A stretch of 64,000 nucleotides of DNA from Verrucomicrobiota bacterium (GTDB taxonomy: Bacteria > Verrucomicrobiota > Verrucomicrobiia > Verrucomicrobiales > DEV007): assembly GCA_030625775.1 (NCBI GenBank), contig DAOUQC010000003.1, forward strand, positions 1 through 64,000. The letters run 5' to 3'. This document shows, one piece after another, positions 1-64,000 of this stretch. Made by a program: the position numbers and the translations under genes. Numbering within the stretch: position 1 is the stretch's first letter; each line of letters starts with the position of its first letter. The notes beneath the pieces are model-generated. The model was not told where the DNA came from and did not search any database. It saw nothing but the letters and a program-made list of their open reading frames with translations.

Positions 1-9
1 AGCATCGCG

Positions 10-330
10 ATGTTCAGGCACCCCCTTCCTAAATACCTAGAAAGTTTTCAACTTTTTACTGATGCAAGAATCATCTCATCAGGTTTCTGTGTCGAAGACT
101 GCTGTCCCTCGATGTGGGTGAGAATCACTGAATCCACTGACACCGTAATCTTCCACTCACCCCACAAGAGTATTGATATGTCAGGAACACAGGAACAATG
201 TGGGGACTTTCGATACGAACTCGATAAGACTCAGTTTCTTGACGTTTCGCATAGACTCCTAGGAGACGCCCTTGTCATGGTTACCACTCGATTTCAGAAC
301 CACCTTAACGAGCAACATAGAAGCACCTAA
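10..330 (+). CDS. Hypothetical cassette-borne protein
   Basis: 106 aa ORF filling the first cassette, ending inside the attC-like site; no family recognised. Confidence 0.4.
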   Translation: MFRHPLPKYLESFQLFTDARIISSGFCVEDCCPSMWVRITESTDTVIFHSPHKSIDMSGTQEQCGDFRYELDKTQFLDVSHRLLGDALVMVTTRFQNHLNEQHRST

Positions 331-453
331 CAAATCGTGGCTGCGAACAGGCTCCCCGCCGAGAGTTGAAAATTTCTATGCAAATTCTAACATTAACCTT
401 GAAATCAGAGCGCGCTCTCAGGTAGCCTGTCCGCAGCACTCAAACGTTCTCTC
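324..453 (+). repeat. attC-like recombination site 1
   Basis: ACCTAAC (325-331) ... arms GCTGCGAACAGGCT (340-353) / AGCCTGTCCGCAGC (424-437), 13/14 complementary ... GTT at 446-448; unpaired G at 340 possible, 9 nt after AAC. Confidence 0.65.
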
Positions 454-494
454 TTAAAGTTGACGTCTTGACGTGAATCAACGATGCTTCCCAC

Positions 495-704
495 ATGCAA
501 AGCATGATTGAGATTCAGAAACAAGCGGATCAGTTATCGACCGAGGATAAGGCCGGATTGGCTGCCCACCTTCTGGCATCATTGGCATCGCCACCGCTCG
601 GTGCTGATAACGCTGAAATTGATCGTCGAGATGAGGAAATGGACTCAGGTTTAGTCCAGCCTATTTCACACTCCGACTTTTTAACAGAAGTTGGTCGTAA
701 ATGA
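495..704 (+). CDS. Addiction module antitoxin (short acidic antitoxin component family)
   Basis: 69 aa, stop overlaps downstream ParE-like ORF by 4 nt; sequence style of the putative addiction module component family; start may be ATG at 504. Confidence 0.75.
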   Translation: MQSMIEIQKQADQLSTEDKAGLAAHLLASLASPPLGADNAEIDRRDEEMDSGLVQPISHSDFLTEVGRK

Positions 705-994
705 AAGATGCGGTCTATCACCCCAAGGTGCCTTCCGAGGTTCGAGATATCATTGAGTATTACGAAGGGATTTCAGCACCTTTGGCAGACGAATTTTGGG
801 AAGAGCTCACATCGGCGATTCAATATGCTCAGGAATATCCCGAACGGCACCATTGGGATGCAAGTGGCCGGAGGCGGAGCAATCTAAAGCGTTTTCCGTA
901 CCATTTTCTTTTCCGCCTTTTTGATTCTCATATCCGCATTACTGTTATTCGTCATCATAGTCGAGATCCTAGCTTTGGCAGTAGGCGCGCTTAA
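701..994 (+). CDS. Type II toxin, RelE/ParE family
   Basis: 97 aa; YHPKVPSEVRDIIEYYE...FPYHFLFRLFDSHIRITVIRHHSRDP typical ParE pattern. Confidence 0.85.
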   Translation: MKDAVYHPKVPSEVRDIIEYYEGISAPLADEFWEELTSAIQYAQEYPERHHWDASGRRRSNLKRFPYHFLFRLFDSHIRITVIRHHSRDPSFGSRRA

Positions 995-1026
995 GCCTCC
1001 TGAATGCAAACAAAGCTCTAAATTTG

Positions 1027-1155
1027 GAGAGAACAAAACGCAGCAGAGCAACCCGCTACCGCTCCGCAGTCGAAATCTAAATGAAAACTTTAACCCTCAA
1101 CTTGAACACGAAAGCTCGCTGCCAGTAGCGGGTTGCCTGTGCTCGACGCTATCTC
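1027..1155 (+). repeat. attC-like recombination site 2
   Basis: GAGAGAAC (1027-1034) ... perfect 12-bp arms GCAACCCGCTAC (1048-1059) / GTAGCGGGTTGC (1125-1136) ... GACGCTATCTC (1145-1155), with GCT where GTT is expected. Confidence 0.6.
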
Positions 1156-1193
1156 AATAGAAGAAGCTTGAGGCTATTTGTCTTTTTGGTATA

Positions 1194-1409
1194 TTGATTT
1201 GTATGAGTATCGCAGAAATCGAAAACATGACGACTTCCGAACGTCTCCGCACGATGGAAGCACTGTGGGATGCGATTTGTCATGACTCCGCCGAGCCTGA
1301 TTCTCCGGGCTGGCACGAAGATATATTGAGTGAGCGCCGTAAAAAAATCGAATCAGGTGAGGCGAAATTTATTTCTTTGGAAGAAGCCAAGCGACGCCTG
1401 CAAGGATGA
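1194..1409 (+). CDS. Addiction module antitoxin (second copy)
   Basis: 71 aa, ...TTSERLRTMEALWDAI...SPGWHEDILSERRKKIESGEAKFISLEEAKRRL; 4-nt overlap with toxin ORF. Confidence 0.8.
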   Translation: MICMSIAEIENMTTSERLRTMEALWDAICHDSAEPDSPGWHEDILSERRKKIESGEAKFISLEEAKRRLQG

Positions 1410-1711
1410 CTGTCTCTGAGGTTGTTTTTCTTGAAGAGGCCATCAGCGACTTGGAAGAAGGCCGTCAATTTTACGAATATATAGAAGAGGGTATTGGAAT
1501 TTATTTTATCGATTCTTTATTGGCAGATGCCGCTTCACTTCAGCTTTATGCCGGTATTCACTTAATCCATTACGGATATTTCAGAATGTTGGCGAAGCGT
1601 TTCCCGTTCGCAGTTTATTATGAAATTGAGAATGGAATTGCGAGAGTGGTTGCTATTCTTGATATGAGACAGGATCCACTAAGTATTCGTAAAATTTTGA
1701 ACGAGAGATAA
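1406..1711 (+). CDS. Type II toxin, RelE/ParE family (second copy)
   Basis: 101 aa, VVFLEEAISDLEEGRQFYE...RFPFAVYYEIENGIARVVAILDMRQDP. Confidence 0.8.
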   Translation: MTVSEVVFLEEAISDLEEGRQFYEYIEEGIGIYFIDSLLADAASLQLYAGIHLIHYGYFRMLAKRFPFAVYYEIENGIARVVAILDMRQDPLSIRKILNER

Positions 1712-1837
1712 AGACAACAAGATGTCGATCCTAACGCCTGCCCCGCCGCGAGTCGAAATTATCATGACTATTCAACCATCAACACAGAAGTCGGAGCGCG
1801 CCCTCGGTTAGGCGTAGGATGACTAGCACGTTGATAT
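1705..1837 (+). repeat. attC-like recombination site 3
   Basis: CAAC (1715-1718); arms GTC-g-ATCCTA-a-CGCCT (1724-1739) pair with AGGCGTAGGATGAC (1810-1823), 14 bp with two bulged bases confined to the left arm; GTT core at 1830-1832. Confidence 0.7.
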
Positions 1838-2071
1838 GGACACGAGCTCATCGCGCAGGTGCGTATCGCTGATCAGAAAAAGGAATAAGGCTGGGCGGCT
1901 CGGTGCTGGGGTCATGGCGTGAATTGGAGTGGAGAATTTCCTTGCCAAGGATGTTGCTCTTATCGTGAAATAATTTTACTTTTTTCTGACTCCGTGACGC
2001 TGATTGAGTGTTCATGGGGTGTGACTGCTTCTCTAAACGATCATTATACTTATCCCGCTCTCCCTCTCCCA

Positions 2072-3484
2072 ATGTTCGATACGATCTTCCACTACCTGAC
2101 CGTTGTTTATTCCACCTTGTTGCTTCGTTATCTGATTTTTGCGGGGATCGGCTTTCTTCTTTTCTATGTGTTTCTGCGTGATTATCTGCGCAACAAAAAA
2201 ATACAGCCCGGCTTTCCGCGAGGCGCTGATTATCGGCGTGAAATCTGGTATTCTGTCATCTCCCTGCTGATCTTTGCTTTTATTGGCTGGCTGGTGATCG
2301 GGCCGCATGCCCGTCCCTACACAAGGTGGTATTTCCATTTTAGTGATTACGGTTGGGGTTATTTTATTTTTTCCGTGGCCGCTATGATTGTGGTTCACGA
2401 TGCCTACTTCTATTGGACGCATCGCTTGATGCACTGGCGACCGCTGTATCGGCGGATGCATAAAATTCATCACGACTCGAGCAATCCAAGTCCCTGGGCA
2501 GCCTTCTCTTTTCATCCTCTGGAGGCAGTGGTGGAGGCAAGCATCGTCGTGGTGTTTGCCTTTCTGTTTCCTATTCACCCGTTTGCCATGGCACCGTTTT
2601 TCCTGTGGATGACGGCTTTCAATGTCAACGGTCACCTGGGTTACGAACTGTTCCCGTGCTGGGTCACTCGCAGTCCGCTGACAAGATGGGTGAACACTTC
2701 AACCAATCACAATCAGCACCATAAATATTTTCAGGGAAACTATGGGTTATATTTTCGCTGGTGGGACAAGTGGATGGGAAGCACGCACGAACAATACGAA
2801 AAAGAACTGGCGGAGGTGCAGCAGCGTTCGTTCGTTGCAGAGGATCGCCGTTTGGAATGGGACACTCAAGTTCGCAAGCTCTGGTTGCTGGCACCATATT
2901 TCGCGGTTGGGCTTGGATTATTTGTTTTTAAAAATGCCTGGCTAGCCCTGCTGTCATTCCACGTCTGTATGATCACTGCTCTGGTGATTCATCGTGCTCA
3001 ATGGAATTTTGCCAAGCTGTGGCAGGGCGGGCGTCTGCTCTGGTTGGCAGGGGGCACTCTGACTGTTTTTGGTTTCGGGTGGTGGCTTTCCAGCTTGGCG
3101 GGTCAGTATGAAGGCTACGGTGGCCGTCTCGCGGGAATGATGGAGGAGGTGGGTTTGCATGGTGTATCGCTGGCCGCTTTCGCGATCTATTTTTGTGCTG
3201 TGAATCCTGTGCTGGAGGAAGCGTTCTGGCGTGGGCTTTTTGGCAACAAAGGCAAACGTCCAATTTTGGCCGATTTGGCCTATGGCTGCTTTCACTTTTT
3301 GGTGCTCTTGCCGTTCACCGATGCCTACTACGCCACGATTGGTGCGGGAATGCTGGTGGCCATGGGCTATCTATGGAGGCAGGTCGCCAACCGTTCGGAC
3401 GGTCTGGCGCTTCCAGTTGCATGGCACGCCTTAGGTGACGCATCGGTCGTTTTTGTCGTCGCGGGACTGTTGCAGGGGTATTGA
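2072..3484 (+). CDS. Fatty acid hydroxylase/sterol desaturase family protein fused to C-terminal CPBP-like intramembrane protease domain
   Basis: Histidine boxes HDAYFYWTHRLMH, HKIHH, NHNQHH; C-terminal EEAFWRG, CFHFLV and WHALGDA motifs; ORF open from 1919 but ATG at 2072 fits the domain start better. Confidence 0.8.
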   Translation: MFDTIFHYLTVVYSTLLLRYLIFAGIGFLLFYVFLRDYLRNKKIQPGFPRGADYRREIWYSVISLLIFAFIGWLVIGPHARPYTRWYFHFSDYGWGYFIFSVAAMIVVHDAYFYWTHRLMHWRPLYRRMHKIHHDSSNPSPWAAFSFHPLEAVVEASIVVVFAFLFPIHPFAMAPFFLWMTAFNVNGHLGYELFPCWVTRSPLTRWVNTSTNHNQHHKYFQGNYGLYFRWWDKWMGSTHEQYEKELAEVQQRSFVAEDRRLEWDTQVRKLWLLAPYFAVGLGLFVFKNAWLALLSFHVCMITALVIHRAQWNFAKLWQGGRLLWLAGGTLTVFGFGWWLSSLAGQYEGYGGRLAGMMEEVGLHGVSLAAFAIYFCAVNPVLEEAFWRGLFGNKGKRPILADLAYGCFHFLVLLPFTDAYYATIGAGMLVAMGYLWRQVANRSDGLALPVAWHALGDASVVFVVAGLLQGY

Positions 3485-3592
3485 GGGAGGGACGGGATAG
3501 CTCGTGGTTTAGCTTTATTAGTTCTGGCTTGACGCAATTGTCGGGAGGTCATTAGAATCTGAGATTCTTCCTTTCTTCTTCGGTTCGTAACC

Positions 3593-4354
3593 ATGCTCAT
3601 CAAGCCCAATATTCCCTCCGATAATCGCATCGCCCTATTTATCGATGCCGATAATGCTCCAGCAGCAAAGATTGATTTTATTATTTCTGAGCTTGCTACT
3701 TATGGAGTGGTGAATATCAGACGTGCTTACGGTAATTGGAAAAAAACAGCACTCTCCGGGTGGGAAAAGGTGTTGCATGAGTATGCGGTCAAACCCATTC
3801 AGAATTTTGATATTGTGAAAGGCAAAAATGCCTCTGATATGGCCTTGTTGATTGATGCGATGGACACACTTTACACAAAGGATGTCGAGATATTCTGCTT
3901 GGTTTCATCAGACTGTGACTTCACGCCGCTGGTTCTGCGTTTGCGCGCAGAGGGGAAGCAGGTGATTGGTTTTGGTCGGAAAACCACACCTGAGCCATTT
4001 GTTAACTCCTGCAGTAAGTTCCTATATCTTGATGAGGAAACGTCTGCCAAAACTTCCAAAAATAAGAAAGAGGTGTCGATCAATCAGTTAAAAGGAAATA
4101 CTAAGCTGATGAATACCCTGCGAAATGCGGTTAAGGCGGCTACTGAAGATGATGGCTGGGCGCCACTCGGGCCGGTAGGCTCGTATATATCCAATCAAGG
4201 CCCCTTTGATCATCGTACTTTCGGTTTTGAAAAGTTGAGCGATATGTTTGCGGCGATTGACCTTTTTGAAGTGAAGCAAGTCCAGCGTGATCAACAAAAA
4301 GTAATAAGGGTTCGCTTGAAAAAACCAGCAGTGAGGAAAGCTTCAAAAAAATAG
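3593..4354 (+). CDS. NYN domain protein with C-terminal OST-HTH/LOTUS-like domain
   Basis: ALFIDADNAPAAKIDFI...LVSSDCDFTPLVLRLRAEGKQVIGFG (NYN/PIN-like); C-terminal DDGWAPLGPVGSYI... winged-helix style. Confidence 0.85.
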   Translation: MLIKPNIPSDNRIALFIDADNAPAAKIDFIISELATYGVVNIRRAYGNWKKTALSGWEKVLHEYAVKPIQNFDIVKGKNASDMALLIDAMDTLYTKDVEIFCLVSSDCDFTPLVLRLRAEGKQVIGFGRKTTPEPFVNSCSKFLYLDEETSAKTSKNKKEVSINQLKGNTKLMNTLRNAVKAATEDDGWAPLGPVGSYISNQGPFDHRTFGFEKLSDMFAAIDLFEVKQVQRDQQKVIRVRLKKPAVRKASKK

Positions 4355-4373
4355 CACCATTTTCGGCGCACTG

Positions 4374-5789
4374 TTAAAGCGTCTTCAAATACTCGATCAC
4401 CGCCTGGCGATCTTCCTCGCTGAGATCATCGCCAAAGGTATGGCCCTGATTGCCGTAACCGGGCAGGGTGGTATCGTAGATATTTTTATCCCCCTTATTG
4501 CTGTTCTCATGTTTTTGATACTTCCAGCCCAGGGTTCCAAAATCGTAATCTGAAGTGTTGAAAGTGCGCTGCCAGTATGGAGGTCTGAGTTTGCTGTTGA
4601 GCAATGTCAGAATATCGGGCACCGAGCCATTGTGAAGGTAGGGAGCGGTCGCCCAGATGCCGTCCAGCGGTGGTGCGATGTAACCGTTGCCAGGTTCCAG
4701 TCGCGCGGCGTAGGGGCCCTTGCCGAACCAGCTTTTGCTGTAAGAATGGCTGTCCACGCTGTTTTGCCAATCGGAGAGCATCGGGTCGGTTTTGATCGTA
4801 TCCAACTTGATCATGTAGTTGGGGAATTCGCCGTCCGGCCCGTAAGTGCCGTGACAGCGGGCGCATTCGTCTTTAAAAACCTGTTCACCTTGTAGCGCTT
4901 TAGCGGAGTCGATTTCCTTTGGCCATTTGGGCGCTTCCAGTGTTTCGAGGAAGGCCAGCACGTCGGCAAAATTTTTGTCGATCTCCGCGGCCTCACTGCT
5001 GTCCTTGAGAGTCAGCAAGCTGGATGCCATCATCAGTCGGGAAAAATCGCCCCGGCCTGATGCGGTGTAATACAAAGCATTTTTCTTTTTTAACAACCAC
5101 AGTGGAGGCACGTCGGTGGGAATGACTACGTGCTTTTTTGTTTTCTCTGTGGTTTTGGGTTTGTCGATCCATTCCAGCGTTTCGGGATCACGGTGTCGTC
5201 CGAGAACAAAGGCCAGATTATCGGCCGGGTTGACGCCTCGCACTTTGGTTTGAATCAGGGGGGAGACAAGCAGGAAGCGCTCATGCAAAGTTTTATATGC
5301 TTGCCGTTGGGGTGAGTCGGGGCCGTGCAGACCTGCAATCATGCCGTCGACCATACTCACTGTGGAGGTGCGGTCTGCAGTGAAATCAACGGTCGAATTT
5401 CCCAGTCCGAGGATGAACTTGCCATTCAAAGTCTGGGCATGACAGCGCAGGCAGTTGGAAGTTACGACCCGGACTCCGTTGGGAGCGGTGACTGCTGTAA
5501 AATGGTAAGGCAGGGGCGCCTGGTCACCTTTACGTTTGAGCTGGTTTTTGCCCGGAGGGCGGGCCATGCTGAACAAGCCGATCGGTATGCCGCTGACGAT
5601 GTAGTCACCTTCGACCAGGTATTTGTAACCTTTTTCCGGATCTCCGGAACGTTGCTTGGAGGCGGGGATGCGCGTGCGGTAGCGTGGTTTTTTGGTTGAT
5701 GCCTTGGAATCTTTCGCCAGTGAGCGTTCCTGAGAGAAAGAGAAAACGGTGATCGCCGCGAGTAGCAAAATAAGGAGGCGTCGTATCAT
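4374..5789 (-). CDS. Di-haem c-type cytochrome, RoxA-like family
   Basis: Signal peptide; two CxxCH motifs (CLRCH, CARCH); PPLDGIWATAPYLHNGSVPD segment. Confidence 0.75.
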   Translation of the reverse strand: MIRRLLILLLAAITVFSFSQERSLAKDSKASTKKPRYRTRIPASKQRSGDPEKGYKYLVEGDYIVSGIPIGLFSMARPPGKNQLKRKGDQAPLPYHFTAVTAPNGVRVVTSNCLRCHAQTLNGKFILGLGNSTVDFTADRTSTVSMVDGMIAGLHGPDSPQRQAYKTLHERFLLVSPLIQTKVRGVNPADNLAFVLGRHRDPETLEWIDKPKTTEKTKKHVVIPTDVPPLWLLKKKNALYYTASGRGDFSRLMMASSLLTLKDSSEAAEIDKNFADVLAFLETLEAPKWPKEIDSAKALQGEQVFKDECARCHGTYGPDGEFPNYMIKLDTIKTDPMLSDWQNSVDSHSYSKSWFGKGPYAARLEPGNGYIAPPLDGIWATAPYLHNGSVPDILTLLNSKLRPPYWQRTFNTSDYDFGTLGWKYQKHENSNKGDKNIYDTTLPGYGNQGHTFGDDLSEEDRQAVIEYLKTL

Positions 5790-5866
5790 GGGGAAAAGAG
5801 GGAGGGCTTTCAGCCCGCCATTTTATTGGGATGGGGACTGGAAAGTCCCCGCTCATTTATAACTCA

Positions 5867-7840
<1,974 letters not shown>

Positions 7841-7907
7841 GAAGAATAGAAGGTAGGAGTTAGAATGCTTTGTAGAGGCGGGAATTTAACAAGATTCGCC
7901 GCAAGGC

Positions 7908-8678
7908 TCAAATCTTTTTGCGAGCTCGTTTTCTTTTTGGTTTTTTTGGCAGATTGTTTTGCATCATGGCTGCCTGGATTTCTACATCACCGAGCAATTT
8001 CCATTTTCCGGGCAAAAGGTCGTGGGCCATGAGATTACCGATCCGGATGCGCTCGAGATTTTTCACCCGGTAGCCGAGTTTGTCGAACATATTGCGGATC
8101 TGGCGTTTGTAGCCTTGCGTCAGGATGACGCTGACACGTCGAACACTGAGAGGCTTGACGCTTTGGGCCACGGCCAGACCATCCTCCAGGCGGATACCGC
8201 GGGTGAGGCGTTCGATGTGGTCGTGGTTGAAATTTTGATTCAGGGTGACGTGGTATTCTTTCTCAATCTTGTGTTTGGGATGGGAAAGGCATTCGGAAAG
8301 CTTGCTGGCATTACTGAGCAGAATGAGGCCGTGGCTGTCCAGGTCGAGCCGGCCAATATGGGGCAGGTGGTGAAAAGAGGGCGGCAGCAGATTGTAGATC
8401 GTATCGCGGCCTTGTGGGTCTCCACGAGAGCAGAGAAAGCCCTTGGGTTTGTTGAGCAGCAGGGTGGTTTCGCGTGCCTGCTGGAGCATGATGCCATTGT
8501 GGCGGACGGAGTCGTCGGGGAGGACACGGGTGCCCATATTTTTGCAAATTTCGCCGTTGATCTGGATCTGCCCAGCGGTGATGAGGTGCTCACAGCTGCG
8601 TCGCGAGCCGAGACCGCAGGAGGCGAGAAAGCGGTTCAGGCGGATGCCTTCACGGGATGTCGATGATCGGGAAGGCAT
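7908..8678 (-). CDS. rRNA pseudouridine synthase (RsuA/RluB family)
   Basis: S4-like N-terminus RLNRFLASCGLGSRRSCEHLI; GRLDLDSHGLILLSN catalytic motif. Confidence 0.92.
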   Translation of the reverse strand: MPSRSSTSREGIRLNRFLASCGLGSRRSCEHLITAGQIQINGEICKNMGTRVLPDDSVRHNGIMLQQARETTLLLNKPKGFLCSRGDPQGRDTIYNLLPPSFHHLPHIGRLDLDSHGLILLSNASKLSECLSHPKHKIEKEYHVTLNQNFNHDHIERLTRGIRLEDGLAVAQSVKPLSVRRVSVILTQGYKRQIRNMFDKLGYRVKNLERIRIGNLMAHDLLPGKWKLLGDVEIQAAMMQNNLPKKPKRKRARKKI

Positions 8679-8828
8679 GGGACTAGGAGCCTGTTCTCAA
8701 GGCTCCTGTTTCAAGAGCGTGCTTATTCTTCTGGAGATAGAAAATAGCAGTGGTGCGTCGCTCTGGCCAATCATGGGCAAGAGCCGTAGCGGTGTGGGAA
8801 CAGTCGGAAGCATCCCCATGCTACAAGT

Positions 8829-8984
8829 TCAGGCGTCAGGTTTTGTTTTGGGTAGACCAAGGGGCGTGGTGCCCTCTTTCCATTCGCCTCGTTCGCGCAT
8901 CAATTTGATACGCTCGAAACGTTTCAATACGCTGCGTTTTGAACCAACGGATTTTGAACCTTTAAGACTGGGATGTTGAGACAT
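8829..8984 (-). CDS. Small basic protein, Verrucomicrobia/Chlamydiae family
   Basis: MSQHPSLKGSKSVGSKRSVLKRFERIKLMRERGEWKEGTTPLGLPKTKPDA; ATG at 8984. Confidence 0.85.
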   Translation of the reverse strand: MSQHPSLKGSKSVGSKRSVLKRFERIKLMRERGEWKEGTTPLGLPKTKPDA

Positions 8985-9067
8985 GATGCCGTAAATTGAG
9001 TTATAGTGCTTCCTCTTTCCGAGGGCGGCGAAACTACGCGTGGAGTGGGGAAAATGCAAGCCCCACT

Positions 9068-12000
9068 TCACTTTTCCTTACGGTACAGGGATTTGATGTC
9101 TTCGAGGATCAAATAATTGATTGGAACAAGGAAAAGCGTGATGGCGGTGGCAAAAAGGATGCCATAACCGAGGCTGATAGCCATGGGAATGAGGATTTGT
9201 GCTTGAGTGCTTTTCAACTGTAACAAGGGGTAGAGACCGGCAAAAGTGGTGATGGAGGTCAGCAGGATGGGGCGAAAGCGGGCGGCCCCGGCGTTGTGGA
9301 CGGCTTCAAAGAGGGAAACCCCTTCTTCCTTGACCTTGCGATTGATAAAATCGACCAATACCAGGCTGTCGTTGACCACCACTCCGGAGAGCGCAAGCAT
9401 ACCAAAATTACTGAGCATGCTCAGGGTGTGGCCTTCGATCAGGTGGCCGATCACGGCGCCGATGAGGCCGAAAGGGATGACCGACATGACGATGAGGGGT
9501 TGCACATAAGAGCGAAAAGGGATGGCGAGCATGGCATAAATGCCAAAAATAATCAGCAAAGTGCCGGCCAGCATGGCGGTATTGGCTTCGCGCTCATCGC
9601 GGGCTTCGCCTTCGAAGCTGTAGCGCATGCCGGGATAGTCGCGGATGAGAGTTTGCATGAATTGGCTGAGATCTGAACGAATCGAATCGAGGTCAGCGGT
9701 TTTTTTGTCAGCATCGGCGCGGATGTTCAGGGCGCGGTGGCGATCAATGCGCTGGATGCGGGGAAAACTGCGGCCGATATTTGCGGTGGCAACTGTGGTG
9801 AAGGGGACTTCTTCTCCGTCGGAGGTGCGGATGCGCATGTTGTCGAGGCTGGCGAGCGAGCGGCGGGCATGCTCGGGGTAACGCATCATCACTCGCACTT
9901 CATCGCGTCCTCGTTGCAATCGTTGGATCTCTTCTCCGTAAAAGGCCTGTCTGACCTGGCGGGCCAGATCGGCCATGGTGAGGCCGAACTGCTCCGCTTC
10001 GGGTTTGATGCGCAGTTGAATTTCGGCTCTGCTCTGGTCAAGGCTATCGGAAATATCGAAGAGTCCGGTGTAGGTTCCGAGTTGCTTGCCGACCAGGGTG
10101 GCTGCCTCGGTGAGCTGGTCGGGTTCGGGGCCGGTGAGTTGGATGTTGATGGGGTCACGCCCGCGAAACATCTCGGCGCGGAAATAGAGTTCTTTTGCCC
10201 CGATGATTTCGCCGATGCGTTTGCGCCAGTCTTTGACGATGGCGACCGAGCTGATTTGCTTGCTGCGTTCTTCCGGGGGGGTGAGATTGAATACAACTTC
10301 ACCGAGATGGCTTCGCCCTTGTGAGCCTTTTGAGCGGGATGAGGAAAGTCCCTGTCCTCCGATACTGGTGATATTGGCTTCAATCATCGATTTACCGTTT
10401 TCATCGACGTACACTTTTTTCATGTCATCGACAGCTTTTTCGATGCGTAGAATGTGTCCTTCGGTGATGTGGAAGGGAGTGCCTTCCTGCATCGTCAACC
10501 GGCAGGTAACGGTTTCACTTTCGATGCGGGGGAAGGGAACCCGTATGATACGCCCCCCTGCGATGAACCCGATGAAGAGAACGAGCGTGGCGACAAAAAT
10601 TGAGAGGGTGAGGTAACGCCATTGCAAAGCCCAGCGCAGTGCGGGTTGATAGATTTTTTCGATTAATAGCTCCAGCCCGCGGGAAAATAATCGTTGGATG
10701 CGATTGAAGAAAATGTAAAATTTGCTGCATATCCTGAAGATGAAAGAAGGAAGGAACAATTCCCATAGGCTGGAGTTTTTATTTCTCAGGCTGTGCGCCA
10801 GATGGGAAGGGAGAATGAGTTTGGATTCCACCAGAGAGAAAGCGAGGACAGCGATCACGATAATGGCAATCTGGCCCTGCCACTTGCCGTGAAAACCAGT
10901 AGACATCATCATTGGAACGAAAGCAAGCATGGTCGTTAGCACCCCGAATACGACAGGTACAGCGACTTCCTTGGCGCCTTCCACTGCTGCGGTTTGCGAG
11001 TCGATGCCGCGTTGATTCCAGGTGTAAATGTTTTCGCCACAGACAATGGCGTCGTCAACCACCACGCCGAGCACCAGGATGAAAGCGAATAAGCTGACGA
11101 CGTTGATGGTGACACCGAGGTAGGGCATCAGCGCCAGGGCACCAAGGAAGCAGACAGGAATGCCGATAACGACCCAGAATGCGAGGCTGGGTCGCAGAAA
11201 TAAGGTTAGCATAAGGAATACCAGCAGCATACTTTTCCAGCCACTGCTGACGAGGGTGTTTAGGCGTCCCCTGACGATTTTCGAGCGGTCACCCCAGTAG
11301 TCAATGCTGACGCCATCGGGCAGTCGGCTTTTGCTTTCCTCCATGTATTCCTTGATGTCACGGGCAATTTGGATCGCGCTTTGATTTCCCTCGCGAGAGA
11401 CAGCGATGAGCACGCAGCGCTGGCCGTTGTAGCGAGCGATGAAAGGGTTCTCGTTGAAGTCGTTACTGACTGTGGCGATATCGGCCAAAGTGATGCGGAC
11501 ACCGTCTTCACGGGAGCGGATGACGATGTTGTCGAAAGCTTCCCGATTGTAAGCGCGGCCTTTGGTGCGCAGAGCGATTTCTCCCGCAGCTGTTTTCAAA
11601 GTGCCGGCGGAAACATCGATGGAAGAGTTCCGCAGGGCACGGGAGACTTCATCAAAGGTGAGTCCGTAGCGCCGCAGGGTATCTTCGTCAATTTCGATGA
11701 CGATCTCATAAGGCCGGATTCCCTGCAGTTGGGCGTCAGTGACTTCCGGCAGAGCGGCAATTTCATCGCGCACTTGTTCCCCCAGCCTCTTGAGATCGCG
11801 TTCGCTGAGATTGCCGTAGATTACCACGCCGATCACCGAGCGGTAGTAGTCGGCAAGTCGAATTGACGGTCTTTCGGCCAGATCCGGCAGGGTGGATATG
11901 GAATCGATGCGCGATTTTACGTCATTGAGGACGTCACGTCGATCGTGGTCGTCATCGATCTCTATGCTGATCGATGCCGCATTTTCGGTGGCGTAGGAGG

Positions 12001-12250
12001 TCATCCTTTCGATGCCCTCAACTTCGGCTATGGCTTCCTCGATACGGATGACGACTGATTCTTCGACCTCTTCGGGAGTGGCTCCCCGGTAGGGGACGCC
12101 GATGCTGATCACATTATTTTCAAATTCCGGAAAAACTTCCAGTGGGATTTTTTTTGTGACCAGGGTGTAAATACCGGCAATCGCGATGGCGGCCATCAGG
12201 AGATTGGCAGCCACCCCGTTGCGGGCAAACCATGTGATGAGACCGTGCAT
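9068..12250 (-). CDS. Efflux RND transporter permease (AcrB family)
   Basis: 1060 aa; GVPYRGATPEEVEESVVIRIEEAI, GVVVDDAIVCGENIY, GVVVNDSLVLVDFIN. Confidence 0.95.
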   Translation of the reverse strand: MHGLITWFARNGVAANLLMAAIAIAGIYTLVTKKIPLEVFPEFENNVISIGVPYRGATPEEVEESVVIRIEEAIAEVEGIERMTSYATENAASISIEIDDDHDRRDVLNDVKSRIDSISTLPDLAERPSIRLADYYRSVIGVVIYGNLSERDLKRLGEQVRDEIAALPEVTDAQLQGIRPYEIVIEIDEDTLRRYGLTFDEVSRALRNSSIDVSAGTLKTAAGEIALRTKGRAYNREAFDNIVIRSREDGVRITLADIATVSNDFNENPFIARYNGQRCVLIAVSREGNQSAIQIARDIKEYMEESKSRLPDGVSIDYWGDRSKIVRGRLNTLVSSGWKSMLLVFLMLTLFLRPSLAFWVVIGIPVCFLGALALMPYLGVTINVVSLFAFILVLGVVVDDAIVCGENIYTWNQRGIDSQTAAVEGAKEVAVPVVFGVLTTMLAFVPMMMSTGFHGKWQGQIAIIVIAVLAFSLVESKLILPSHLAHSLRNKNSSLWELFLPSFIFRICSKFYIFFNRIQRLFSRGLELLIEKIYQPALRWALQWRYLTLSIFVATLVLFIGFIAGGRIIRVPFPRIESETVTCRLTMQEGTPFHITEGHILRIEKAVDDMKKVYVDENGKSMIEANITSIGGQGLSSSRSKGSQGRSHLGEVVFNLTPPEERSKQISSVAIVKDWRKRIGEIIGAKELYFRAEMFRGRDPINIQLTGPEPDQLTEAATLVGKQLGTYTGLFDISDSLDQSRAEIQLRIKPEAEQFGLTMADLARQVRQAFYGEEIQRLQRGRDEVRVMMRYPEHARRSLASLDNMRIRTSDGEEVPFTTVATANIGRSFPRIQRIDRHRALNIRADADKKTADLDSIRSDLSQFMQTLIRDYPGMRYSFEGEARDEREANTAMLAGTLLIIFGIYAMLAIPFRSYVQPLIVMSVIPFGLIGAVIGHLIEGHTLSMLSNFGMLALSGVVVNDSLVLVDFINRKVKEEGVSLFEAVHNAGAARFRPILLTSITTFAGLYPLLQLKSTQAQILIPMAISLGYGILFATAITLFLVPINYLILEDIKSLYRKEK

Positions 12251-12290
12251 TTAGAATTTAGGTTTTAGGTGCAAGCTGACTGAATATCTT

Positions 12291-13703
12291 TTATTGGGTA
12301 CCTGTCGGCATCACTTCTTTCACCCATGTCTCATGCAATTTACGTAAACGGTTGACGATTTCCGGGTGTTCAGCAGCGTAATCTTTCACTTCCGGGTGTT
12401 TGTCATTCAAATTGCGTAGAGTGATTTTTCTCTTGCGGTCTTTGCCTCCGACAAAGGCTTCTTTGGGTCTGCCAAAAATCAGTTTCCACTGACCTTGTCT
12501 GACTGCCCATTCTTTGTGCCACTGAAAATACAGCACTTCATGCGGAGAAGGGGCATCGGGTGAATTTAAAACTTTCACCAGACTCTTGCCGTCGAGGTCA
12601 AGGCCCCCGGGTTTTTTCACTGAGCACAAATCCAGTATGGTTGGATACCAGTCCATCACCGATATGGGCTGATCACGCACTTCGCCTTCCGGCACGATGC
12701 CGGGAAAGCTGATGATTGCCGGTACCCTCACACCGCCTTCGAGGAAGGTGCCTTTATGGCCTATCCACTTGCCGGTATTACCTCCCCCGCTGGCACCGAA
12801 GTAGTGCCCCTTGGGGAATCCGCTGACATGATTGTCGGTCTGGATGTATGCCCATTTGTGCATCTGCATGGGGTAGTTGTAACCATTGTCGCTCATGAAA
12901 ATGACGAGAGTATTTTTCCTAAGCTTCAGACTTTCCAGCTTGTCGATCAGTTGACCGATATAAAAATCGGCACTGCTTACCACTGCGGCATAGGGCCGCC
13001 TCACATCGTCCAGGTTTTTGTAACGTTTTTCGAATTGTTCCAGTGCCTGTTCGGGGTAGTGAGGCAGGGTAAACGCGGCGTAGAGAAAGAAGGGTTGATC
13101 CTGGTTCTGTTCGATAAACTTCAGGCAGCGCTCGGTCATCAATTCGGGGAAATAGTTACCCTCTGCCCAAACTTCTTTTGTTCCCTCGTGCAGACTGTGG
13201 AAACCGTCACCTTGCAGAAAAAAATGGTTGTAGCTGTCTATGAAACCAGAGCGAACCCCGAAAAATTCGTCAAAGCCCTGTTTGGTCGGTCCAAAATCGC
13301 GGTGGGCGCCTAGATGCCATTTGCCGTAGAGGGCGGTGCGGTAGCCGGCTGTTTTCAGCGTTTCTGCCAGGGTGATTTCAGCCAGCGCCATGTTGATTCC
13401 GTCCTCCCCATTAATGTCGCCCTGGGTCCAGTTATTCACCCCGCTTCGTTGCGGATGACGCCCCGTCAGCAGAGCTGCACGCGAGGGGCAGCAGACGGTG
13501 TGCGCATAAGCCTGGGTGAAACGTATGCCGGTTTTGGCAAGGCGGTCGATGTTAGGTGTGTAGAGGTCTTTTGATCCGTAACAGTTTGCATCGAGGGTGC
13601 CCTGATCATCAGTGAAGATGATGAGGACGTTGGGTTTGCGATCTGCGGCAACAGTGAATTGCAAGGCTGCGAGGTAGAGGGCAAAGGAGAGCAGGGTTTT
13701 CAT
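12291..13703 (-). CDS. Sulfatase (arylsulfatase-like), secreted
   Basis: Signal peptide; PNVLIIFTDDQGTLD; VCCPSRAALLTGR sulfatase signature; start placed at MKTLLSF. Confidence 0.93.
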   Translation of the reverse strand: MKTLLSFALYLAALQFTVAADRKPNVLIIFTDDQGTLDANCYGSKDLYTPNIDRLAKTGIRFTQAYAHTVCCPSRAALLTGRHPQRSGVNNWTQGDINGEDGINMALAEITLAETLKTAGYRTALYGKWHLGAHRDFGPTKQGFDEFFGVRSGFIDSYNHFFLQGDGFHSLHEGTKEVWAEGNYFPELMTERCLKFIEQNQDQPFFLYAAFTLPHYPEQALEQFEKRYKNLDDVRRPYAAVVSSADFYIGQLIDKLESLKLRKNTLVIFMSDNGYNYPMQMHKWAYIQTDNHVSGFPKGHYFGASGGGNTGKWIGHKGTFLEGGVRVPAIISFPGIVPEGEVRDQPISVMDWYPTILDLCSVKKPGGLDLDGKSLVKVLNSPDAPSPHEVLYFQWHKEWAVRQGQWKLIFGRPKEAFVGGKDRKRKITLRNLNDKHPEVKDYAAEHPEIVNRLRKLHETWVKEVMPTGTQ

Positions 13704-13831
13704 GGCGTTGTATTTCCAATATATTTCATCTGACGCGCCTTGCACCCCCTTTTACTGCGATGTTTGTACATTGAAAAGGACAAACCGTTGCCGGTTTGCC
13801 CTTTGTTGATTTTATTGCTTTGGCTAAAACT

Positions 13832-14131
13832 TTACCAGTTTCCGCCGCCACCACCGCCACCGCCGCCACCGCCGCCACGAGGACGTTCTTCTCTCGGGCG
13901 AGCTTCATTGACTTTGATGTTGCGGCCCAGGGAGTCGTTACCGTCCAGAGCTTCAATGGCTTTTTCGCCATCACCTTGATTGGTCATTTCCACAAAGCCG
14001 AAGCCTTTGGATCTTCCAGTTTCTCTGTCTTGAATGATGTTTACTTTAATGACTGGACCATATTCAGCAAAAAGCTGTTCAAGGTCTCCTTCGTTCATGT
14101 CATAAGACAGATTTCCTACGTAGATATTCAT
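13832..14131 (-). CDS. RRM-domain RNA-binding protein with poly-Gly tail
   Basis: MNIYVGNLSYDM...GRSKGFGFVEM; C-terminal GGGGGGGGGGGG. Confidence 0.95.
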   Translation of the reverse strand: MNIYVGNLSYDMNEGDLEQLFAEYGPVIKVNIIQDRETGRSKGFGFVEMTNQGDGEKAIEALDGNDSLGRNIKVNEARPREERPRGGGGGGGGGGGGNW

Positions 14132-14373
14132 ATACTTTCCTAATCTTCGTGCGCTGTTAAGCTAACACTATCAAATAACCAGACGCACAAAATATTTGCT
14201 AGTGTTTCAGCGCTTAATGGAGAATCCAAATGCGCTGAATTGAGGTTCTATCGGCATTTAGACCAATGGTCAACCTTTTATATGGTCTTTATTCTCTGAA
14301 AGAAGCGAGGGATCGTGTGCAATTGTGGGGTGAAAATAAAAATATTCACTGAAATGCAGCCTGTTTGACTGTC

Positions 14374-15702
14374 TCAGAGGGTCATCTTGAGAGACTTTTT
14401 TAATTGTTCCATGGCTTCCTGTTGGTGTTGCCGCACGAATCCGTTTGCTTTGGCTGCTTTTGCTCTGGCGGCGTCAGGGTTTTTAGCTATGGCGAGTACT
14501 GCAGGGATGATGTTTTTGACTTGAGACTCGTCGTCCATGTCAAAAAGCCAGTCAGCCAGGCCGATATCCTTCCACATGATGCCTTTGCTTGTCTGCTCGG
14601 CCCAGCGGCAGACAATGGCGGGAATATTGTGACCAATGCACATGATGGGCGAGTGCATTTCATTGCCGAATAGGCCGGCACTGCGGGTGTAAACACTGAT
14701 CGCCTCGCCGGTAAGCCAGTAATTGGGACGCCACACGACTTTCTTTTTCACGTCTTCAGGCAGCTGGTCGTAAAGCATTTCCTTGCCGATTTTCATCTGG
14801 GTTTGATCTTCGGGGCAGATGAGGATTTTCATATCCGTCTGGCGGATCACCTCGATGATCGCTTTGCGCAGCTGGACGTGGTCATGCTCCTTCATGGATT
14901 CATTGCGGGCATGTTTGATCAGGTCAATTTTACGCCTTTTGGCTGGAATAGTCCAATACGGGGTGTAGCGCAACCGAGGGATACAACAGAGGAATTTACC
15001 ATCCTCCAAATCCTTATTTTTCAAAAAAGCTTCGGCCTTGGCATCATCACGGATATCGCAGGCAAAGGCTCCGTCGGGGCCGAAAGCCATCACCGGACAG
15101 GTGCAGCCTTTTGATTTGGCAAAATTCAGAGACACGGAATCGCGGAAGTAGACAAATTGGGCCTTGCTGAGCACTTGAATGGTTTTCGCCAGCAGCTCTT
15201 CCGGCGTAGCGCTGGTCTTACTGGATCCTTTTTGAGCTACGGTGATGCCGTAAACTCCGTAGGGTTTGCCGGTGGCTTCACTCCATTTGATCACATCGCG
15301 TTCAGCTACCAGTGATGGGCCGGAGCTGTGAAGAAGGAAATCACATTTATCGAAGGCAGTTTTGAGTGATGCTGGATCTTTGGCGATTTTCAGTTTGGGG
15401 AAACGAGCACGCAAAATTTCTTCGACACCGTTGTTCACATGGCTCGGCCATAAGGTGACTTTAACTTCGGGCAAGTGCTCTTCCAGCATGTGCAATACAC
15501 CGGGCGTGTGGGCGATGTCACCGATGTTCACCGTCTGCCAGGAGGAGCGCAGAAGGATGTGTTTGGGGCGGTTGGGTGCGGCCCGGAGTCCGGAGGTTGC
15601 CAAGGCGGTCAGGCCGATCTGGGAGAGCGCTGTGCGGCGGGTGATGGGGCTAGGTCTTTGGGGCATAGGCAGTGAAAATATGGGTACAAGCAGATTCTTC
15701 AA
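14374..15702 (-). CDS. Polysaccharide pyruvyl transferase family protein with Tat-like signal
   Basis: [19 protein letters not shown] leader; [54 protein letters not shown]. Confidence 0.8.
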
Positions 15703-15724
15703 GGTGAATTACAGCATTCAGGAT

Positions 15725-17311
15725 TTATTGGGATCGAGGGGTAGTCACTTTTTCAGCCCACTCTGGTCTCACATCGGGATCGATTTGAAAAATCGAGGTG
15801 CCGAGGGTGTAAAAAAATAAAGTGATCACGACAATGCCGATGAGGTTGAGCACGATGCCGGCTTTGACCATGTCGATGATACGAATACGTCCGGAGCCGA
15901 AAACGATGGCGTTGGGAGGTGTGGCGACGGGCATCATGAAAGCACAGGAGGCGGACAGGGTGGCGGGGATCATGAGCAGCAGGGGATTGGTTTCAATGGC
16001 GACCCCGATGGCGGCAAGTATGGGCAGCAGGGTTTGAGTGGTGGCAACATTGGAGGTGAGTTCAGTGAGAAAGGTGAGGGTGCCACAAATCATGGCGATC
16101 AGCCCGATCGGGGGAATGGAGCCAGCAAAGCCTTGCACTTTCTGACCAATAAACGTGGAAAGACCGGCGGCCTGGAACCCTGCGGCAAGAGCAAAACCGC
16201 CACCCAATAGCAGCACAATGCCCCATGGCAGTTTGGAGAAAACAGAAGCGTCGAGAATTCGCGGGCAGGCATTCGCCTTGTTGCTTCGTGAGGGAATGAG
16301 GAACAGACTGAGAGCCATGACTAGAACGACCGTGCTGTCATCAATGAAGGGCGCGATGGAAGGAACGGTGTTGGACCATCCTTTGATCTGAAAACTGTCC
16401 CCCAGGGAAATGTCCTTGCGGAAAACCCATAATACGGCGGTGAGTGTGAAGGCGATCATCACAGCGCTTTCAGCAAAACTGATTCGCCCGAGTGAGCGGA
16501 TTTGGTCACGAATGATATCAGGCGAAAGGCTGAGTTCGGATGGAGAGGGAAAAAGAAAGCGGGTGAGGGTGATCCAGGAAAATAACAGCATCACCATACT
16601 GAGAGGTAGCCCCATGAACATCCATTGGCCGAAGGAGATGGGCTCGGCATTGGGGAACTCGCTGGCAAATACGCTGACAAAAGCCAGATTGGTCGGTGTG
16701 CCGACGAGCGTGGCCATGCCTCCGATGCTGGCGCTGTAGGCGATGCCGAGCAGCAGGGCGACAGAAAGGTTGCGGCAACGATCCTTGCCAAAGGTGGCTT
16801 CGGTTTGCGATATGATGGCGAGGCCGATGGCTAACATCATGATGGAGGTCGCGGTGTTGGAGATCCACATGGAGAGGAATGCCGTCGCCAGCATGAAGCT
16901 GAGTACGAGTCGATTGGGGCCGCCACCGATGGCGCGGATAATTCCCAGCGCGATGCGTTTGTGGAGATTCCATTTTTCCATCGCCAGGGCGATCATGAAT
17001 CCGCCAATGAAAAGGAAGATGGTGCTGCTGATATAAGAGGTGGCGGCAGTTTTGCTCGACATGATGCCGAGAATAGGAAAGGCAGCGAGGGGAACGAGCG
17101 CGGTGGCGGCCAGGGGGATAGCTTCGGTCATCCACCAGATTGCCATTAAAATGCCGACGGCGGCCATACGGGAGACCTCGGGATTATCCGGATCGAAATT
17201 GGTGAACAGAAGAATTGCAAAAAAAGCAGTGATACCCAGCCAGAATCCCAGACGCGACATCGGGTTGCAGCGTGTGCTTGAAGTTTCTTCTGATGACGGC
17301 GGGTTTTCCAT
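15725..17311 (-). CDS. DASS/SLC13 family anion:sodium symporter
   Basis: 528 aa membrane protein; WMTEAIPLAATALVPLAAFPILGI; ELTSNVATTQTLLPIL. Confidence 0.93.
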   Translation of the reverse strand: MENPPSSEETSSTRCNPMSRLGFWLGITAFFAILLFTNFDPDNPEVSRMAAVGILMAIWWMTEAIPLAATALVPLAAFPILGIMSSKTAATSYISSTIFLFIGGFMIALAMEKWNLHKRIALGIIRAIGGGPNRLVLSFMLATAFLSMWISNTATSIMMLAIGLAIISQTEATFGKDRCRNLSVALLLGIAYSASIGGMATLVGTPTNLAFVSVFASEFPNAEPISFGQWMFMGLPLSMVMLLFSWITLTRFLFPSPSELSLSPDIIRDQIRSLGRISFAESAVMIAFTLTAVLWVFRKDISLGDSFQIKGWSNTVPSIAPFIDDSTVVLVMALSLFLIPSRSNKANACPRILDASVFSKLPWGIVLLLGGGFALAAGFQAAGLSTFIGQKVQGFAGSIPPIGLIAMICGTLTFLTELTSNVATTQTLLPILAAIGVAIETNPLLLMIPATLSASCAFMMPVATPPNAIVFGSGRIRIIDMVKAGIVLNLIGIVVITLFFYTLGTSIFQIDPDVRPEWAEKVTTPRSQ

Positions 17312-17323
17312 GAGTAGCTGTTA

Positions 17324-18208
17324 TTACAATAAGCTGCTGAGAAGTTTTGCACTTTCCTTTTTTGCCTGTTTCCTGGCATCACTGACGATTTTTTTCCAGT
17401 GTTGCGAAAGGAAACGGGGATGCTGCAGGCTATCGAGTGCATATTTTCGGCTGGCTTGATCCAGATTTAGAGTTTCGACAATGATCTCTTCATTATTGTT
17501 GCCTGCCAGTGCCAGTGTTTTTCCACTGGCATCGACTATTTTGGAATCACCGGCGGACCACAGTTTGTCACCTTGGGGGCCAACGGAATTGGCGAAGAGG
17601 TAGTGCACTGCATTTTCGAATGCTCGAACGGCCATGCCGTCTTTTCCCTTGTGTTTGCTCCTGCTGACAGATAGCGAATCGAGCCCGGCGTTGGGATGGA
17701 AAATAATCCGGGCTCCGGCCATGACCGGAATGCGGACGAGTTCAGGATAGCGACGTTCGTGACAAATAATGGCAGTCACCGGGATGCCGTCGAGATGAAA
17801 ATAAGCGACCGCATTGCCCGGAGTGAAGTGTGCGGCGTCAGCGGGAGTGAGCTGGCATTTGGCGTAGGCGTGGGTGGGGGATCCGCTGCGGTCAAAGGCA
17901 ATCAGGGCATTGTAGAGTTTGCGTTTGGAGAATAGCGGACTGCCGATGAGCAGGTTGATCCGGTGTTTGGCAGCGAGTTCACCGACGGTTTGCAGGGCTT
18001 CGCGTATTTGTGTGGGTTTTAGCGAAGCAAAATCAGTGTTGTAGCCGCTAGTGGCGCATTCAGGGAAAAGCACCACATCAGCGCGCCGTTTTTTTGCCTG
18101 GCCAATAACCTGTGAAATTTTTTCGATATTTCCTTCAAGGTCGGAGGCAAAGCTCATCTGCACTGCAGCGACGCGGAGTTTGGAAACAGGCAGACTGGAG
18201 GGTTTCAT
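17324..18208 (-). CDS. Carbon-nitrogen hydrolase family protein
   Basis: VLFPECATSGYNTD; AIICHERRYPELVR (Cys replaced by His-Glu context in usual C-x-D/E motif region). Confidence 0.88.
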   Translation of the reverse strand: MKPSSLPVSKLRVAAVQMSFASDLEGNIEKISQVIGQAKKRRADVVLFPECATSGYNTDFASLKPTQIREALQTVGELAAKHRINLLIGSPLFSKRKLYNALIAFDRSGSPTHAYAKCQLTPADAAHFTPGNAVAYFHLDGIPVTAIICHERRYPELVRIPVMAGARIIFHPNAGLDSLSVSRSKHKGKDGMAVRAFENAVHYLFANSVGPQGDKLWSAGDSKIVDASGKTLALAGNNNEEIIVETLNLDQASRKYALDSLQHPRFLSQHWKKIVSDARKQAKKESAKLLSSLL

Positions 18209-18295
18209 TGGAAAGAGGGAAACTTATCAGGGCAGACGGGGATTAACAGAAATAATCAGTTCTGGCAAAATGAAAAGTAGCGGCTACTTTTTTTT

Positions 18296-19240
18296 ATGAA
18301 AACCCCCAATTTGATATGGATGCTGCTTTTGTTTTTTGGTCTGGCTCAAGCGGTGGTGGCAGACGGAGGAGTGGCGGTAAAGAAGAGTGAAGAAGGCTTT
18401 GCAATCAGCGAAGAGGGGCGTCCGATTTTGTTTTACCAGATCAAGGCGAAGTCAAAGCATGGGAAGTTCAAACGGGCGAACTATGTGCATCCGCTGTATT
18501 CGCTCGGTGGTGAAGTGATAAGCGAAGATTTTCCGAAAGATCATTTGCATCATCGCGGGGTGTTCTGGGCTTGGCACACGCTGACGGTGAAGGGCAAATA
18601 CGCGGGAGACAACTGGGTGTGCGATGACTTTGACTGGGATCTGCAGGAGGCCAAAGTGATATCTGGCTCGGCTAATGCGGGAGGAGTGAAAACACGGTGG
18701 TTGTGGAAATCACCGAAAGTGGTGGATGAGAAGGGCAAGATGAAGCCGATGGTGGAGGAGGTGACGACGATTCGTGTGGGCACTCGCCGGCAACACTACC
18801 GTCTGGTGGATTTTGAAATACGGCTGAAAGCTCTGCTGGATGAGGTGCGCATGGCGGGCTCGCTTGATGAAAAGGGTTACGGTGGTTTTTCGGTGCGTAT
18901 GCATCGTCCCAAGGACATGGTTTTTACCGGCGATATCGGCGTGGTGAAAGCGCAGCGCCTGGCGGTTGAGGGTGGTGCGTGGATGGATATGTCGGGCAGC
19001 CTGACAGCTAAAGGAAAAAGCGGGCTGGCAATTTTGTGTCACCCTTCGTTGCCTATTTTTCCGCAGAAGTGGTTGTTGCGGATGGGGGCGCAGCAGAATC
19101 CTCGCTGGCCAGGCAACAAGCCGGTGTTATTGCCAAAAGGGGAAGAGGTGGTGCTGCGCTATCGCCTGGTGATCCATGATGAGCAACTCAAGATGGAGGA
19201 TATTTCGAATCTTCAGGATGACTATGCGAAGGAGCATTGA
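18296..19240 (+). CDS. PmoA-family/DUF6807 protein, secreted
   Basis: Signal peptide; YVHPLYSLGGEVISEDFPKDHLHHRGVFWAWH. Confidence 0.85.
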   Translation: MKTPNLIWMLLLFFGLAQAVVADGGVAVKKSEEGFAISEEGRPILFYQIKAKSKHGKFKRANYVHPLYSLGGEVISEDFPKDHLHHRGVFWAWHTLTVKGKYAGDNWVCDDFDWDLQEAKVISGSANAGGVKTRWLWKSPKVVDEKGKMKPMVEEVTTIRVGTRRQHYRLVDFEIRLKALLDEVRMAGSLDEKGYGGFSVRMHRPKDMVFTGDIGVVKAQRLAVEGGAWMDMSGSLTAKGKSGLAILCHPSLPIFPQKWLLRMGAQQNPRWPGNKPVLLPKGEEVVLRYRLVIHDEQLKMEDISNLQDDYAKEH

Positions 19241-19274
19241 GGTTGAATTGGGGGCATTATCAGGAGGTGCTGTA

Positions 19275-19312
19275 TCAAAAAAATAAACAGTCGCTCCGGA
19301 TGGGAGCGACTG
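19275..19312 (-). terminator. Intrinsic terminator of the downstream minus-strand small secreted protein
   Basis: CAGTCGCTCC-GGATG-GGAGCGACTG hairpin followed on minus strand by TTTATTTTTTT. Confidence 0.85.
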
Positions 19313-19341
19313 TCTGGGAGTAATGTTGTTGTGAGTGCTTC

Positions 19342-19686
19342 TTAGTGGCGCCCGAAGGAGAAGGAGAATCCGCGGCGGGGACGGCAGTTGGAGCCTCTGT
19401 TGTAATAAGAGCCGCTGTAGTAAGGGACACCGTAAGAGCGGGAAATGCGGTGGCGCGACCCGCAGCGCGAATGCGATTGGGTGACCCAGCGGTAAAAGGG
19501 TCTTCCGCAAGAGTCATAGTAGGAGATCACCCGGTAGGAGTAAACGGGGCTGTGGCAATGGCTGCAGTTGCGGATAATGCGCCGTTGATAGGAATCGTGT
19601 CCAGCCAGGGCTTTTTGCGGTAAAACGGTGAAGCTGAGTAGTCCTGCCAGGACTACCATTATTGTTGTGAGTGTTTTTATTTTCAT
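19342..19686 (-). CDS. Small secreted His/Cys/Arg-rich hypothetical protein
   Basis: MKIKTLTTIMVVLAGLLSFTVLPQKALA signal peptide; mature region with CSHCH and Tyr/Arg/Gly-rich repeats; strong terminator downstream. Confidence 0.65.
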   Translation of the reverse strand: MKIKTLTTIMVVLAGLLSFTVLPQKALAGHDSYQRRIIRNCSHCHSPVYSYRVISYYDSCGRPFYRWVTQSHSRCGSRHRISRSYGVPYYSGSYYNRGSNCRPRRGFSFSFGRH

Positions 19687-19827
19687 AGGAGTTGGAGTAA
19701 TTAGGTTCATGCAGTTCGACGCGGGGTCTTGGTATTTATTCATTTGGTGGTAAAGAATATTGAAAGTTTTTGTATTAATTGTGTAAACTTGGTTTGGATT
19801 TTAATAAATGTATTTAACCAAATTGCT

Positions 19828-20940
19828 ATGAAAGTAACTGCTGCCGTATTGTATTGTCCTGGGGAGCCACTTCAATTGGAGGAAGTGGAAGTGCTGCCGC
19901 CTCAACGTGGAGAAGTTCGAGTTCGCATTGAAGCGGCGGGGGTGTGTCACAGTGATTTGCATGTGATGAAGGGTGAGCAGCCGATGAACATGCCTATTAT
20001 TCTGGGCCACGAAGGAAGTGGAGTGATTGAAGAAGTGGGGGAAGGGGTGACGACGGTGGTGCCGGGGGACCATGTGATTCCGATCTGGCGTATGTCTTGT
20101 GGGCGTTGTGAGTATTGCCTGGGCGGACGTCCGGCTCTTTGTGATGTGGGCACGGCGATGCGCTTTACCGGTCTGATGCCGGACGGGCAGACGCGTTTTC
20201 GCAATTCAAAGGGCAAGCCCATTTTGCATTATGCAGGGGTGTCGACTTTTTCTGAATGTTCAACGATGCCTGAGGGGGCGGTGGTGAAAATCCCGAAGGA
20301 TTTTTCCATGCAGAAGGCAGCCCTGATCGGATGTGGAGTGATCACTGGAATGGGAGCGGTGTTTAACGCAGCCGAGGTGAAAGTCGGAAGTAGCGTGGCG
20401 GTGTTTGGTTGCGGGGGGATCGGTTTGAATGTGGTCAAAGGGGCAAAGATGGTGGCAGCCTCACGGATTATCGCTATCGATACCGTACCGTCGAAATTGG
20501 AATATGCGAGGGAGATGGGAGCGACGCATGTGGTGAACGCCCTGGAAGACGATCCAGTTGATGCGATCAAGGATCTGACCGGTGGCCTGGGCGTGGATTA
20601 CGCTTTTGAAGCGATCGGTTTGCCGAAACCGATTGAGCAGGCTTACGACTCAACGAGGAAAGGGGGAGTCTGTGTGGTTCTTGGTATCGCTTCTCCCGAA
20701 GCCCGGGCGCAGATCAATGTGAATCAATTGGTCTACGCAGAGAAAACCTTGAAGGGTTCGATTTATGGATCAACCAGGCCGCGGATTGATTTGTTGCGAC
20801 TGATCGAATTGGAAAGGGAAGGCAAGTTGGACTTGGATAAACTGCTGACGCGGACCTATCCTCTGAGTCAGATCAATGAAGCTTATGCGGATCTTGAAAA
20901 AGGGGAGTTGGCGAGGGGCTTGCTGTTGCCGCAGGAGTAG
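19828..20940 (+). CDS. Zn-dependent alcohol dehydrogenase (MDR superfamily)
   Basis: GVCHSDLHVMKG, GHEGSGVIEEVGEGV, CGRCEYCLGGRPALC, VFGCGGIGLNVVKGAK; start placed at MKVTAAV. Confidence 0.93.
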   Translation: MKVTAAVLYCPGEPLQLEEVEVLPPQRGEVRVRIEAAGVCHSDLHVMKGEQPMNMPIILGHEGSGVIEEVGEGVTTVVPGDHVIPIWRMSCGRCEYCLGGRPALCDVGTAMRFTGLMPDGQTRFRNSKGKPILHYAGVSTFSECSTMPEGAVVKIPKDFSMQKAALIGCGVITGMGAVFNAAEVKVGSSVAVFGCGGIGLNVVKGAKMVAASRIIAIDTVPSKLEYAREMGATHVVNALEDDPVDAIKDLTGGLGVDYAFEAIGLPKPIEQAYDSTRKGGVCVVLGIASPEARAQINVNQLVYAEKTLKGSIYGSTRPRIDLLRLIELEREGKLDLDKLLTRTYPLSQINEAYADLEKGELARGLLLPQE

Positions 20941-21102
20941 TTGAAAACTCAATCGGAGATATTTCCACATCAGCTTGTAGGATTTTTCAGTAGGAATTCG
21001 ATGATCGACATTATGAGGTCATCCGGGCATGATGGGATCATCAAACTGAAACTTTGAATACACGGCTCAAAGAGTGGAAAAATTGTAAACGGCTTATCTC
21101 CG

Positions 21103-22398
21103 ATGGAAAAAAATGAGTTTCAACAGCAAGGGGGAGAGGAGTGGAAGAGGGCGGGAAGGCAGTCGAATATCGACCAGCACTCCAGTGGGGTAGCCTATCT
21201 GGAGACAGTGATTGATAATCTCCCGGTGGGTTTGTTTGCCAAGGATGCTTCGGATTCCTTTCGTTTTGTTTTGTGGAATAAGAAGCAGGAAGAGATTACG
21301 TCGATCCCCTGTGAGCAGGCTCTGGGAAAGAATGATTATGAATTATTTTCCCCGGATTCTGCAAAGTATTTTCGCCAGGTGGACGAATTGGTGATTGCCA
21401 GAAAGCGGAAGTTTGAAGTGTCGGAAGAAATTATCGATACGCCGGAATCCGGAGAGGTCTGGCTGCATACCATAAAAGTGCCGATCGATGATGTGGAAGG
21501 GCAGCGAACTTTAGTGGTGGGTATAAGTGAAGACATCACCGAGCAAGTGCATGCGCGGGAACAGCTTGCCGCTTTAAACGAAAACTTAACTGAAGCGAAC
21601 CAGCAGTTGCAGGTGACACAGATGCAATTGATACAGGCGGAAAAAATGGAGTCAGTAGGGCGGCTGGCTGCGGGGGTGGCTCATGAGGTCAAAAACCCAC
21701 TCGCATTGCTGTTGCTGGGTGTGGAGTATTTGAGTGGTGGTATCGACCCGTGTGATCCAAACGTCGAGGACATCCTGACTGAAATGAGGGAAGCTGTTGA
21801 GCGTGCTGACAAAATCATTCGCGGGTTGGTGGATTTTTCATCGCAGAGGCAGTTGGCGATGGAGTTGACACAATTGCCGGATTTGATTGAGCATTCATTA
21901 CTTCTGGTCCGTCACGAATTAAAAAAAGGGAATGTTGAGGTGGATGCATGCTATGAGGAGGGCTTGCCGGATTTGCAAATTGACTGTGCAAAATTCGAGC
22001 AGGTGTTGGTGAATTTATTGATCAATGCAGTTCACGCTATGGAAGACAGGGTGAAGCCGAAAATCGAAATTCAGGTATCAGCAGCGAAGCTGGAAGGGAT
22101 AGAGCGGGATGAAGGCTTGAGGACGGCGCATCACCTTCGTAATGGGGATGATGTGGTTCTCTTAAAATTGAAAGACAATGGAGGGGGGATTTCAGATGAA
22201 AATCTGCAGAAAATATTTGATCCTTTTTTTACCACCAAAGCTACAGGAATCGGGACTGGCCTGGGATTGCCGGTGGTGCGTAAAATTGTCGAGCTTCACA
22301 ATGGGTGGATTGATGTGAAAAATCGATTGCTGGGCGGGGTGCAAATCACGATTACTCTAAAAGTTCCAAAATCGGAGGCGGAACGGATTGACATGTAG
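21103..22398 (+). CDS. PAS-domain sensor histidine kinase
   Basis: PAS region; [19 protein letters not shown]-box; [32 protein letters not shown]. Confidence 0.95.
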
Positions 22399-22473
22399 AG
22401 CATAAATACATCAGAATGGGGATGGAGTGGAGTAGACGGGGTATTATTCAAATATTGGAAAAGGAGATTTATC

Positions 22474-22863
22474 ATGGTACGCAAAATTTTAGTCGTAGAT
22501 GACGAGGTGGGCTTCACCAAGCTCCTAAAAATGAATCTGGAAAAAACCGGGCAGTATGAGGTCCGGGTGGAGAATGAATCCACCAAGGCGCTGACAACTG
22601 CTCACGAGTTTTTGCCGGATATTGTCCTTTTGGATATTGTCATGCCCGGGATGGACGGGGGTGATGTGGCAGCCCAGATGCAGGACGACCCAATGTTGCG
22701 GAATATTCCCGTGATTATGATGACGGCATTGGTTTCACAGGAGGAAACGAGTCAGGATGCGGTGGCTCAAGCGGGTGCGATGAATATTTTACCGAAACCT
22801 GTGAATCTGGAGGTTTTGTTACGCTGCTTGGAAGAGGCGTTTGCTTCGGAAGCGGGCGAGTAG
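22474..22863 (+). CDS. Single-domain response regulator (receiver)
   Basis: ILVVDDEVGFTKLL, DIVLLDIVMPGMDG, PKPVN. Confidence 0.95.
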   Translation: MVRKILVVDDEVGFTKLLKMNLEKTGQYEVRVENESTKALTTAHEFLPDIVLLDIVMPGMDGGDVAAQMQDDPMLRNIPVIMMTALVSQEETSQDAVAQAGAMNILPKPVNLEVLLRCLEEAFASEAGE

Positions 22864-22958
22864 GAGGAGTGCCTTGTGTTTGGCCGGGGAGGGCGCTGAT
22901 GCGGCGTGAGCAGGCTGGGGCTTCAGAAAAACAAAGTGAGAAGAAACAAGACCCCTCC

Positions 22959-23984
22959 TTATTTCACTGTCACCGTAGCTCCGGGACGGACGAGAGTGGG
23001 CAGGCGGATTGCATCCCAATTGGCCAGCCGGATGCAGCCTGCACTGCGGGAGCGACCGATGGTTTCCGGGCTACTGGTGCCGTGCAGGCCTATGCCTGAC
23101 TTATTCAGCCCGGCCCAGAAAATGCCGACGGGATTGTTGGGGCCGGGTGGGATGACGTAAAAATCATCACTTCTCACACCTTCCTGGAGCATTTTGCGAT
23201 CATAGCGGAACTCGGGTGTGGTGACCATGTTGACTATTTTCCACTTGCCGCGGGGGATGTAGCGTTCTTTTCCCGGGGTGATCGGGAAGGTGGCGATGAC
23301 CTGTTGATTATCCATGATGGAGACAATGCGGCTTGAAGTATCGACCAGCAGGTGCCGTTGACTCAGGTGTTGTTCTTCAGTGTACTGGTCGTGTTTTTTG
23401 ATATCTTCGATTTGAAAAGGGACCACATTAGGAACGGTCAGGACGTCTCCTGCTTTCAAGCGATCGAGATTGATGCCAGGGTTGAGTTTGTGGAGGAAGT
23501 TCCAGTTGGTGTGATAACGCTCGCAGACAAATTCAGCAAGGCTGCGGTAGTACATGTATTTCATACCCTCCTGATCCTCGGGTTTCAAAGGCACTTTACC
23601 TATCCATCTTAGATCTTCTTTTTTGAGGGTGTATTTTACGTAGACGAACTTGATGCCAAGCTGTGCGTCCCGTAGAACTTGGTGCCAATTTGCCGGATCT
23701 GGCTTTTTCACATATCTTTTATTATAAGCGGAAACCGCAAGGCGTGTGAATTCGCCAAGTGCCCCATCGATAACACCAGGCCCGAAATGTTTGCGGTCGA
23801 GGTAGATTTGAACCCGGGTGATGACTTCACTTTCTTCTTTCCCGGGCTCCGGGGCGACCCGTTTGAACAGGTTGTTTGCAGGAGCTGGCCGGGGTGATGA
23901 AAAAATAAATACAAAGCTGAGTATTAGCAGCAGAGCTATCCGGGTGAAAGCTGGCAGGTGATAGACACTATGGAGGTCTTTCAT
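22959..23984 (-). CDS. L,D-transpeptidase with LysM/peptidoglycan-binding region
   Basis: LGEFTRLAVSAYNKRY; LNPGINLDRLKAGDVLTVPN; GIGLHGTSSPETIGRSRSAGCIRLAN. Confidence 0.92.
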   Translation of the reverse strand: MKDLHSVYHLPAFTRIALLLILSFVFIFSSPRPAPANNLFKRVAPEPGKEESEVITRVQIYLDRKHFGPGVIDGALGEFTRLAVSAYNKRYVKKPDPANWHQVLRDAQLGIKFVYVKYTLKKEDLRWIGKVPLKPEDQEGMKYMYYRSLAEFVCERYHTNWNFLHKLNPGINLDRLKAGDVLTVPNVVPFQIEDIKKHDQYTEEQHLSQRHLLVDTSSRIVSIMDNQQVIATFPITPGKERYIPRGKWKIVNMVTTPEFRYDRKMLQEGVRSDDFYVIPPGPNNPVGIFWAGLNKSGIGLHGTSSPETIGRSRSAGCIRLANWDAIRLPTLVRPGATVTVK

Positions 23985-24019
23985 GGATGACGGGAAACAA
24001 GGCTACTCACAGCAGGATA

Positions 24020-25258
24020 TCAGTCTGCCGATTCGTCGTCGAGTCCAAATGCACTGTGCACGGCCCGGGCGGCGTCATCGATTTCATCATTCCCAACAGT
24101 GACGGTGATTTTGATTTCCGAGGTGGAAATCATCTGGATGTTAATACCTGCTTTTGACAGGGTATCGAACATCTGGGATGCCACTCCTGAATGAGAACGC
24201 ATGCCAATACCAACCACACTGAGTTTGGCTATCCCTTCCTGGGATACCAGGCTCACATCTTCGCCGATATCAGGCAATACGGCATTCAAGGTTTTTTCCG
24301 CATTAGCGAGATCGGCTTGTCCGACGGTAAATGAAATATCGGTGGTGCCGGTTTTCGAGACGTTCTGCACGATCATGTCGACGATGATGTTTGCGCCGGC
24401 AATGGAGGTGAACACCTTGGCGGCAGTGCCTGGTTGGTCACGCACTCCTTCGATAGTAATTTTGGCTTGATCGCGCTCCAGGCTGATTCCACGAATGACA
24501 ACGGATTCCATACTCATAGTTTCTTCAAGGACGAGTGTCCCGGGTTGTTGGTTTAGACTGCTGCGAACTTCAAATCGCACCCCAAATTTTTTCGCAAATT
24601 CGACCGAACGCGACTGCATGACCTTAGAGCCTGAACTGGCCATTTCGAGCATTTCGTCGTAGCTGATTTCCTCGATTTTTTGTGCTGTTTTAACCACACG
24701 AGGATCGCAGGTGTAGACGCCTTTCACATCGGTGTAAATCTGGCAAAGCTCAGCATCCACTGCCGCAGCCATGGCAATCGCAGTGAGATCAGAACCCCCT
24801 CGCCCGAGTGTAGTGATGTAACCCTCCGGGCTGCGTCCCTGGAATCCAGCCAGAATGACGATGTTGCCGTCATTAAGCAGACGGTGGACTTCGTCCGGAG
24901 TGATATTGGAAATTCGAGCTTTGGTATGAACTCCATCAGTCTGGATGCCTGCCTGGGCTCCCGTTAGCGATACGGCCTTGCCTCCCATGGAATTGATAGC
25001 CATGGAAATTAGTGCGATGGTGGTTTGCTCTCCTGTGGACAGCAGCACGTCCATTTCCCGTTCAGTGGCATTTTGAGTTTTGCCGGTCACTTCCTCTGAG
25101 AGCTCGATGAGGCGATTGGTGACACCGCTCATGGCCGAGACGACAGCGACGATTTGGTCGCCTGCCTCATGGGAATCGAGGATACGACGAGCGACATTTC
25201 GGATCCGCTCAGCAGATCCGACCGAAGTGCCTCCGTATTTTTGGACGATTAGACTCAT
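24020..25258 (-). CDS. lysC: Aspartate kinase
   Basis: MSLIVQKYGGTSVGSAERI; ACT-domain C-terminus. Confidence 0.97.
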   Translation of the reverse strand: MSLIVQKYGGTSVGSAERIRNVARRILDSHEAGDQIVAVVSAMSGVTNRLIELSEEVTGKTQNATEREMDVLLSTGEQTTIALISMAINSMGGKAVSLTGAQAGIQTDGVHTKARISNITPDEVHRLLNDGNIVILAGFQGRSPEGYITTLGRGGSDLTAIAMAAAVDAELCQIYTDVKGVYTCDPRVVKTAQKIEEISYDEMLEMASSGSKVMQSRSVEFAKKFGVRFEVRSSLNQQPGTLVLEETMSMESVVIRGISLERDQAKITIEGVRDQPGTAAKVFTSIAGANIIVDMIVQNVSKTGTTDISFTVGQADLANAEKTLNAVLPDIGEDVSLVSQEGIAKLSVVGIGMRSHSGVASQMFDTLSKAGINIQMISTSEIKITVTVGNDEIDDAARAVHSAFGLDDESAD

Positions 25259-25320
25259 GAATTATTGAAAAGGTCGGCATGACTAATGCCAAAAAAATGA
25301 CTAATGTCTACTAGCTAATT

Positions 25321-26685
25321 TCAGACGCGCCTGGCAAGGATGAAATCACGAATCGCGCCAGACTGAGCCGCTTGCTCATAAGTGACGGGTGTTCGCTGTT
25401 TTAATTTTTCCAGTGAAGGGTGGGTGGGATGCTGGCCAATGGCGTCAGAGATGGTATCGGGGAACTTTGCGGGGTGGGCCGTAGACAGTATGATGTTGCT
25501 TCGTGAGCGGTCCAGGTCTTTGAAAGCGCAGGCGGTGTGGGGATCGACAATGTAGTCAAAATCTTCGTAAATTTGACGGATCAAGGAGGTGATGTCTTCA
25601 TCCGAGCTATGTGTGGCACTGAAAGCTCCGGCATCGAAATTCGGAATGGTGAGGCTTTCACCACTGCCGATTTTATTCATGATTTCAGCAACTTGTGATC
25701 CGTCTCCCTTGAGGTGGTAAAACAGAAAGCGTTCGAAGTTGGATGCTACCTGGATGTCCATCGAAGGAGCGAGGCTGGCATGAACCTCTCCTGTTTCGTA
25801 GGTGCCGGTGGTGAACAGGCGGTAGAGAATGTCATTGCGGTTGGTGGCAATCACGAAGTGTTCTGCAGGTAATCCCATTTTACCAGCCAGCCAACCTGCA
25901 AGGATGTTGCCGAAGTTGCCGGTAGGCACGACAAAGGCCGGCTTGTTGTTCTGTGCAGCTGCGGGCAACTGTGACCAGGCGTGAAAGTAGTAGATCGCCT
26001 GGGCCAGCACCCGGGCAAGGTTGATGGAATTGATGGCTGACAAAGCGACTTCGGCTTTGAATTCTAGATCACCGAAAAGTTCTTTCACGATCAACTGGGC
26101 GTCATCGAAGGAACCTTCAATCGGAATGGGGAAAATATTAGCGGCTTCGGTGCAAGTCATTTGCCTCTCCTGCAGCGCAGAAATACGCCCCTTGGGGTAG
26201 AGAATGAAAACGTTGACTCCTTCTTTGCCTGCCAGCCCGTGAATTGCTGCTGAGCCGGTATCGCCGGAAGTGGCGCCGAGTACATTGATCGGCTTGCCGC
26301 TGCGCCGGATTTGGTCTTCAAAGAGATTGCCTACCAGTTGTAAACCAAAGTCTTTGAAGGCGAGAGTGGGGCCGTGAAACAGCTCCAGTACAAAAAGATC
26401 ATCCGCCAGTTGGCGCAGTGGGGCGGTGGCGGGATCGTCGAAAGTGCCCTCGTAGGAGCGGGTGATCAGAGTTTTCAGTTCCTCGGGACTGTGGTCGGTA
26501 TCGAAGAGGCTGAGAAACTCGAAAGCTAGTGTCGCGTAGGAGTGCGCATCCCCATTAAGCAGCTCGGCGGGCATTTGCGGCAGGGATTCCGGCACGTAGA
26601 GGCCGCCATCGGGTGCCAGACCGGAGGCAAAAGCATCGAGGAAACCAAGGGCTTCGGAAGTGCTGCGGGTACTTTGAAATTTCAT
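25321..26685 (-). CDS. thrC: Threonine synthase
   Basis: MKFQSTRSTSEALGF...LAPDGGLYVPE; GPTLAFKDFGLQ; GATSGDTGSAAIHG. Confidence 0.96.
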   Translation of the reverse strand: MKFQSTRSTSEALGFLDAFASGLAPDGGLYVPESLPQMPAELLNGDAHSYATLAFEFLSLFDTDHSPEELKTLITRSYEGTFDDPATAPLRQLADDLFVLELFHGPTLAFKDFGLQLVGNLFEDQIRRSGKPINVLGATSGDTGSAAIHGLAGKEGVNVFILYPKGRISALQERQMTCTEAANIFPIPIEGSFDDAQLIVKELFGDLEFKAEVALSAINSINLARVLAQAIYYFHAWSQLPAAAQNNKPAFVVPTGNFGNILAGWLAGKMGLPAEHFVIATNRNDILYRLFTTGTYETGEVHASLAPSMDIQVASNFERFLFYHLKGDGSQVAEIMNKIGSGESLTIPNFDAGAFSATHSSDEDITSLIRQIYEDFDYIVDPHTACAFKDLDRSRSNIILSTAHPAKFPDTISDAIGQHPTHPSLEKLKQRTPVTYEQAAQSGAIRDFILARRV

Positions 26686-26728
26686 GGTCGGAAAAAAGAG
26701 AGTCGTTTCGTGCTGCGGCGGCATCGAA

Positions 26729-28045
26729 CTAGAGGGACTCCACTCGCATCAAGATGGGTTCGTCTTGTATGCAATCGAGCTCGGCAATTTGTGCGACGGC
26801 TTTTTTCATCGTTCCAAAAGGCGCAAAATAAAGCATAAGAAAAATTGAGGCAGCTCCTTCGCAATGTTCTTCCGGCTGGATCATCGACGAGATGCCAATA
26901 TGGTGTTCGCCCAGAATTCCGGAGATACGGGCCAGCACGCCAGGTTGATCATCAACGCTCAAACGCAGGTAATACTGGGAGATGCTTTCGTCAATCGGCA
27001 GGGGGTGCCCATACAGCCCGTGGGGTACAAAGCCGGTTCGACTCGCGGCACCACTCCCCAGGTGGGCTGCTGCGTCGGCTAAGTCACTGATGACCGAACT
27101 GGAGGTGGGATCCTGCCCGGCACCTGATCCGTAAAACAAGGTTTCGCCGACGATGTCACCGCGGACAAAAATCGCATTAAATACACCGTTGACGGAAGCG
27201 AGAATATGATTTTTGGGAATCAGGGAGGGCTGCACTCTGACTTCGATATTACCGGATTCGGTATCCAGGCGTATGATGGCGAGCAGCTTGATGGTGTAAC
27301 CGAGATCACTGGCGACACGGATGTCTGCTAAAGAAATCTTCTCAATTCCTTCGACAAAAATATCTTCGCTGCGTACCCAGGATCCGTAGGACAATGAAGC
27401 CAGAATGATAGCTTTGTGAGCCGCATCCCAGCCGTTCACGTCGAGTGCAGGATCGGCTTCAGCGTAGCCAAGTTGTTGCGCTTCATTGAGAGCCTCTTCA
27501 TAAGCGAGGCCGGCGTCGCTCATTCTCCCCAGGATATAATTGCTGGTGCCGTTGATGATACCCGCCATGGATTCGATGCTGTTGCCAACGAGTGATTCCT
27601 GAACGGTTTTGATGATCGGAATTCCGCCTGCGACAGCGGCTTCGAAATAGATCGGCGTTTTTTCACGGTCGGCGATGGCAAACAGTTCTTTGCCGTGCTC
27701 GGCCAGTAGGGCTTTGTTACCAGTGATGACCGTTTTGCCATTTTCCAAGGCGGATTTGACCAAATCAAAAGCGTAATCTGTTCCGCCGATCAGTTCTATT
27801 ACGATGTCGATTTCATCATCCTTGACCAGATCATCGAGACGAGTGCTGACAATGCCGGCTGGTAAGTCGATGTCACGCGGCTTATCCGGATCTCGAACTA
27901 CGATGCGGTGAATGATGAGATTCTGTCCAGTGCGCTCGCGCAGCAGGGCACCATTTTTGAGTAAATTTTTGTAAACTCCGGCTCCAACATTGCCAAAGCC
28001 TGCCAGTCCTATTTTGAGAGTGTTGTTATTGTTTGAATCGGCCAT
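26729..28045 (-). CDS. hom: Homoserine dehydrogenase
   Basis: IGLAGFGNVGAGVYKNL; GNKALLAEHG; GIINGTSNYIL; ACT-like C-terminus. Confidence 0.96.
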   Translation of the reverse strand: MADSNNNNTLKIGLAGFGNVGAGVYKNLLKNGALLRERTGQNLIIHRIVVRDPDKPRDIDLPAGIVSTRLDDLVKDDEIDIVIELIGGTDYAFDLVKSALENGKTVITGNKALLAEHGKELFAIADREKTPIYFEAAVAGGIPIIKTVQESLVGNSIESMAGIINGTSNYILGRMSDAGLAYEEALNEAQQLGYAEADPALDVNGWDAAHKAIILASLSYGSWVRSEDIFVEGIEKISLADIRVASDLGYTIKLLAIIRLDTESGNIEVRVQPSLIPKNHILASVNGVFNAIFVRGDIVGETLFYGSGAGQDPTSSSVISDLADAAAHLGSGAASRTGFVPHGLYGHPLPIDESISQYYLRLSVDDQPGVLARISGILGEHHIGISSMIQPEEHCEGAASIFLMLYFAPFGTMKKAVAQIAELDCIQDEPILMRVESL

Positions 28046-28199
28046 AGGTAGGCTTAATCAGGGTGAATGGCCACTATGGCGGGTGTGGAATCACGGTGCA
28101 AGGGCAGATATTTGATCAAGTTGCCGCGGCAAGGTGGTTTCTGGAGCAGGGATGGAAAAGCCCCGGATTAAATGGAGGCACGGGTATTTTGTTTTGCAG

Positions 28200-28940
28200 C
28201 TATTCGTCTTCTGTGACGATGTCTTCCCGGCCGTAGAATTTAATTTTGCGCTCAATTTTTTCACGGCCTCTGGATAGCCGCCAATCATTGGTGTCGCGCA
28301 GACTGAAAACGCAGCCGCAGTATTCTTGTTGGTAAAAGGCTTCAGTTTTTGAAATTTCGATCATGCGTTGGCTGCCGCCTTGCTTGCGCCAGTTGAAGGT
28401 CCAGTATTCCATGCCGGGGAAACGGGCAGCAGAGCGTACGCCGCAGCCGTTGATTTGATCCATGTCTTTCCAGCGGGAGATTCCCAGAGTTGATGATATT
28501 AAATTGAAACCGTGGGCGGCGGCATACTCTGCGGTGCGTTCAAAGCGCATGTCGAAACAGACAGTGCAACGAGATCCGCGTTCGGGTTCGTCTTCTAGGC
28601 CCTCCACCCGGTCGAACCAGTTTTTGGCATCGTAATCCCCGTCAACAAAGTCCATACCGAGCTTTTTGGCGTAACGAATATTTTCCTCTTTGCGGATTTC
28701 ATATTCATCGCGTGGATGAATGTTGGGGTTGTAAAAAAAGATTGTGGTTTCGATTTCCGAAGCGGCCATGGCATCCATGACTTCGGAAGCGCAGGGCGCA
28801 CAGCAGGAATGCATCAGGATTTTGCCCGAACCGTTGGGTGTTTCCAGCACAGGGCGCTGGTAATTATCCACACTGAAACGGTCCATCGGATTGGAAGAAT
28901 CCTTGGAAGGAGTGGTTGGCGATGGATTGGCTGGGCTCAT
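28200..28940 (-). CDS. queH: Epoxyqueuosine reductase QueH (DUF208)
   Basis: [43 protein letters not shown]. Confidence 0.92.
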
Positions 28941-29074
28941 AGCTTCGGGAATGAGGAGATTGCTTTTAGTATATTCTCATATACGCCCCATTTAAAGGGT
29001 CGCCAAATTTTTTACAAAAATTTGCCTGCCTGACGGAGCGGGGGTTTTCCAGGAAATATTTAGAATTAACTTAT

Positions 29075-29120
29075 AATTTAATACATATTGACATATCATG
29101 ATTATTTAATGTATTAAATT
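29075..29120 (+). promoter_or_regulatory. Putative metE promoter/operator: 12-bp perfect inverted repeat containing promoter elements
   Basis: AATTTAATACAT (29075-29086) / ATGTATTAAATT (29109-29120); TTGACA at 29088-29093 and TATTAA at 29112-29117. Confidence 0.55.
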
Positions 29121-29125
29121 AATCT

Positions 29126-31480
29126 ATGAAAATTACGACATTGAATTTTGGGTATCCGCGCATTGGGCGGAGGCGTGAGTTGAAAAAGGCGATTGAGAGC
29201 TACTGGAAAGAGCGAACGACTTTTGATGAACTGGAATCAGCTGCTGCAGATTTGCGCCAGGAGCACTGGCAAGAGCAGAAAGATGCAGGGATTGATTTGA
29301 TTCCGAGTAATGATTTTTCTTATTACGACCAAATGCTGGACTCGGTGCTTTCTTATGGAGCCATTCCGAAAAGATTTCAGTCCCCGGGTTTTGAGCATGA
29401 TTTGGATTTGTATTTTTCCATGGCTCGTGGAGTGGCAGCTCAGGAATCTCATTCTGAGGTTGGAGACTGCTCATGTGGGGAATCGACCTCAGCCATGGAG
29501 ATGACCAAATGGTATGACACCAATTACCACTATCTGGTGCCTGAGTTTGATCAGGACACCCAATTTTCTTTGCGCCACAACAAAGCGCTGCAGGAATTTG
29601 AAGAAGCCAGGGCTCTCGGTTTGGATACGATGCCGGTATTGATTGGCCCATTGACCTTTTTTTTGCTGGGAAAAACGGTGGGCGAGGGGGATTTTGATGT
29701 ATTGGATGAGCTGTTGCAGCCCTTGGTAGAAGTGATGTGCGAACAGGTGACTTCTCTAGTGAAAGCAGGTGCAAAAACGATTGCTTTTCATGAGCCCCAG
29801 CTGGTGATGGATTTGCCTCCGGGAGCTGGGTTCGGGTATCGTTATGCTTACGAGAAAATTCGTGAGGCAGTGAGTGCGGCCAGTCCGGCGGATGTGGAAG
29901 TGCGTCTGGTTCTGCTCAGCTATTTTGATGCGCTGCGTAACAATGAAAAACTGGCTTTTTCACTACCCGTCGATGTGATCCATCTTGATCTGGTACGCGC
30001 TCCTGGCCAGATTGACTGGGTGCTTTCCCATCTGCCGGAAGACAAGAGTATCTCACTGGGGATTGTGGACGGGCGCAACGTTTGGAAAAATAACTTCGAT
30101 CAATCCATTGCTGTGGTGAAACGGACGGTGGAATCTCTGGGGTCGGGGCGAGTGCTGGTAGCTCCGTCTTGCTCATTGCAGCACACCCCGATGGACCTCG
30201 ATTTGGAAACAGAAATGGATGGGGAATTGGTCGACTGGTTGGCTTTTGCCAAACAGAAACTCGAGGAAGTAAGGGTGATTGCTGCAGCTGCCGGTGGAGA
30301 GGATTCAGTCGAGCAAATTGTCCTTGCTAACAAGACCTCGTGGGAAAAACGAAGCAGCAGTGAGTCGATTCATAATCCCGAGGTGCAGGCACGTCTTGCT
30401 GGTATCGGTCCAAAGGACTGGCAGCGTGAAACTCCCTATTTGGAGCGATTCAAGCTCCAGCAGCAAAAGTTGGATCTGCCTTTGTATCCGACAACCACCA
30501 TTGGCTCTCTGCCACAGACAAGTGATGTGCGTAAAGCGCGGGCTGAAATGCGTAAAGGGCTTCTCAGTGAAGCCAACTATGATGAGTTCCTTAAAGAAAA
30601 AACTTTGGAATCCATTCGCTGGCAAGAAGAAATCGGGGTGGATGTATTGGTGCACGGTGAATTCGAGCGCAATGACATGGTTGAATATTTTGGCGAAGAG
30701 TTGGAAGGTTTTGCTTTTTCCCGATTTGGCTGGGTGCAGAGTTATGGAACCCGTTGTGTGAAACCTCCGATTATTTTTGGTGATGTGAGCCGTCCCAATG
30801 CGATGACCGTGAAGTGGACTCGTTTCGCCAAGGAGAACACCGGCCATCCGGTGAAGGGGATGTTGACAGGGCCAATCACGATACTGCAGTGGAGCTTTGT
30901 GAGGGATGACCAGTCCCGGAAGGATACGGCGTGGCAGATCGCCTTGGCGATTCGGGATGAGGTCAACGATCTTGAAGCTGCAGGGATTGATGTGATCCAG
31001 ATCGATGAGCCGGCCTTGCGGGAAGGTTTGCCTTTGAGGGAAACAAACTGGCCGGTCTATCTTGATTGGGCTACAAAAGCTTTTCGGATCTCAGCTTCCG
31101 GGGTGGACGATGCAACGCAGATTCATACTCACATGTGCTATTGCGAGTTTAATGACATCATTGGTTCAATTGCCACATTGGATGCCGATGTGATTTCCAT
31201 GGAGGCATCGCGTTCACAGATGGAATTGCTTGAGGCATTCCGTGACTTTAAGTATCCAAACGGGATTGGACCCGGTGTGTGGGATATTCACAGTCCCAGG
31301 GTTCCCGATGAAGCCGAGATGGTATCCTTGCTGGATAAAGCGTCGGCTTTGTTGCCAAGGGAAGCGATCTGGGTCAATCCCGATTGTGGTCTGAAGACCC
31401 GTGATTGGCCTGAAACCAAGGCCGGTATGGTGAATATGGTCAATGCGGCGCGTAAGCTGCGCGAAAAATATGTAGCTTAG
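29126..31480 (+). CDS. metE: Cobalamin-independent methionine synthase
   Basis: 784 aa; FGYPRIGRRRELKKAIE; TTTIGSLPQTSDVRKAR; QIDEPALREGLPLR; WVNPDCGLKTR. Confidence 0.97.
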   Translation: MKITTLNFGYPRIGRRRELKKAIESYWKERTTFDELESAAADLRQEHWQEQKDAGIDLIPSNDFSYYDQMLDSVLSYGAIPKRFQSPGFEHDLDLYFSMARGVAAQESHSEVGDCSCGESTSAMEMTKWYDTNYHYLVPEFDQDTQFSLRHNKALQEFEEARALGLDTMPVLIGPLTFFLLGKTVGEGDFDVLDELLQPLVEVMCEQVTSLVKAGAKTIAFHEPQLVMDLPPGAGFGYRYAYEKIREAVSAASPADVEVRLVLLSYFDALRNNEKLAFSLPVDVIHLDLVRAPGQIDWVLSHLPEDKSISLGIVDGRNVWKNNFDQSIAVVKRTVESLGSGRVLVAPSCSLQHTPMDLDLETEMDGELVDWLAFAKQKLEEVRVIAAAAGGEDSVEQIVLANKTSWEKRSSSESIHNPEVQARLAGIGPKDWQRETPYLERFKLQQQKLDLPLYPTTTIGSLPQTSDVRKARAEMRKGLLSEANYDEFLKEKTLESIRWQEEIGVDVLVHGEFERNDMVEYFGEELEGFAFSRFGWVQSYGTRCVKPPIIFGDVSRPNAMTVKWTRFAKENTGHPVKGMLTGPITILQWSFVRDDQSRKDTAWQIALAIRDEVNDLEAAGIDVIQIDEPALREGLPLRETNWPVYLDWATKAFRISASGVDDATQIHTHMCYCEFNDIIGSIATLDADVISMEASRSQMELLEAFRDFKYPNGIGPGVWDIHSPRVPDEAEMVSLLDKASALLPREAIWVNPDCGLKTRDWPETKAGMVNMVNAARKLREKYVA

Positions 31481-31503
31481 ATTACCCCGTGCTTGTTGAT
31501 AAA

Positions 31504-31540
31504 ACAAAAAAAGGATCGCTGAAAAGCGATCCCTTTTTTT
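31504..31540. terminator. Bidirectional intrinsic terminator between metE and tpiA
   Basis: GGATCGCT-GAAA-AGCGATCC hairpin flanked by A-run on left and T-run on right. Confidence 0.9.
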
Positions 31541-31575
31541 CTGCTTTATCGGGCAGATGATTGTTTTGTGGAATA

Positions 31576-32376
31576 TTATTCCGCCGCTTTTTCGCTATCG
31601 GCGACATACTCGACAGCCGATTTAACGATTTCATAAAAGCTGCCGGGTTCGAGGCTGGCACCGCCAACAAGAAAACCATCGATGTCATCCTGCTGGATCA
31701 ACTCGCGCGCGTTGTTAGGTTTCACACTGCCGCCGTACTGAATGCGAACTTTGTTAGCGGTGTCTTCACCATAGATTTCCGCCAGCACGCTGCGAACATA
31801 AGCATGTGTTTCTTGAGCTTGCTCGGGAGTCGCATTGCGGCCGGTGCCGATTGCCCAAACGGGTTCGTAAGCAATCACGGTGTCGGTGATGCGTCGAGCA
31901 CCGACATCTGTGAGGCAGCCTTCGAGTTGAGCTTTCAAGACGGTTTCCACTTGACCCCCGTCACGTTGTTCGAGGGTTTCTCCAATGCATAAAATAGGCT
32001 TGATGCGCGCTTCGTGGGCGGCCTGCACTTTGCGGTTGATGAATTCATTGCTTTCACCAAACAGCGCACGGCGTTCGCTGTGGCCAAGAATCACGTATTG
32101 AGTGTGCAGTTCCTTCAGCATCACTGCGCTGATTTCTCCAGTATAGGCACCTGCAGGTTCAGGAGACATGTTTTGCGCGGCAAGTGCCACGGCATCACTT
32201 TCTGAGAGGGATTTTGAAGCTTCTGCCAGGGAGACAGAGGGTGGGGCGACCACCACATCAACAGAGCTGCGGTTTTTGAAAAAGCGAAGGAAGGTCCGCA
32301 GGAAGGCATCTGTTTCCAGTGGTGCCATGTGCATTTTCCAGTTCGCGGCGATGATGTATCTGCGATTGCCAAACAT
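31576..32376 (-). CDS. tpiA: Triosephosphate isomerase
   Basis: AANWKMH; ILGHSERRALFGE; AYEPVWAIGTGRNATPEQAQE. Confidence 0.97.
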   Translation of the reverse strand: MFGNRRYIIAANWKMHMAPLETDAFLRTFLRFFKNRSSVDVVVAPPSVSLAEASKSLSESDAVALAAQNMSPEPAGAYTGEISAVMLKELHTQYVILGHSERRALFGESNEFINRKVQAAHEARIKPILCIGETLEQRDGGQVETVLKAQLEGCLTDVGARRITDTVIAYEPVWAIGTGRNATPEQAQETHAYVRSVLAEIYGEDTANKVRIQYGGSVKPNNARELIQQDDIDGFLVGGASLEPGSFYEIVKSAVEYVADSEKAAE

Positions 32377-32408
32377 AAGTATGATGAGACGTGGTTATCT
32401 AGTAGGTG

Positions 32409-33626
32409 CTATTTGTCTGAGAGTGAGGCGATGCCGGGAAGGGTTTTTCCTTCCAGTAATTCAAGGGATGCACCTCCACCGGTCGAAATAAAGGTCATTC
32501 GATCGGCGAGGCCATATTTATTTACTGCCGTGACGGAGTCTCCTCCTCCGATAATGGTGACAGCATCGGATTGGGCCATCGCTGCGGCGATCGCCTGGGT
32601 TCCTTTGGAAAATTTATCGATTTCAAATACCCCCATCGGGCCATTCCAGATGATGGTGCCAGCGGTGGCGATGACCTCAGAGAATTCTTCGATGGCGGCG
32701 GGGCCGATGTCGAGTCCCTCCCATTCGTCGTCGATGCCACCTGTACCGCCGGAATAAACGTCGGTGTATTTCACATTGGCGTTTTCACCAAAGGCATCCG
32801 CTTGCAAATTATCGGCAGGTAAAAGGAATTGGGTATTTTTTTCCTCAGCTTGTTTGAGGATGTTCAAGGCGAGTTCGAGTTTATTATTTTCGCAGATGCT
32901 TTTGCCGATCGTGTATCCCTGGGCTTTGCGGAAAGTGTAGGCCATGCCACCACCGATGATGAATGAGTCGGCTTTGTCGAGCAGGGCAGTGATGACTTCG
33001 ATTTTGTCGGAGACTTTGGCTCCACCCATGATGACCACAAAAGGGCGTTTGGGTTCGCGCAGCTCGTCCTGCAGGTATTTTAATTCTCGTTCGACGAGAA
33101 ATCCCATGGCGCAGGTATCAATAAAGGCGGTCACACCTGCGGTGGATGTGTGTGCCCGATGGGCGGTTCCGAAGGCATCATTGACAAAAATATCACCGTG
33201 GGCCGCCAGTTTGGCAGCAAAGTCCGGATTATTTGCCGTTTCTTCGTTGTGGTAGCGGACGTTTTCCAGCAGCAGGACTTGCCCGTTTTTTAATTGGGCG
33301 ACGGCAGTAGTTGCTGCATCTCCGATGCAGTCGTCAGCAAAAGCGACAGGAGCACCGAGCAGTTCACCCAGACGTTCGGCGACTGGTTGCAACGAGAATT
33401 TTGCCTGGCGTTCACCATTGGGACGTCCCAGATGAGACATCAAGATGACTTGCCCACCATTTTTAATCAGATATTCAATGGAATGCAAAGCGGCCCGGAT
33501 ACGGGTGTCATCGGTGATGATTCGCTGTGAGCCATCGTCAGAATCCTTCAAAGGCACATTGAAATCCACACGCATGAGGATGCGTTTTCCTTCAACGGTA
33601 AGATCCTGAATAGAGAGTTTGGCCAT
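32409..33626 (-). CDS. pgk: Phosphoglycerate kinase
   Basis: RVDFNVPLKD; LMSHLGRPNG; GGGDSVTAVNKYGL. Confidence 0.97.
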   Translation of the reverse strand: MAKLSIQDLTVEGKRILMRVDFNVPLKDSDDGSQRIITDDTRIRAALHSIEYLIKNGGQVILMSHLGRPNGERQAKFSLQPVAERLGELLGAPVAFADDCIGDAATTAVAQLKNGQVLLLENVRYHNEETANNPDFAAKLAAHGDIFVNDAFGTAHRAHTSTAGVTAFIDTCAMGFLVERELKYLQDELREPKRPFVVIMGGAKVSDKIEVITALLDKADSFIIGGGMAYTFRKAQGYTIGKSICENNKLELALNILKQAEEKNTQFLLPADNLQADAFGENANVKYTDVYSGGTGGIDDEWEGLDIGPAAIEEFSEVIATAGTIIWNGPMGVFEIDKFSKGTQAIAAAMAQSDAVTIIGGGDSVTAVNKYGLADRMTFISTGGGASLELLEGKTLPGIASLSDK

Positions 33627-33670
33627 TTAGTAGCAGAAATTGATTGGAACTTTATTTGAAGCGCAGTGTC

Positions 33671-33711
33671 TTAGAAAAGAAACCCGTCAGGACAAAGGCC
33701 GTCCTGACGGG
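33671..33711 (-). terminator. Intrinsic terminator downstream of gap
   Basis: CCCGTCAGGAC...GTCCTGACGGG 11-bp arms followed on minus strand by TTTCTTTTC. Confidence 0.85.
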
Positions 33712-33728
33712 AGTAAACCTTTCGGGTT

Positions 33729-34769
<1,041 letters not shown>

Positions 34770-34987
34770 TCAGATGCAGGATCTTCCGGCATTAGGTCTG
34801 TTTTACCCGGACATTTGTGCCTTCCAAACAGAGCGGCGCTAATTAAGCAATCCTAAGGCTAGCCGTCAACTACGATGATTGTGAAAATAATCGACTTCTT
34901 TAAAATGGCCTTTAACAAGCTTTAGAGCCGCTATCCACACGGTCGTGGACCTGCCATGGAGGGCTCAAGCCCGGCCACACGCAGGTT

Positions 34988-37048
34988 TCACGCTCCAGCC
35001 GGGGCCAGATCACCAGGCAGATCTCCTTCGTCACTGGCTTTGGATTTATCCTCATCCTCGACAGGCGCGCTCGTTTCCTTAGGCACTTCCGGAGGTTTTG
35101 GGCTGCTTGGTGGATTTTTCATCTCTCCATGCTCCATGATGTCGTGAATATGGCTGCCTTCGAGCGTTTCAAACTCGAGCAGTGCCTGGGCGATCATTTC
35201 CAAGTGCTCACGATTGGCGAGGATCAGTTCCATTGCTTTTTTGTAAGCATTGTCGATTAAGAGTTTCACTTCGCTATCGATTTTTTGCGCAGTGGCCTCA
35301 CTGTAATCCCGGGCGCTGCCGCCCATGTCCCGCGCAAGGAAAAGATGCTCTTGATGATTGCCGTATTCGATCATTCCCAATTCTTCACTCATGCCCCATT
35401 CACAGACCATTTTCCGGGCCTGATCAGTGGCCTGCCGGATATCTCCACTGGCACCGGTGGTGACATCTCCAAACTGGATTTCTTCAGCCACCCGGCCACC
35501 CATGGTGACGACGAGATTGTCGAGCAGTTCGTTTTTGCGATTAGTGAACTTGTCTTCCTCAGGTAACCACATGGTAGCTCCCAGAGAGGGCCCCCGGGGG
35601 ATAATTGTCACCTTGTGAAGGGGTTCGGTATTTTCCAGCAAACACAGCAAAATGGCGTGTCCAGCTTCGTGGTAGGCGGTGTTTTCCTTTTCTTTTTCAG
35701 AAATGGCTAGGCTGCGGCGTTCTTTTCCCCAACGCACCTTGTCCCGGGATTCCTCCAGTTCAGCAATGGTGATCGCTTTCAGTTCCCTGCGGGCAGCCAA
35801 CAGTGCCGCTTCGTTGATCACATTGGCCAGTTCCGCGCCAGAGTAACCTGGTGTTCCTCGGGCGATGATGCCCATATCGACGTCAGCTGCGAGTTTTACC
35901 TTTTTTGCGTGAACCTTGAGGATTGCTTCCCGGCCTTTGACATCGGGCAGATTAACGGTCACCTGGCGATCAAAGCGACCGGGACGCAACAGCGCAGGGT
36001 CAAGCACATCCGGACGGTTGGTGGCCGCGATGATGATCACACCTTCCTGAGTATCAAAACCGTCCATCTCCACCAGCAAGGCGTTCAAGGTTTGCTCGCG
36101 CTCGTCGTGTCCTCCTCCCATGCCGTGCCCACGATGGCGACCTACGGCATCGATCTCGTCAATGAAAATAATACAAGGGGCGTTTTTTTTGCCCTGTTCG
36201 AACATGTCGCGCACTCGTGAAGCACCTACGCCTACGAACATTTCTACAAAGTCGGACCCGCTGATGCTGAAAAACGGCACATCGGCTTCGCCAGCTATGG
36301 CTCTTGCCAGCAGGGTCTTGCCTGTTCCTGGGGAACCCACCAGCAGGACCCCTTTCGGGATTTGACCACCCAGGCGCTGGAATTTTTTCGGATCACGCAG
36401 GTACTCGACGATTTCCCACACTTCTTCTTTTGCTTCCTCTGCTCCGGCGACATCTTTGAAGGAGGTTTTGTTTTTGTCCATTGTCATCATTTTGGCTTTG
36501 CTTTTGCCAAAGCCCATGGCGCCTTTTCCTGCTGAACGCATCTGATGACGAAAGAGAAAATAAAGCAGGAAAATGATGAGGAACAGAGGCAGGAAAGTCA
36601 GCAGGATTGCTGACAAGGTATTGCTGTCTGCTACAAAATTGTAGATCTCAATCTGACGTTCCTTAAGCAGGGGTTTGAGTTCGTCTTCAACATAAGCCAG
36701 ATTGATAGGGGTTTTGAATTCCTGGTATTTTTCACCTTTGATCTGGTCAGCAGGATCCAGTTTGTACCAGCCCCGCAGATATTCTTCACGGGTGCCCTCC
36801 CGTTCTACCATGGATAAAAATTTCTCCGATTGTTCATCGATATGAATGCGATCCTCCTGCAGCAATTCCTTAAACTGCTTGTAGGGGATTTCCTGGACGC
36901 CAGAACCACTTCCTTTACTCCAGATGGCCAGGCCAAAAATGCCCAATGCCACGCTCAGCAGCACAAAGCCACGCCAGTTGAAGCGTGGATCGCCACCCGT
37001 GCTTTTCGGATCTTTTTCCGGAGGTTTGTTTTCGTTTTGCTCGCTCAT
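34988..37048 (-). CDS. ftsH: ATP-dependent zinc metalloprotease FtsH
   Basis: [27 protein letters not shown]. Confidence 0.97.
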
Positions 37049-37223
37049 CCTGATTTATCAAAAATACTATAGGTCTTAGTTGTCAGCAGGGCTTGTTCGA
37101 CGATACCACACCGCCAATACCATTGCAATTTCTAGAACTTGTTTGGAAAAGTGTTTGCCGCAAGCAGTTGGATATTTCTGCAGCTTTCACCCGTTGGAGG
37201 GGGGATTAGCCTTAGGTAGTTTT

Positions 37224-38171
37224 TCATGAAAGACCACCAGCATTTTCGGAGGGAGTCATTTTCCCCGTTTTCGTGAGATGGCGGACATTTGTGATCGCAG
37301 GCACAGCAGCGACAAAGAGGCTCACTCCGCCGTAGAGCAAAAGCACAAAAAGCACTCCTCCTGCAAATCCGGAATTAGCCCCCCCGAGTCCGAATAGCGA
37401 GGCGGCGATCAAGAGACTGAGGTTGATATTTTTCATGCTCGACTCGATTCCCAGGGTAGTGGAGTCAGAATGCGAAAATTTCAGCACATGGAGCGAACCT
37501 CGCAAGATGATGATTTGAATGATCAGGCAGTAGCAGAAAACCAAAAACGGAATCCGGAATCCATATGAGGCGAAGTCGATGCTGCCGCTGCCTAAAGATC
37601 CTGCCACCAGGATGCCGAGTGCCACCAGGCTCACTCGCACCATCCATTTCGAATATTTGTGTGATGTTTTCTCTTGTAGGATACGTCCTAGCACCATTCC
37701 CGCGGTGAGTGGCAGCAGGAGGAATAAAAATATTTCCTGCATGATGACCCCCACGGGCATTACGATCTCCGGTGGAATGTAATCGGAAGCAAAAACCCTC
37801 AAGATGAAAGGTGTAGTGAATAGGGCCAGTAGGGTCATCAGGCCGGTCAGGGCTACGGACAGGGCGGCGTTGCCCTTGCCAAGATGGGTGTAAATATTAG
37901 ACATCGAGCCACCTGGCATTGCTGCCACCATGAAAAAGCCAACCATGATCTCGGGCGGCAGTTTGATGAAAAAAATCATCAGCGCGGTGAGCAGGGGGAT
38001 CCCGATCAGTTGGTAAAGCAGGCCGGTGATCATTGGCTTCGGCTCCAGTATGATCTCTACGAATGCCTGGGGGCGTGTGACGAGGCCCATTCCAAACATG
38101 GCCAATACCAGTTGCGTGGAGGCGACCAGGTGATGGTAGTGGGGGTATTGTTCGAGGAGGTTTTTGATCAT
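37224..38171 (-). CDS. Bile acid:sodium symporter family protein
   Basis: 315 aa membrane protein; GLVTRPQAFVEII; MVAAMPGGSMSNIYTHLGKGNAALSV. Confidence 0.9.
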   Translation of the reverse strand: MIKNLLEQYPHYHHLVASTQLVLAMFGMGLVTRPQAFVEIILEPKPMITGLLYQLIGIPLLTALMIFFIKLPPEIMVGFFMVAAMPGGSMSNIYTHLGKGNAALSVALTGLMTLLALFTTPFILRVFASDYIPPEIVMPVGVIMQEIFLFLLLPLTAGMVLGRILQEKTSHKYSKWMVRVSLVALGILVAGSLGSGSIDFASYGFRIPFLVFCYCLIIQIIILRGSLHVLKFSHSDSTTLGIESSMKNINLSLLIAASLFGLGGANSGFAGGVLFVLLLYGGVSLFVAAVPAITNVRHLTKTGKMTPSENAGGLS

Positions 38172-38234
38172 GCAGCGCCGTAGAGAAAATCAAGCGTCAA
38201 GCTCCAGAGCATTCGTCTGCTTTTTTTGGAACGT

Positions 38235-39728
38235 TTACAGCTTGATTGTGTCTCCCTCTTTCAAGCCGCTGAGAATTTCGACTAGTTTTTCATCCGAGCG
38301 GCCGGTTTTTACCGCTTGTTTTTTACCGTTTTTCAAGTGCACAAAAGATTCCCCTTTTTCTGTTGTAACAGCTTTTTTAGGCACAGTGAGAGCCTTTTTA
38401 TTTTTGTAAATTTCAAACAATACTTTACACGACATACCAGGATAGAGACCTTTGGTATCAGTGGTGATTCCCAATGTGCCGGGAAAACCGCCGGTGGTGA
38501 GTGGTATCCGGCTCATGGATACCAGCTCGCCTTTCATGGAGGTATCGGGTGTGGCATTAGCTGTAATTTTTGCGGGCAAGCCTTTTTTGACAAGAGCCAG
38601 TTTGTTTTCAGGAATCGAGGTTTGCACTCGCAAAGCCTGTGTTTGCACCACCGACATAAACACTTCGTGCGGCATCAGTTTTCCCCCGGGTATCAGTTTT
38701 TTTCCCACCATGGAGGCGGTAGCCCATTTACCGCGGGTATTGGCTCCATAATATACGACACCGTCATGGGGGGCTCTGATGGTACAGGCGGTGAGATCTT
38801 TTTTCATGTCAGCCAAATTTTCGGAGGATTCTGTTTGGTCGCGTTTCATTTTTTCAACTTCAAGGCGCTTTTTGTTGAGCGATTGCGGAAGGGATTCGGA
38901 TAACTTCTCCCAGGCAATTTCAGCAGATTTGGTCCGGTCACGAAGGCTCAGGTGTTCTCGCGGCAAGGTGGTGTTAAGGGTGCGGGCTGTTGAAAGTTTC
39001 ATTGAATCCATTCGGAACTGGGCACCTTCAACACTGTTTTTTGCGCGGGTCACGATGATCTCTTCGGTTTCTTCAGTTAGATCGTCAGCGGCATACATTT
39101 TTTGCAATTGCTCCAATTCTTCTCTCGCATAGGACAAGTACTGCGAAGATTGCTTCAGGTTCTGGCTGGCAGCTTTTTCACGGTGTGCACGGTCGGTTTT
39201 TTCGAAGTAAGCTAAATCTTCTTTCGCTTGTTCCTTGGAGCGTTTCTGGTTGGCGAGGTTTACCGGGGTCCATTTCTCAAGTTCGATTAATTCCAGTTCA
39301 GCCAGTTTTAACCCCAGGTTCGAAAGAGGCTGGGCGAGTTCAGCTTTGCGAATCGCCTTTGCCAGCTTTTTCGTTTCGAGTTCAACGAGGACGTCACCTT
39401 TTTTGACTTCCGATCCGTGGGAAACAGCTTTGACGACGGACATGGAATTCCACATTTCCGGTGCCAGGCTTATAGGGCTTGCTTTGACTGCGTCAAAGAT
39501 GCCGGCGAGCTCGACTTTGATTTCAAACAGTCCTTTTTTCAGGGTGTGGGTAGCGGGTGTGGTGGGCTTGGTTGCAGATGGTTTCGAGTCGGCCTGTCCT
39601 TTTGTCTTTGTTTTTGCCTCAACTGGAGGGGTGTTTTTTTTCGCAGGTACAGGATCGGCGGCTGACAAGGTGTGGCTGGTCATCAGGGATAGACCTGTAG
39701 CTATGGCGTAAATAAGTAGGGCTTTCAT
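38235..39728 (-). CDS. HlyD/RND-type periplasmic adaptor-like protein
   Basis: Signal peptide; KGDVLVELETKKLAKAI biotinyl-lipoyl-like motif, coiled coil, IRAPHDGVVYY, C-terminal beta-barrel. Confidence 0.85.
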   Translation of the reverse strand: MKALLIYAIATGLSLMTSHTLSAADPVPAKKNTPPVEAKTKTKGQADSKPSATKPTTPATHTLKKGLFEIKVELAGIFDAVKASPISLAPEMWNSMSVVKAVSHGSEVKKGDVLVELETKKLAKAIRKAELAQPLSNLGLKLAELELIELEKWTPVNLANQKRSKEQAKEDLAYFEKTDRAHREKAASQNLKQSSQYLSYAREELEQLQKMYAADDLTEETEEIIVTRAKNSVEGAQFRMDSMKLSTARTLNTTLPREHLSLRDRTKSAEIAWEKLSESLPQSLNKKRLEVEKMKRDQTESSENLADMKKDLTACTIRAPHDGVVYYGANTRGKWATASMVGKKLIPGGKLMPHEVFMSVVQTQALRVQTSIPENKLALVKKGLPAKITANATPDTSMKGELVSMSRIPLTTGGFPGTLGITTDTKGLYPGMSCKVLFEIYKNKKALTVPKKAVTTEKGESFVHLKNGKKQAVKTGRSDEKLVEILSGLKEGDTIKL

Positions 39729-39800
39729 GTTTTGTATCGCAGCATCGGCCATATTGAAGGAAATGGAAAGTGCAGAATCAGTGGTGTTCACGGAAGGGGT

Positions 39801-39921
39801 CTGCAAAAAAAAAACCGCTCGGTCTTTGCGGGCCGAGCGGTTTTGAAACATGAAACACAAACAAATAGCTACCGAGTAAGTAACTCATATTAAATAAATC
39901 TAAATATTTAAGAAAAGTCAA
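39801..39921 (-). ncRNA. Putative intergenic small RNA or transcribed leader
   Basis: Minus strand: TTGACT (39921-39916), 17-nt spacer, TTTATT (39898-39893), then ~80 nt ending in CCGCTCGG...CCGAGCGG hairpin and T10 tract. Confidence 0.4.
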
Positions 39922-40023
39922 TATTATTTTGGTAAGATGGATAATATGACTCTGCTCAATGAAAAAAAACCTTCGTTTTGTAATGATTGGTGGTAATGAT
40001 GAGTCTTGTTCCATCATCAATTT

Positions 40024-40740
40024 ATGAAGACTAAAAAGAACCTATCCCGGCCTGTCAGGATATCTCTAGCGACTCATTTGTGCCGGGGGGGGCTGTTGGC
40101 AGTTTTTGCAATTCTTGGCATCAGTTGTGCCTCCACTGATCTGGGGGAGTACAACGCTCCAGCTTATCGCCCTACCAATCAGAAAAATGTGAGGGTTAAG
40201 GTCAGTCTGCAGAACCGGATGGTCTATGTCATGGAAGGAAACCGGGCTCTGCTCGTTACACCGACGGCGATAGGCAAACCCGGGCATGAAACTCCGCTGG
40301 GGAATTTTAAAGCGTTTAATCGGATCGAGAAAAAACGATCTAATACGTATGGCTATTTTGTGAAGGGTAATCAGATCGTTCCTGGTAAAAGTTCCAATAT
40401 GCCGAGAGGGCACCGTTACGTGGGATTTCCCATGCCTTATTGGGTGGAGTTCAAATCGGCATACGGATTCCATGCCGGCTCAGTCTGGCCAGTGCCTCGA
40501 TCACATGGCTGCTTGCGGTTGCACCCGAATGTGGCACCCAAGTTTTTTGCTTTAGTGCCAGCGGGGACTCTGATCAACATTGCGCAAACCCAGCGTGAGG
40601 ATCTGACTCTGGGGAAAAATGTCAGACGCCCGACCGATTATGCCGATCCGGATCCACCTAAACCGGTGATGATTTCTGCAGGTGCGTTTCCTCCGCCAAA
40701 AGGGCCGATTTTTTCTGGAGGGGGAACTGTTTCGCACTAG
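40024..40740 (+). CDS. L,D-transpeptidase family (YkuD), lipoprotein-like signal
   Basis: ILGISCAST lipobox-like; VWPVPRSHGCLRLHP active-site motif. Confidence 0.9.
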   Translation: MKTKKNLSRPVRISLATHLCRGGLLAVFAILGISCASTDLGEYNAPAYRPTNQKNVRVKVSLQNRMVYVMEGNRALLVTPTAIGKPGHETPLGNFKAFNRIEKKRSNTYGYFVKGNQIVPGKSSNMPRGHRYVGFPMPYWVEFKSAYGFHAGSVWPVPRSHGCLRLHPNVAPKFFALVPAGTLINIAQTQREDLTLGKNVRRPTDYADPDPPKPVMISAGAFPPPKGPIFSGGGTVSH

Positions 40741-40755
40741 TAAATTTTCATATTA

Positions 40756-42027
40756 TTGTTCCAAGCTGTGAAAGAAGCCACTAGCAAAACAGCTTCGCAA
40801 GCACGCTCCCGACGTGTGAACGTGCGCACTCCTGATGTGATGGAGCGGGTTCAAGCCGAGGTGGCTGAGCATTACCGGAGTGAGGTTGTCGACAAATTGC
40901 GCTCGCGCCATGAAGGGTTGACGATTGGTAATACGACGGTTCGTTTGACCAAGCAGTTCGGATTTTGTTATGGCGTTGAACGGGCGATTGATCTGGCTTA
41001 TGCAACCAGGAACGTCTTTGCTGATAACGATGTTTATTTGATTGGAGAAATCATCCATAATCAGGAAGTCAATCGGCAGCTGGCTGAAATGGGAGTCTGC
41101 CCCTTGCCTGGAGACAGTGCAGTGGATGAAATCGAAAAGCTGGGTCCTGATGATGTGGTGATTGTGCCGGCTTTTGGAGCGGATACTCCGACGATGAAAA
41201 AAATCCAAGAGCGCGGCTGCCATGTGATCGATACTACCTGCGGTGATGTCATGAGCGTGTGGAAACGAGTGCGCAAATACGCAAAAGACGGGCGCACGTC
41301 TATCATTCACGGCAAGTCCTCACATGAAGAAACACGGGCGACGGCTTCACGAGCAGAGGGAAAAGACGGTAAGGGGAACTATTTGGTTATTCTGACTTTG
41401 GATGAATGTGATTATGTCTGCGACTATATTCGCTCAGGCAAGGGCGATAAAGTGGCTTTTCTGAAGCGCTTCACTGGAGGTTATTCGGCTGATTTTGATC
41501 CGGATCTTCACCTGTCCCGCATTGGAGTGGCAAACCAGACTACCATGCTGAAGTCGGAGACTGAAGAAATGCAGCGTCGTTTGGAGGTGGCAATTTGCGA
41601 CAGGGATGAAGCTCTCGGTAAGAGTGAAAAAGATAATTTCCAGGTTTTTGACACCATTTGTGGAGCGACGCAGGAGCGACAGGATGCCTTGTTCGAGATG
41701 CTGGAGAATCAACCTGACGTTTTATTTGTAGTGGGTGGTTATAACAGTTCTAACACTTCTCATCTGGTGGAGATTGGCGAAAAAGAACTGCCGACCTTTT
41801 TCATCCGTGAAGCTGATTGTCTGAAGTCCCTGGAGGAGGTGCTCCATTTTGACCTGCATCAACGGGAAGAGGTGAGTAGCTATTCAGAAGTTTTACTTGG
41901 GGATGACCCTGTGGTGGTAGGTATCACAGCTGGAGCTTCCTGTCCGAATAATCTCATTGAAGACACTATTCTGAAGGTTTTCAAGTTGAGGGGGATTGAC
42001 GGGGATTTGGTTAGAAGTTCCAGTTAG
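40756..42027 (+). CDS. ispH: 4-hydroxy-3-methylbut-2-enyl diphosphate reductase, long (cyanobacterial/plant-like) form
   Basis: 423 aa; FGFCYGVERAIDLAYATR; IIHNQEVN; TSIIHGKSSHEETRATAS. Confidence 0.93.
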   Translation: MFQAVKEATSKTASQARSRRVNVRTPDVMERVQAEVAEHYRSEVVDKLRSRHEGLTIGNTTVRLTKQFGFCYGVERAIDLAYATRNVFADNDVYLIGEIIHNQEVNRQLAEMGVCPLPGDSAVDEIEKLGPDDVVIVPAFGADTPTMKKIQERGCHVIDTTCGDVMSVWKRVRKYAKDGRTSIIHGKSSHEETRATASRAEGKDGKGNYLVILTLDECDYVCDYIRSGKGDKVAFLKRFTGGYSADFDPDLHLSRIGVANQTTMLKSETEEMQRRLEVAICDRDEALGKSEKDNFQVFDTICGATQERQDALFEMLENQPDVLFVVGGYNSSNTSHLVEIGEKELPTFFIREADCLKSLEEVLHFDLHQREEVSSYSEVLLGDDPVVVGITAGASCPNNLIEDTILKVFKLRGIDGDLVRSSS

Positions 42028-42034
42028 GAATATT

Positions 42035-43117
42035 TCACCCCTCCAGATCAGTCATGAAATCGCTCAATTGTTGTGCGATAGCACAATAGCTGACTCGCGC
42101 AGCGGCGTGAGCCTGCGAGGTTTTCACAGCTTCCTGATAGTTAGCTTGGCTATTCAATACGCTGCTTATTTTCTCCAATGCTTCCGATAAGGAAATTCGG
42201 CTGTCATCACAGAATTCCGGGTAGGCAAGTTCTTCAATCGCAGAGTTTCCCCCGGAACACAGGGTGCGGCAAAGCAGGGCGTCTCCCGCCACCTGACCGG
42301 GAACGGAACCGCGGTCGAGTTGGAACACTAAGCGGTGGGATGCCATCAGGCGCAGGTAGGAATCGTAGGCCAGTGGTCGGTCAATGACGCGCAGACGGGA
42401 TTCTGGAAATGATTCCTCCAACTGGCGGAGAATTTTTCTACCAGCATTTTTGTCACCGTTGATGACGGTGACGTTTTCTCCGGTTTCAGCACAGAGTCGG
42501 GCTGCTTCGGCCAGAGTTCGCAGATGGTTGCGAACAGGTTCAAAAAATTTACGGGTGCCAATCATTACACCTTTCCGTTCTTCCGCAGGCATTGAAAAAT
42601 CCCATTGAGGAAATTCTACAGGATAGGGGGTAGGGATAAAGCGGGTTTTACGGGCAAAGCTTTCGGCAGTGATCCATCCCCAGCGAGGTGGGAGGATGGA
42701 GCAGGGTGAGAGTACCCCGTCAGCCAGATCCAGAATTTCCTGATAGTAAGACAGTATTTTGGAAGAGCGTAGTTGAGCGGTGATCTGATAGGGGCCGGAT
42801 TCTTTCCATGCAACCCATACGTTGCGCCCTTTGTTTTTTAAAGCTTTCACAGCCTTCAGGCTTACGCCCACCCGGCGGCGGATCAATACCAGAACTACAT
42901 CAAAGCGATCCTCCGCCAATACGTCCGAGACGGAATCAAAAAACTTTCCCCGGGTGGCGGCAGCGTAAGCATGATAATTGATAGGGGGATGCACACCGGC
43001 CCGGTATTCGCCTGGGCCTTCTGCGTAGTCGATTACGGTGTCCCTGCCTTCCGGGTTGAGGACGGCCAGACGTATTCCTTTCGATGCAGTAATCGAGTTG
43101 GAGGCATCCGAATTCAT
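42035..43117 (-). CDS. Glycosyltransferase-like protein (GT-B style)
   Basis: 360 aa; VMIGTRKFFEPVRNHLRTL...LRVIDRPLAYDSYLRLMASHRLVFQLDRGSVPGQVAGDALLCRTL resembles GT-B donor-binding half. Confidence 0.55.
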   Translation of the reverse strand: MNSDASNSITASKGIRLAVLNPEGRDTVIDYAEGPGEYRAGVHPPINYHAYAAATRGKFFDSVSDVLAEDRFDVVLVLIRRRVGVSLKAVKALKNKGRNVWVAWKESGPYQITAQLRSSKILSYYQEILDLADGVLSPCSILPPRWGWITAESFARKTRFIPTPYPVEFPQWDFSMPAEERKGVMIGTRKFFEPVRNHLRTLAEAARLCAETGENVTVINGDKNAGRKILRQLEESFPESRLRVIDRPLAYDSYLRLMASHRLVFQLDRGSVPGQVAGDALLCRTLCSGGNSAIEELAYPEFCDDSRISLSEALEKISSVLNSQANYQEAVKTSQAHAAARVSYCAIAQQLSDFMTDLEG

Positions 43118-43166
43118 GGCTTGTGTTGGCTTGCCAGCCGTGGTCCAGCATTTACGGGACGAAGGA

Positions 43167-43241
43167 TGGTGCGCGATGCAGGATTTGAACCTGCGACCCC
43201 CACCATGTCAAGGTGATGCTCTACCCCTGAGCTAATCGCGC
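43167..43241 (-). tRNA. tRNA-Val(GAC)
   Basis: GCGCGATTAGCTCAGGGGTAGAGCATCACCTTGACATGGTGGGGGTCGCAGGTTCAAATCCTGCATCGCGCACCA; acceptor GCGCGAT/ATCGCGC, loop TTGACAT, encoded CCA. Confidence 0.97.
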
Positions 43242-43423
43242 ATTAATCTCCCGTCCCAAAGACGAAGCAGACTAAATCGCACTCAGCCGCACCTGCAAGC
43301 CTTTTTGTCAGGAATTCTTAGGAAGGAGAAGAGATGCAGGGGGTGGATTTGAAACTCATCAGGGCTTGTTTGCTAAACTAAAGGGTGTATTCGTTTTGCA
43401 TGAGTCTTTGAAGAGAAATTCCC

Positions 43424-44350
43424 ATGGACGAATCAGCGGATCATTATTATTCATCGAGTAGTGGAGGCAAGCTCTACCGACGGGTGTTTACGCCTCGTGG
43501 GCTTTTGCCAGAAGATTGGCGAGGAGGTGTGCTGTTGGTGCATGGTTTGGGCGATCATATGGGCTGTCATGAAAAAGCAGCACGCATGTTTTGCCAGCAG
43601 GGCCTGATTGCCGCCGGGGTGGATTGGCCGGGGCATGGGTATTCGTTCGGGAGACGAGGTCACTTCCGGGAAGTAGCTGCCTTGCTTGGTCTGATCGCTG
43701 AATCACTCACTGATTTGCGGGAACGCCTTCCGCCTGGTGCACCGATTGGCTTGTATGCCCACTCGGCAGGGGCTTTTGTTTTGCTGCAGTTTCTCAAAGA
43801 GCAGGCCTCAGGAGAGAAGTATGCGATCAACTACCCTTCTGCGTTCTCCTTTGTCTGGTTGAGTTCACCGCTTTTGCATCCTACGCATGAGCAGGGGTTT
43901 TTGAAGCTAAAAATGGGTGAATGGCTTTCCAAAATTGCTCCGGGTCTGAGGCTTGATACCGGGGTTCGCTCGGACCGCTGTTATCCGCCGGATCCGGAAA
44001 CCGGTTTATTCAAAGAGGATCCTCTGAAGCATCATAAAATCAGCCTGTCTTTTGGGGCAGATTTGATGAAAAGAAGTCGACAGGTGAATGACTGTGCAAG
44101 GGCATTCAGAGAGCCAAGCCGGCTGTTTATTTCCCAAGGCAGTGCCGATAAAATATGTCCTCCTAAATTTTCCCAGGTTTTTTTTGATGCTGTGACTTTA
44201 TCCTCAACTGATAAAATTTACCGACTGTTGCCTGGAGCGTTGCATGAACCCTTGAATGATCCTGCTGCCGCAGGCTTGCTTGCAGAGGTGGGGGAATGGG
44301 TCGATGAAACTCTCAGCGAGGTTTCTGGAAGAGCATGTAAAAACCGATGA
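43424..44350 (+). CDS. Alpha/beta hydrolase (monoacylglycerol lipase/lysophospholipase-like)
   Basis: LLVHGLGDHMGCHEKAARMF; GLYAHSAGAFVLL; ISQGSADKICPP; PGALHEPLND. Confidence 0.88.
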   Translation: MDESADHYYSSSSGGKLYRRVFTPRGLLPEDWRGGVLLVHGLGDHMGCHEKAARMFCQQGLIAAGVDWPGHGYSFGRRGHFREVAALLGLIAESLTDLRERLPPGAPIGLYAHSAGAFVLLQFLKEQASGEKYAINYPSAFSFVWLSSPLLHPTHEQGFLKLKMGEWLSKIAPGLRLDTGVRSDRCYPPDPETGLFKEDPLKHHKISLSFGADLMKRSRQVNDCARAFREPSRLFISQGSADKICPPKFSQVFFDAVTLSSTDKIYRLLPGALHEPLNDPAAAGLLAEVGEWVDETLSEVSGRACKNR

Positions 44351-44684
44351 CGATCAGCACTCCAGCAAAAATGCGGGTGAGTGATTGGTTGCTGAAGGAC
44401 TTCATCCAATCGGCTGCAAAAAAAGCAATCAGACAGGCCCCGATAGCAGTGGGAATAAAAATTTTCCACTGAACCAGGGAATCTGGTCCGGCGCTGATTC
44501 GAGCAATGGCAACAATGGCTGTGGGAGCGATCACTGCCAGAGAGGTGGCCACGGCTTGTTTTTGCTCCATTCCCATCAACATGACAAAAGCAGGCACCAT
44601 GACGATGCCACCGCCGACACCACAAAGAGAAGCAATTGTGCCGCCGAGACAACCAATTAGAAGGGGGACGAGTAAAGCTTGCAT
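44313..44684 (-). CDS. TauE/SafE family half-size membrane protein
   Basis: GCLGGTIASLCGVGGGIVMVPAFVMLMGMEQKQAVATSLAVI. Confidence 0.85.
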   Translation of the reverse strand: MQALLVPLLIGCLGGTIASLCGVGGGIVMVPAFVMLMGMEQKQAVATSLAVIAPTAIVAIARISAGPDSLVQWKIFIPTAIGACLIAFFAADWMKSFSNQSLTRIFAGVLIVIGFYMLFQKPR

Positions 44685-44717
44685 AGGGTTGGGGGAGTTC
44701 GTGGGCGGCACAGCCAA

Positions 44718-45836
44718 TTATGCAGCCGACCTTGAGTAAGCTTTTTTTATCAGAATTCGGGTAACCAGTTGGCTAAGAATTGTAGTTGGATCCAGTTGAG
44801 TGGAAATTAATCTAAGATTGGCGTTCAGGCACTCTTCGAGGGCACCCTTGAGCTCGGACACCGTAAAATTGCGGCAGGCCTGAACAGAAAGGAAATGAGG
44901 GTAACAACTGATATTGCCGTCTTTTTTGCGGGGAAAATGCAGGGTTTCAGATGCCGGTAGACGGTTGATGGCTGCTTCGAAAGCTTTGTAGCTACCGGTG
45001 GGCAGGCGATGACGTTCGAGAAGGTCGCGAGTATAAAGTAATTGGCGTATACGTGGCACAATGGCGGCGAGCAGAAGGCCTATGGCATTTTCACCACGCC
45101 TTAGTTGGGTTTCGATGAGTTGCAGGGTGCGTGGCAGGTTTCTTGTGGTGAGGGCGTCGCCGATCTCCCAGATCACTCCGGCATGGGTCGATGCCACCAC
45201 CGCCCTAACGTCTTCGATATTTGCCGGGCGATCTCCAACATAAATTGAAAGTTTCTCCATCTCGGAGTTCAGCTGGCGTGTGTCGGCTCCGACATTGAGA
45301 ACAAATTGCTCTGAAGCTCCCGGAGCGAAGGAAAGCCCCATTTGTCGGGCCCGTTGATTAACGTCGCCCATCACCTGGGTTTCCCAGCCTGCCCGGGAGA
45401 TGTCCACTTTGTCAAAAATGGTGATTTTGGTGAGCTTGTTCAGCTTTTTGTAAAATGATCGTCGTTTATCGATCTCACTTGCGGAAAGGATGAACTGGAC
45501 ATCAGAGGGGATGCCGCTTTCAAGAATAGCGATCAGGCTGTCAGTTGCTTCGAGTGTTCCCTGGGATTTTCCGGTTTGGCTGTCACCGAAAAAATTAGCT
45601 CCCTGCAGCCAGACCACTTTTTCTCCTCCAAAAAACGGCAGGGTTTGCAGAGCTTCAATCGTACTGCCTACAATTTGAATGGCGTGATCGGTATTGTCTG
45701 CTTGTCCGGAAATGGTTTCCAAGCCAAAATCGCCGGCATCGGGTGGGCAAAGCTTTTGGGATAATTTTAGAGCAGCTTCCTTGACCCGTCCTTCGTCGGT
45801 TCCCAGAATTGCGTGGATATTGTTGGCGGGAGGCAT
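44718..45836 (-). CDS. holA: DNA polymerase III subunit delta
   Basis: 372 aa; QFVLNVGADTRQLNSEMEKLSIYVG; AGVIWEIGDALTTRN. Confidence 0.88.
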   Translation of the reverse strand: MPPANNIHAILGTDEGRVKEAALKLSQKLCPPDAGDFGLETISGQADNTDHAIQIVGSTIEALQTLPFFGGEKVVWLQGANFFGDSQTGKSQGTLEATDSLIAILESGIPSDVQFILSASEIDKRRSFYKKLNKLTKITIFDKVDISRAGWETQVMGDVNQRARQMGLSFAPGASEQFVLNVGADTRQLNSEMEKLSIYVGDRPANIEDVRAVVASTHAGVIWEIGDALTTRNLPRTLQLIETQLRRGENAIGLLLAAIVPRIRQLLYTRDLLERHRLPTGSYKAFEAAINRLPASETLHFPRKKDGNISCYPHFLSVQACRNFTVSELKGALEECLNANLRLISTQLDPTTILSQLVTRILIKKAYSRSAA

Positions 45837-45889
45837 GGCTTGGTTTGCAGCTTCTGTAGGTTTACAGAAAGGCAGCTTGATTGCAAGTG

Positions 45890-46603
45890 TCAGAGCCCAA
45901 GTGCTTTGAGAAAGGAGGCGTCATCAGCTAAATTTTCGAACAGATGGTCTGGCTGAAAGGCTGCCAGCGCATCGATAGTGAAGGTGCCGGTTGCCACAGC
46001 AATCGCCTTGGCTCCACAGGCCCGGGCACAGGCGATGTCTTTGGGGGTGTCACCGATGATGACAGTATCTTCGGGTAAAAACTCACAGCCAAAATGTTGG
46101 GTGGCCCGGTCGATGGCAATCGGGCCGAGGCGGTTGCGGTCGTGATGGTCGTCTCCAAAAGCGCCGGTATGGAAAAAGCGCTCGATTTCAAATTGCTCCA
46201 GCTTGGTCCACGCCCCACGTTGAATATTTCCAGTCAGGAGGCCAAGGGAGAGATGAGCGTGATTGTCTAGACATTCCAGCAGTTCCGTGATGCCGGGTAA
46301 AAGGTGGCCGCCGTTTGTAATGGAATGTTGTGCCAGATTTCGGGATAAACTCCGGTGATAAGAGTCGTAGAAAGCCTCTTCATTTTCGGGGGAGTGATCA
46401 ATTTCAAAATGCGCGAAAAGAAAGTGCGCCAGTCCGGCGTCAGTGGCACCCGCCAGATTCAAAGGTGGCATTTGATCTACAGATTGCTCAAGGCTAAAGG
46501 CGTTCTTCAGCCCTTCGTAGATTGCCGAGAGGCCGGCACCGCCTGTGTGCAGGAGGGTGCCGTCGATATCAAACAACAACAAGCTCCGGCGGACAGTGGG
46601 CAT
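45890..46603 (-). CDS. HAD family hydrolase (phosphatase)
   Basis: LLLFDIDGTLLHTGGAG; LGLLTGNIQRGA; VIIGDTPKDIACARACGAKAIAVATG. Confidence 0.93.
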   Translation of the reverse strand: MPTVRRSLLLFDIDGTLLHTGGAGLSAIYEGLKNAFSLEQSVDQMPPLNLAGATDAGLAHFLFAHFEIDHSPENEEAFYDSYHRSLSRNLAQHSITNGGHLLPGITELLECLDNHAHLSLGLLTGNIQRGAWTKLEQFEIERFFHTGAFGDDHHDRNRLGPIAIDRATQHFGCEFLPEDTVIIGDTPKDIACARACGAKAIAVATGTFTIDALAAFQPDHLFENLADDASFLKALGL

Positions 46604-46645
46604 GTGACATTTTCGCTGACTCAGGTGTCCGGAGGCAGGGGCAGG

Positions 46646-47353
46646 TTATGGTTTGTCACTACCCTCTGTAGCTTCTTCTTCAGCTTCTGCGGCGGCAGCT
46701 TCACTTTCTTCAGCCACATCCAATTCCTTTTCGGCTTCAGCTTCTGCAGCCTCAGCTGCTTCATGGGCATCGAGATCAATATCGTCATCGTGTTCTTCAA
46801 GGCGCCATTTGCGCACTTGTTGTTCGGCGGGCAGCGGTGACATCATCATCAAAACACTGCGGCCACTGAGTTTGGGCTCAAGATCACAATTGGCCATGCT
46901 CGAAAGATCTTTTTTCACTCGTTGCATCAATTCGACGCCGAGTTGTTTGAAGGCGTTTTCCCGTCCCCGGAATTGGAGTTGAAGCCTCAGTTTGTTGCCT
47001 TGGGAAAGAAAGTCTTCAGCCCGGCGCAACTTGATTTCGTAGTCGTGAGCTTCGATGCGAACCCTGAATTTGACCTCTTTTTCTTTGGTACGTGTCCGGG
47101 TGTTTTCTTTTTTCTGTTTTTTCTGTTCGTACTTCCACTTGCCGTAATCGACGATACGGCAAACCGGAGGGCGTACGTTCGGAGCAACCTCAACCAAGTC
47201 CAGTCCCAGCGCTTTGGCTTTGCCGAGGGCATCCCGGGTCTGCATCACGATGTTGACCTCCTTGTAAATCACGCGGATTTCAGGAACTCGGATGTGATGA
47301 TTGATTCGTATCCTGGGGACACGAGTGAATCTGCGTTTTTTCTTCTTGGCGAT
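46646..47353 (-). CDS. infC: Translation initiation factor IF-3 with acidic C-terminal tail; probable AUC start
   Basis: Continuous frame (I)AKKKKRRFTRVPRIRINHHIRVPEIRVIYKEVNIV...LVEVAPNVRPPVCRIVDYGKWKYEQ; AAGGA 8 nt upstream of ATC at 47353-47351. Confidence 0.9.
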   Translation of the reverse strand: MAKKKKRRFTRVPRIRINHHIRVPEIRVIYKEVNIVMQTRDALGKAKALGLDLVEVAPNVRPPVCRIVDYGKWKYEQKKQKKENTRTRTKEKEVKFRVRIEAHDYEIKLRRAEDFLSQGNKLRLQLQFRGRENAFKQLGVELMQRVKKDLSSMANCDLEPKLSGRSVLMMMSPLPAEQQVRKWRLEEHDDDIDLDAHEAAEAAEAEAEKELDVAEESEAAAAEAEEEATEGSDKP

Positions 47354-47578
47354 AGGTAGGGTCCTTCAGTTGTTTGGTTTACGCGGTAATTTCGATTAGT
47401 TCGATACCTGAAAAGTGAATTTGTTCATTTCTTAGCTGAAAATCAACATGCTTCATTCGTTAATTTACGAAAAGCTGAAGCGGGTGCCAATGAGGTGAAG
47501 CTCTCACGATGCCCATGGGCTAATCTCTTCTGCGAAGGATTGTAGCTTGGTTCTGTCCACGTTACACCCATAAAAAAA

Positions 47579-49459
47579 TCAAAGCGCCCGCGACTTAATT
47601 TCTTCCACGATCCGATCGCGGAATGCAGACACATCCATAGCCCCTTCGTCACCGCGGTCCCGGTGACGAATAGAAATTTGCTTAGATTCTTGTTCGCGCT
47701 CTCCAATAACCAACATATAGGAAACTTTTGCGAGCTGAGCAAGGCGAATCTTTGCCCCAATTTTTTCATTGTGTTGATCGACGGAAGCCCGGATGCCTTC
47801 GGCTTTCAATTTGGCTTCCACTTCTGCGGCATAATCGAGATATTTTTCAGAGATTGGCAGGATGCGTACCTGCTCAGGGGCCAGCCAGGTAGGGAACTTG
47901 CCAGCGAAGTGCTCGATCAATACGCCGACAAAGCGCTCCATCGAGCCAAAGGGGGCACGGTGAATCATTACTGGGCGGTGCGGCTGGTTGTCCGGGCCGA
48001 TGTATGACAGGTCAAAACGCTCGGGCAGGCTGTAGTCGACTTGCACGGTGCCGAGTTGCCATTCACGACCGATCACATCTTTCACCACAAAGTCCATTTT
48101 GGGGCCGTAAAATGCAGCCTCTCCAAGTTCCTCGGTGAAGGGGGAGCCCAGTTCTTTGGCGGCTTCCCGTAATGCATTTTCCGCTCGATCCCAGTTTGCA
48201 GGATCACCGGCATATTTGTTGGAATCAGGATCTCTCAATCCGATCCTCACCCGGTAATCGGTCATGCCCAGAGTATCAAAGATGATTCGTACCAGTTCCA
48301 GACAGCCTGCGATTTCATCCTGAACCTGGTTATCAATGCAGAACAGGTGGGCATCATCCTGGGTGAATCCCCTCACCCGGGTCATGCCATTCAGCTCACC
48401 ACTTTGTTCCCAGCGGTAAACCGTGCCAAATTCTGCCAGACGCACTGGCATATCGCGGTAGGAGTGATGTTGGCTTTGAAAGATTTTGATGTGGTGGGGA
48501 CAGTTCATCGGCTTCAGCAAGAAACCGTCGATGATGCCGTCGTTGAGTTGGTTGGACAATTCACCACAGGAGCAGCCTTCGTCCGCCAGTTTGTTCAAGG
48601 CGTCTCGTTCGACAATCGGGGCGAACTGTGAGTCGGAATAATAGGGGAAATGACCGCTGGTGCGGTAAAGGTCCAGTTTGCCAATATGTGGAGTGAAAAC
48701 CTGTTGGTAACCCTGGCGAGCCAATTGCTCGCCGATAAAATTCTGTAACTCCTGGCGTACGATCGCTCCATTGGGAAGCCAGAGAACCAAGCCCTGTCCA
48801 ACTGCCTCGTCGATGTGAAACAGTTGCAGATCTTTGCCAATTCGACGGTGATCGCGTTTTTTTGCTTCCTCCAGTTTTTCGAGGTGTTCATCCAGCAGTG
48901 TGCGGTTTTTGAAGCAGGTGCCGTAAACACGTTGCAGTTGAGGGTTGTCCGCGTCACCTTTGTAGAAAGCCGAGGCCACCGACATGATTTTGTAAGCCTT
49001 GCAGTTTCCGGTGCGCCCCACATGCGGGCCAGCGCAGAGATCCCAGAAATCGCCGTTTTTATAGACTGAGATTTCTTCATCTTCCGGGATGTCGTTCAAG
49101 AGGTCGATTTTGAAACGGCTCGGTGTGTCGCGTTCGGACAGAGATCCCAGGCGCCCGCTCTCAGCAAGCACCATGGCGTCCGCCCTTGAGAGTAATTCCT
49201 TTTCAAAAGTCTGGTTGGCTTTCACCACCGCTTTCATTTCCTTTTCGATTTTTACAAAATCATCGGGAGTGATGCGGTGTTCCAGATCGACGTCGTAATA
49301 AAAGCCGTTTTCCACTGGTGGACCGTAGGCAAATTCCGCATCCGGCCACAATCTGGCAATGGCGGTCGCCATCACGTGGGCACAGGAATGACGCAGTCGG
49401 TCGATATCCGACATCTGCCCTCGTTCTTCCAAAGTTTTGCGTTCACTGTTTTCGGCCAT
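47579..49459 (-). CDS. thrS: Threonyl-tRNA synthetase lacking N-terminal TGS domain
   Basis: Starts near HSCAHVMATAIARLWPDAEFAYGP editing domain; GFYYDV; NCPHHIKIFQSQHHSYRDMPVRLAEFGTVYR. Confidence 0.95.
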   Translation of the reverse strand: MAENSERKTLEERGQMSDIDRLRHSCAHVMATAIARLWPDAEFAYGPPVENGFYYDVDLEHRITPDDFVKIEKEMKAVVKANQTFEKELLSRADAMVLAESGRLGSLSERDTPSRFKIDLLNDIPEDEEISVYKNGDFWDLCAGPHVGRTGNCKAYKIMSVASAFYKGDADNPQLQRVYGTCFKNRTLLDEHLEKLEEAKKRDHRRIGKDLQLFHIDEAVGQGLVLWLPNGAIVRQELQNFIGEQLARQGYQQVFTPHIGKLDLYRTSGHFPYYSDSQFAPIVERDALNKLADEGCSCGELSNQLNDGIIDGFLLKPMNCPHHIKIFQSQHHSYRDMPVRLAEFGTVYRWEQSGELNGMTRVRGFTQDDAHLFCIDNQVQDEIAGCLELVRIIFDTLGMTDYRVRIGLRDPDSNKYAGDPANWDRAENALREAAKELGSPFTEELGEAAFYGPKMDFVVKDVIGREWQLGTVQVDYSLPERFDLSYIGPDNQPHRPVMIHRAPFGSMERFVGVLIEHFAGKFPTWLAPEQVRILPISEKYLDYAAEVEAKLKAEGIRASVDQHNEKIGAKIRLAQLAKVSYMLVIGEREQESKQISIRHRDRGDEGAMDVSAFRDRIVEEIKSRAL

Positions 49460-49620
49460 GGTGGTGATTTCTATCAAACAATCGATTGCCTGCCGTGTCG
49501 CGCTTTTTGTTTGAGCTTTTTTGCGGTCAGTGCCTCGGATGCAGACAGTATCCAGAGCCTGCGCTGAGTCAATGGTTTGAGCGTCATCAACTTTTCCTTC
49601 TCTCCATGGAGCGCGAGGTT

Positions 49621-50571
49621 TCAGTTTAAAATCCAGCTTTGGAAATAGTCCATCAAGATCAGTTCTCCGGGCAACTGCTTGCCGAGATAGTCTTTTTTAA
49701 GTTTGGAGAAGTTTGAGATTGATGAAAAACGGAATCCCCGATGCAAAGGGGTAAAAAAATCATCCTGATGACTAGGCAGGGTGTAGCGGGGATTCAGAGC
49801 TTGCACGGCTTCGTCAAAACGTTGCTGTCCATCTCCTACCGCGACTCCCAGAATCGCCAGATCCACGTTGCGGCTCGGAGGGAGGTGACCTGGCATGCCT
49901 CCGGAATCAATATAGATTTTTTTGCCTGCGATTTCGATGAGAAAAGCCAGTGGGGTGCCGACTTTCCAATCTCGCGGACGTATGGGGGCGCTTGAGATGG
50001 CTTTGGAAATCAGGCCGGGGATGGGGGTGCTTCCCAAGACCCGGTCATGCTTTGAGGAAAGTACATGGATGTTTGCCTTGCCGATTTGGTAGTGATTGCC
50101 TGGACGGGCACCAATGATCTTGGCAGAAGCAATTTTGGGTGCAGCGGCCTGGCATAAAAACTTCCCTGTAGGTGAGGTGATAATTTTTCCACTGAATTGT
50201 TGTTGGAGCGGAGGTACGTCAATGAGGTGATCGAAGTGACTATGCGTGACAAGCCAGCCATCAATGTGCGTGGGGAAGTTGGCCCTTTGGCTGTATTCAG
50301 CAATGAGGGGAGTCGAGGGAGAATAGGGGGCGTTCAGGGCAACCTTGATCAAAGAAATTCGCGAAAAAAAGGGATCGATGACGATGCTGGTATCGCGGGA
50401 ACGGATCAGGTATCCGTTGGTGCCGAGGTAGGTTATTTGGACTTCCCCGTGCTTGGGGCTAGGAGCATCACTTGCTTTTATGCCAACCAGTAATTCACGC
50501 TGTGTGTTCAATCGGCTGCCGCAACTGATGAGGGTGAGAGCAATGATGAGCAGGGAGAAGTAATGGCGCAT
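49621..50571 (-). CDS. MBL-fold metallo-hydrolase, lipoprotein-like
   Basis: ALTLISCGSR lipobox; YLGTNGYLIRSRDTSIVIDPFFSR; VTHSHFDHLIDVPPL. Confidence 0.88.
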   Translation of the reverse strand: MRHYFSLLIIALTLISCGSRLNTQRELLVGIKASDAPSPKHGEVQITYLGTNGYLIRSRDTSIVIDPFFSRISLIKVALNAPYSPSTPLIAEYSQRANFPTHIDGWLVTHSHFDHLIDVPPLQQQFSGKIITSPTGKFLCQAAAPKIASAKIIGARPGNHYQIGKANIHVLSSKHDRVLGSTPIPGLISKAISSAPIRPRDWKVGTPLAFLIEIAGKKIYIDSGGMPGHLPPSRNVDLAILGVAVGDGQQRFDEAVQALNPRYTLPSHQDDFFTPLHRGFRFSSISNFSKLKKDYLGKQLPGELILMDYFQSWILN

Positions 50572-50922
50572 GAATGAGTAAGGTTTGTGTGGTCAGTTGT
50601 CTGTCGCAGGATCTTTACCATTAATTCGAACAGGGTAATTGCTACGAACACTTTGCAGTAAGGAGTTCAGTTTAGGATTGTTTCCTGGAATAGTCGTTAC
50701 GGTATCTTGAAGAGGTGACTGCCGGGAGAGGGGCTAACAGCGTAGATTCTCTTTCGTGATCTCCGCAACTCCATGGGAGAAAGTTCTTCTGATTTTGCTC
50801 GCCCGCTTCGCTCAAGGCGCCAAGTATCGCCAAGAAAGCCCCTGCAATGCATGCCCTCGTTGCCGACTTTTTGCGTCTGCGGGATCCTCTCTGGCTCATT
50901 TGCTGCCTGCTCTGTAATGAAG

Positions 50923-51525
50923 CTACTCCGATTTTTTCAAAGTCAGTTTCGCCACTACCAGGATTTGATCCTGAACTTTGATGAACCCCAAAACGGAGGG
51001 AACCACGAGGCCGCTGGTTTTTAAGGAGACGGGAAAAAAAACCGTGCAAGTGATGCGTTTATCGGAGTAGGACCAGTCGCCCACCTTTCCGATGAGTTGC
51101 TGTTCCCCCCCTTTTATAGTCAAGGTGAAAGGGATGACGGTGGGGCGGGGGATGTTTCCTTCTAGCACCGGCTTGGTGCTGCTCGCCATTAGCTTAGTGA
51201 CATCAACGATGATGTCGGGGAAGGCGGCGACTTGCAGCACGTCATGCATTTTGGTATCACGTTTGGCGCTTTTGGTATCCATCTTGGCCGCTTTTACTTT
51301 TACTCGGCTAGAGACTTTGGCTGTGCTTGCTTGAGTCAGATCGGAAATAGCCACAGTAAAAGGTTCGGTTTTCACAGTTCCGGAAAAGTTGTGCAGCGTT
51401 GATTTTCCGGAAAAGGTGATCTCACATGAGCCGTTCCATTGATCGCTGCTTTGAGCGGTGGCGTGGCCGCTGCTGATAAAAATGATGGTGGCGACTAAGA
51501 CGGATATTGTGTTTAATAATTTCAT
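50923..51525 (-). CDS. YceI family periplasmic protein
   Basis: Signal peptide; CEITFSGKSTLHNFSGTVKTEPF; domain pattern of YceI-like proteins. Confidence 0.88.
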   Translation of the reverse strand: MKLLNTISVLVATIIFISSGHATAQSSDQWNGSCEITFSGKSTLHNFSGTVKTEPFTVAISDLTQASTAKVSSRVKVKAAKMDTKSAKRDTKMHDVLQVAAFPDIIVDVTKLMASSTKPVLEGNIPRPTVIPFTLTIKGGEQQLIGKVGDWSYSDKRITCTVFFPVSLKTSGLVVPSVLGFIKVQDQILVVAKLTLKKSE

Positions 51526-51565
51526 GGTCTGCTTGGGTGGGTGGGCTGTGTTTTTGTTCTAGTCG

Positions 51566-52309
51566 TTAATCTTTAGGCAAAACTTTCAAAAAATGAATGA
51601 TGGTCATACCGAAAAAGAAGCTTTGCGATTTCACCACTTCAAAACCGTGTTCGGAAAACTTTTGTTCAAGTTCCTTGTTGGCGGGATAAGCGCGGATACT
51701 GGCGGATATGTAACCGTGGACTTCCGGGTTGCCGTGTAAAACCAGGCCCCAGAAGCTGCCCCACAGCTTCAAGGTCCAGAATTGGAAAGTCTGTGCGATT
51801 TTGGAAGAAGGTTTTGAGAAATCGAGAAAGGCAAGTTGGCCTCCCGGTTTCATGGCACGGTGGAATTCGTCAAGGCACTCATCCAGATCGGGGGCATTGC
51901 GGATGGCGTAACTGCCAGTAAGAATGTCGATCGAGTGATCGGGTAAGTCCAGGTGAGTCATGTCCTGGCAGGAAAAGCGGATCCGTTGGTTGTTATTTCG
52001 GGTATTGGAGATATTGATCATTCCCTGGGTTAGATCGGTTCCGAGGATTTCCCCGTCCGGGTATTTGTCTGCCAGCAGAAAGGCCACGTCCCCCGTTCCG
52101 CAAGCAATGTCCACGCAGAAAGGAGCGGGCACTGTAGTCAGTCCTTGAATGAGGCACTTTTTCCAATAAGAATCCTGTCCCAAAGAAAGTCCGCGAGTGG
52201 CGATGTCATAACGCGCGGCGGATTCGGTGAAGTGTTTTTCGTTGAAGTGCCTTTTCCCTTCACTGGAGTTGATGTGGTCTTTTGCTTTGAGTTTGAGTTT
52301 CGCGTTCAT
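51566..52309 (-). CDS. UbiE/MenG-like class I SAM methyltransferase
   Basis: CVDIACGTGDVAFLLADKYP; GTDLTQGMI; SYAIRNAPDLDECLDEFHRAMKPGGQLAFLDFSKP. Confidence 0.9.
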   Translation of the reverse strand: MNAKLKLKAKDHINSSEGKRHFNEKHFTESAARYDIATRGLSLGQDSYWKKCLIQGLTTVPAPFCVDIACGTGDVAFLLADKYPDGEILGTDLTQGMINISNTRNNNQRIRFSCQDMTHLDLPDHSIDILTGSYAIRNAPDLDECLDEFHRAMKPGGQLAFLDFSKPSSKIAQTFQFWTLKLWGSFWGLVLHGNPEVHGYISASIRAYPANKELEQKFSEHGFEVVKSQSFFFGMTIIHFLKVLPKD

Positions 52310-52311
52310 GG

Positions 52312-54438
52312 TCAAGAAGGGTTATTTTTCCCCTGTGTGCAGAAAGTTAATTTGAGGCAGGCAGGTAGCACTAACAAATCGCAGGCGAGGGCGAACCACA
52401 TGGTCAAGCCGGAGAGTAGGGCAAAATAGACAGTCGGCTGGAAACTACCGAACATGGCAACCCAGAAGCCGAGCGATAAAGCCAGAGTAGTAGCGGTGAG
52501 CGCGTAGCCGGTGGATTGGGTGGTGGTATAGATGGCGGCATTGCAATCCCCTTGGAAGGATTTTTTAAAAGCAGAGAGATAATGGATGGTGTCATCCACG
52601 GCAATACCGATCACTACGCTGGCGATCATGGCAGTGCCGGTGCTGAGGTCGATGGAGAAGAACCCCATGATCGCAGCACTCATTAACAAGGGGATGATAT
52701 TGGGGATGATCGCTAGTCCCATGAAGCGAATCGACCGGAAGACGATGCCGATGGTCAGCAGGATTAAGGTCAAGGCGATGGCAAAACTTTTGATTTGGGA
52801 GGCGACCAAGTGATCGGATTCTGAGATCACACGGTAGAATCCCCCCGCTTCCTTGATTGTAAAAGAATCCCCTAAATGTTTTTTGGCTAGGGAGTGAATG
52901 TTGTCTATCAACTGCGCTCCTGTAGAGGATCCGATGGCGGAGATTCGCAGACTGATTCTTGTGGTGATCAAATCAGGAGTAATGAAGGGGGCTAGTTGTG
53001 AGTCTTGTAAAACCTTTGCAAAGGGGAAGTGTGTTGGAAAACCGGATAAAGGCTCTCCCTTGATTTCTAGTAGATCAATGACGCTCAGGCTGTGTTTGAC
53101 GTGGAGTAAAAGGCTCAGTGACTGCTGGAAATCTGCGATTTGCTGGAGTTCATCGATATGGGCAAAGGCCTGATGATTGCTTTTTGAGATCAGCAGTTCC
53201 AGGCAATTTACTCCAGTGAGATTTTGGTCAATAAATGTGGAGTCCTGGAATAGCTGGTTTTTTGGACCAAGGAAACGCAAAAGGTCGGTATTGTTTTGCA
53301 CTTTTTGCGATCCGTAGAAGCTGGCCGCAGCAATGGCGATAGTTGCAAAAATAATTTTACCAGGGTGTTTGACGGTGAAAGCAGAAATTTTTTTCAGAGA
53401 AGAAGTGAGTAGATTCTTTCTCTTTCGTGGGTGCAGGGTAGGGGCTTTGAGAAAAGAGAGTCCGACAGCCAATCCGCTGACTCCGATGAAATAAGAAATG
53501 GTGACCCCGATCGAGGTGAAGAGGCCAAATTGTCGAACGGCGGGGGTATCGCTGCTTAACAGACTGAGGAATCCTATGGCAGTAGTGAGCGTAGCAAAGA
53601 GGCAAGGGCGGTAGAGCTTTTTTATTGCAGCTGCAACGCGTTGTTTTTTATCTGTCTCGCTTCCCTGCAACCACTGCAAATAAATGTGGATGCTGGTGGT
53701 GACGGATAAGGTCATGATCACCGGCGGCAGCAGGGAGGTGATCATGTTGAGGGAGAATCCAAAAAAAGAATAAATCCCCAAGGTCCAAACAATACTCAGG
53801 GCAGAGATGAGTAGCGGAAAAATGAGGCCGGAAAGTTGGCGGGTGATCAGGAAAAGAACACAGCCTAAAATCAAAAAAGACAGTGGGGCAAATAACTTTT
53901 GATCTTTGAGAACAAGTTGTCCGGCTTCGTATTTTTGCAGAGGAAGTCCGGTGATATAACATTGCACCTGCTCGTTTTCATAGGTGGCTGCGAGAGCTTG
54001 GATTTCCTGAATGATGTGAGCCTGCAATTTTTTGTTATCCGAAAAGTCATCAAGTAAAATATGGATCCCTGCGGTGTTTCGTTTTTTCGAAATCAGCAAG
54101 CCCTCAAAAATAGATGCGCTGGAGTAGTTGTGATCAGCAAGGCTGATCACTTGTTTAACGCCTTCGAGGGCTTGAAGTTCAAAGCCGATTTCTTGGATCA
54201 AATCTTTGCCGTGAGAATCGAGGATGTCGTTTTTATGAATGGCTAGAATGATGGAGTCTCCACTTTGGAAAAGATCCTCAAACTCTTTTTCGACCAGCGC
54301 CTGAATTTCATTGTCAGCGTCCATCGAACGGTTGTCCTGATCCACTCGCAGATTCAGGCACTGGAAGGCAAAAAACGCAGTCAAAGCTGCGATTACAATC
54401 AGGTAGGGAATTCTCCAGCGATCAAGAAACGACGGCAT
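52312..54438 (-). CDS. MMPL/RND superfamily exporter
   Basis: 708 aa; two TM repeats; MIASVVIGIAVDDTIHYLSAFKK; start overlaps the preceding PKS gene end by 17 nt. Confidence 0.93.
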   Translation of the reverse strand: MPSFLDRWRIPYLIVIAALTAFFAFQCLNLRVDQDNRSMDADNEIQALVEKEFEDLFQSGDSIILAIHKNDILDSHGKDLIQEIGFELQALEGVKQVISLADHNYSSASIFEGLLISKKRNTAGIHILLDDFSDNKKLQAHIIQEIQALAATYENEQVQCYITGLPLQKYEAGQLVLKDQKLFAPLSFLILGCVLFLITRQLSGLIFPLLISALSIVWTLGIYSFFGFSLNMITSLLPPVIMTLSVTTSIHIYLQWLQGSETDKKQRVAAAIKKLYRPCLFATLTTAIGFLSLLSSDTPAVRQFGLFTSIGVTISYFIGVSGLAVGLSFLKAPTLHPRKRKNLLTSSLKKISAFTVKHPGKIIFATIAIAAASFYGSQKVQNNTDLLRFLGPKNQLFQDSTFIDQNLTGVNCLELLISKSNHQAFAHIDELQQIADFQQSLSLLLHVKHSLSVIDLLEIKGEPLSGFPTHFPFAKVLQDSQLAPFITPDLITTRISLRISAIGSSTGAQLIDNIHSLAKKHLGDSFTIKEAGGFYRVISESDHLVASQIKSFAIALTLILLTIGIVFRSIRFMGLAIIPNIIPLLMSAAIMGFFSIDLSTGTAMIASVVIGIAVDDTIHYLSAFKKSFQGDCNAAIYTTTQSTGYALTATTLALSLGFWVAMFGSFQPTVYFALLSGLTMWFALACDLLVLPACLKLTFCTQGKNNPS

Positions 54439-55528
54439 CGATAATTGCGGTTTCGATGGTTAATCCCGGGCCAAAAGCCATGGCGCAAAGGCGGTCACCA
54501 TTTTTGGTAGACGGATTTCTCAGGATTTCACTGAGAATAAAAAGTATCGTCGGGCTGCTCATATTACCGAACTCCGCCATCACATTTCGCGATGCCTGAA
54601 TCTGATCCGGACGTATTTCCAGACTGCTTTCGATTTTGTCGAGAATGGCCCTCCCACCCGGATGCACCGCCCAAGTGTCTATGTCCTCAAGCTTTAAGTC
54701 GCAGTCGGCGAGGATTTTGCTGACAGTTTCTTCAATCTCTGCCCCGATTATTCTCGCTATGTATTTTGAGAGGACAAGATTGAATCCGTAGTCACCAATG
54801 TCCCAGGCCATGTCTTGTGCGCCTTCCAGGGTAAGCTCACAGGCAAAACTTTTCAGGTCAAGAGCACGCTGGCCGGGTGCCGGTTCATGATTGTTGACTA
54901 ACACCGCAGCAGCCCCATCAGCAAAAACCGAATTGGCAAGAATGGTGTCCAAATCGTCTTTTAATCTCAAGTGAAGCGAACAGAGCTCGATGCAGATAAT
55001 CAGCACATTGGCTGAAGGGTCTGCCTGACAAAACTGGGAGGCCATTTTTAATGCGGGAAAGGCTGCGTAACAGCCCATGAAGCCCAAATGGAATCGTTGC
55101 ACGGAAGGGGGCAAGTCCAGAGCGTCGACGACTTCCAGATCGGGGCCGGGATTATAAAACCCGGTGCAGGATACGGTGATCAGGTGGGTGATATCCCCGG
55201 CAGAAATGCCGGGACAGTTTTTCACCGCCTGCTGGGCGATTTCCCTGATTAGGATGCGGGATTCCTTGGTGTAAATTTCGTTTCTCTCACCGGTTGAAGG
55301 TTCTTCTGAAGATTCATTGGTGCGATATAGCGACAACGAATCCGAACCGCCTTTACCAAAGTCCTTAACAACGCTGTGGCGTTTGTCGATATTCGAACCT
55401 GCGTAGACCTGGTTGATATAGCGCTTGGCTTTTTTATTCTGCGTCCATGTTTGCATGACCTCGCAGGCGTATTCCTGAGAGTAACTGCTCTCCGGCACGA
55501 GAGTTTCGATATGTTGAATCCACGGCAT
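54422..55528 (-). CDS. Type III polyketide synthase (chalcone/stilbene synthase-like)
   Basis: ITVSCTGFYNPGPDLEVV (Cys), WAVHPGGRAILD (His), FGNMSSPTILFIL (Asn), MAFGPGLTIE. Confidence 0.93.
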   Translation of the reverse strand: MPWIQHIETLVPESSYSQEYACEVMQTWTQNKKAKRYINQVYAGSNIDKRHSVVKDFGKGGSDSLSLYRTNESSEEPSTGERNEIYTKESRILIREIAQQAVKNCPGISAGDITHLITVSCTGFYNPGPDLEVVDALDLPPSVQRFHLGFMGCYAAFPALKMASQFCQADPSANVLIICIELCSLHLRLKDDLDTILANSVFADGAAAVLVNNHEPAPGQRALDLKSFACELTLEGAQDMAWDIGDYGFNLVLSKYIARIIGAEIEETVSKILADCDLKLEDIDTWAVHPGGRAILDKIESSLEIRPDQIQASRNVMAEFGNMSSPTILFILSEILRNPSTKNGDRLCAMAFGPGLTIETAIIDAVVS

Positions 55529-55567
55529 GAGATGAGCAGGGCAGGTTGGTACAAACCAGGAAGCGTT

Positions 55568-56761
55568 TCAACTTCCAATAATTTGCAAAAATTTCGTAAA
55601 AGGCAGACAAATAATAGAAGCTGAAGCCGATGCTGATTGGCATCGCAAGGCGTTATTGATCAGAAAAGGCAAACGGGTGCCGGATAAAACCGGGATAAGG
55701 AGCTTTCTCAGTCGACTCCGTAACAGAGATGCGGTGAGCTGGGTAAAGCCGCGATACACCCGGCTCATCTCTTTGCAATTGGCTGCATAGGTCTTTAAGG
55801 CTTCATCCTCTGAAACACCATTTTGTAAAATGGCCACTAATGCGGTGGCCGCGTGCTCAGACATCATCACTCCGTGGGTGATTCCCATTCCGGCAATGGG
55901 GTCGAGGCTTTCAGTGGTATCACCAAGCAGCAGGATAGAACGGTAACTGTAAGGGCGTTTAGTTACTCCGACCGGGCCAACAACGAGGGGGCTGCCCGTC
56001 ACTTCGCCCCGAAAGGATGATTTTTCTGCAGCTTCACGCAACAGTTGTTGTTGCACCGATTCATCCTGTAAATGGGCAACCCGCTCTTTTCTGGCAAGCA
56101 TAGCAACATTCAGTGTCGTGTCGGATACCGGTGTGCAGTAAACTTCGAATCCATCTTTTAGTAGAATCAGTACTTCCCCCGTCGTTTTTTTATATTTGCC
56201 CTCCAGAACAAAATTGATTCCCCACAAGGGCAGCTTTTTCTTTGTTGTTTTCGGGATGCCCAGTTTTGCCGCATTCACCGAATTTGTTCCATCGGCCAAT
56301 ACTAGATAACGTGCGGAAATTTGGCTGCCGTCAGCAAGGTTGATTAAATAATTGGATCCTTCCATCACTATGTCAGTAACTGAAGATCCTAAAAAAGGGT
56401 CTACAGAGGGCAAAGCGGATGCGTGATCAGTGAGCAGTTTATCCAAGCGGTATCTTGGAATGCCGATTCCCTTGAGTGTGGGATGATGGCCCGAGGCAAA
56501 TTCAAATGACCGTTTTTCCAAGCCCAGACGAAACGAAAAGAATGGCTGTCCTCCCAGTTTAAGAATTTCCTCTTCCAGGCCGAGTTGGTATAAGGAGTTG
56601 AGAGCAATGTCGGAAATGCCCTCTCCGCAAGCTTTTCGCCTGGGGAAGCTTTGTTTGTCGATCAAAGCGGTCGTCAGCCCCTGCTGACCCAGGCGGATAG
56701 CCAGAGACGCACCCGACACTGAAGCCCCTACGATGGCAACATCGAATAACGGGGCTTTCAT
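55568..56761 (-). CDS. FAD-dependent oxidoreductase (geranylgeranyl-reductase/aromatic hydroxylase-like)
   Basis: FDVAIVGASVSGASLAIRLGQQGLTTALIDKQSFPRRKACGEGIS; LLLGDTTESLDPIAGMGITHGVMM. Confidence 0.9.
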   Translation of the reverse strand: MKAPLFDVAIVGASVSGASLAIRLGQQGLTTALIDKQSFPRRKACGEGISDIALNSLYQLGLEEEILKLGGQPFFSFRLGLEKRSFEFASGHHPTLKGIGIPRYRLDKLLTDHASALPSVDPFLGSSVTDIVMEGSNYLINLADGSQISARYLVLADGTNSVNAAKLGIPKTTKKKLPLWGINFVLEGKYKKTTGEVLILLKDGFEVYCTPVSDTTLNVAMLARKERVAHLQDESVQQQLLREAAEKSSFRGEVTGSPLVVGPVGVTKRPYSYRSILLLGDTTESLDPIAGMGITHGVMMSEHAATALVAILQNGVSEDEALKTYAANCKEMSRVYRGFTQLTASLLRSRLRKLLIPVLSGTRLPFLINNALRCQSASASASIICLPFTKFLQIIGS

Positions 56762-56781
56762 AACAGTCGAGGAATTATTGG

Positions 56782-57192
56782 TTAATTGACGTGGATGCCA
56801 GGACGCCCGATCGCAGCGTGGCAATTGGTGCACTGCCCGCGTAGGTTAGTGAAGGCGGCAGTGGTCGCTTTTTCCTGACCTCCTGCCAAGGCCTTTCTCA
56901 GGTCTTTGTAGGGCCCGGATTCCCAAGCGCTCAGCATGGGTTTGAGGTTGACCTCATTGCCTGTTTTTGATTGCACCACGGGAGCCAGTTCCACTGCCCC
57001 GCGCACGCCGCTTCCGATCGCGGCAGCGGCGCTGTTTGCTCCCGTATAATCCCCTTTTTCCGCCTTTTTTGCCGATTGCTTGAGCATGGCGTTTGCTTCC
57101 TGCATTTTTTGAGCACTTGGTGTCGTGACACAGCTGCTTAGGGTTAAAAGGCTTGCGCCGAGGAGAAGGATTGAGGAGACAGATAGTTTCAT
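56782..57192 (-). CDS. Small monohaem c-type cytochrome lipoprotein
   Basis: LLTLSSCVTT lipobox; single CTNCH near C-terminus; 136 aa. Confidence 0.75.
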   Translation of the reverse strand: MKLSVSSILLLGASLLTLSSCVTTPSAQKMQEANAMLKQSAKKAEKGDYTGANSAAAAIGSGVRGAVELAPVVQSKTGNEVNLKPMLSAWESGPYKDLRKALAGGQEKATTAAFTNLRGQCTNCHAAIGRPGIHVN

Positions 57193-57556
57193 AGGTGGAT
57201 TTTTTTTCTTCTTAAAGGAGTTGGGATCAGGTTGATGGTAGGACGTGCCTGTAAGAAGAGACCTTACAAGTTGTGCAATATACGCTCAAATAACTAGTGT
57301 TCTGTAACGACTAATAGTCAAGGCCTAATTAACTAGGTGGTTATAAAGCTAAGTTTCTTTTAAGGTGGGCTCTTAGAAAGTGTCTCCCAGGGTATGGTAT
57401 GTCATATGAGCAAGTCACGATTCACCCCGATGTCGCAAGCGGAAGCACAAGGAATTGAAAACCGAATCACCAGCTAGCGTGATTGGTATAACAATATCGC
57501 TGAGGATCTACTGTAAGATCTATGTGCTTTTGACGGAGGTGCAGATGGTGGAGGCT

Positions 57557-58411
57557 TTACCAATCAAGCAAGTCTTTCACCAAGTCACTTGCATTCTTTC
57601 CACCTTCCCGCAAATCTTTCAAAGTCGGAGACTTCTTCCGCTTGGCCAATCGAGTTCCTTCCTCGTCCTTGATCAGCGGATGATGCTCATATTCGGGCAC
57701 CGGTAGGTCGAGCAGGGCTTGCAGCAGGCGGTGAAGGTGGGTGGTTTCAAATAGGTCTTCGCCCCGGGTGACCAGGGAGATTTGTTGTAGGGCATCATCC
57801 AGAACTACAGCGAGATGGTAGCTGGTTCGAATGTCTTTTCTGGCTAAGACGACGTCGCCGAGTAATTCCGGCTGAGCTGTTTGCGGGCCCTGTCGGCGAT
57901 CTAACCAGATGAGTTCTTTTCCTGCAGTGGCCTCAAGGGATTTTTCCAGGTTGAGGCGCAAGGCAAATTCCTCTCCCTTTGATATTTTAGATTTTCTTTC
58001 ATCTTCGGACATTTTACGGCAGAGGCCGGGATAAAGAAGTTCGCCTGGTCCATGCGGAGCGGCTCCAGATTGCTCGATCTCAGCCAGAATATTTTTACGT
58101 GTGCAAAAACAGGGATAGATCAAATCACGTTGGCGCAGTTGTTCGAGAGCATCGGCATATTCATCGAGATATTCAGATTGCCGTCGAACGGGCTGTTCCC
58201 ATTTCAAACCCAGCCAAGCCAGGTCTTCGTAAATAGCTGCTTCGTATTCCGGACGGCAGCGAGTGAAATCAATGTCCTCAATCCTAAGCAGAAATCGGCC
58301 ACCTTTATTTCGTGCGGCTTGTTCACAAAACAAGGCGGAGTAGGCATGCCCGGCATGCAGCAGTCCTGTTGGACTTGGTGCAAAGCGCGTGATGCAGGTA
58401 TCAGGAGGCAC
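57557..58411 (-). CDS. gluQ: Glutamyl-Q tRNA(Asp) synthetase
   Basis: CITRFAPSPTGLLHAGHAYSALF; LLRIEDIDFTRCRPEYEAAIYEDLAWLGL; no anticodon-binding domain; GTG start inferred. Confidence 0.88.
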   Translation of the reverse strand: MPPDTCITRFAPSPTGLLHAGHAYSALFCEQAARNKGGRFLLRIEDIDFTRCRPEYEAAIYEDLAWLGLKWEQPVRRQSEYLDEYADALEQLRQRDLIYPCFCTRKNILAEIEQSGAAPHGPGELLYPGLCRKMSEDERKSKISKGEEFALRLNLEKSLEATAGKELIWLDRRQGPQTAQPELLGDVVLARKDIRTSYHLAVVLDDALQQISLVTRGEDLFETTHLHRLLQALLDLPVPEYEHHPLIKDEEGTRLAKRKKSPTLKDLREGGKNASDLVKDLLDW

Positions 58412-58442
58412 GGTTTGGCGTATTGAAATTATCCTAAACTCC

Positions 58443-59336
58443 CTAGCATTGACTGGCGATCTCTTTGATGTATTCGCGCAAACCGGGGCCGACATCTTCG
58501 CGGCGCAGGGCAAATTCGATGTTGGTTTTCAGGAAATCGAGTTTGTTGCCAATATCGTAACGTTTTTCTGCCAACTGAAGGCCATACATCGAATGATCCT
58601 CCAGCATCGCTACCATTGCGTCAGTGAGTTGGATTTCGTTATTCTTACCTCGAGGGGTTCGTTCGAGGTATTCAAAAATTTCCGGACGGAAAATATAACG
58701 ACTGGCGATGGCAAGGTTGGAGGGAGCTTCGTTCGGGTAGGGTTTTTCAATCAGCGTATCTACTTTCAATACAGCACTGCCTTCGCTGACCCAATTGCCT
58801 CCTGCAATCCCATAACGGCTGACTTTATCTTCAGCAACCGGCTCTAGAGCTACGACGTTTTGTCCATATTGTTTGTAAATCTCGATCAGCTGTCCAGTGA
58901 CAGGTTTACATTCCCCCGGGATACCAAGTAGAGTGTCTCCGAGTAGAAGGGCAAAGGGTTCGTTACCGACAAAATTGCGAGCATACGATACCGCATCGCC
59001 GAGGCCGTTGAGCTCCTGCTGCCAGATGTAATGGATGTTGGCGAGTTTGGATATTGCCTGAATTTTTTCCAGCTCATCCGTTTTCCCTTTTTCCCGCAAT
59101 TCGGCCTCCAGATCGAGATTGGGATAAAAGTGTTCTTCGATAGCACGCTTACTTTTGCCGATGACCATGAGGATGTCAGTGATCCCGGATTCCACCGCTT
59201 CTTCGACAACGTGTTGAATAGTCGGCGTGTCGATGATCGGCAGCATTTCCTTGGGTATAGATTTTGCTGTTGGCAAAAAACGGGTACCAAAACCTGCTGC
59301 TGGAATAACAGCTTTGCGCACTGGTGTGGGATTCAT
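58443..59336 (-). CDS. galU: UTP--glucose-1-phosphate uridylyltransferase
   Basis: KAVIPAAGFGTRFLPTAKSIPKEMLPIIDTPTIQHVVEEAVESGI. Confidence 0.96.
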   Translation of the reverse strand: MNPTPVRKAVIPAAGFGTRFLPTAKSIPKEMLPIIDTPTIQHVVEEAVESGITDILMVIGKSKRAIEEHFYPNLDLEAELREKGKTDELEKIQAISKLANIHYIWQQELNGLGDAVSYARNFVGNEPFALLLGDTLLGIPGECKPVTGQLIEIYKQYGQNVVALEPVAEDKVSRYGIAGGNWVSEGSAVLKVDTLIEKPYPNEAPSNLAIASRYIFRPEIFEYLERTPRGKNNEIQLTDAMVAMLEDHSMYGLQLAEKRYDIGNKLDFLKTNIEFALRREDVGPGLREYIKEIASQC

Positions 59337-59544
59337 AACTGGTTGTGATTATTTAAGTCCAAGAAATTTGGGCTAGCTATCGGTTCCTACCATGAAGAGC
59401 ATGAAGTTCATGAAGGATGCAAAACAATTTTTTTCAATTAGTTGTCTCCGGCTGTCTCCCCCCGCGACCGCGGGATCCGGTTTATGGTGAATTATATACA
59501 TTGACCTCGAATCTGACGTCTTGAAAGCATGTAAATGTCTACGT

Positions 59545-60612
59545 CTATTTTACCGCATGCAAAGGCGGGGCAGTGTCATCTTCCTGGCGAGATGACAGGG
59601 AGACGGCTTCATCGCATTCGGTGATAATTGGTTTAATCACTTCGAGGCCGAGTGATTTGAGTTCACTCTCGAGAGATTGGAACATTTTTTCTCCGTCATA
59701 AGTTCCCACGATGGCTCCTCCGGATCCAGTAAATTTAGCCGAGGCACCACAAGCTCGTGCGGCTTGGACCATGCGGATATTCCCCTCGCTCATCTGGTAG
59801 TTTTTCATTCGCAGATCGAAGTTGGCATCGATGAGCGATCCGATTTCATTGCCGGATCCGTCGAGTAGCAGATCGCGCACTTGTTGGGCCAGATCAGCCC
59901 ACTTGTCCATCGCCTCCAGGATTTTAGCTTCCCCGCGCTCGAAACGTCCACGAATATCATTATGAAAAACCTCGGTGCCCTCCGAGAGCCCTTTGGAGTA
60001 GGCGATATAAAGAGGTGGTAGCATTGCCGGATCCAGTTCTTCATATTCTCCGTAACCACGACTCGCCATCAAGTTCTTGTCGAAATCCATGAACACCACG
60101 CCTTCATATGCTTGAATCACCCGGTCCTGCAGGCCGGCGGGAATTTGCAGCTCGTTGTTTTCCACAGCAAGAATGAGTCTGGCTTGAATTGCTTTAGGGA
60201 TCGGAACCTCATAAAAATCCATCAGCGCCCGAAGACAGGCGGTGATGATGGCGCTGGATCCCGCCATACCGACCTGCGAGGGAATGTTGCTTTGGTATTG
60301 AATAGTGAAATTTCGCTGGGCTAGAGACACATTGTTCTCCAGGCAATAGTCGTAAAAGCGCTTCACAGTGGCCTTGAGTAAACGCACTCCTCCGTAATAT
60401 CCAAAAGAGCTGACGTCCTCCTTCAAGGCACGAATGCTGTCGAAAACCGAATGGTCGCGGGCTGCCGGGAGGATTTCCAGCTGAGGGCTCTCCCAGAGAA
60501 CCACCTCCGCCTGAAAATTCCTGACAATGAAAGAAATGGTTTTGCCAAAATAACCGTCCGATGGATTACCTATCAAGCCCGCTCGGGCGTATGACTGTTG
60601 TTTTATGATCAT
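59545..60612 (-). CDS. GHMP kinase, glucuronokinase-like
   Basis: ARAGLIGNPSDGYFGKTISF; GYYGGVRLLKA; SNIPSQVGMAGSSAIITACLRALMDFY; KFTGSGGAIVG. Confidence 0.85.
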   Translation of the reverse strand: MIIKQQSYARAGLIGNPSDGYFGKTISFIVRNFQAEVVLWESPQLEILPAARDHSVFDSIRALKEDVSSFGYYGGVRLLKATVKRFYDYCLENNVSLAQRNFTIQYQSNIPSQVGMAGSSAIITACLRALMDFYEVPIPKAIQARLILAVENNELQIPAGLQDRVIQAYEGVVFMDFDKNLMASRGYGEYEELDPAMLPPLYIAYSKGLSEGTEVFHNDIRGRFERGEAKILEAMDKWADLAQQVRDLLLDGSGNEIGSLIDANFDLRMKNYQMSEGNIRMVQAARACGASAKFTGSGGAIVGTYDGEKMFQSLESELKSLGLEVIKPIITECDEAVSLSSRQEDDTAPPLHAVK

Positions 60613-60780
60613 TGTAAGCTGTAAAGCTCACAATGTTATCCGAGTTCGTTTCATCTGACAAGTATAAGCAGGAAGGTGGAGGAAGTGGTGAGGCCCGGGG
60701 GCAAACCACAGCTTGTGGCAGGTTTTAAATTTTCCGGTTGCCTCTGTAGGGACAAGGTGTCTCTTGTTTGCATCCAAATT

Positions 60781-62046
60781 ATGAAAATAACCCCCTATTC
60801 TCTTTTGTTTCCGAGCTTGTTGTTGGTTGCGGTCTTTGTTGTTTCCGGATCAGAGTATTCGCTGAAAGCCGAGGACAACTGGGAGCGGTTTCGTGGGCCA
60901 ACTGGCACTGGTCACTCAGTTGCCACCAATCTTCCAATAAAATGGGACAAGGGATCGGTGGACTGGAAAACCGAGATGAAAGGCATCGGGCAATCCTCGC
61001 CAGTGAACTGGGGAGACAAACTGTTTGTTACCAGCGCGTCTGAAGATGGCAAGGCACGCCATGTGTATTGCGTGAGCGCCAAGGATGGAAAGGTGCTGTG
61101 GGAGAAAACCATTAAATGTTCGAATCCTGAAAAAAATCACAAAATGAATTCATGGGCGACACCGTCCTGTGCAACGGATGGCGAACGCGTTATCGCTTTT
61201 TTTGGGCCAGCTGGGATTCATTGTTTTGATCTGGAGGGCAAAAAAATGTGGTCACAGGATCTGGGTGAGTTTCCCGGGAATTGGGGGGTGGCAGCATCGC
61301 CGGTGATCTTTGAAAACCTGGTGATTCAGAATACGGATTGCACCGGCCCGTCGGCTCTGGTGGCTTTGGATAAAAATACCGGTAAGGAGGTCTGGAATAC
61401 CAAACGTGAGGACAAACCCCGCGGTGGGTGGGGAACTCCGATTTTGATTGATACCGAGAAGGGCAAACAATTGGTATTGAACGGTGAGTTTGGGGTGAGG
61501 GGCTATGATCCCAAGACGGGTAAGGAGTTGTGGTTCTGCAAAGCTTTTAATGGTCGTGGTGCGCCGGTACCGGATTTTGCCAATGGGCTGGTATACGCAG
61601 TGAACGGCAAACCTGGTGACACCTACGCGGTCATTCCAGACGGCTCAGGGGATGTGACCGATAGCAAAATGAAATGGCATGCCAAGCGTCCGAAGGGAAG
61701 GGATCTGCCGTCACCGTCAGTAGTGGGAGATTATCTGGTCGTGGTCAGTATGTCGGGGGTCGTCACTTGTTACGATGCCAAGACAGGTGAAATGGTTTCA
61801 TCGGAGAAGCTTATTGAAAAAGGGGGGCATTTTGCCGCATCTCCACTGGAAATGAACGGTTTGCTGTATGTCCAAAGTGAGGATGGCGGCGAAACATTTG
61901 TGATCAAGCCAGGCAAAAAATTGGAAATTGTTTCCAGGAATTCACTTGGTGCGGATAAGAAGGAGATCTTCCGTGCCACTCTGGCTCCCATTGGGGACCG
62001 TCTTTACGCCAGATCACACACGACGCTTTATAGCATCGGGAAGTGA
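60781..62046 (+). CDS. PQQ-like beta-propeller repeat protein, secreted
   Basis: Signal peptide from MKITPYSL; repeated ALDKNTGKEVW / YDPKTGKELWF / YDAKTGEMV blades. Confidence 0.92.
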   Translation: MKITPYSLLFPSLLLVAVFVVSGSEYSLKAEDNWERFRGPTGTGHSVATNLPIKWDKGSVDWKTEMKGIGQSSPVNWGDKLFVTSASEDGKARHVYCVSAKDGKVLWEKTIKCSNPEKNHKMNSWATPSCATDGERVIAFFGPAGIHCFDLEGKKMWSQDLGEFPGNWGVAASPVIFENLVIQNTDCTGPSALVALDKNTGKEVWNTKREDKPRGGWGTPILIDTEKGKQLVLNGEFGVRGYDPKTGKELWFCKAFNGRGAPVPDFANGLVYAVNGKPGDTYAVIPDGSGDVTDSKMKWHAKRPKGRDLPSPSVVGDYLVVVSMSGVVTCYDAKTGEMVSSEKLIEKGGHFAASPLEMNGLLYVQSEDGGETFVIKPGKKLEIVSRNSLGADKKEIFRATLAPIGDRLYARSHTTLYSIGK

Positions 62047-62089
62047 GTGGCAGTATTGATCTCTTTGTGTCCCCTTTATAGGGGCGGCC

Positions 62090-63517
62090 TTAAAGTATCT
62101 CACCTGCTTGATAGCTTGCTGCCTCAGGAAAGCTGGCGGCGAGTTTATCCACTGACTTGGCAAGGTGATCAATTTGGGTGGAAGCAGCTCCAGTGGCGCT
62201 GCGTCCTGATTCCAGGATTTGATCGATTTTTTCTTTGGAAAAACCGATGCGCTCATCTCCAGCCAGACGATCAAGCAAGTCGTTGTTATCGCTTTCTCCG
62301 CTGCGATAGGCTTGGGCGGCGGCGACTGCGTGTTCCTTGATCACTTCGTGGGCGGTTTCACGTCCCACCCCGGCTTTGGTGGCTTCCATAAGGAAGGTGG
62401 TGGACAAGAGGAAAGGCAGGTAGTGATCGTTTTCCCTTTCGATCACAGCGGGGTAGACAGCCATCTGGTCGAGCACGGTGATGAAGGTCTCAAGTAGCCC
62501 GTCAGCAGCAAAAAAACTGTCTGGCAATAGAACCCGTCTTACCACTGAGCACGAGACATCACCTTCATTCCATTGGTCGCCGGCGAGAGATGAAGCCATC
62601 GTCAGGTAACCGCCGAGCAAGGTGGTGAAGCCGTTGATACGCTCGCAGGAACGGCTGTTCATTTTGTGAGGCATAGCGGAGGAGCCAACCTGGCCTTTGG
62701 CAAAACCTTCGGAAGCCAGTTCGTGACCGGCCATGAGGCGCAGGGTTTTGGCAAAGCTGGATGGCCCCGAGGCGATCTCGTTTAAGTTGGAGACAACACG
62801 CAGGTCGAGGCTTCGTGGATAAACTTGTCCGGGGTTGACTAGTTTGCAGGGTAGTCCCAAATGGCCAACAATTTTATTTTCCAGTTCAGCTACTTTTTCA
62901 GCATCACCATTGAAGAGGCTGAGTTGATCGAGTTGGGTGCCAACTGCCCCTTTGAGTCCGCGAACCGGGTAGGTGTCCAGGATGTGCTGCAGCTGCTGGG
63001 TGGCTCCGAGCAACTCTTCGCCAAATTCAGCCAGCCGTCGGCCAAAGGTTGTGACTTGTGCGGCAACGTTGTGTGTTCGTGCGGTGATCACCAGATCGGA
63101 AAACTCTTGCGAGCGGGCAGCGATGCGAATCAAGGCAGCGACCGATTTTCTGTGAATTTCCTGCAAACCACGGTAAACCTGGAGTTGTTCGACATTTTCA
63201 GTCAGATCCCTGCTGGTCATGCCTTTGTGAATATGCTCGTGGCCGGCTAGGTCACAAAATTCTTCAATCCGGGATTTTACATCGTGCCGGGTGATACGTT
63301 CACGTTCGTTGATAGAATCCAGATTGATCTGATTGACTACTTTTTTATAGGCGTCGATGGCCTCTTCAGGGATTGACAAGCCGAGCTCACGCTGGCCTTC
63401 CATCACGGCGATCCAAAATTGTCTTTCCAGTCGGATTTTGCCTTCGGTCGACCAGATCGATTTCATGGCGGGAGAAGCATAGCGCTCAGCGAGAATGTTG
63501 TTTATTTGAGATGACAT
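62090..63517 (-). CDS. purB: Adenylosuccinate lyase
   Basis: ERYASPAMKSIWSTEGKIRLERQFWIAVM; GSSAMPHKMNSRSCERING. Confidence 0.95.
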   Translation of the reverse strand: MSSQINNILAERYASPAMKSIWSTEGKIRLERQFWIAVMEGQRELGLSIPEEAIDAYKKVVNQINLDSINERERITRHDVKSRIEEFCDLAGHEHIHKGMTSRDLTENVEQLQVYRGLQEIHRKSVAALIRIAARSQEFSDLVITARTHNVAAQVTTFGRRLAEFGEELLGATQQLQHILDTYPVRGLKGAVGTQLDQLSLFNGDAEKVAELENKIVGHLGLPCKLVNPGQVYPRSLDLRVVSNLNEIASGPSSFAKTLRLMAGHELASEGFAKGQVGSSAMPHKMNSRSCERINGFTTLLGGYLTMASSLAGDQWNEGDVSCSVVRRVLLPDSFFAADGLLETFITVLDQMAVYPAVIERENDHYLPFLLSTTFLMEATKAGVGRETAHEVIKEHAVAAAQAYRSGESDNNDLLDRLAGDERIGFSKEKIDQILESGRSATGAASTQIDHLAKSVDKLAASFPEAASYQAGEIL

Positions 63518-63564
63518 ACGGAATTTTGTGATTTGAGATTTAAAATTTGAGATCGCTCCAGAGT

Positions 63565-63870
63565 TTAGGAATCTATGTATTTTGTCCGGCATTCCACAAT
63601 GGCATCAAGCATGCCTTCAGCTTCGCTGCGCAATTCCTTATTCAAGCTTGCAGCGGCTTCGTTGTGACGTTTGTAGAGTTTTTTCAGATGATTGCGAATT
63701 TCTTCTGTATCCATGGTTTCAGGATTGATTCCACATAATTCTTCTGCGGTAGGCAAGGGGGTGATGGTTTTGAAGGGGGGCTCAGGCACTTCAGGCGTCT
63801 CATCCTGGCGAGATTCCTGGGAATCTGGCAGGGGTTTGTTTTTTTTGCGTTTAAAAAAATTACGGATCAT
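63565..63870 (-). CDS. Small hypothetical protein
   Basis: 101 aa, charged N-terminus, helical; positioned upstream of purB on same strand. Confidence 0.45.
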   Translation of the reverse strand: MIRNFFKRKKNKPLPDSQESRQDETPEVPEPPFKTITPLPTAEELCGINPETMDTEEIRNHLKKLYKRHNEAAASLNKELRSEAEGMLDAIVECRTKYIDS

Positions 63871-63893
63871 GGGGATGCCGGGGGCTGTGAGGT

Positions 63894-64000
63894 TTAGACG
63901 ATGGTGATCTGTTTCAGATAGGCTGATTTTCGTTCGATGTCTTTTTCCGAAAGCACACCTTCTCCTTCGTATTCGATATCAATGTTCTGGCTTTTGCCGG
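63894..64000 (-). CDS. C-terminal fragment of a CDS truncated by window end
   Basis: Minus-strand frame ...GKSQNIDIEYEGEGVLSEKDIERKSAYLKQITIV* open to window edge. Confidence 0.5.
   Translation of the reverse strand, partial: GKSQNIDIEYEGEGVLSEKDIERKSAYLKQITIV

Follow-up and report, generated by a model that had tools for sequence, protein, structure and literature searches.

Distal end of a probable integron cassette array with two probable toxin-antitoxin cassettes from an uncultured member of the Verrucomicrobiota

Positions 1 to 1839 of the 64-kb stretch of DNA analyzed here (i.e., the window, G000:C119:1-64000) are very probably the distal portion of an array of integron cassettes from an uncultured Verrucomicrobiota bacterium, and we propose that its cassettes move via attC sites and an integron integrase (IntI). 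We recognize an integron array with two probable toxin-antitoxin (TA) cassettes because of the structure and covariation of the attC sites, an IntI above the TIGR02249 cutoff in the same genome, and a split-attC statistic. These results bear out the integron-type array with two TA modules that an earlier note had read from this DNA, the TA assignments being probable. The contig starts at position 1, and hence the array is truncated on the 5' side. The distal end can be placed exactly at 1830, directly before the ten bases GTTGATATGG (1830 to 1839, + strand), and not at about 1836 as initially noted. Integrons of Verrucomicrobiota, as well as CALINs and TA cassettes, have been described before (PMC8618304). 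The comparison genomes with named records were likewise Verrucomicrobiota, mainly Akkermansiaceae/Verrucomicrobiales MAGs.

By this proposal, the cassettes would travel as R'-body-R''-core units. The attC sites would be single-stranded, with the bottom strand folded, and would serve as substrates of an IntI whose gene lies elsewhere in G000; the recombination chemistry itself is assumed by analogy with the known integron family.

attC sites and cassette boundaries

The array contains three attC sites on the + strand: site 1 (324 to 453; R'' CACCTAAC at 324 to 331 and R' GTTCTCTC at 446 to 453; core family cl4), site 2 (1027 to 1155; R'' GAGAGAAC and R' GCTATCTC; cl6), and site 3, the last in the array (1711 to 1837; R'' AAGACAAC and R' GTTGATAT; cl5). 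A simple search for hairpins with AAC and GTT/GCT as anchors gave them stem scores of 16.5 to 19.7, and no hairpin in 30 kb of shuffled control sequence scored above 15.2. The spacing from AAC to GTT/GCT is 114 to 117 nt in all three sites, the 3' box of site 2 being GCT instead of GTT. An extrahelical G lies 9 nt after AAC in each of them (GTG-G-CTGCG, GCA-G-CAG, and GTC-G-ATCC); the earlier observation of this unpaired G in sites 1 and 3 is thus correct and extends to site 2. Similarly, the variable regions of the sites are related as first described, yet they belong to three separate core families. The bottom strand of every site folds into a hairpin with extrahelical bases. Relative to shuffled sequences, the folding energies gave z = -3.3 for site 2, z = -2.0 for site 1, and z = -0.5 for site 3, a value that is weak by energy alone.

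Covariation, not energy, is decisive for the attC structure. A first MAFFT alignment yielded no consensus structure, the arms having been shifted by the extrahelical bases, and an N-padded alignment solved the problem. When seven attC sites of four contigs were brought into register by hand, 14 of 14 pairs vary on both sides, and 97% of the cells are paired (57% when shuffled and 28 to 42% when slid); an alignment of 136 sites to the model gives 96%. The covariance model R3, trained on sites of other genera only to prevent circularity, matched exactly three sites in the window (E = 5e-20 to 3e-19), with none further up to E = 10. These are site 1 (95.8 bits; E = 1.6e-19), site 2 (98.3 bits; E = 4.6e-20), and site 3 (94.4 bits; E = 3.3e-19). 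Each of the three ORF units described in the earlier note is indeed followed by a palindrome with attC layout. A search of Rfam found no family matching the attC sites. Over the whole G000 genome, R3 detected 17 attC-like sites at E <= 0.01, spread over 11 contigs. Such sites occur on C114, C82, C83, C20, C2, C100, C147, C23, C133, and C63, some of them single or paired deep inside contigs.

The body of cassette 2 (446 to 1034, + strand) runs from R' GTTCTCTC (446 to 453) to R'' GAGAGAAC (1027 to 1034). The two boxes are exact complements, in agreement with the reading that a linear cassette carries part of one attC at either end. We scored five variable box positions in 242 related cassettes, each bounded by two sites. 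The mean number of R'-R'' matches was 3.77 of 5, while shuffling R'' among cassettes gave 2.17 +/- 0.06; none of 1,000 shuffles reached the observed value (shuffle maximum, 2.38). Boxes within one array site, which belong to neighboring cassettes, agreed at 2.18 positions. An earlier set of 94 cassettes had the same outcome. For cassette 3 on its own, the agreement is imperfect (GCTATCTC/AAGACAAC).

Palindromic intergenic repeats of the REP/MITE kind that flank TA genes by chance would be another source of such structures; they are common, and the energy of site 3 is no better than that of shuffled sequences. However, the extrahelical bases, the split R boxes, the covariation of all pairs, and the IntI in the genome are at odds with this idea, and 11 related genomes are free of model matches at E <= 0.001. 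The 242-cassette statistic, together with the matches of the other-genera model in the window, amounts to a refutation in practice, and we regard chance repeats as extremely improbable.

Cassette cargo

Cassette 1 is represented by its 3' part (1 to 330, + strand), an ORF of at least 109 aa truncated by the contig start, for which a family search found none. Cassettes 2 and 3 carry probable Unstab_antitox/ParE-like pairs, as judged from profile matches in which both toxins fall under the Pfam cutoff. In cassette 2, the antitoxin gene (495 to 704, + strand) matches PF09720 (Unstab_antitox) above the cutoff at 28.8 bits, and the putative toxin gene (701 to 994, + strand) matches PF05016 (ParE_toxin) at 22.7 bits against a cutoff of 23. 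In cassette 3 (body, 1148 to 1718, + strand), the antitoxin gene (1203 to 1409, + strand) matches PF09720 at 58.3 bits, also above the cutoff, and the probable toxin gene (1406 to 1711, + strand) is ParE-like at 15 bits. A promoter-like sequence (1168 to 1195, + strand; TTGAGG, a 16-nt spacer, and TATATT with a preceding TG) lies before the cassette 3 antitoxin gene, and cassette 3 may therefore have its own promoter. Both TA cassettes would act as stabilizing addiction modules, at least one of them from its own promoter.

We know of no experimental work on Unstab_antitox/ParE-like cassettes. A search of the PDB found no sequence relative of the cassette 3 toxin, and a single-sequence structure prediction gave an unusable model (pLDDT, 48). 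The two cassettes resemble described TA gene cassettes (PMC8618304) in having two ORFs each, the antitoxin first and the stop and start overlapping; they differ in that the pair is Unstab_antitox/ParE-like, with a weak toxin assignment. Directly downstream of the array, the window encodes a fatty-acid-hydroxylase/CPBP (Rce1-like) fusion (1919 to 3484), and a protein with NYN plus OST-HTH/LOTUS domains (3593 to 4354) is encoded shortly after it.

Integrases, candidate attI, and the end of the array

No integrase was found on C119, the contig of the window. The search for intI in the same genome yielded an IntI of 470 aa on contig C79 (L013:8658-10070; 356.9 bits against the TIGR02249 cutoff of 265), with its integrase-specific patch judged by eye from the translation; attC sites follow the 3' end of the gene. 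Contig C73 ends within a second IntI, which is truncated and of a short type. IntI above the cutoff occurs in 16 of 38 genomes, and attC sites at E <= 0.001 occur in 27 of 38.

Across the order, we grouped the integrases by eye into three kinds on the basis of length and N-terminal sequence. Kind A is 458 to 472 aa long where intact and has an N-terminal extension, kind B (417 to 531 aa) has a different one, and kind C is about 322 to 340 aa long. The attC sites lie upstream of the gene in nine of nine cases for kinds B and C. For kind A, they lie 3' of intI in seven of seven loci with detected sites, as in the inverted integrases already known as a subclade in which IntI is oriented with the cassettes (PMC8352920). 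Unlike those integrons, the ones found here have an N-terminal extension of about 150 aa without a Pfam match and a conserved attI, AATAAYACT/GTT, 3' of the gene. The two extensions (about 110 to 200 aa), one accompanying inverted and the other classical array orientation, had no Pfam match above the cutoff in the two examples scanned. Our literature search found no account of an N-extended inverted integrase with a 3' attI for Verrucomicrobiota.

The system shares its attC architecture, cassette size and orientation, and TA cassettes with sedentary chromosomal integrons (e.g., the Vibrio superintegron) and CALINs. The likeness extends to the relative G029, in which about 124 attC sites stand in arrays on one contig. 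In contrast to those systems, several discrete attC core families occur within one genus and two integrase kinds within one genome. In G029:C1 (L116, L129, L144, L145, L159, and L160), two integrases have opposite orientations relative to their own arrays, and the attC sites fall into two classes by length, about 108 bp and about 127 bp, which are interspersed.

The motif AATAAYACT/GTT is conserved downstream of 21 kind A integrases. In L013, the attI-like site lies about 176 to 190 bases past the intI stop at 10070. Inverted repeats (e.g., ACTGTCC...GGACAGT) occur near such sites. The left half CCATATTATACT/GTT is common to C79 and to C187 of the sister species G002, and we propose CCATATTATACTGTTGATATGG as the candidate attI sequence. 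On C187, an array with a broken kind A integrase ends with the identical ten bases GTTGATATGG that close the array of the window. Joined to this array end, the attI left half forms an inverted repeat, CCATAT-TATACTGTTG-ATATGG (CCATAT-N10-ATATGG). An inverted repeat is expected for the core site of a tyrosine recombinase.

The contig opens inside cassette 1, and a physical link of the array to an IntI and attI may be read from the motif at the array end. The bases at 1830 to 1839 are probably the displaced right half of an attI, or else an attG target. On the simplest reading, insertion at attI would have pushed the right half to 1830, and the shared array end leans toward an attI-based array. 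Such an array would have grown at an inverted (i.e., 3'-side) attI, for which the site next to the C79 integrase is the likeliest candidate.

As a variant of this explanation, the cassettes may have been put into a genomic nonclassical site (attG) by IntI acting in trans, forming a CALIN that was never attached to attI; attG-site insertion has been published (Loot et al. 2024, as cited in PMC12901181). A general target of the attG type is possible because the C20 array, whose left flank does not resemble attI, ends with GTTGATATGA, which is nearly the same as GTTGATATGG. The spread of attC sites over 11 contigs and a chromosomal flank unlike that of the sister integrons also speak for a CALIN. 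Against it stand the 10/10 match of the right end to an integrase-linked array of a sister species and the inverted repeat that this end forms with the attI left half of the genus. We consider the CALIN variant a realistic, if somewhat doubtful, possibility. A search of the three genomes of the genus did not detect the empty site ATTATACTGTTGATATGG, and the single match with two mismatches to the empty attI, on C102, was set aside, the stretch read there giving no evident sign of an integrase. A synteny comparison found no link of the window to C79 or to the sister integrons, and the flanks are not syntenic.

attC cores in cassettes of sister species

At least seven discrete families of attC cores occur across the genus, most of them common to several species. 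Copies of cassette 3 are present in G001 and G002 beside other neighbors, with boundaries at R' and R''. Three cassettes, cassette 3 included, match their sister-species copies through R'' (86 to 88%) and then continue into a core of a different family. Cassette 3 and its G001 copy (L134:305-872) are 87% identical from R' to R'', followed by core cl5 in G000 and cl6 in G001. A C20 cassette of G000 has core cl9 where its G001 and G002 copies have cl6, and a C83 cassette has cl5 where its G002 copy has cl7. The swapped cores are 58 to 61% identical, a level not above that of random core pairs in the genus (62 +/- 12%). The core is kept in two other orthologous comparisons (86% and 89%) and in about 45 duplicate pairs within G029 (82 to 100%), and thus cores normally travel with their bodies.

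A crossover at R'' can part a body from its core, while the canonical crossover at R' cannot. The attC cores of this genus might be modules separable from the cassette, with site-specific exchange at R'' retaining the body and R'' and gaining a core of a new family; we advance this idea tentatively and with considerable doubt, on three cases from draft MAGs. Cores would then sometimes be swapped at R'' independently of the body, for example if IntI used the top strand in its folded form. Recombination of the top strand occurs about 10^3-fold less often than that of the bottom strand (PMC5371416), a frequency that would suit core exchange as an infrequent and older process. For the three counted swaps, we set aside chimeric assembly, inferring that the switch, which shares only about 8 to 9 nt, is too short for a k-mer chimera. 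Further candidates at contig ends (L148/L149/L150 and L213/L223) were left uncounted. Apparent swaps with R'' CACACACA were also discarded, as group II introns adjoin several of those attC sites. Group II introns (Rfam D1-D4 families) abut or lie near attC or attI in L286, L233, L251, L049, and L167.

The core changes could instead stem from homologous gene conversion of one attC core by another; we regard this cause, in place of a site-specific exchange at R'', as equally speculative and rather unlikely. Gene conversion has been proposed to homogenize 59-be sites in Vibrio (PMC1382264), and some cores in G029 are more diverged than their own bodies. However, the switch points of the three swapped cassettes all lie no more than about 2 nt from the R'' AAC, and the outer stem is replaced too, in a region where the two core families have hardly any sequence in common.

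As an integron array, the one described here is ordinary, and its lineage is under-studied. One paper (PMC4792948) states that cassette genesis has so far no reliable model, and a tie between this process and the homogeneity of attC sites has been suggested (PMC8352920). This lineage combines large integrons, cassettes that cross species, several integrase kinds, a recognizable attI, and attC core families common to species; comparing sister species therefore offers a way to ask how genes gain their attC sites. The core changes, a side observation that merits a systematic survey, are a possible lead on cassette formation. If cores are separable, a small set of them would be reused on many genes, and this would point directly to the way in which attC sites are acquired by cassettes and to why these sites are so alike within a taxon.

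Follow-up and report, generated by a model that had tools for sequence, protein, structure and literature searches.

Introduction

Several described bacterial operons encode a type III polyketide synthase (PKS) together with a flavoprotein and a methyltransferase (MT), and this three-enzyme core is already known from the srs, pkq, hid and planctomycetal operons. The same three activities define the pkq operon of mycobacteria and Streptomyces (PMC9927152), and PkQ formation has been described as proceeding through O-methylation plus oxidation (PMC5916927). In 'Saltatorellus ferox' Poly30, a five-gene operon encodes a PKS, a lipid/isoprenoid-binding protein, a lipoprotein and two MTs (Milke et al. 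2024, PMC10896814). The S. ferox PKS was shown to make (methyl)alkylresorcinols, and the lipid/isoprenoid-binding protein was mentioned in passing, without analysis (PMC10896814).

Two further protein families are relevant here. Bound octaprenylphenol or ubiquinone-8 has been observed in YceI lipocalins, and BcnA/LcoA shields Burkholderia envelopes against lipid peroxyl radicals (PMC9113575). The physiological ligand of YceI proteins is debated (PMC5350466). RND lipid transporters can be encoded with the synthesis genes of their lipid, such as BstA for sterols and HpnN for hopanoids (PMC10942540). The question of what YceI lipocalins bind in nature is not settled, and hardly any exporters are known for the phenolic lipids or polyketide quinones of bacteria.

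Gene Organization of the Operon

The window analyzed here is a stretch of 64,000 nucleotides from contig C119 of the Verrucomicrobiota genome G000. The sequence-only reading had described six minus-strand genes at 50923-57192 with specific gaps and one overlap, and all of these were confirmed to the base. The first gene encodes a c-type cytochrome lipoprotein (56782..57192, minus strand), and its stop codon is separated by 20 nt from the ATG (56761) of an FAD-dependent oxidoreductase (55568..56761, minus strand). The open reading frame of this flavoprotein runs to 56833, and ATG 56761 is the likely start. After 39 nt follows the ATG of the type III PKS (54422..55528, minus strand), whose reading frame overlaps by 17 nt with that of an MMPL/HAE3-type RND transporter (52312..54438, minus strand). 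The stop codon of the transporter gene is 2 nt from the ATG (52309) of a UbiE/COQ5-type SAM-dependent MT (51566..52309, minus strand), and 40 nt separate the MT stop codon from the ATG of a secreted YceI-family lipocalin-like protein (50923..51525, minus strand). Pfam scores are above the cut-offs for FAD_binding_3 (91 bits), chalcone/stilbene synthase (Chal_sti_synt N/C, 79.5/94.3 bits), MMPL (75 bits), Ubie_methyltran (130.9 bits) and YceI (34.1 bits against a gathering score of 23.7). Intrinsic terminators were sought between the genes of the operon and none stands out, the signal being at chance level. Judged from its sequence, this gene set is a real operon.

The flanks are ordinary, with a glutamyl-tRNA synthetase-like gene upstream, and a metallo-beta-lactamase (MBL)-fold lipoprotein gene and thrS downstream, and they are syntenic in the sister species G001. 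The MBL-fold lipoprotein (49621..50571, minus strand, assigned with Pfam) is separated from YceI by a gap of 351 bp. It is found at the same position in G001 with 72% identity, and it is outside the conserved cluster.

The cytochrome carries a CTNCH motif and the lipobox LSSC. Its CxxCH motif and helical content fit a cytochrome c', while the score for PF01322 (20.1 bits) is below the gathering score of 26.5, and the fold search returned weak cytochrome c'/b562 matches with E-values of about 0.5 or worse. The protein is 88% identical in G001. Homologues with about 40% identity in two genomes of the same family, G024 and G035, are on contigs other than the PKS contigs, and the cytochrome is within 7 kb of the PKS at 1 of 39 core-clade loci (the window excluded). 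The cytochrome had been proposed as a component of the system; it is instead a genus-specific neighbor, which may be co-transcribed with the operon.

The Type III PKS and Its Predicted Product

The catalytic triad of the window PKS is C153/H289/N322, and it is conserved throughout the PKSs aligned. W242, in the motif DMAWDIG, corresponds to W281 of ArsB, the site that decides between resorcinol and pyrone, a correspondence placed via Steely1, PKS18 and the nine-residue spacing to the CHS-Phe265 site rather than by an ArsB alignment. This placement is indirect, since ArsC (3VS8) is absent among the PDB matches listed. In the PDB alignments the column holds Trp in Steely1 and Leu in the pyrone-forming PKS18. 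W242 precedes Leu251, the CHS-Phe265 equivalent, by nine residues, and in ArsC G284 precedes Met293 by the same distance; the W281G substitution switches ArsB from resorcinol to pyrone (PMC6274091). Trp is present at the W242 column in all core-clade PKSs examined and in the Deinococcus, Psychrobacter, Paludisphaera and Roseomonas PKSs described below, while the residue in most outgroup PKSs is F or Y.

Planctomycetal relatives and the S. ferox PKS make 5-alkylresorcinols in C. glutamicum (PMC10896814). Because the Cys-His-Asn triad and the Trp at the ArsB site are present in all core-clade members, the product of the window PKS is likely to be an alkylresorcinol. This agrees with the initial proposal that the PKS serves phenolic-lipid synthesis. 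The best NCBIfam match of the PKS is DpgA, probably because NCBIfam has few type III PKS models, and membership of that family was rejected on the score (180 bits against a cut-off of 425). A contig scan recovered a single locus, with a 90%-identical PKS, in Verrucomicrobiota contig JAADHD010000251.1.

The Flavoprotein and the Methyltransferase

Two types of flavoproteins occupy the cluster position, as distinguished by their motifs. The GxGxxG/DG/GDAAHxxxPxGGxG aromatic-hydroxylase form is found in Deinococcus and in most verrucomicrobial clusters examined. The window flavoprotein does not have the GDAAH form and belongs to the KxCGE (GGR/hid-like) type, as do those of Psychrobacter and Roseomonas; Paludisphaera has KVCGA. 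In G029, from another genus of the same family, the flavoprotein shares its C-terminal motifs with the window protein, and its N-terminus is off the contig. The geranylgeranyl-reductase superfamily gives the best NCBIfam match of the window flavoprotein, at 101 bits and under the cut-off. A geranylgeranyl reductase proper is not favored, as VYCTPV is read where YxWxFP, which we take to be the motif of that family, would be expected. By analogy with SrsC and HidB, both types are likely to hydroxylate the ring, and the window protein is a predicted ring hydroxylase, its geranylgeranyl-reductase match and lack of the GDAAH form counting against this activity. With the planctomycetal enzymes in C. 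glutamicum, oxidation to quinones was not detected.

The MT scores above the NCBIfam UbiE/MenG subfamily cut-off (165.6 against 158.35 bits) and below the MenG equivalog cut-off (172 against 216 bits). A stronger UbiE homologue is encoded on contig C132 of the same genome, with 174 bits against 131 for the operon MT, and with 220 against 166 bits for TIGR01934. Profile searches found a MenG-like UbiE outside the cluster in 13 of 14 relatives tested; G003 is the only one without such a protein at the cut-off. G002, of the same genus, has MenG and no cluster. The cluster MTs form two groups apart from the MenGs in the tree, whose detail is unsure because some branches are very long. Thus, the possibility that the operon MT is the sole menaquinone MenG, unconnected to the PKS, was rejected: by scores and tree grouping, it is a protein distinct from MenG. 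The UbiE/COQ5 type suggests C-methylation.

Conservation of the Gene Neighborhood

The order flavoprotein-PKS-MMPL-MT-YceI is identical in G029 (locus L039), where the MT, covered by an opposite-strand reading frame, was confirmed by translation and profile search, and in the sister species G001, where it spans two contigs. Kept in both genomes, the order is not due to chance. In G033 the order is flavoprotein-MMPL-MT-YceI with the PKS convergent. A distant family (f34) has YceI-PKS-MMPL-flavoprotein-MT-second MT, and order-level relatives (f4) have YceI-PKS-flavoprotein, several f4 clusters being without MT. Loci L090 and L094 have YceI-secreted protein-MT-PKS, with a membrane protein before the MT in L094. 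The neighborhood is kept across families and classes.

A flavoprotein is present at 28 of 39 core-clade loci and a UbiE-type MT at 13. YceI is found at 18 of the 39 and MMPL at 8, a loose count in which two are distant in sequence or position. This sample, from which the window was left out, was partly gathered through YceI, and contig ends hide some genes. Present in about half and a fifth of the clade clusters, respectively, YceI and MMPL are optional. The MMPL-bearing clusters fall in three separate groups of the PKS tree, made with a quick method.

Triads of PKS, MT and flavoprotein are found in five phyla, this phylum included. Plasmid-borne triads were observed in Deinococcus (L145 and L146, including D. 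radiodurans) and in Microbacterium, Psychrobacter, Paludisphaera and Roseomonas (L147, L148, L149 and L150). The PKS of the Microbacterium triad is in two pieces, without annotation.

Other genes recur at these loci. An OmpR-type response regulator and a HAMP histidine kinase adjoin the PKS/YceI cluster in several families (L038:1771-3968; L083:8905-10697; also L084, L087, L089, L090 and L056). In G001 the pair separates the tRNA-synthetase-like gene from the cytochrome, and it is absent from the window. It is a possible regulator of the cluster. A family of secreted proteins of 160-190 aa with no Pfam match is found between YceI/PKS and other genes where MMPL is absent (L080:9873-10391, L089:9981-11342, L090:7589-8071, L091:10063-10611, L092:1924-2502 and L094:7788-8270), and may be the counterpart of the protein listed as a 'putative lipoprotein' in the S. 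ferox operon. In many clusters a second MT accompanies the UbiE-type MT (L090:6124-7365 with 3171-3935; L094:6315-7019 with 3440-4132; L083:1660-2589 with 2405-3298). The membrane protein at L094:7027-7791 has a weak DUF1295/ERG4-like match.

Association of YceI and MMPL with the PKS

The window YceI protein has a Sec-type signal peptide by inspection; its single-sequence AlphaFold model has a pLDDT of 38, too low for the model to be used. A search with it through 388 genomes of the phylum found 22 loci in 21 genomes, 16 of the 22 being beside a PKS. YceI is present in 16 of 30 genomes with a core PKS, whereas it is present in 5 of the 358 others (Fisher p = 2.7e-16, the genomes not being independent). 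A single clade does not explain this association, since at least seven families are represented among the cases.

With the MMPL profile, five genomes reach 788-1147 bits, and each of them has the PKS cluster; nowhere else does the score exceed 327 bits. In G100 the MMPL gene is split between two contigs. The nearest PDB relatives are HpnN and Patched-type transporters, and the score for the NCBIfam HpnN model is 94 bits against a cut-off of 751.85. The window protein thus belongs to a subfamily limited to PKS-cluster genomes.

These whole-genome association tests indicate that YceI and MMPL are dedicated parts and not passers-by. The proposal that both belong with the PKS was borne out by association counts and profile scores, which make them specific companions of the PKS clade. 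Their occurrence almost only beside an alkylresorcinol-type PKS ties both to one small-molecule pathway.

Predicted Function

The operon product is very probably a long-chain phenolic (quinone-like) lipid. In the first step, the PKS would extend a long-chain acyl thioester by condensation with three malonyl units, then close the ring by a C2-C7 aldol reaction to a 5-alkylresorcinol; this prediction is well supported by the residues and the tested relatives. For the chemistry beyond the resorcinol, the transport, the carriage and the physiological role, we infer the following route. The flavoprotein would hydroxylate the ring to yield an alkyl hydroquinone or quinone, and the MT would methylate a ring carbon, as UbiE does in quinone synthesis. 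The MMPL/HAE3 transporter, in a role like those of HpnN and BstA, may lift the lipid from the inner membrane, although its substrate could be another lipid. For passage through the periplasm, the YceI lipocalin would carry the lipid in the way that its relatives carry octaprenylphenol or ubiquinone-8; the position of its gene inside a phenolic-lipid operon suggests the operon product as the ligand. In the envelope, the lipid may act as a quinol-type antioxidant or an auxiliary electron carrier. Overall, our preferred reading, which we consider fairly probable, is that a C-methylated alkyl (hydro)quinone with such a role is synthesized, exported and then carried by a lipocalin.

A more specific version can be offered tentatively, in which the operon constitutes an envelope redox shuttle, and the cell's own polyketide (non-isoprenoid) quinol is made specifically as the YceI cargo, loaded by the dedicated MMPL transporter. 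If true, the shuttle would parallel the BcnA/LcoA antioxidant system, except that its ligand would be purpose-made, and it would supply a physiological ligand for a YceI protein. With five genes, the questions of the YceI ligand and of phenolic-lipid export become testable.

It is rather unlikely that MMPL and YceI place a phenolic lipid in the outer membrane solely as a structural component, altering permeability or replacing phospholipids. The resorcinols of Azotobacter ArsB are cyst-coat components (PMC6274091), HpnN, a lipid-localizing transporter, is one of the nearest relatives of the MMPL protein with a solved structure, and the MT is missing from several f4 clusters. However, resorcinols are turned into quinones by two activities, those of an MT and a flavoprotein, and the operon encodes both, the MT being of the UbiE type; YceI relatives carry quinones (PMC9113575).

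The triad might instead make a PkQ-like respiratory quinone as an electron carrier of the inner membrane, in which case MMPL and YceI would deal with surplus product or with a different lipid. The three activities of the pkq operon (PMC9927152), the same Trp in the PKS and the cytochrome adjoining the operon in this genus agree with such a product. This reading is improbable, because a cluster-only MMPL and a secreted carrier argue that the product leaves the inner membrane, the PkQ route is by O-methylation and oxidation (PMC5916927) while the window MT is UbiE/COQ5-like, and the cytochrome is not conserved.

That the genes for MT, MMPL and YceI serve menaquinone synthesis or housekeeping and adjoin the PKS by chance is extremely improbable: the MT exceeds the UbiE/MenG subfamily cut-off, but nearly every genome tested has a separate, better MenG, G002 has MenG without the cluster, the trees set the cluster MTs apart, and YceI and MMPL are statistically associated with the PKS.

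Comparison with Known Systems

The sequence-only reading, sound for the most part, had recognized the logic of the Streptomyces srsABC pathway, and this core is present. With srsABC/pkqABC of Actinomycetota the window shares, in one operon and on one strand, a type III PKS with the resorcinol-type Trp, a flavoprotein and an MT. It differs in the UbiE/COQ5 type of the MT, the dedicated MMPL and YceI, the Gram-negative host and the gene order. The hidABC and planctomycetal MT-oxidoreductase-PKS operons have the same three activities, and the flavoprotein in the hid-like planctomycetal triad of Paludisphaera matches that of the window in its KxCGE-like type. The MT is of a different type, and a transporter and a carrier are added. 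The order MT-oxidoreductase-PKS, the more conserved of the two reported for hidABC, is not seen in the window, which has flavoprotein-PKS-MMPL-MT-YceI.

The lipid/isoprenoid-binding protein of S. ferox is presumably a YceI protein, judged by its description. No MMPL or flavoprotein is described for that operon, and its architecture is closer to L090 and L094 than to the window. BcnA/LcoA likewise includes a secreted YceI lipocalin proposed to act with a bound quinone. The partner of that lipocalin is a cytochrome b561, and Pfam found no such domain in the genes of the window operon, which is predicted instead to make its lipid itself. As with HpnN and BstA, an MMPL-fold transporter is encoded with a lipid-synthesis set; the window protein is far below both equivalog cut-offs and represents a separate subfamily.

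The literature search found no paper joining 'alkylresorcinol' with 'YceI', nor a type III PKS with MMPL and YceI. The earlier suggestion of an undescribed system goes too far: the core is known, and an operon with a lipid/isoprenoid-binding protein has been mentioned in S. ferox (PMC10896814), while the added MMPL/YceI pair is unusual. What is new here is the dedicated MMPL and YceI recurring beside the PKS across the phylum, without prior description as a system.
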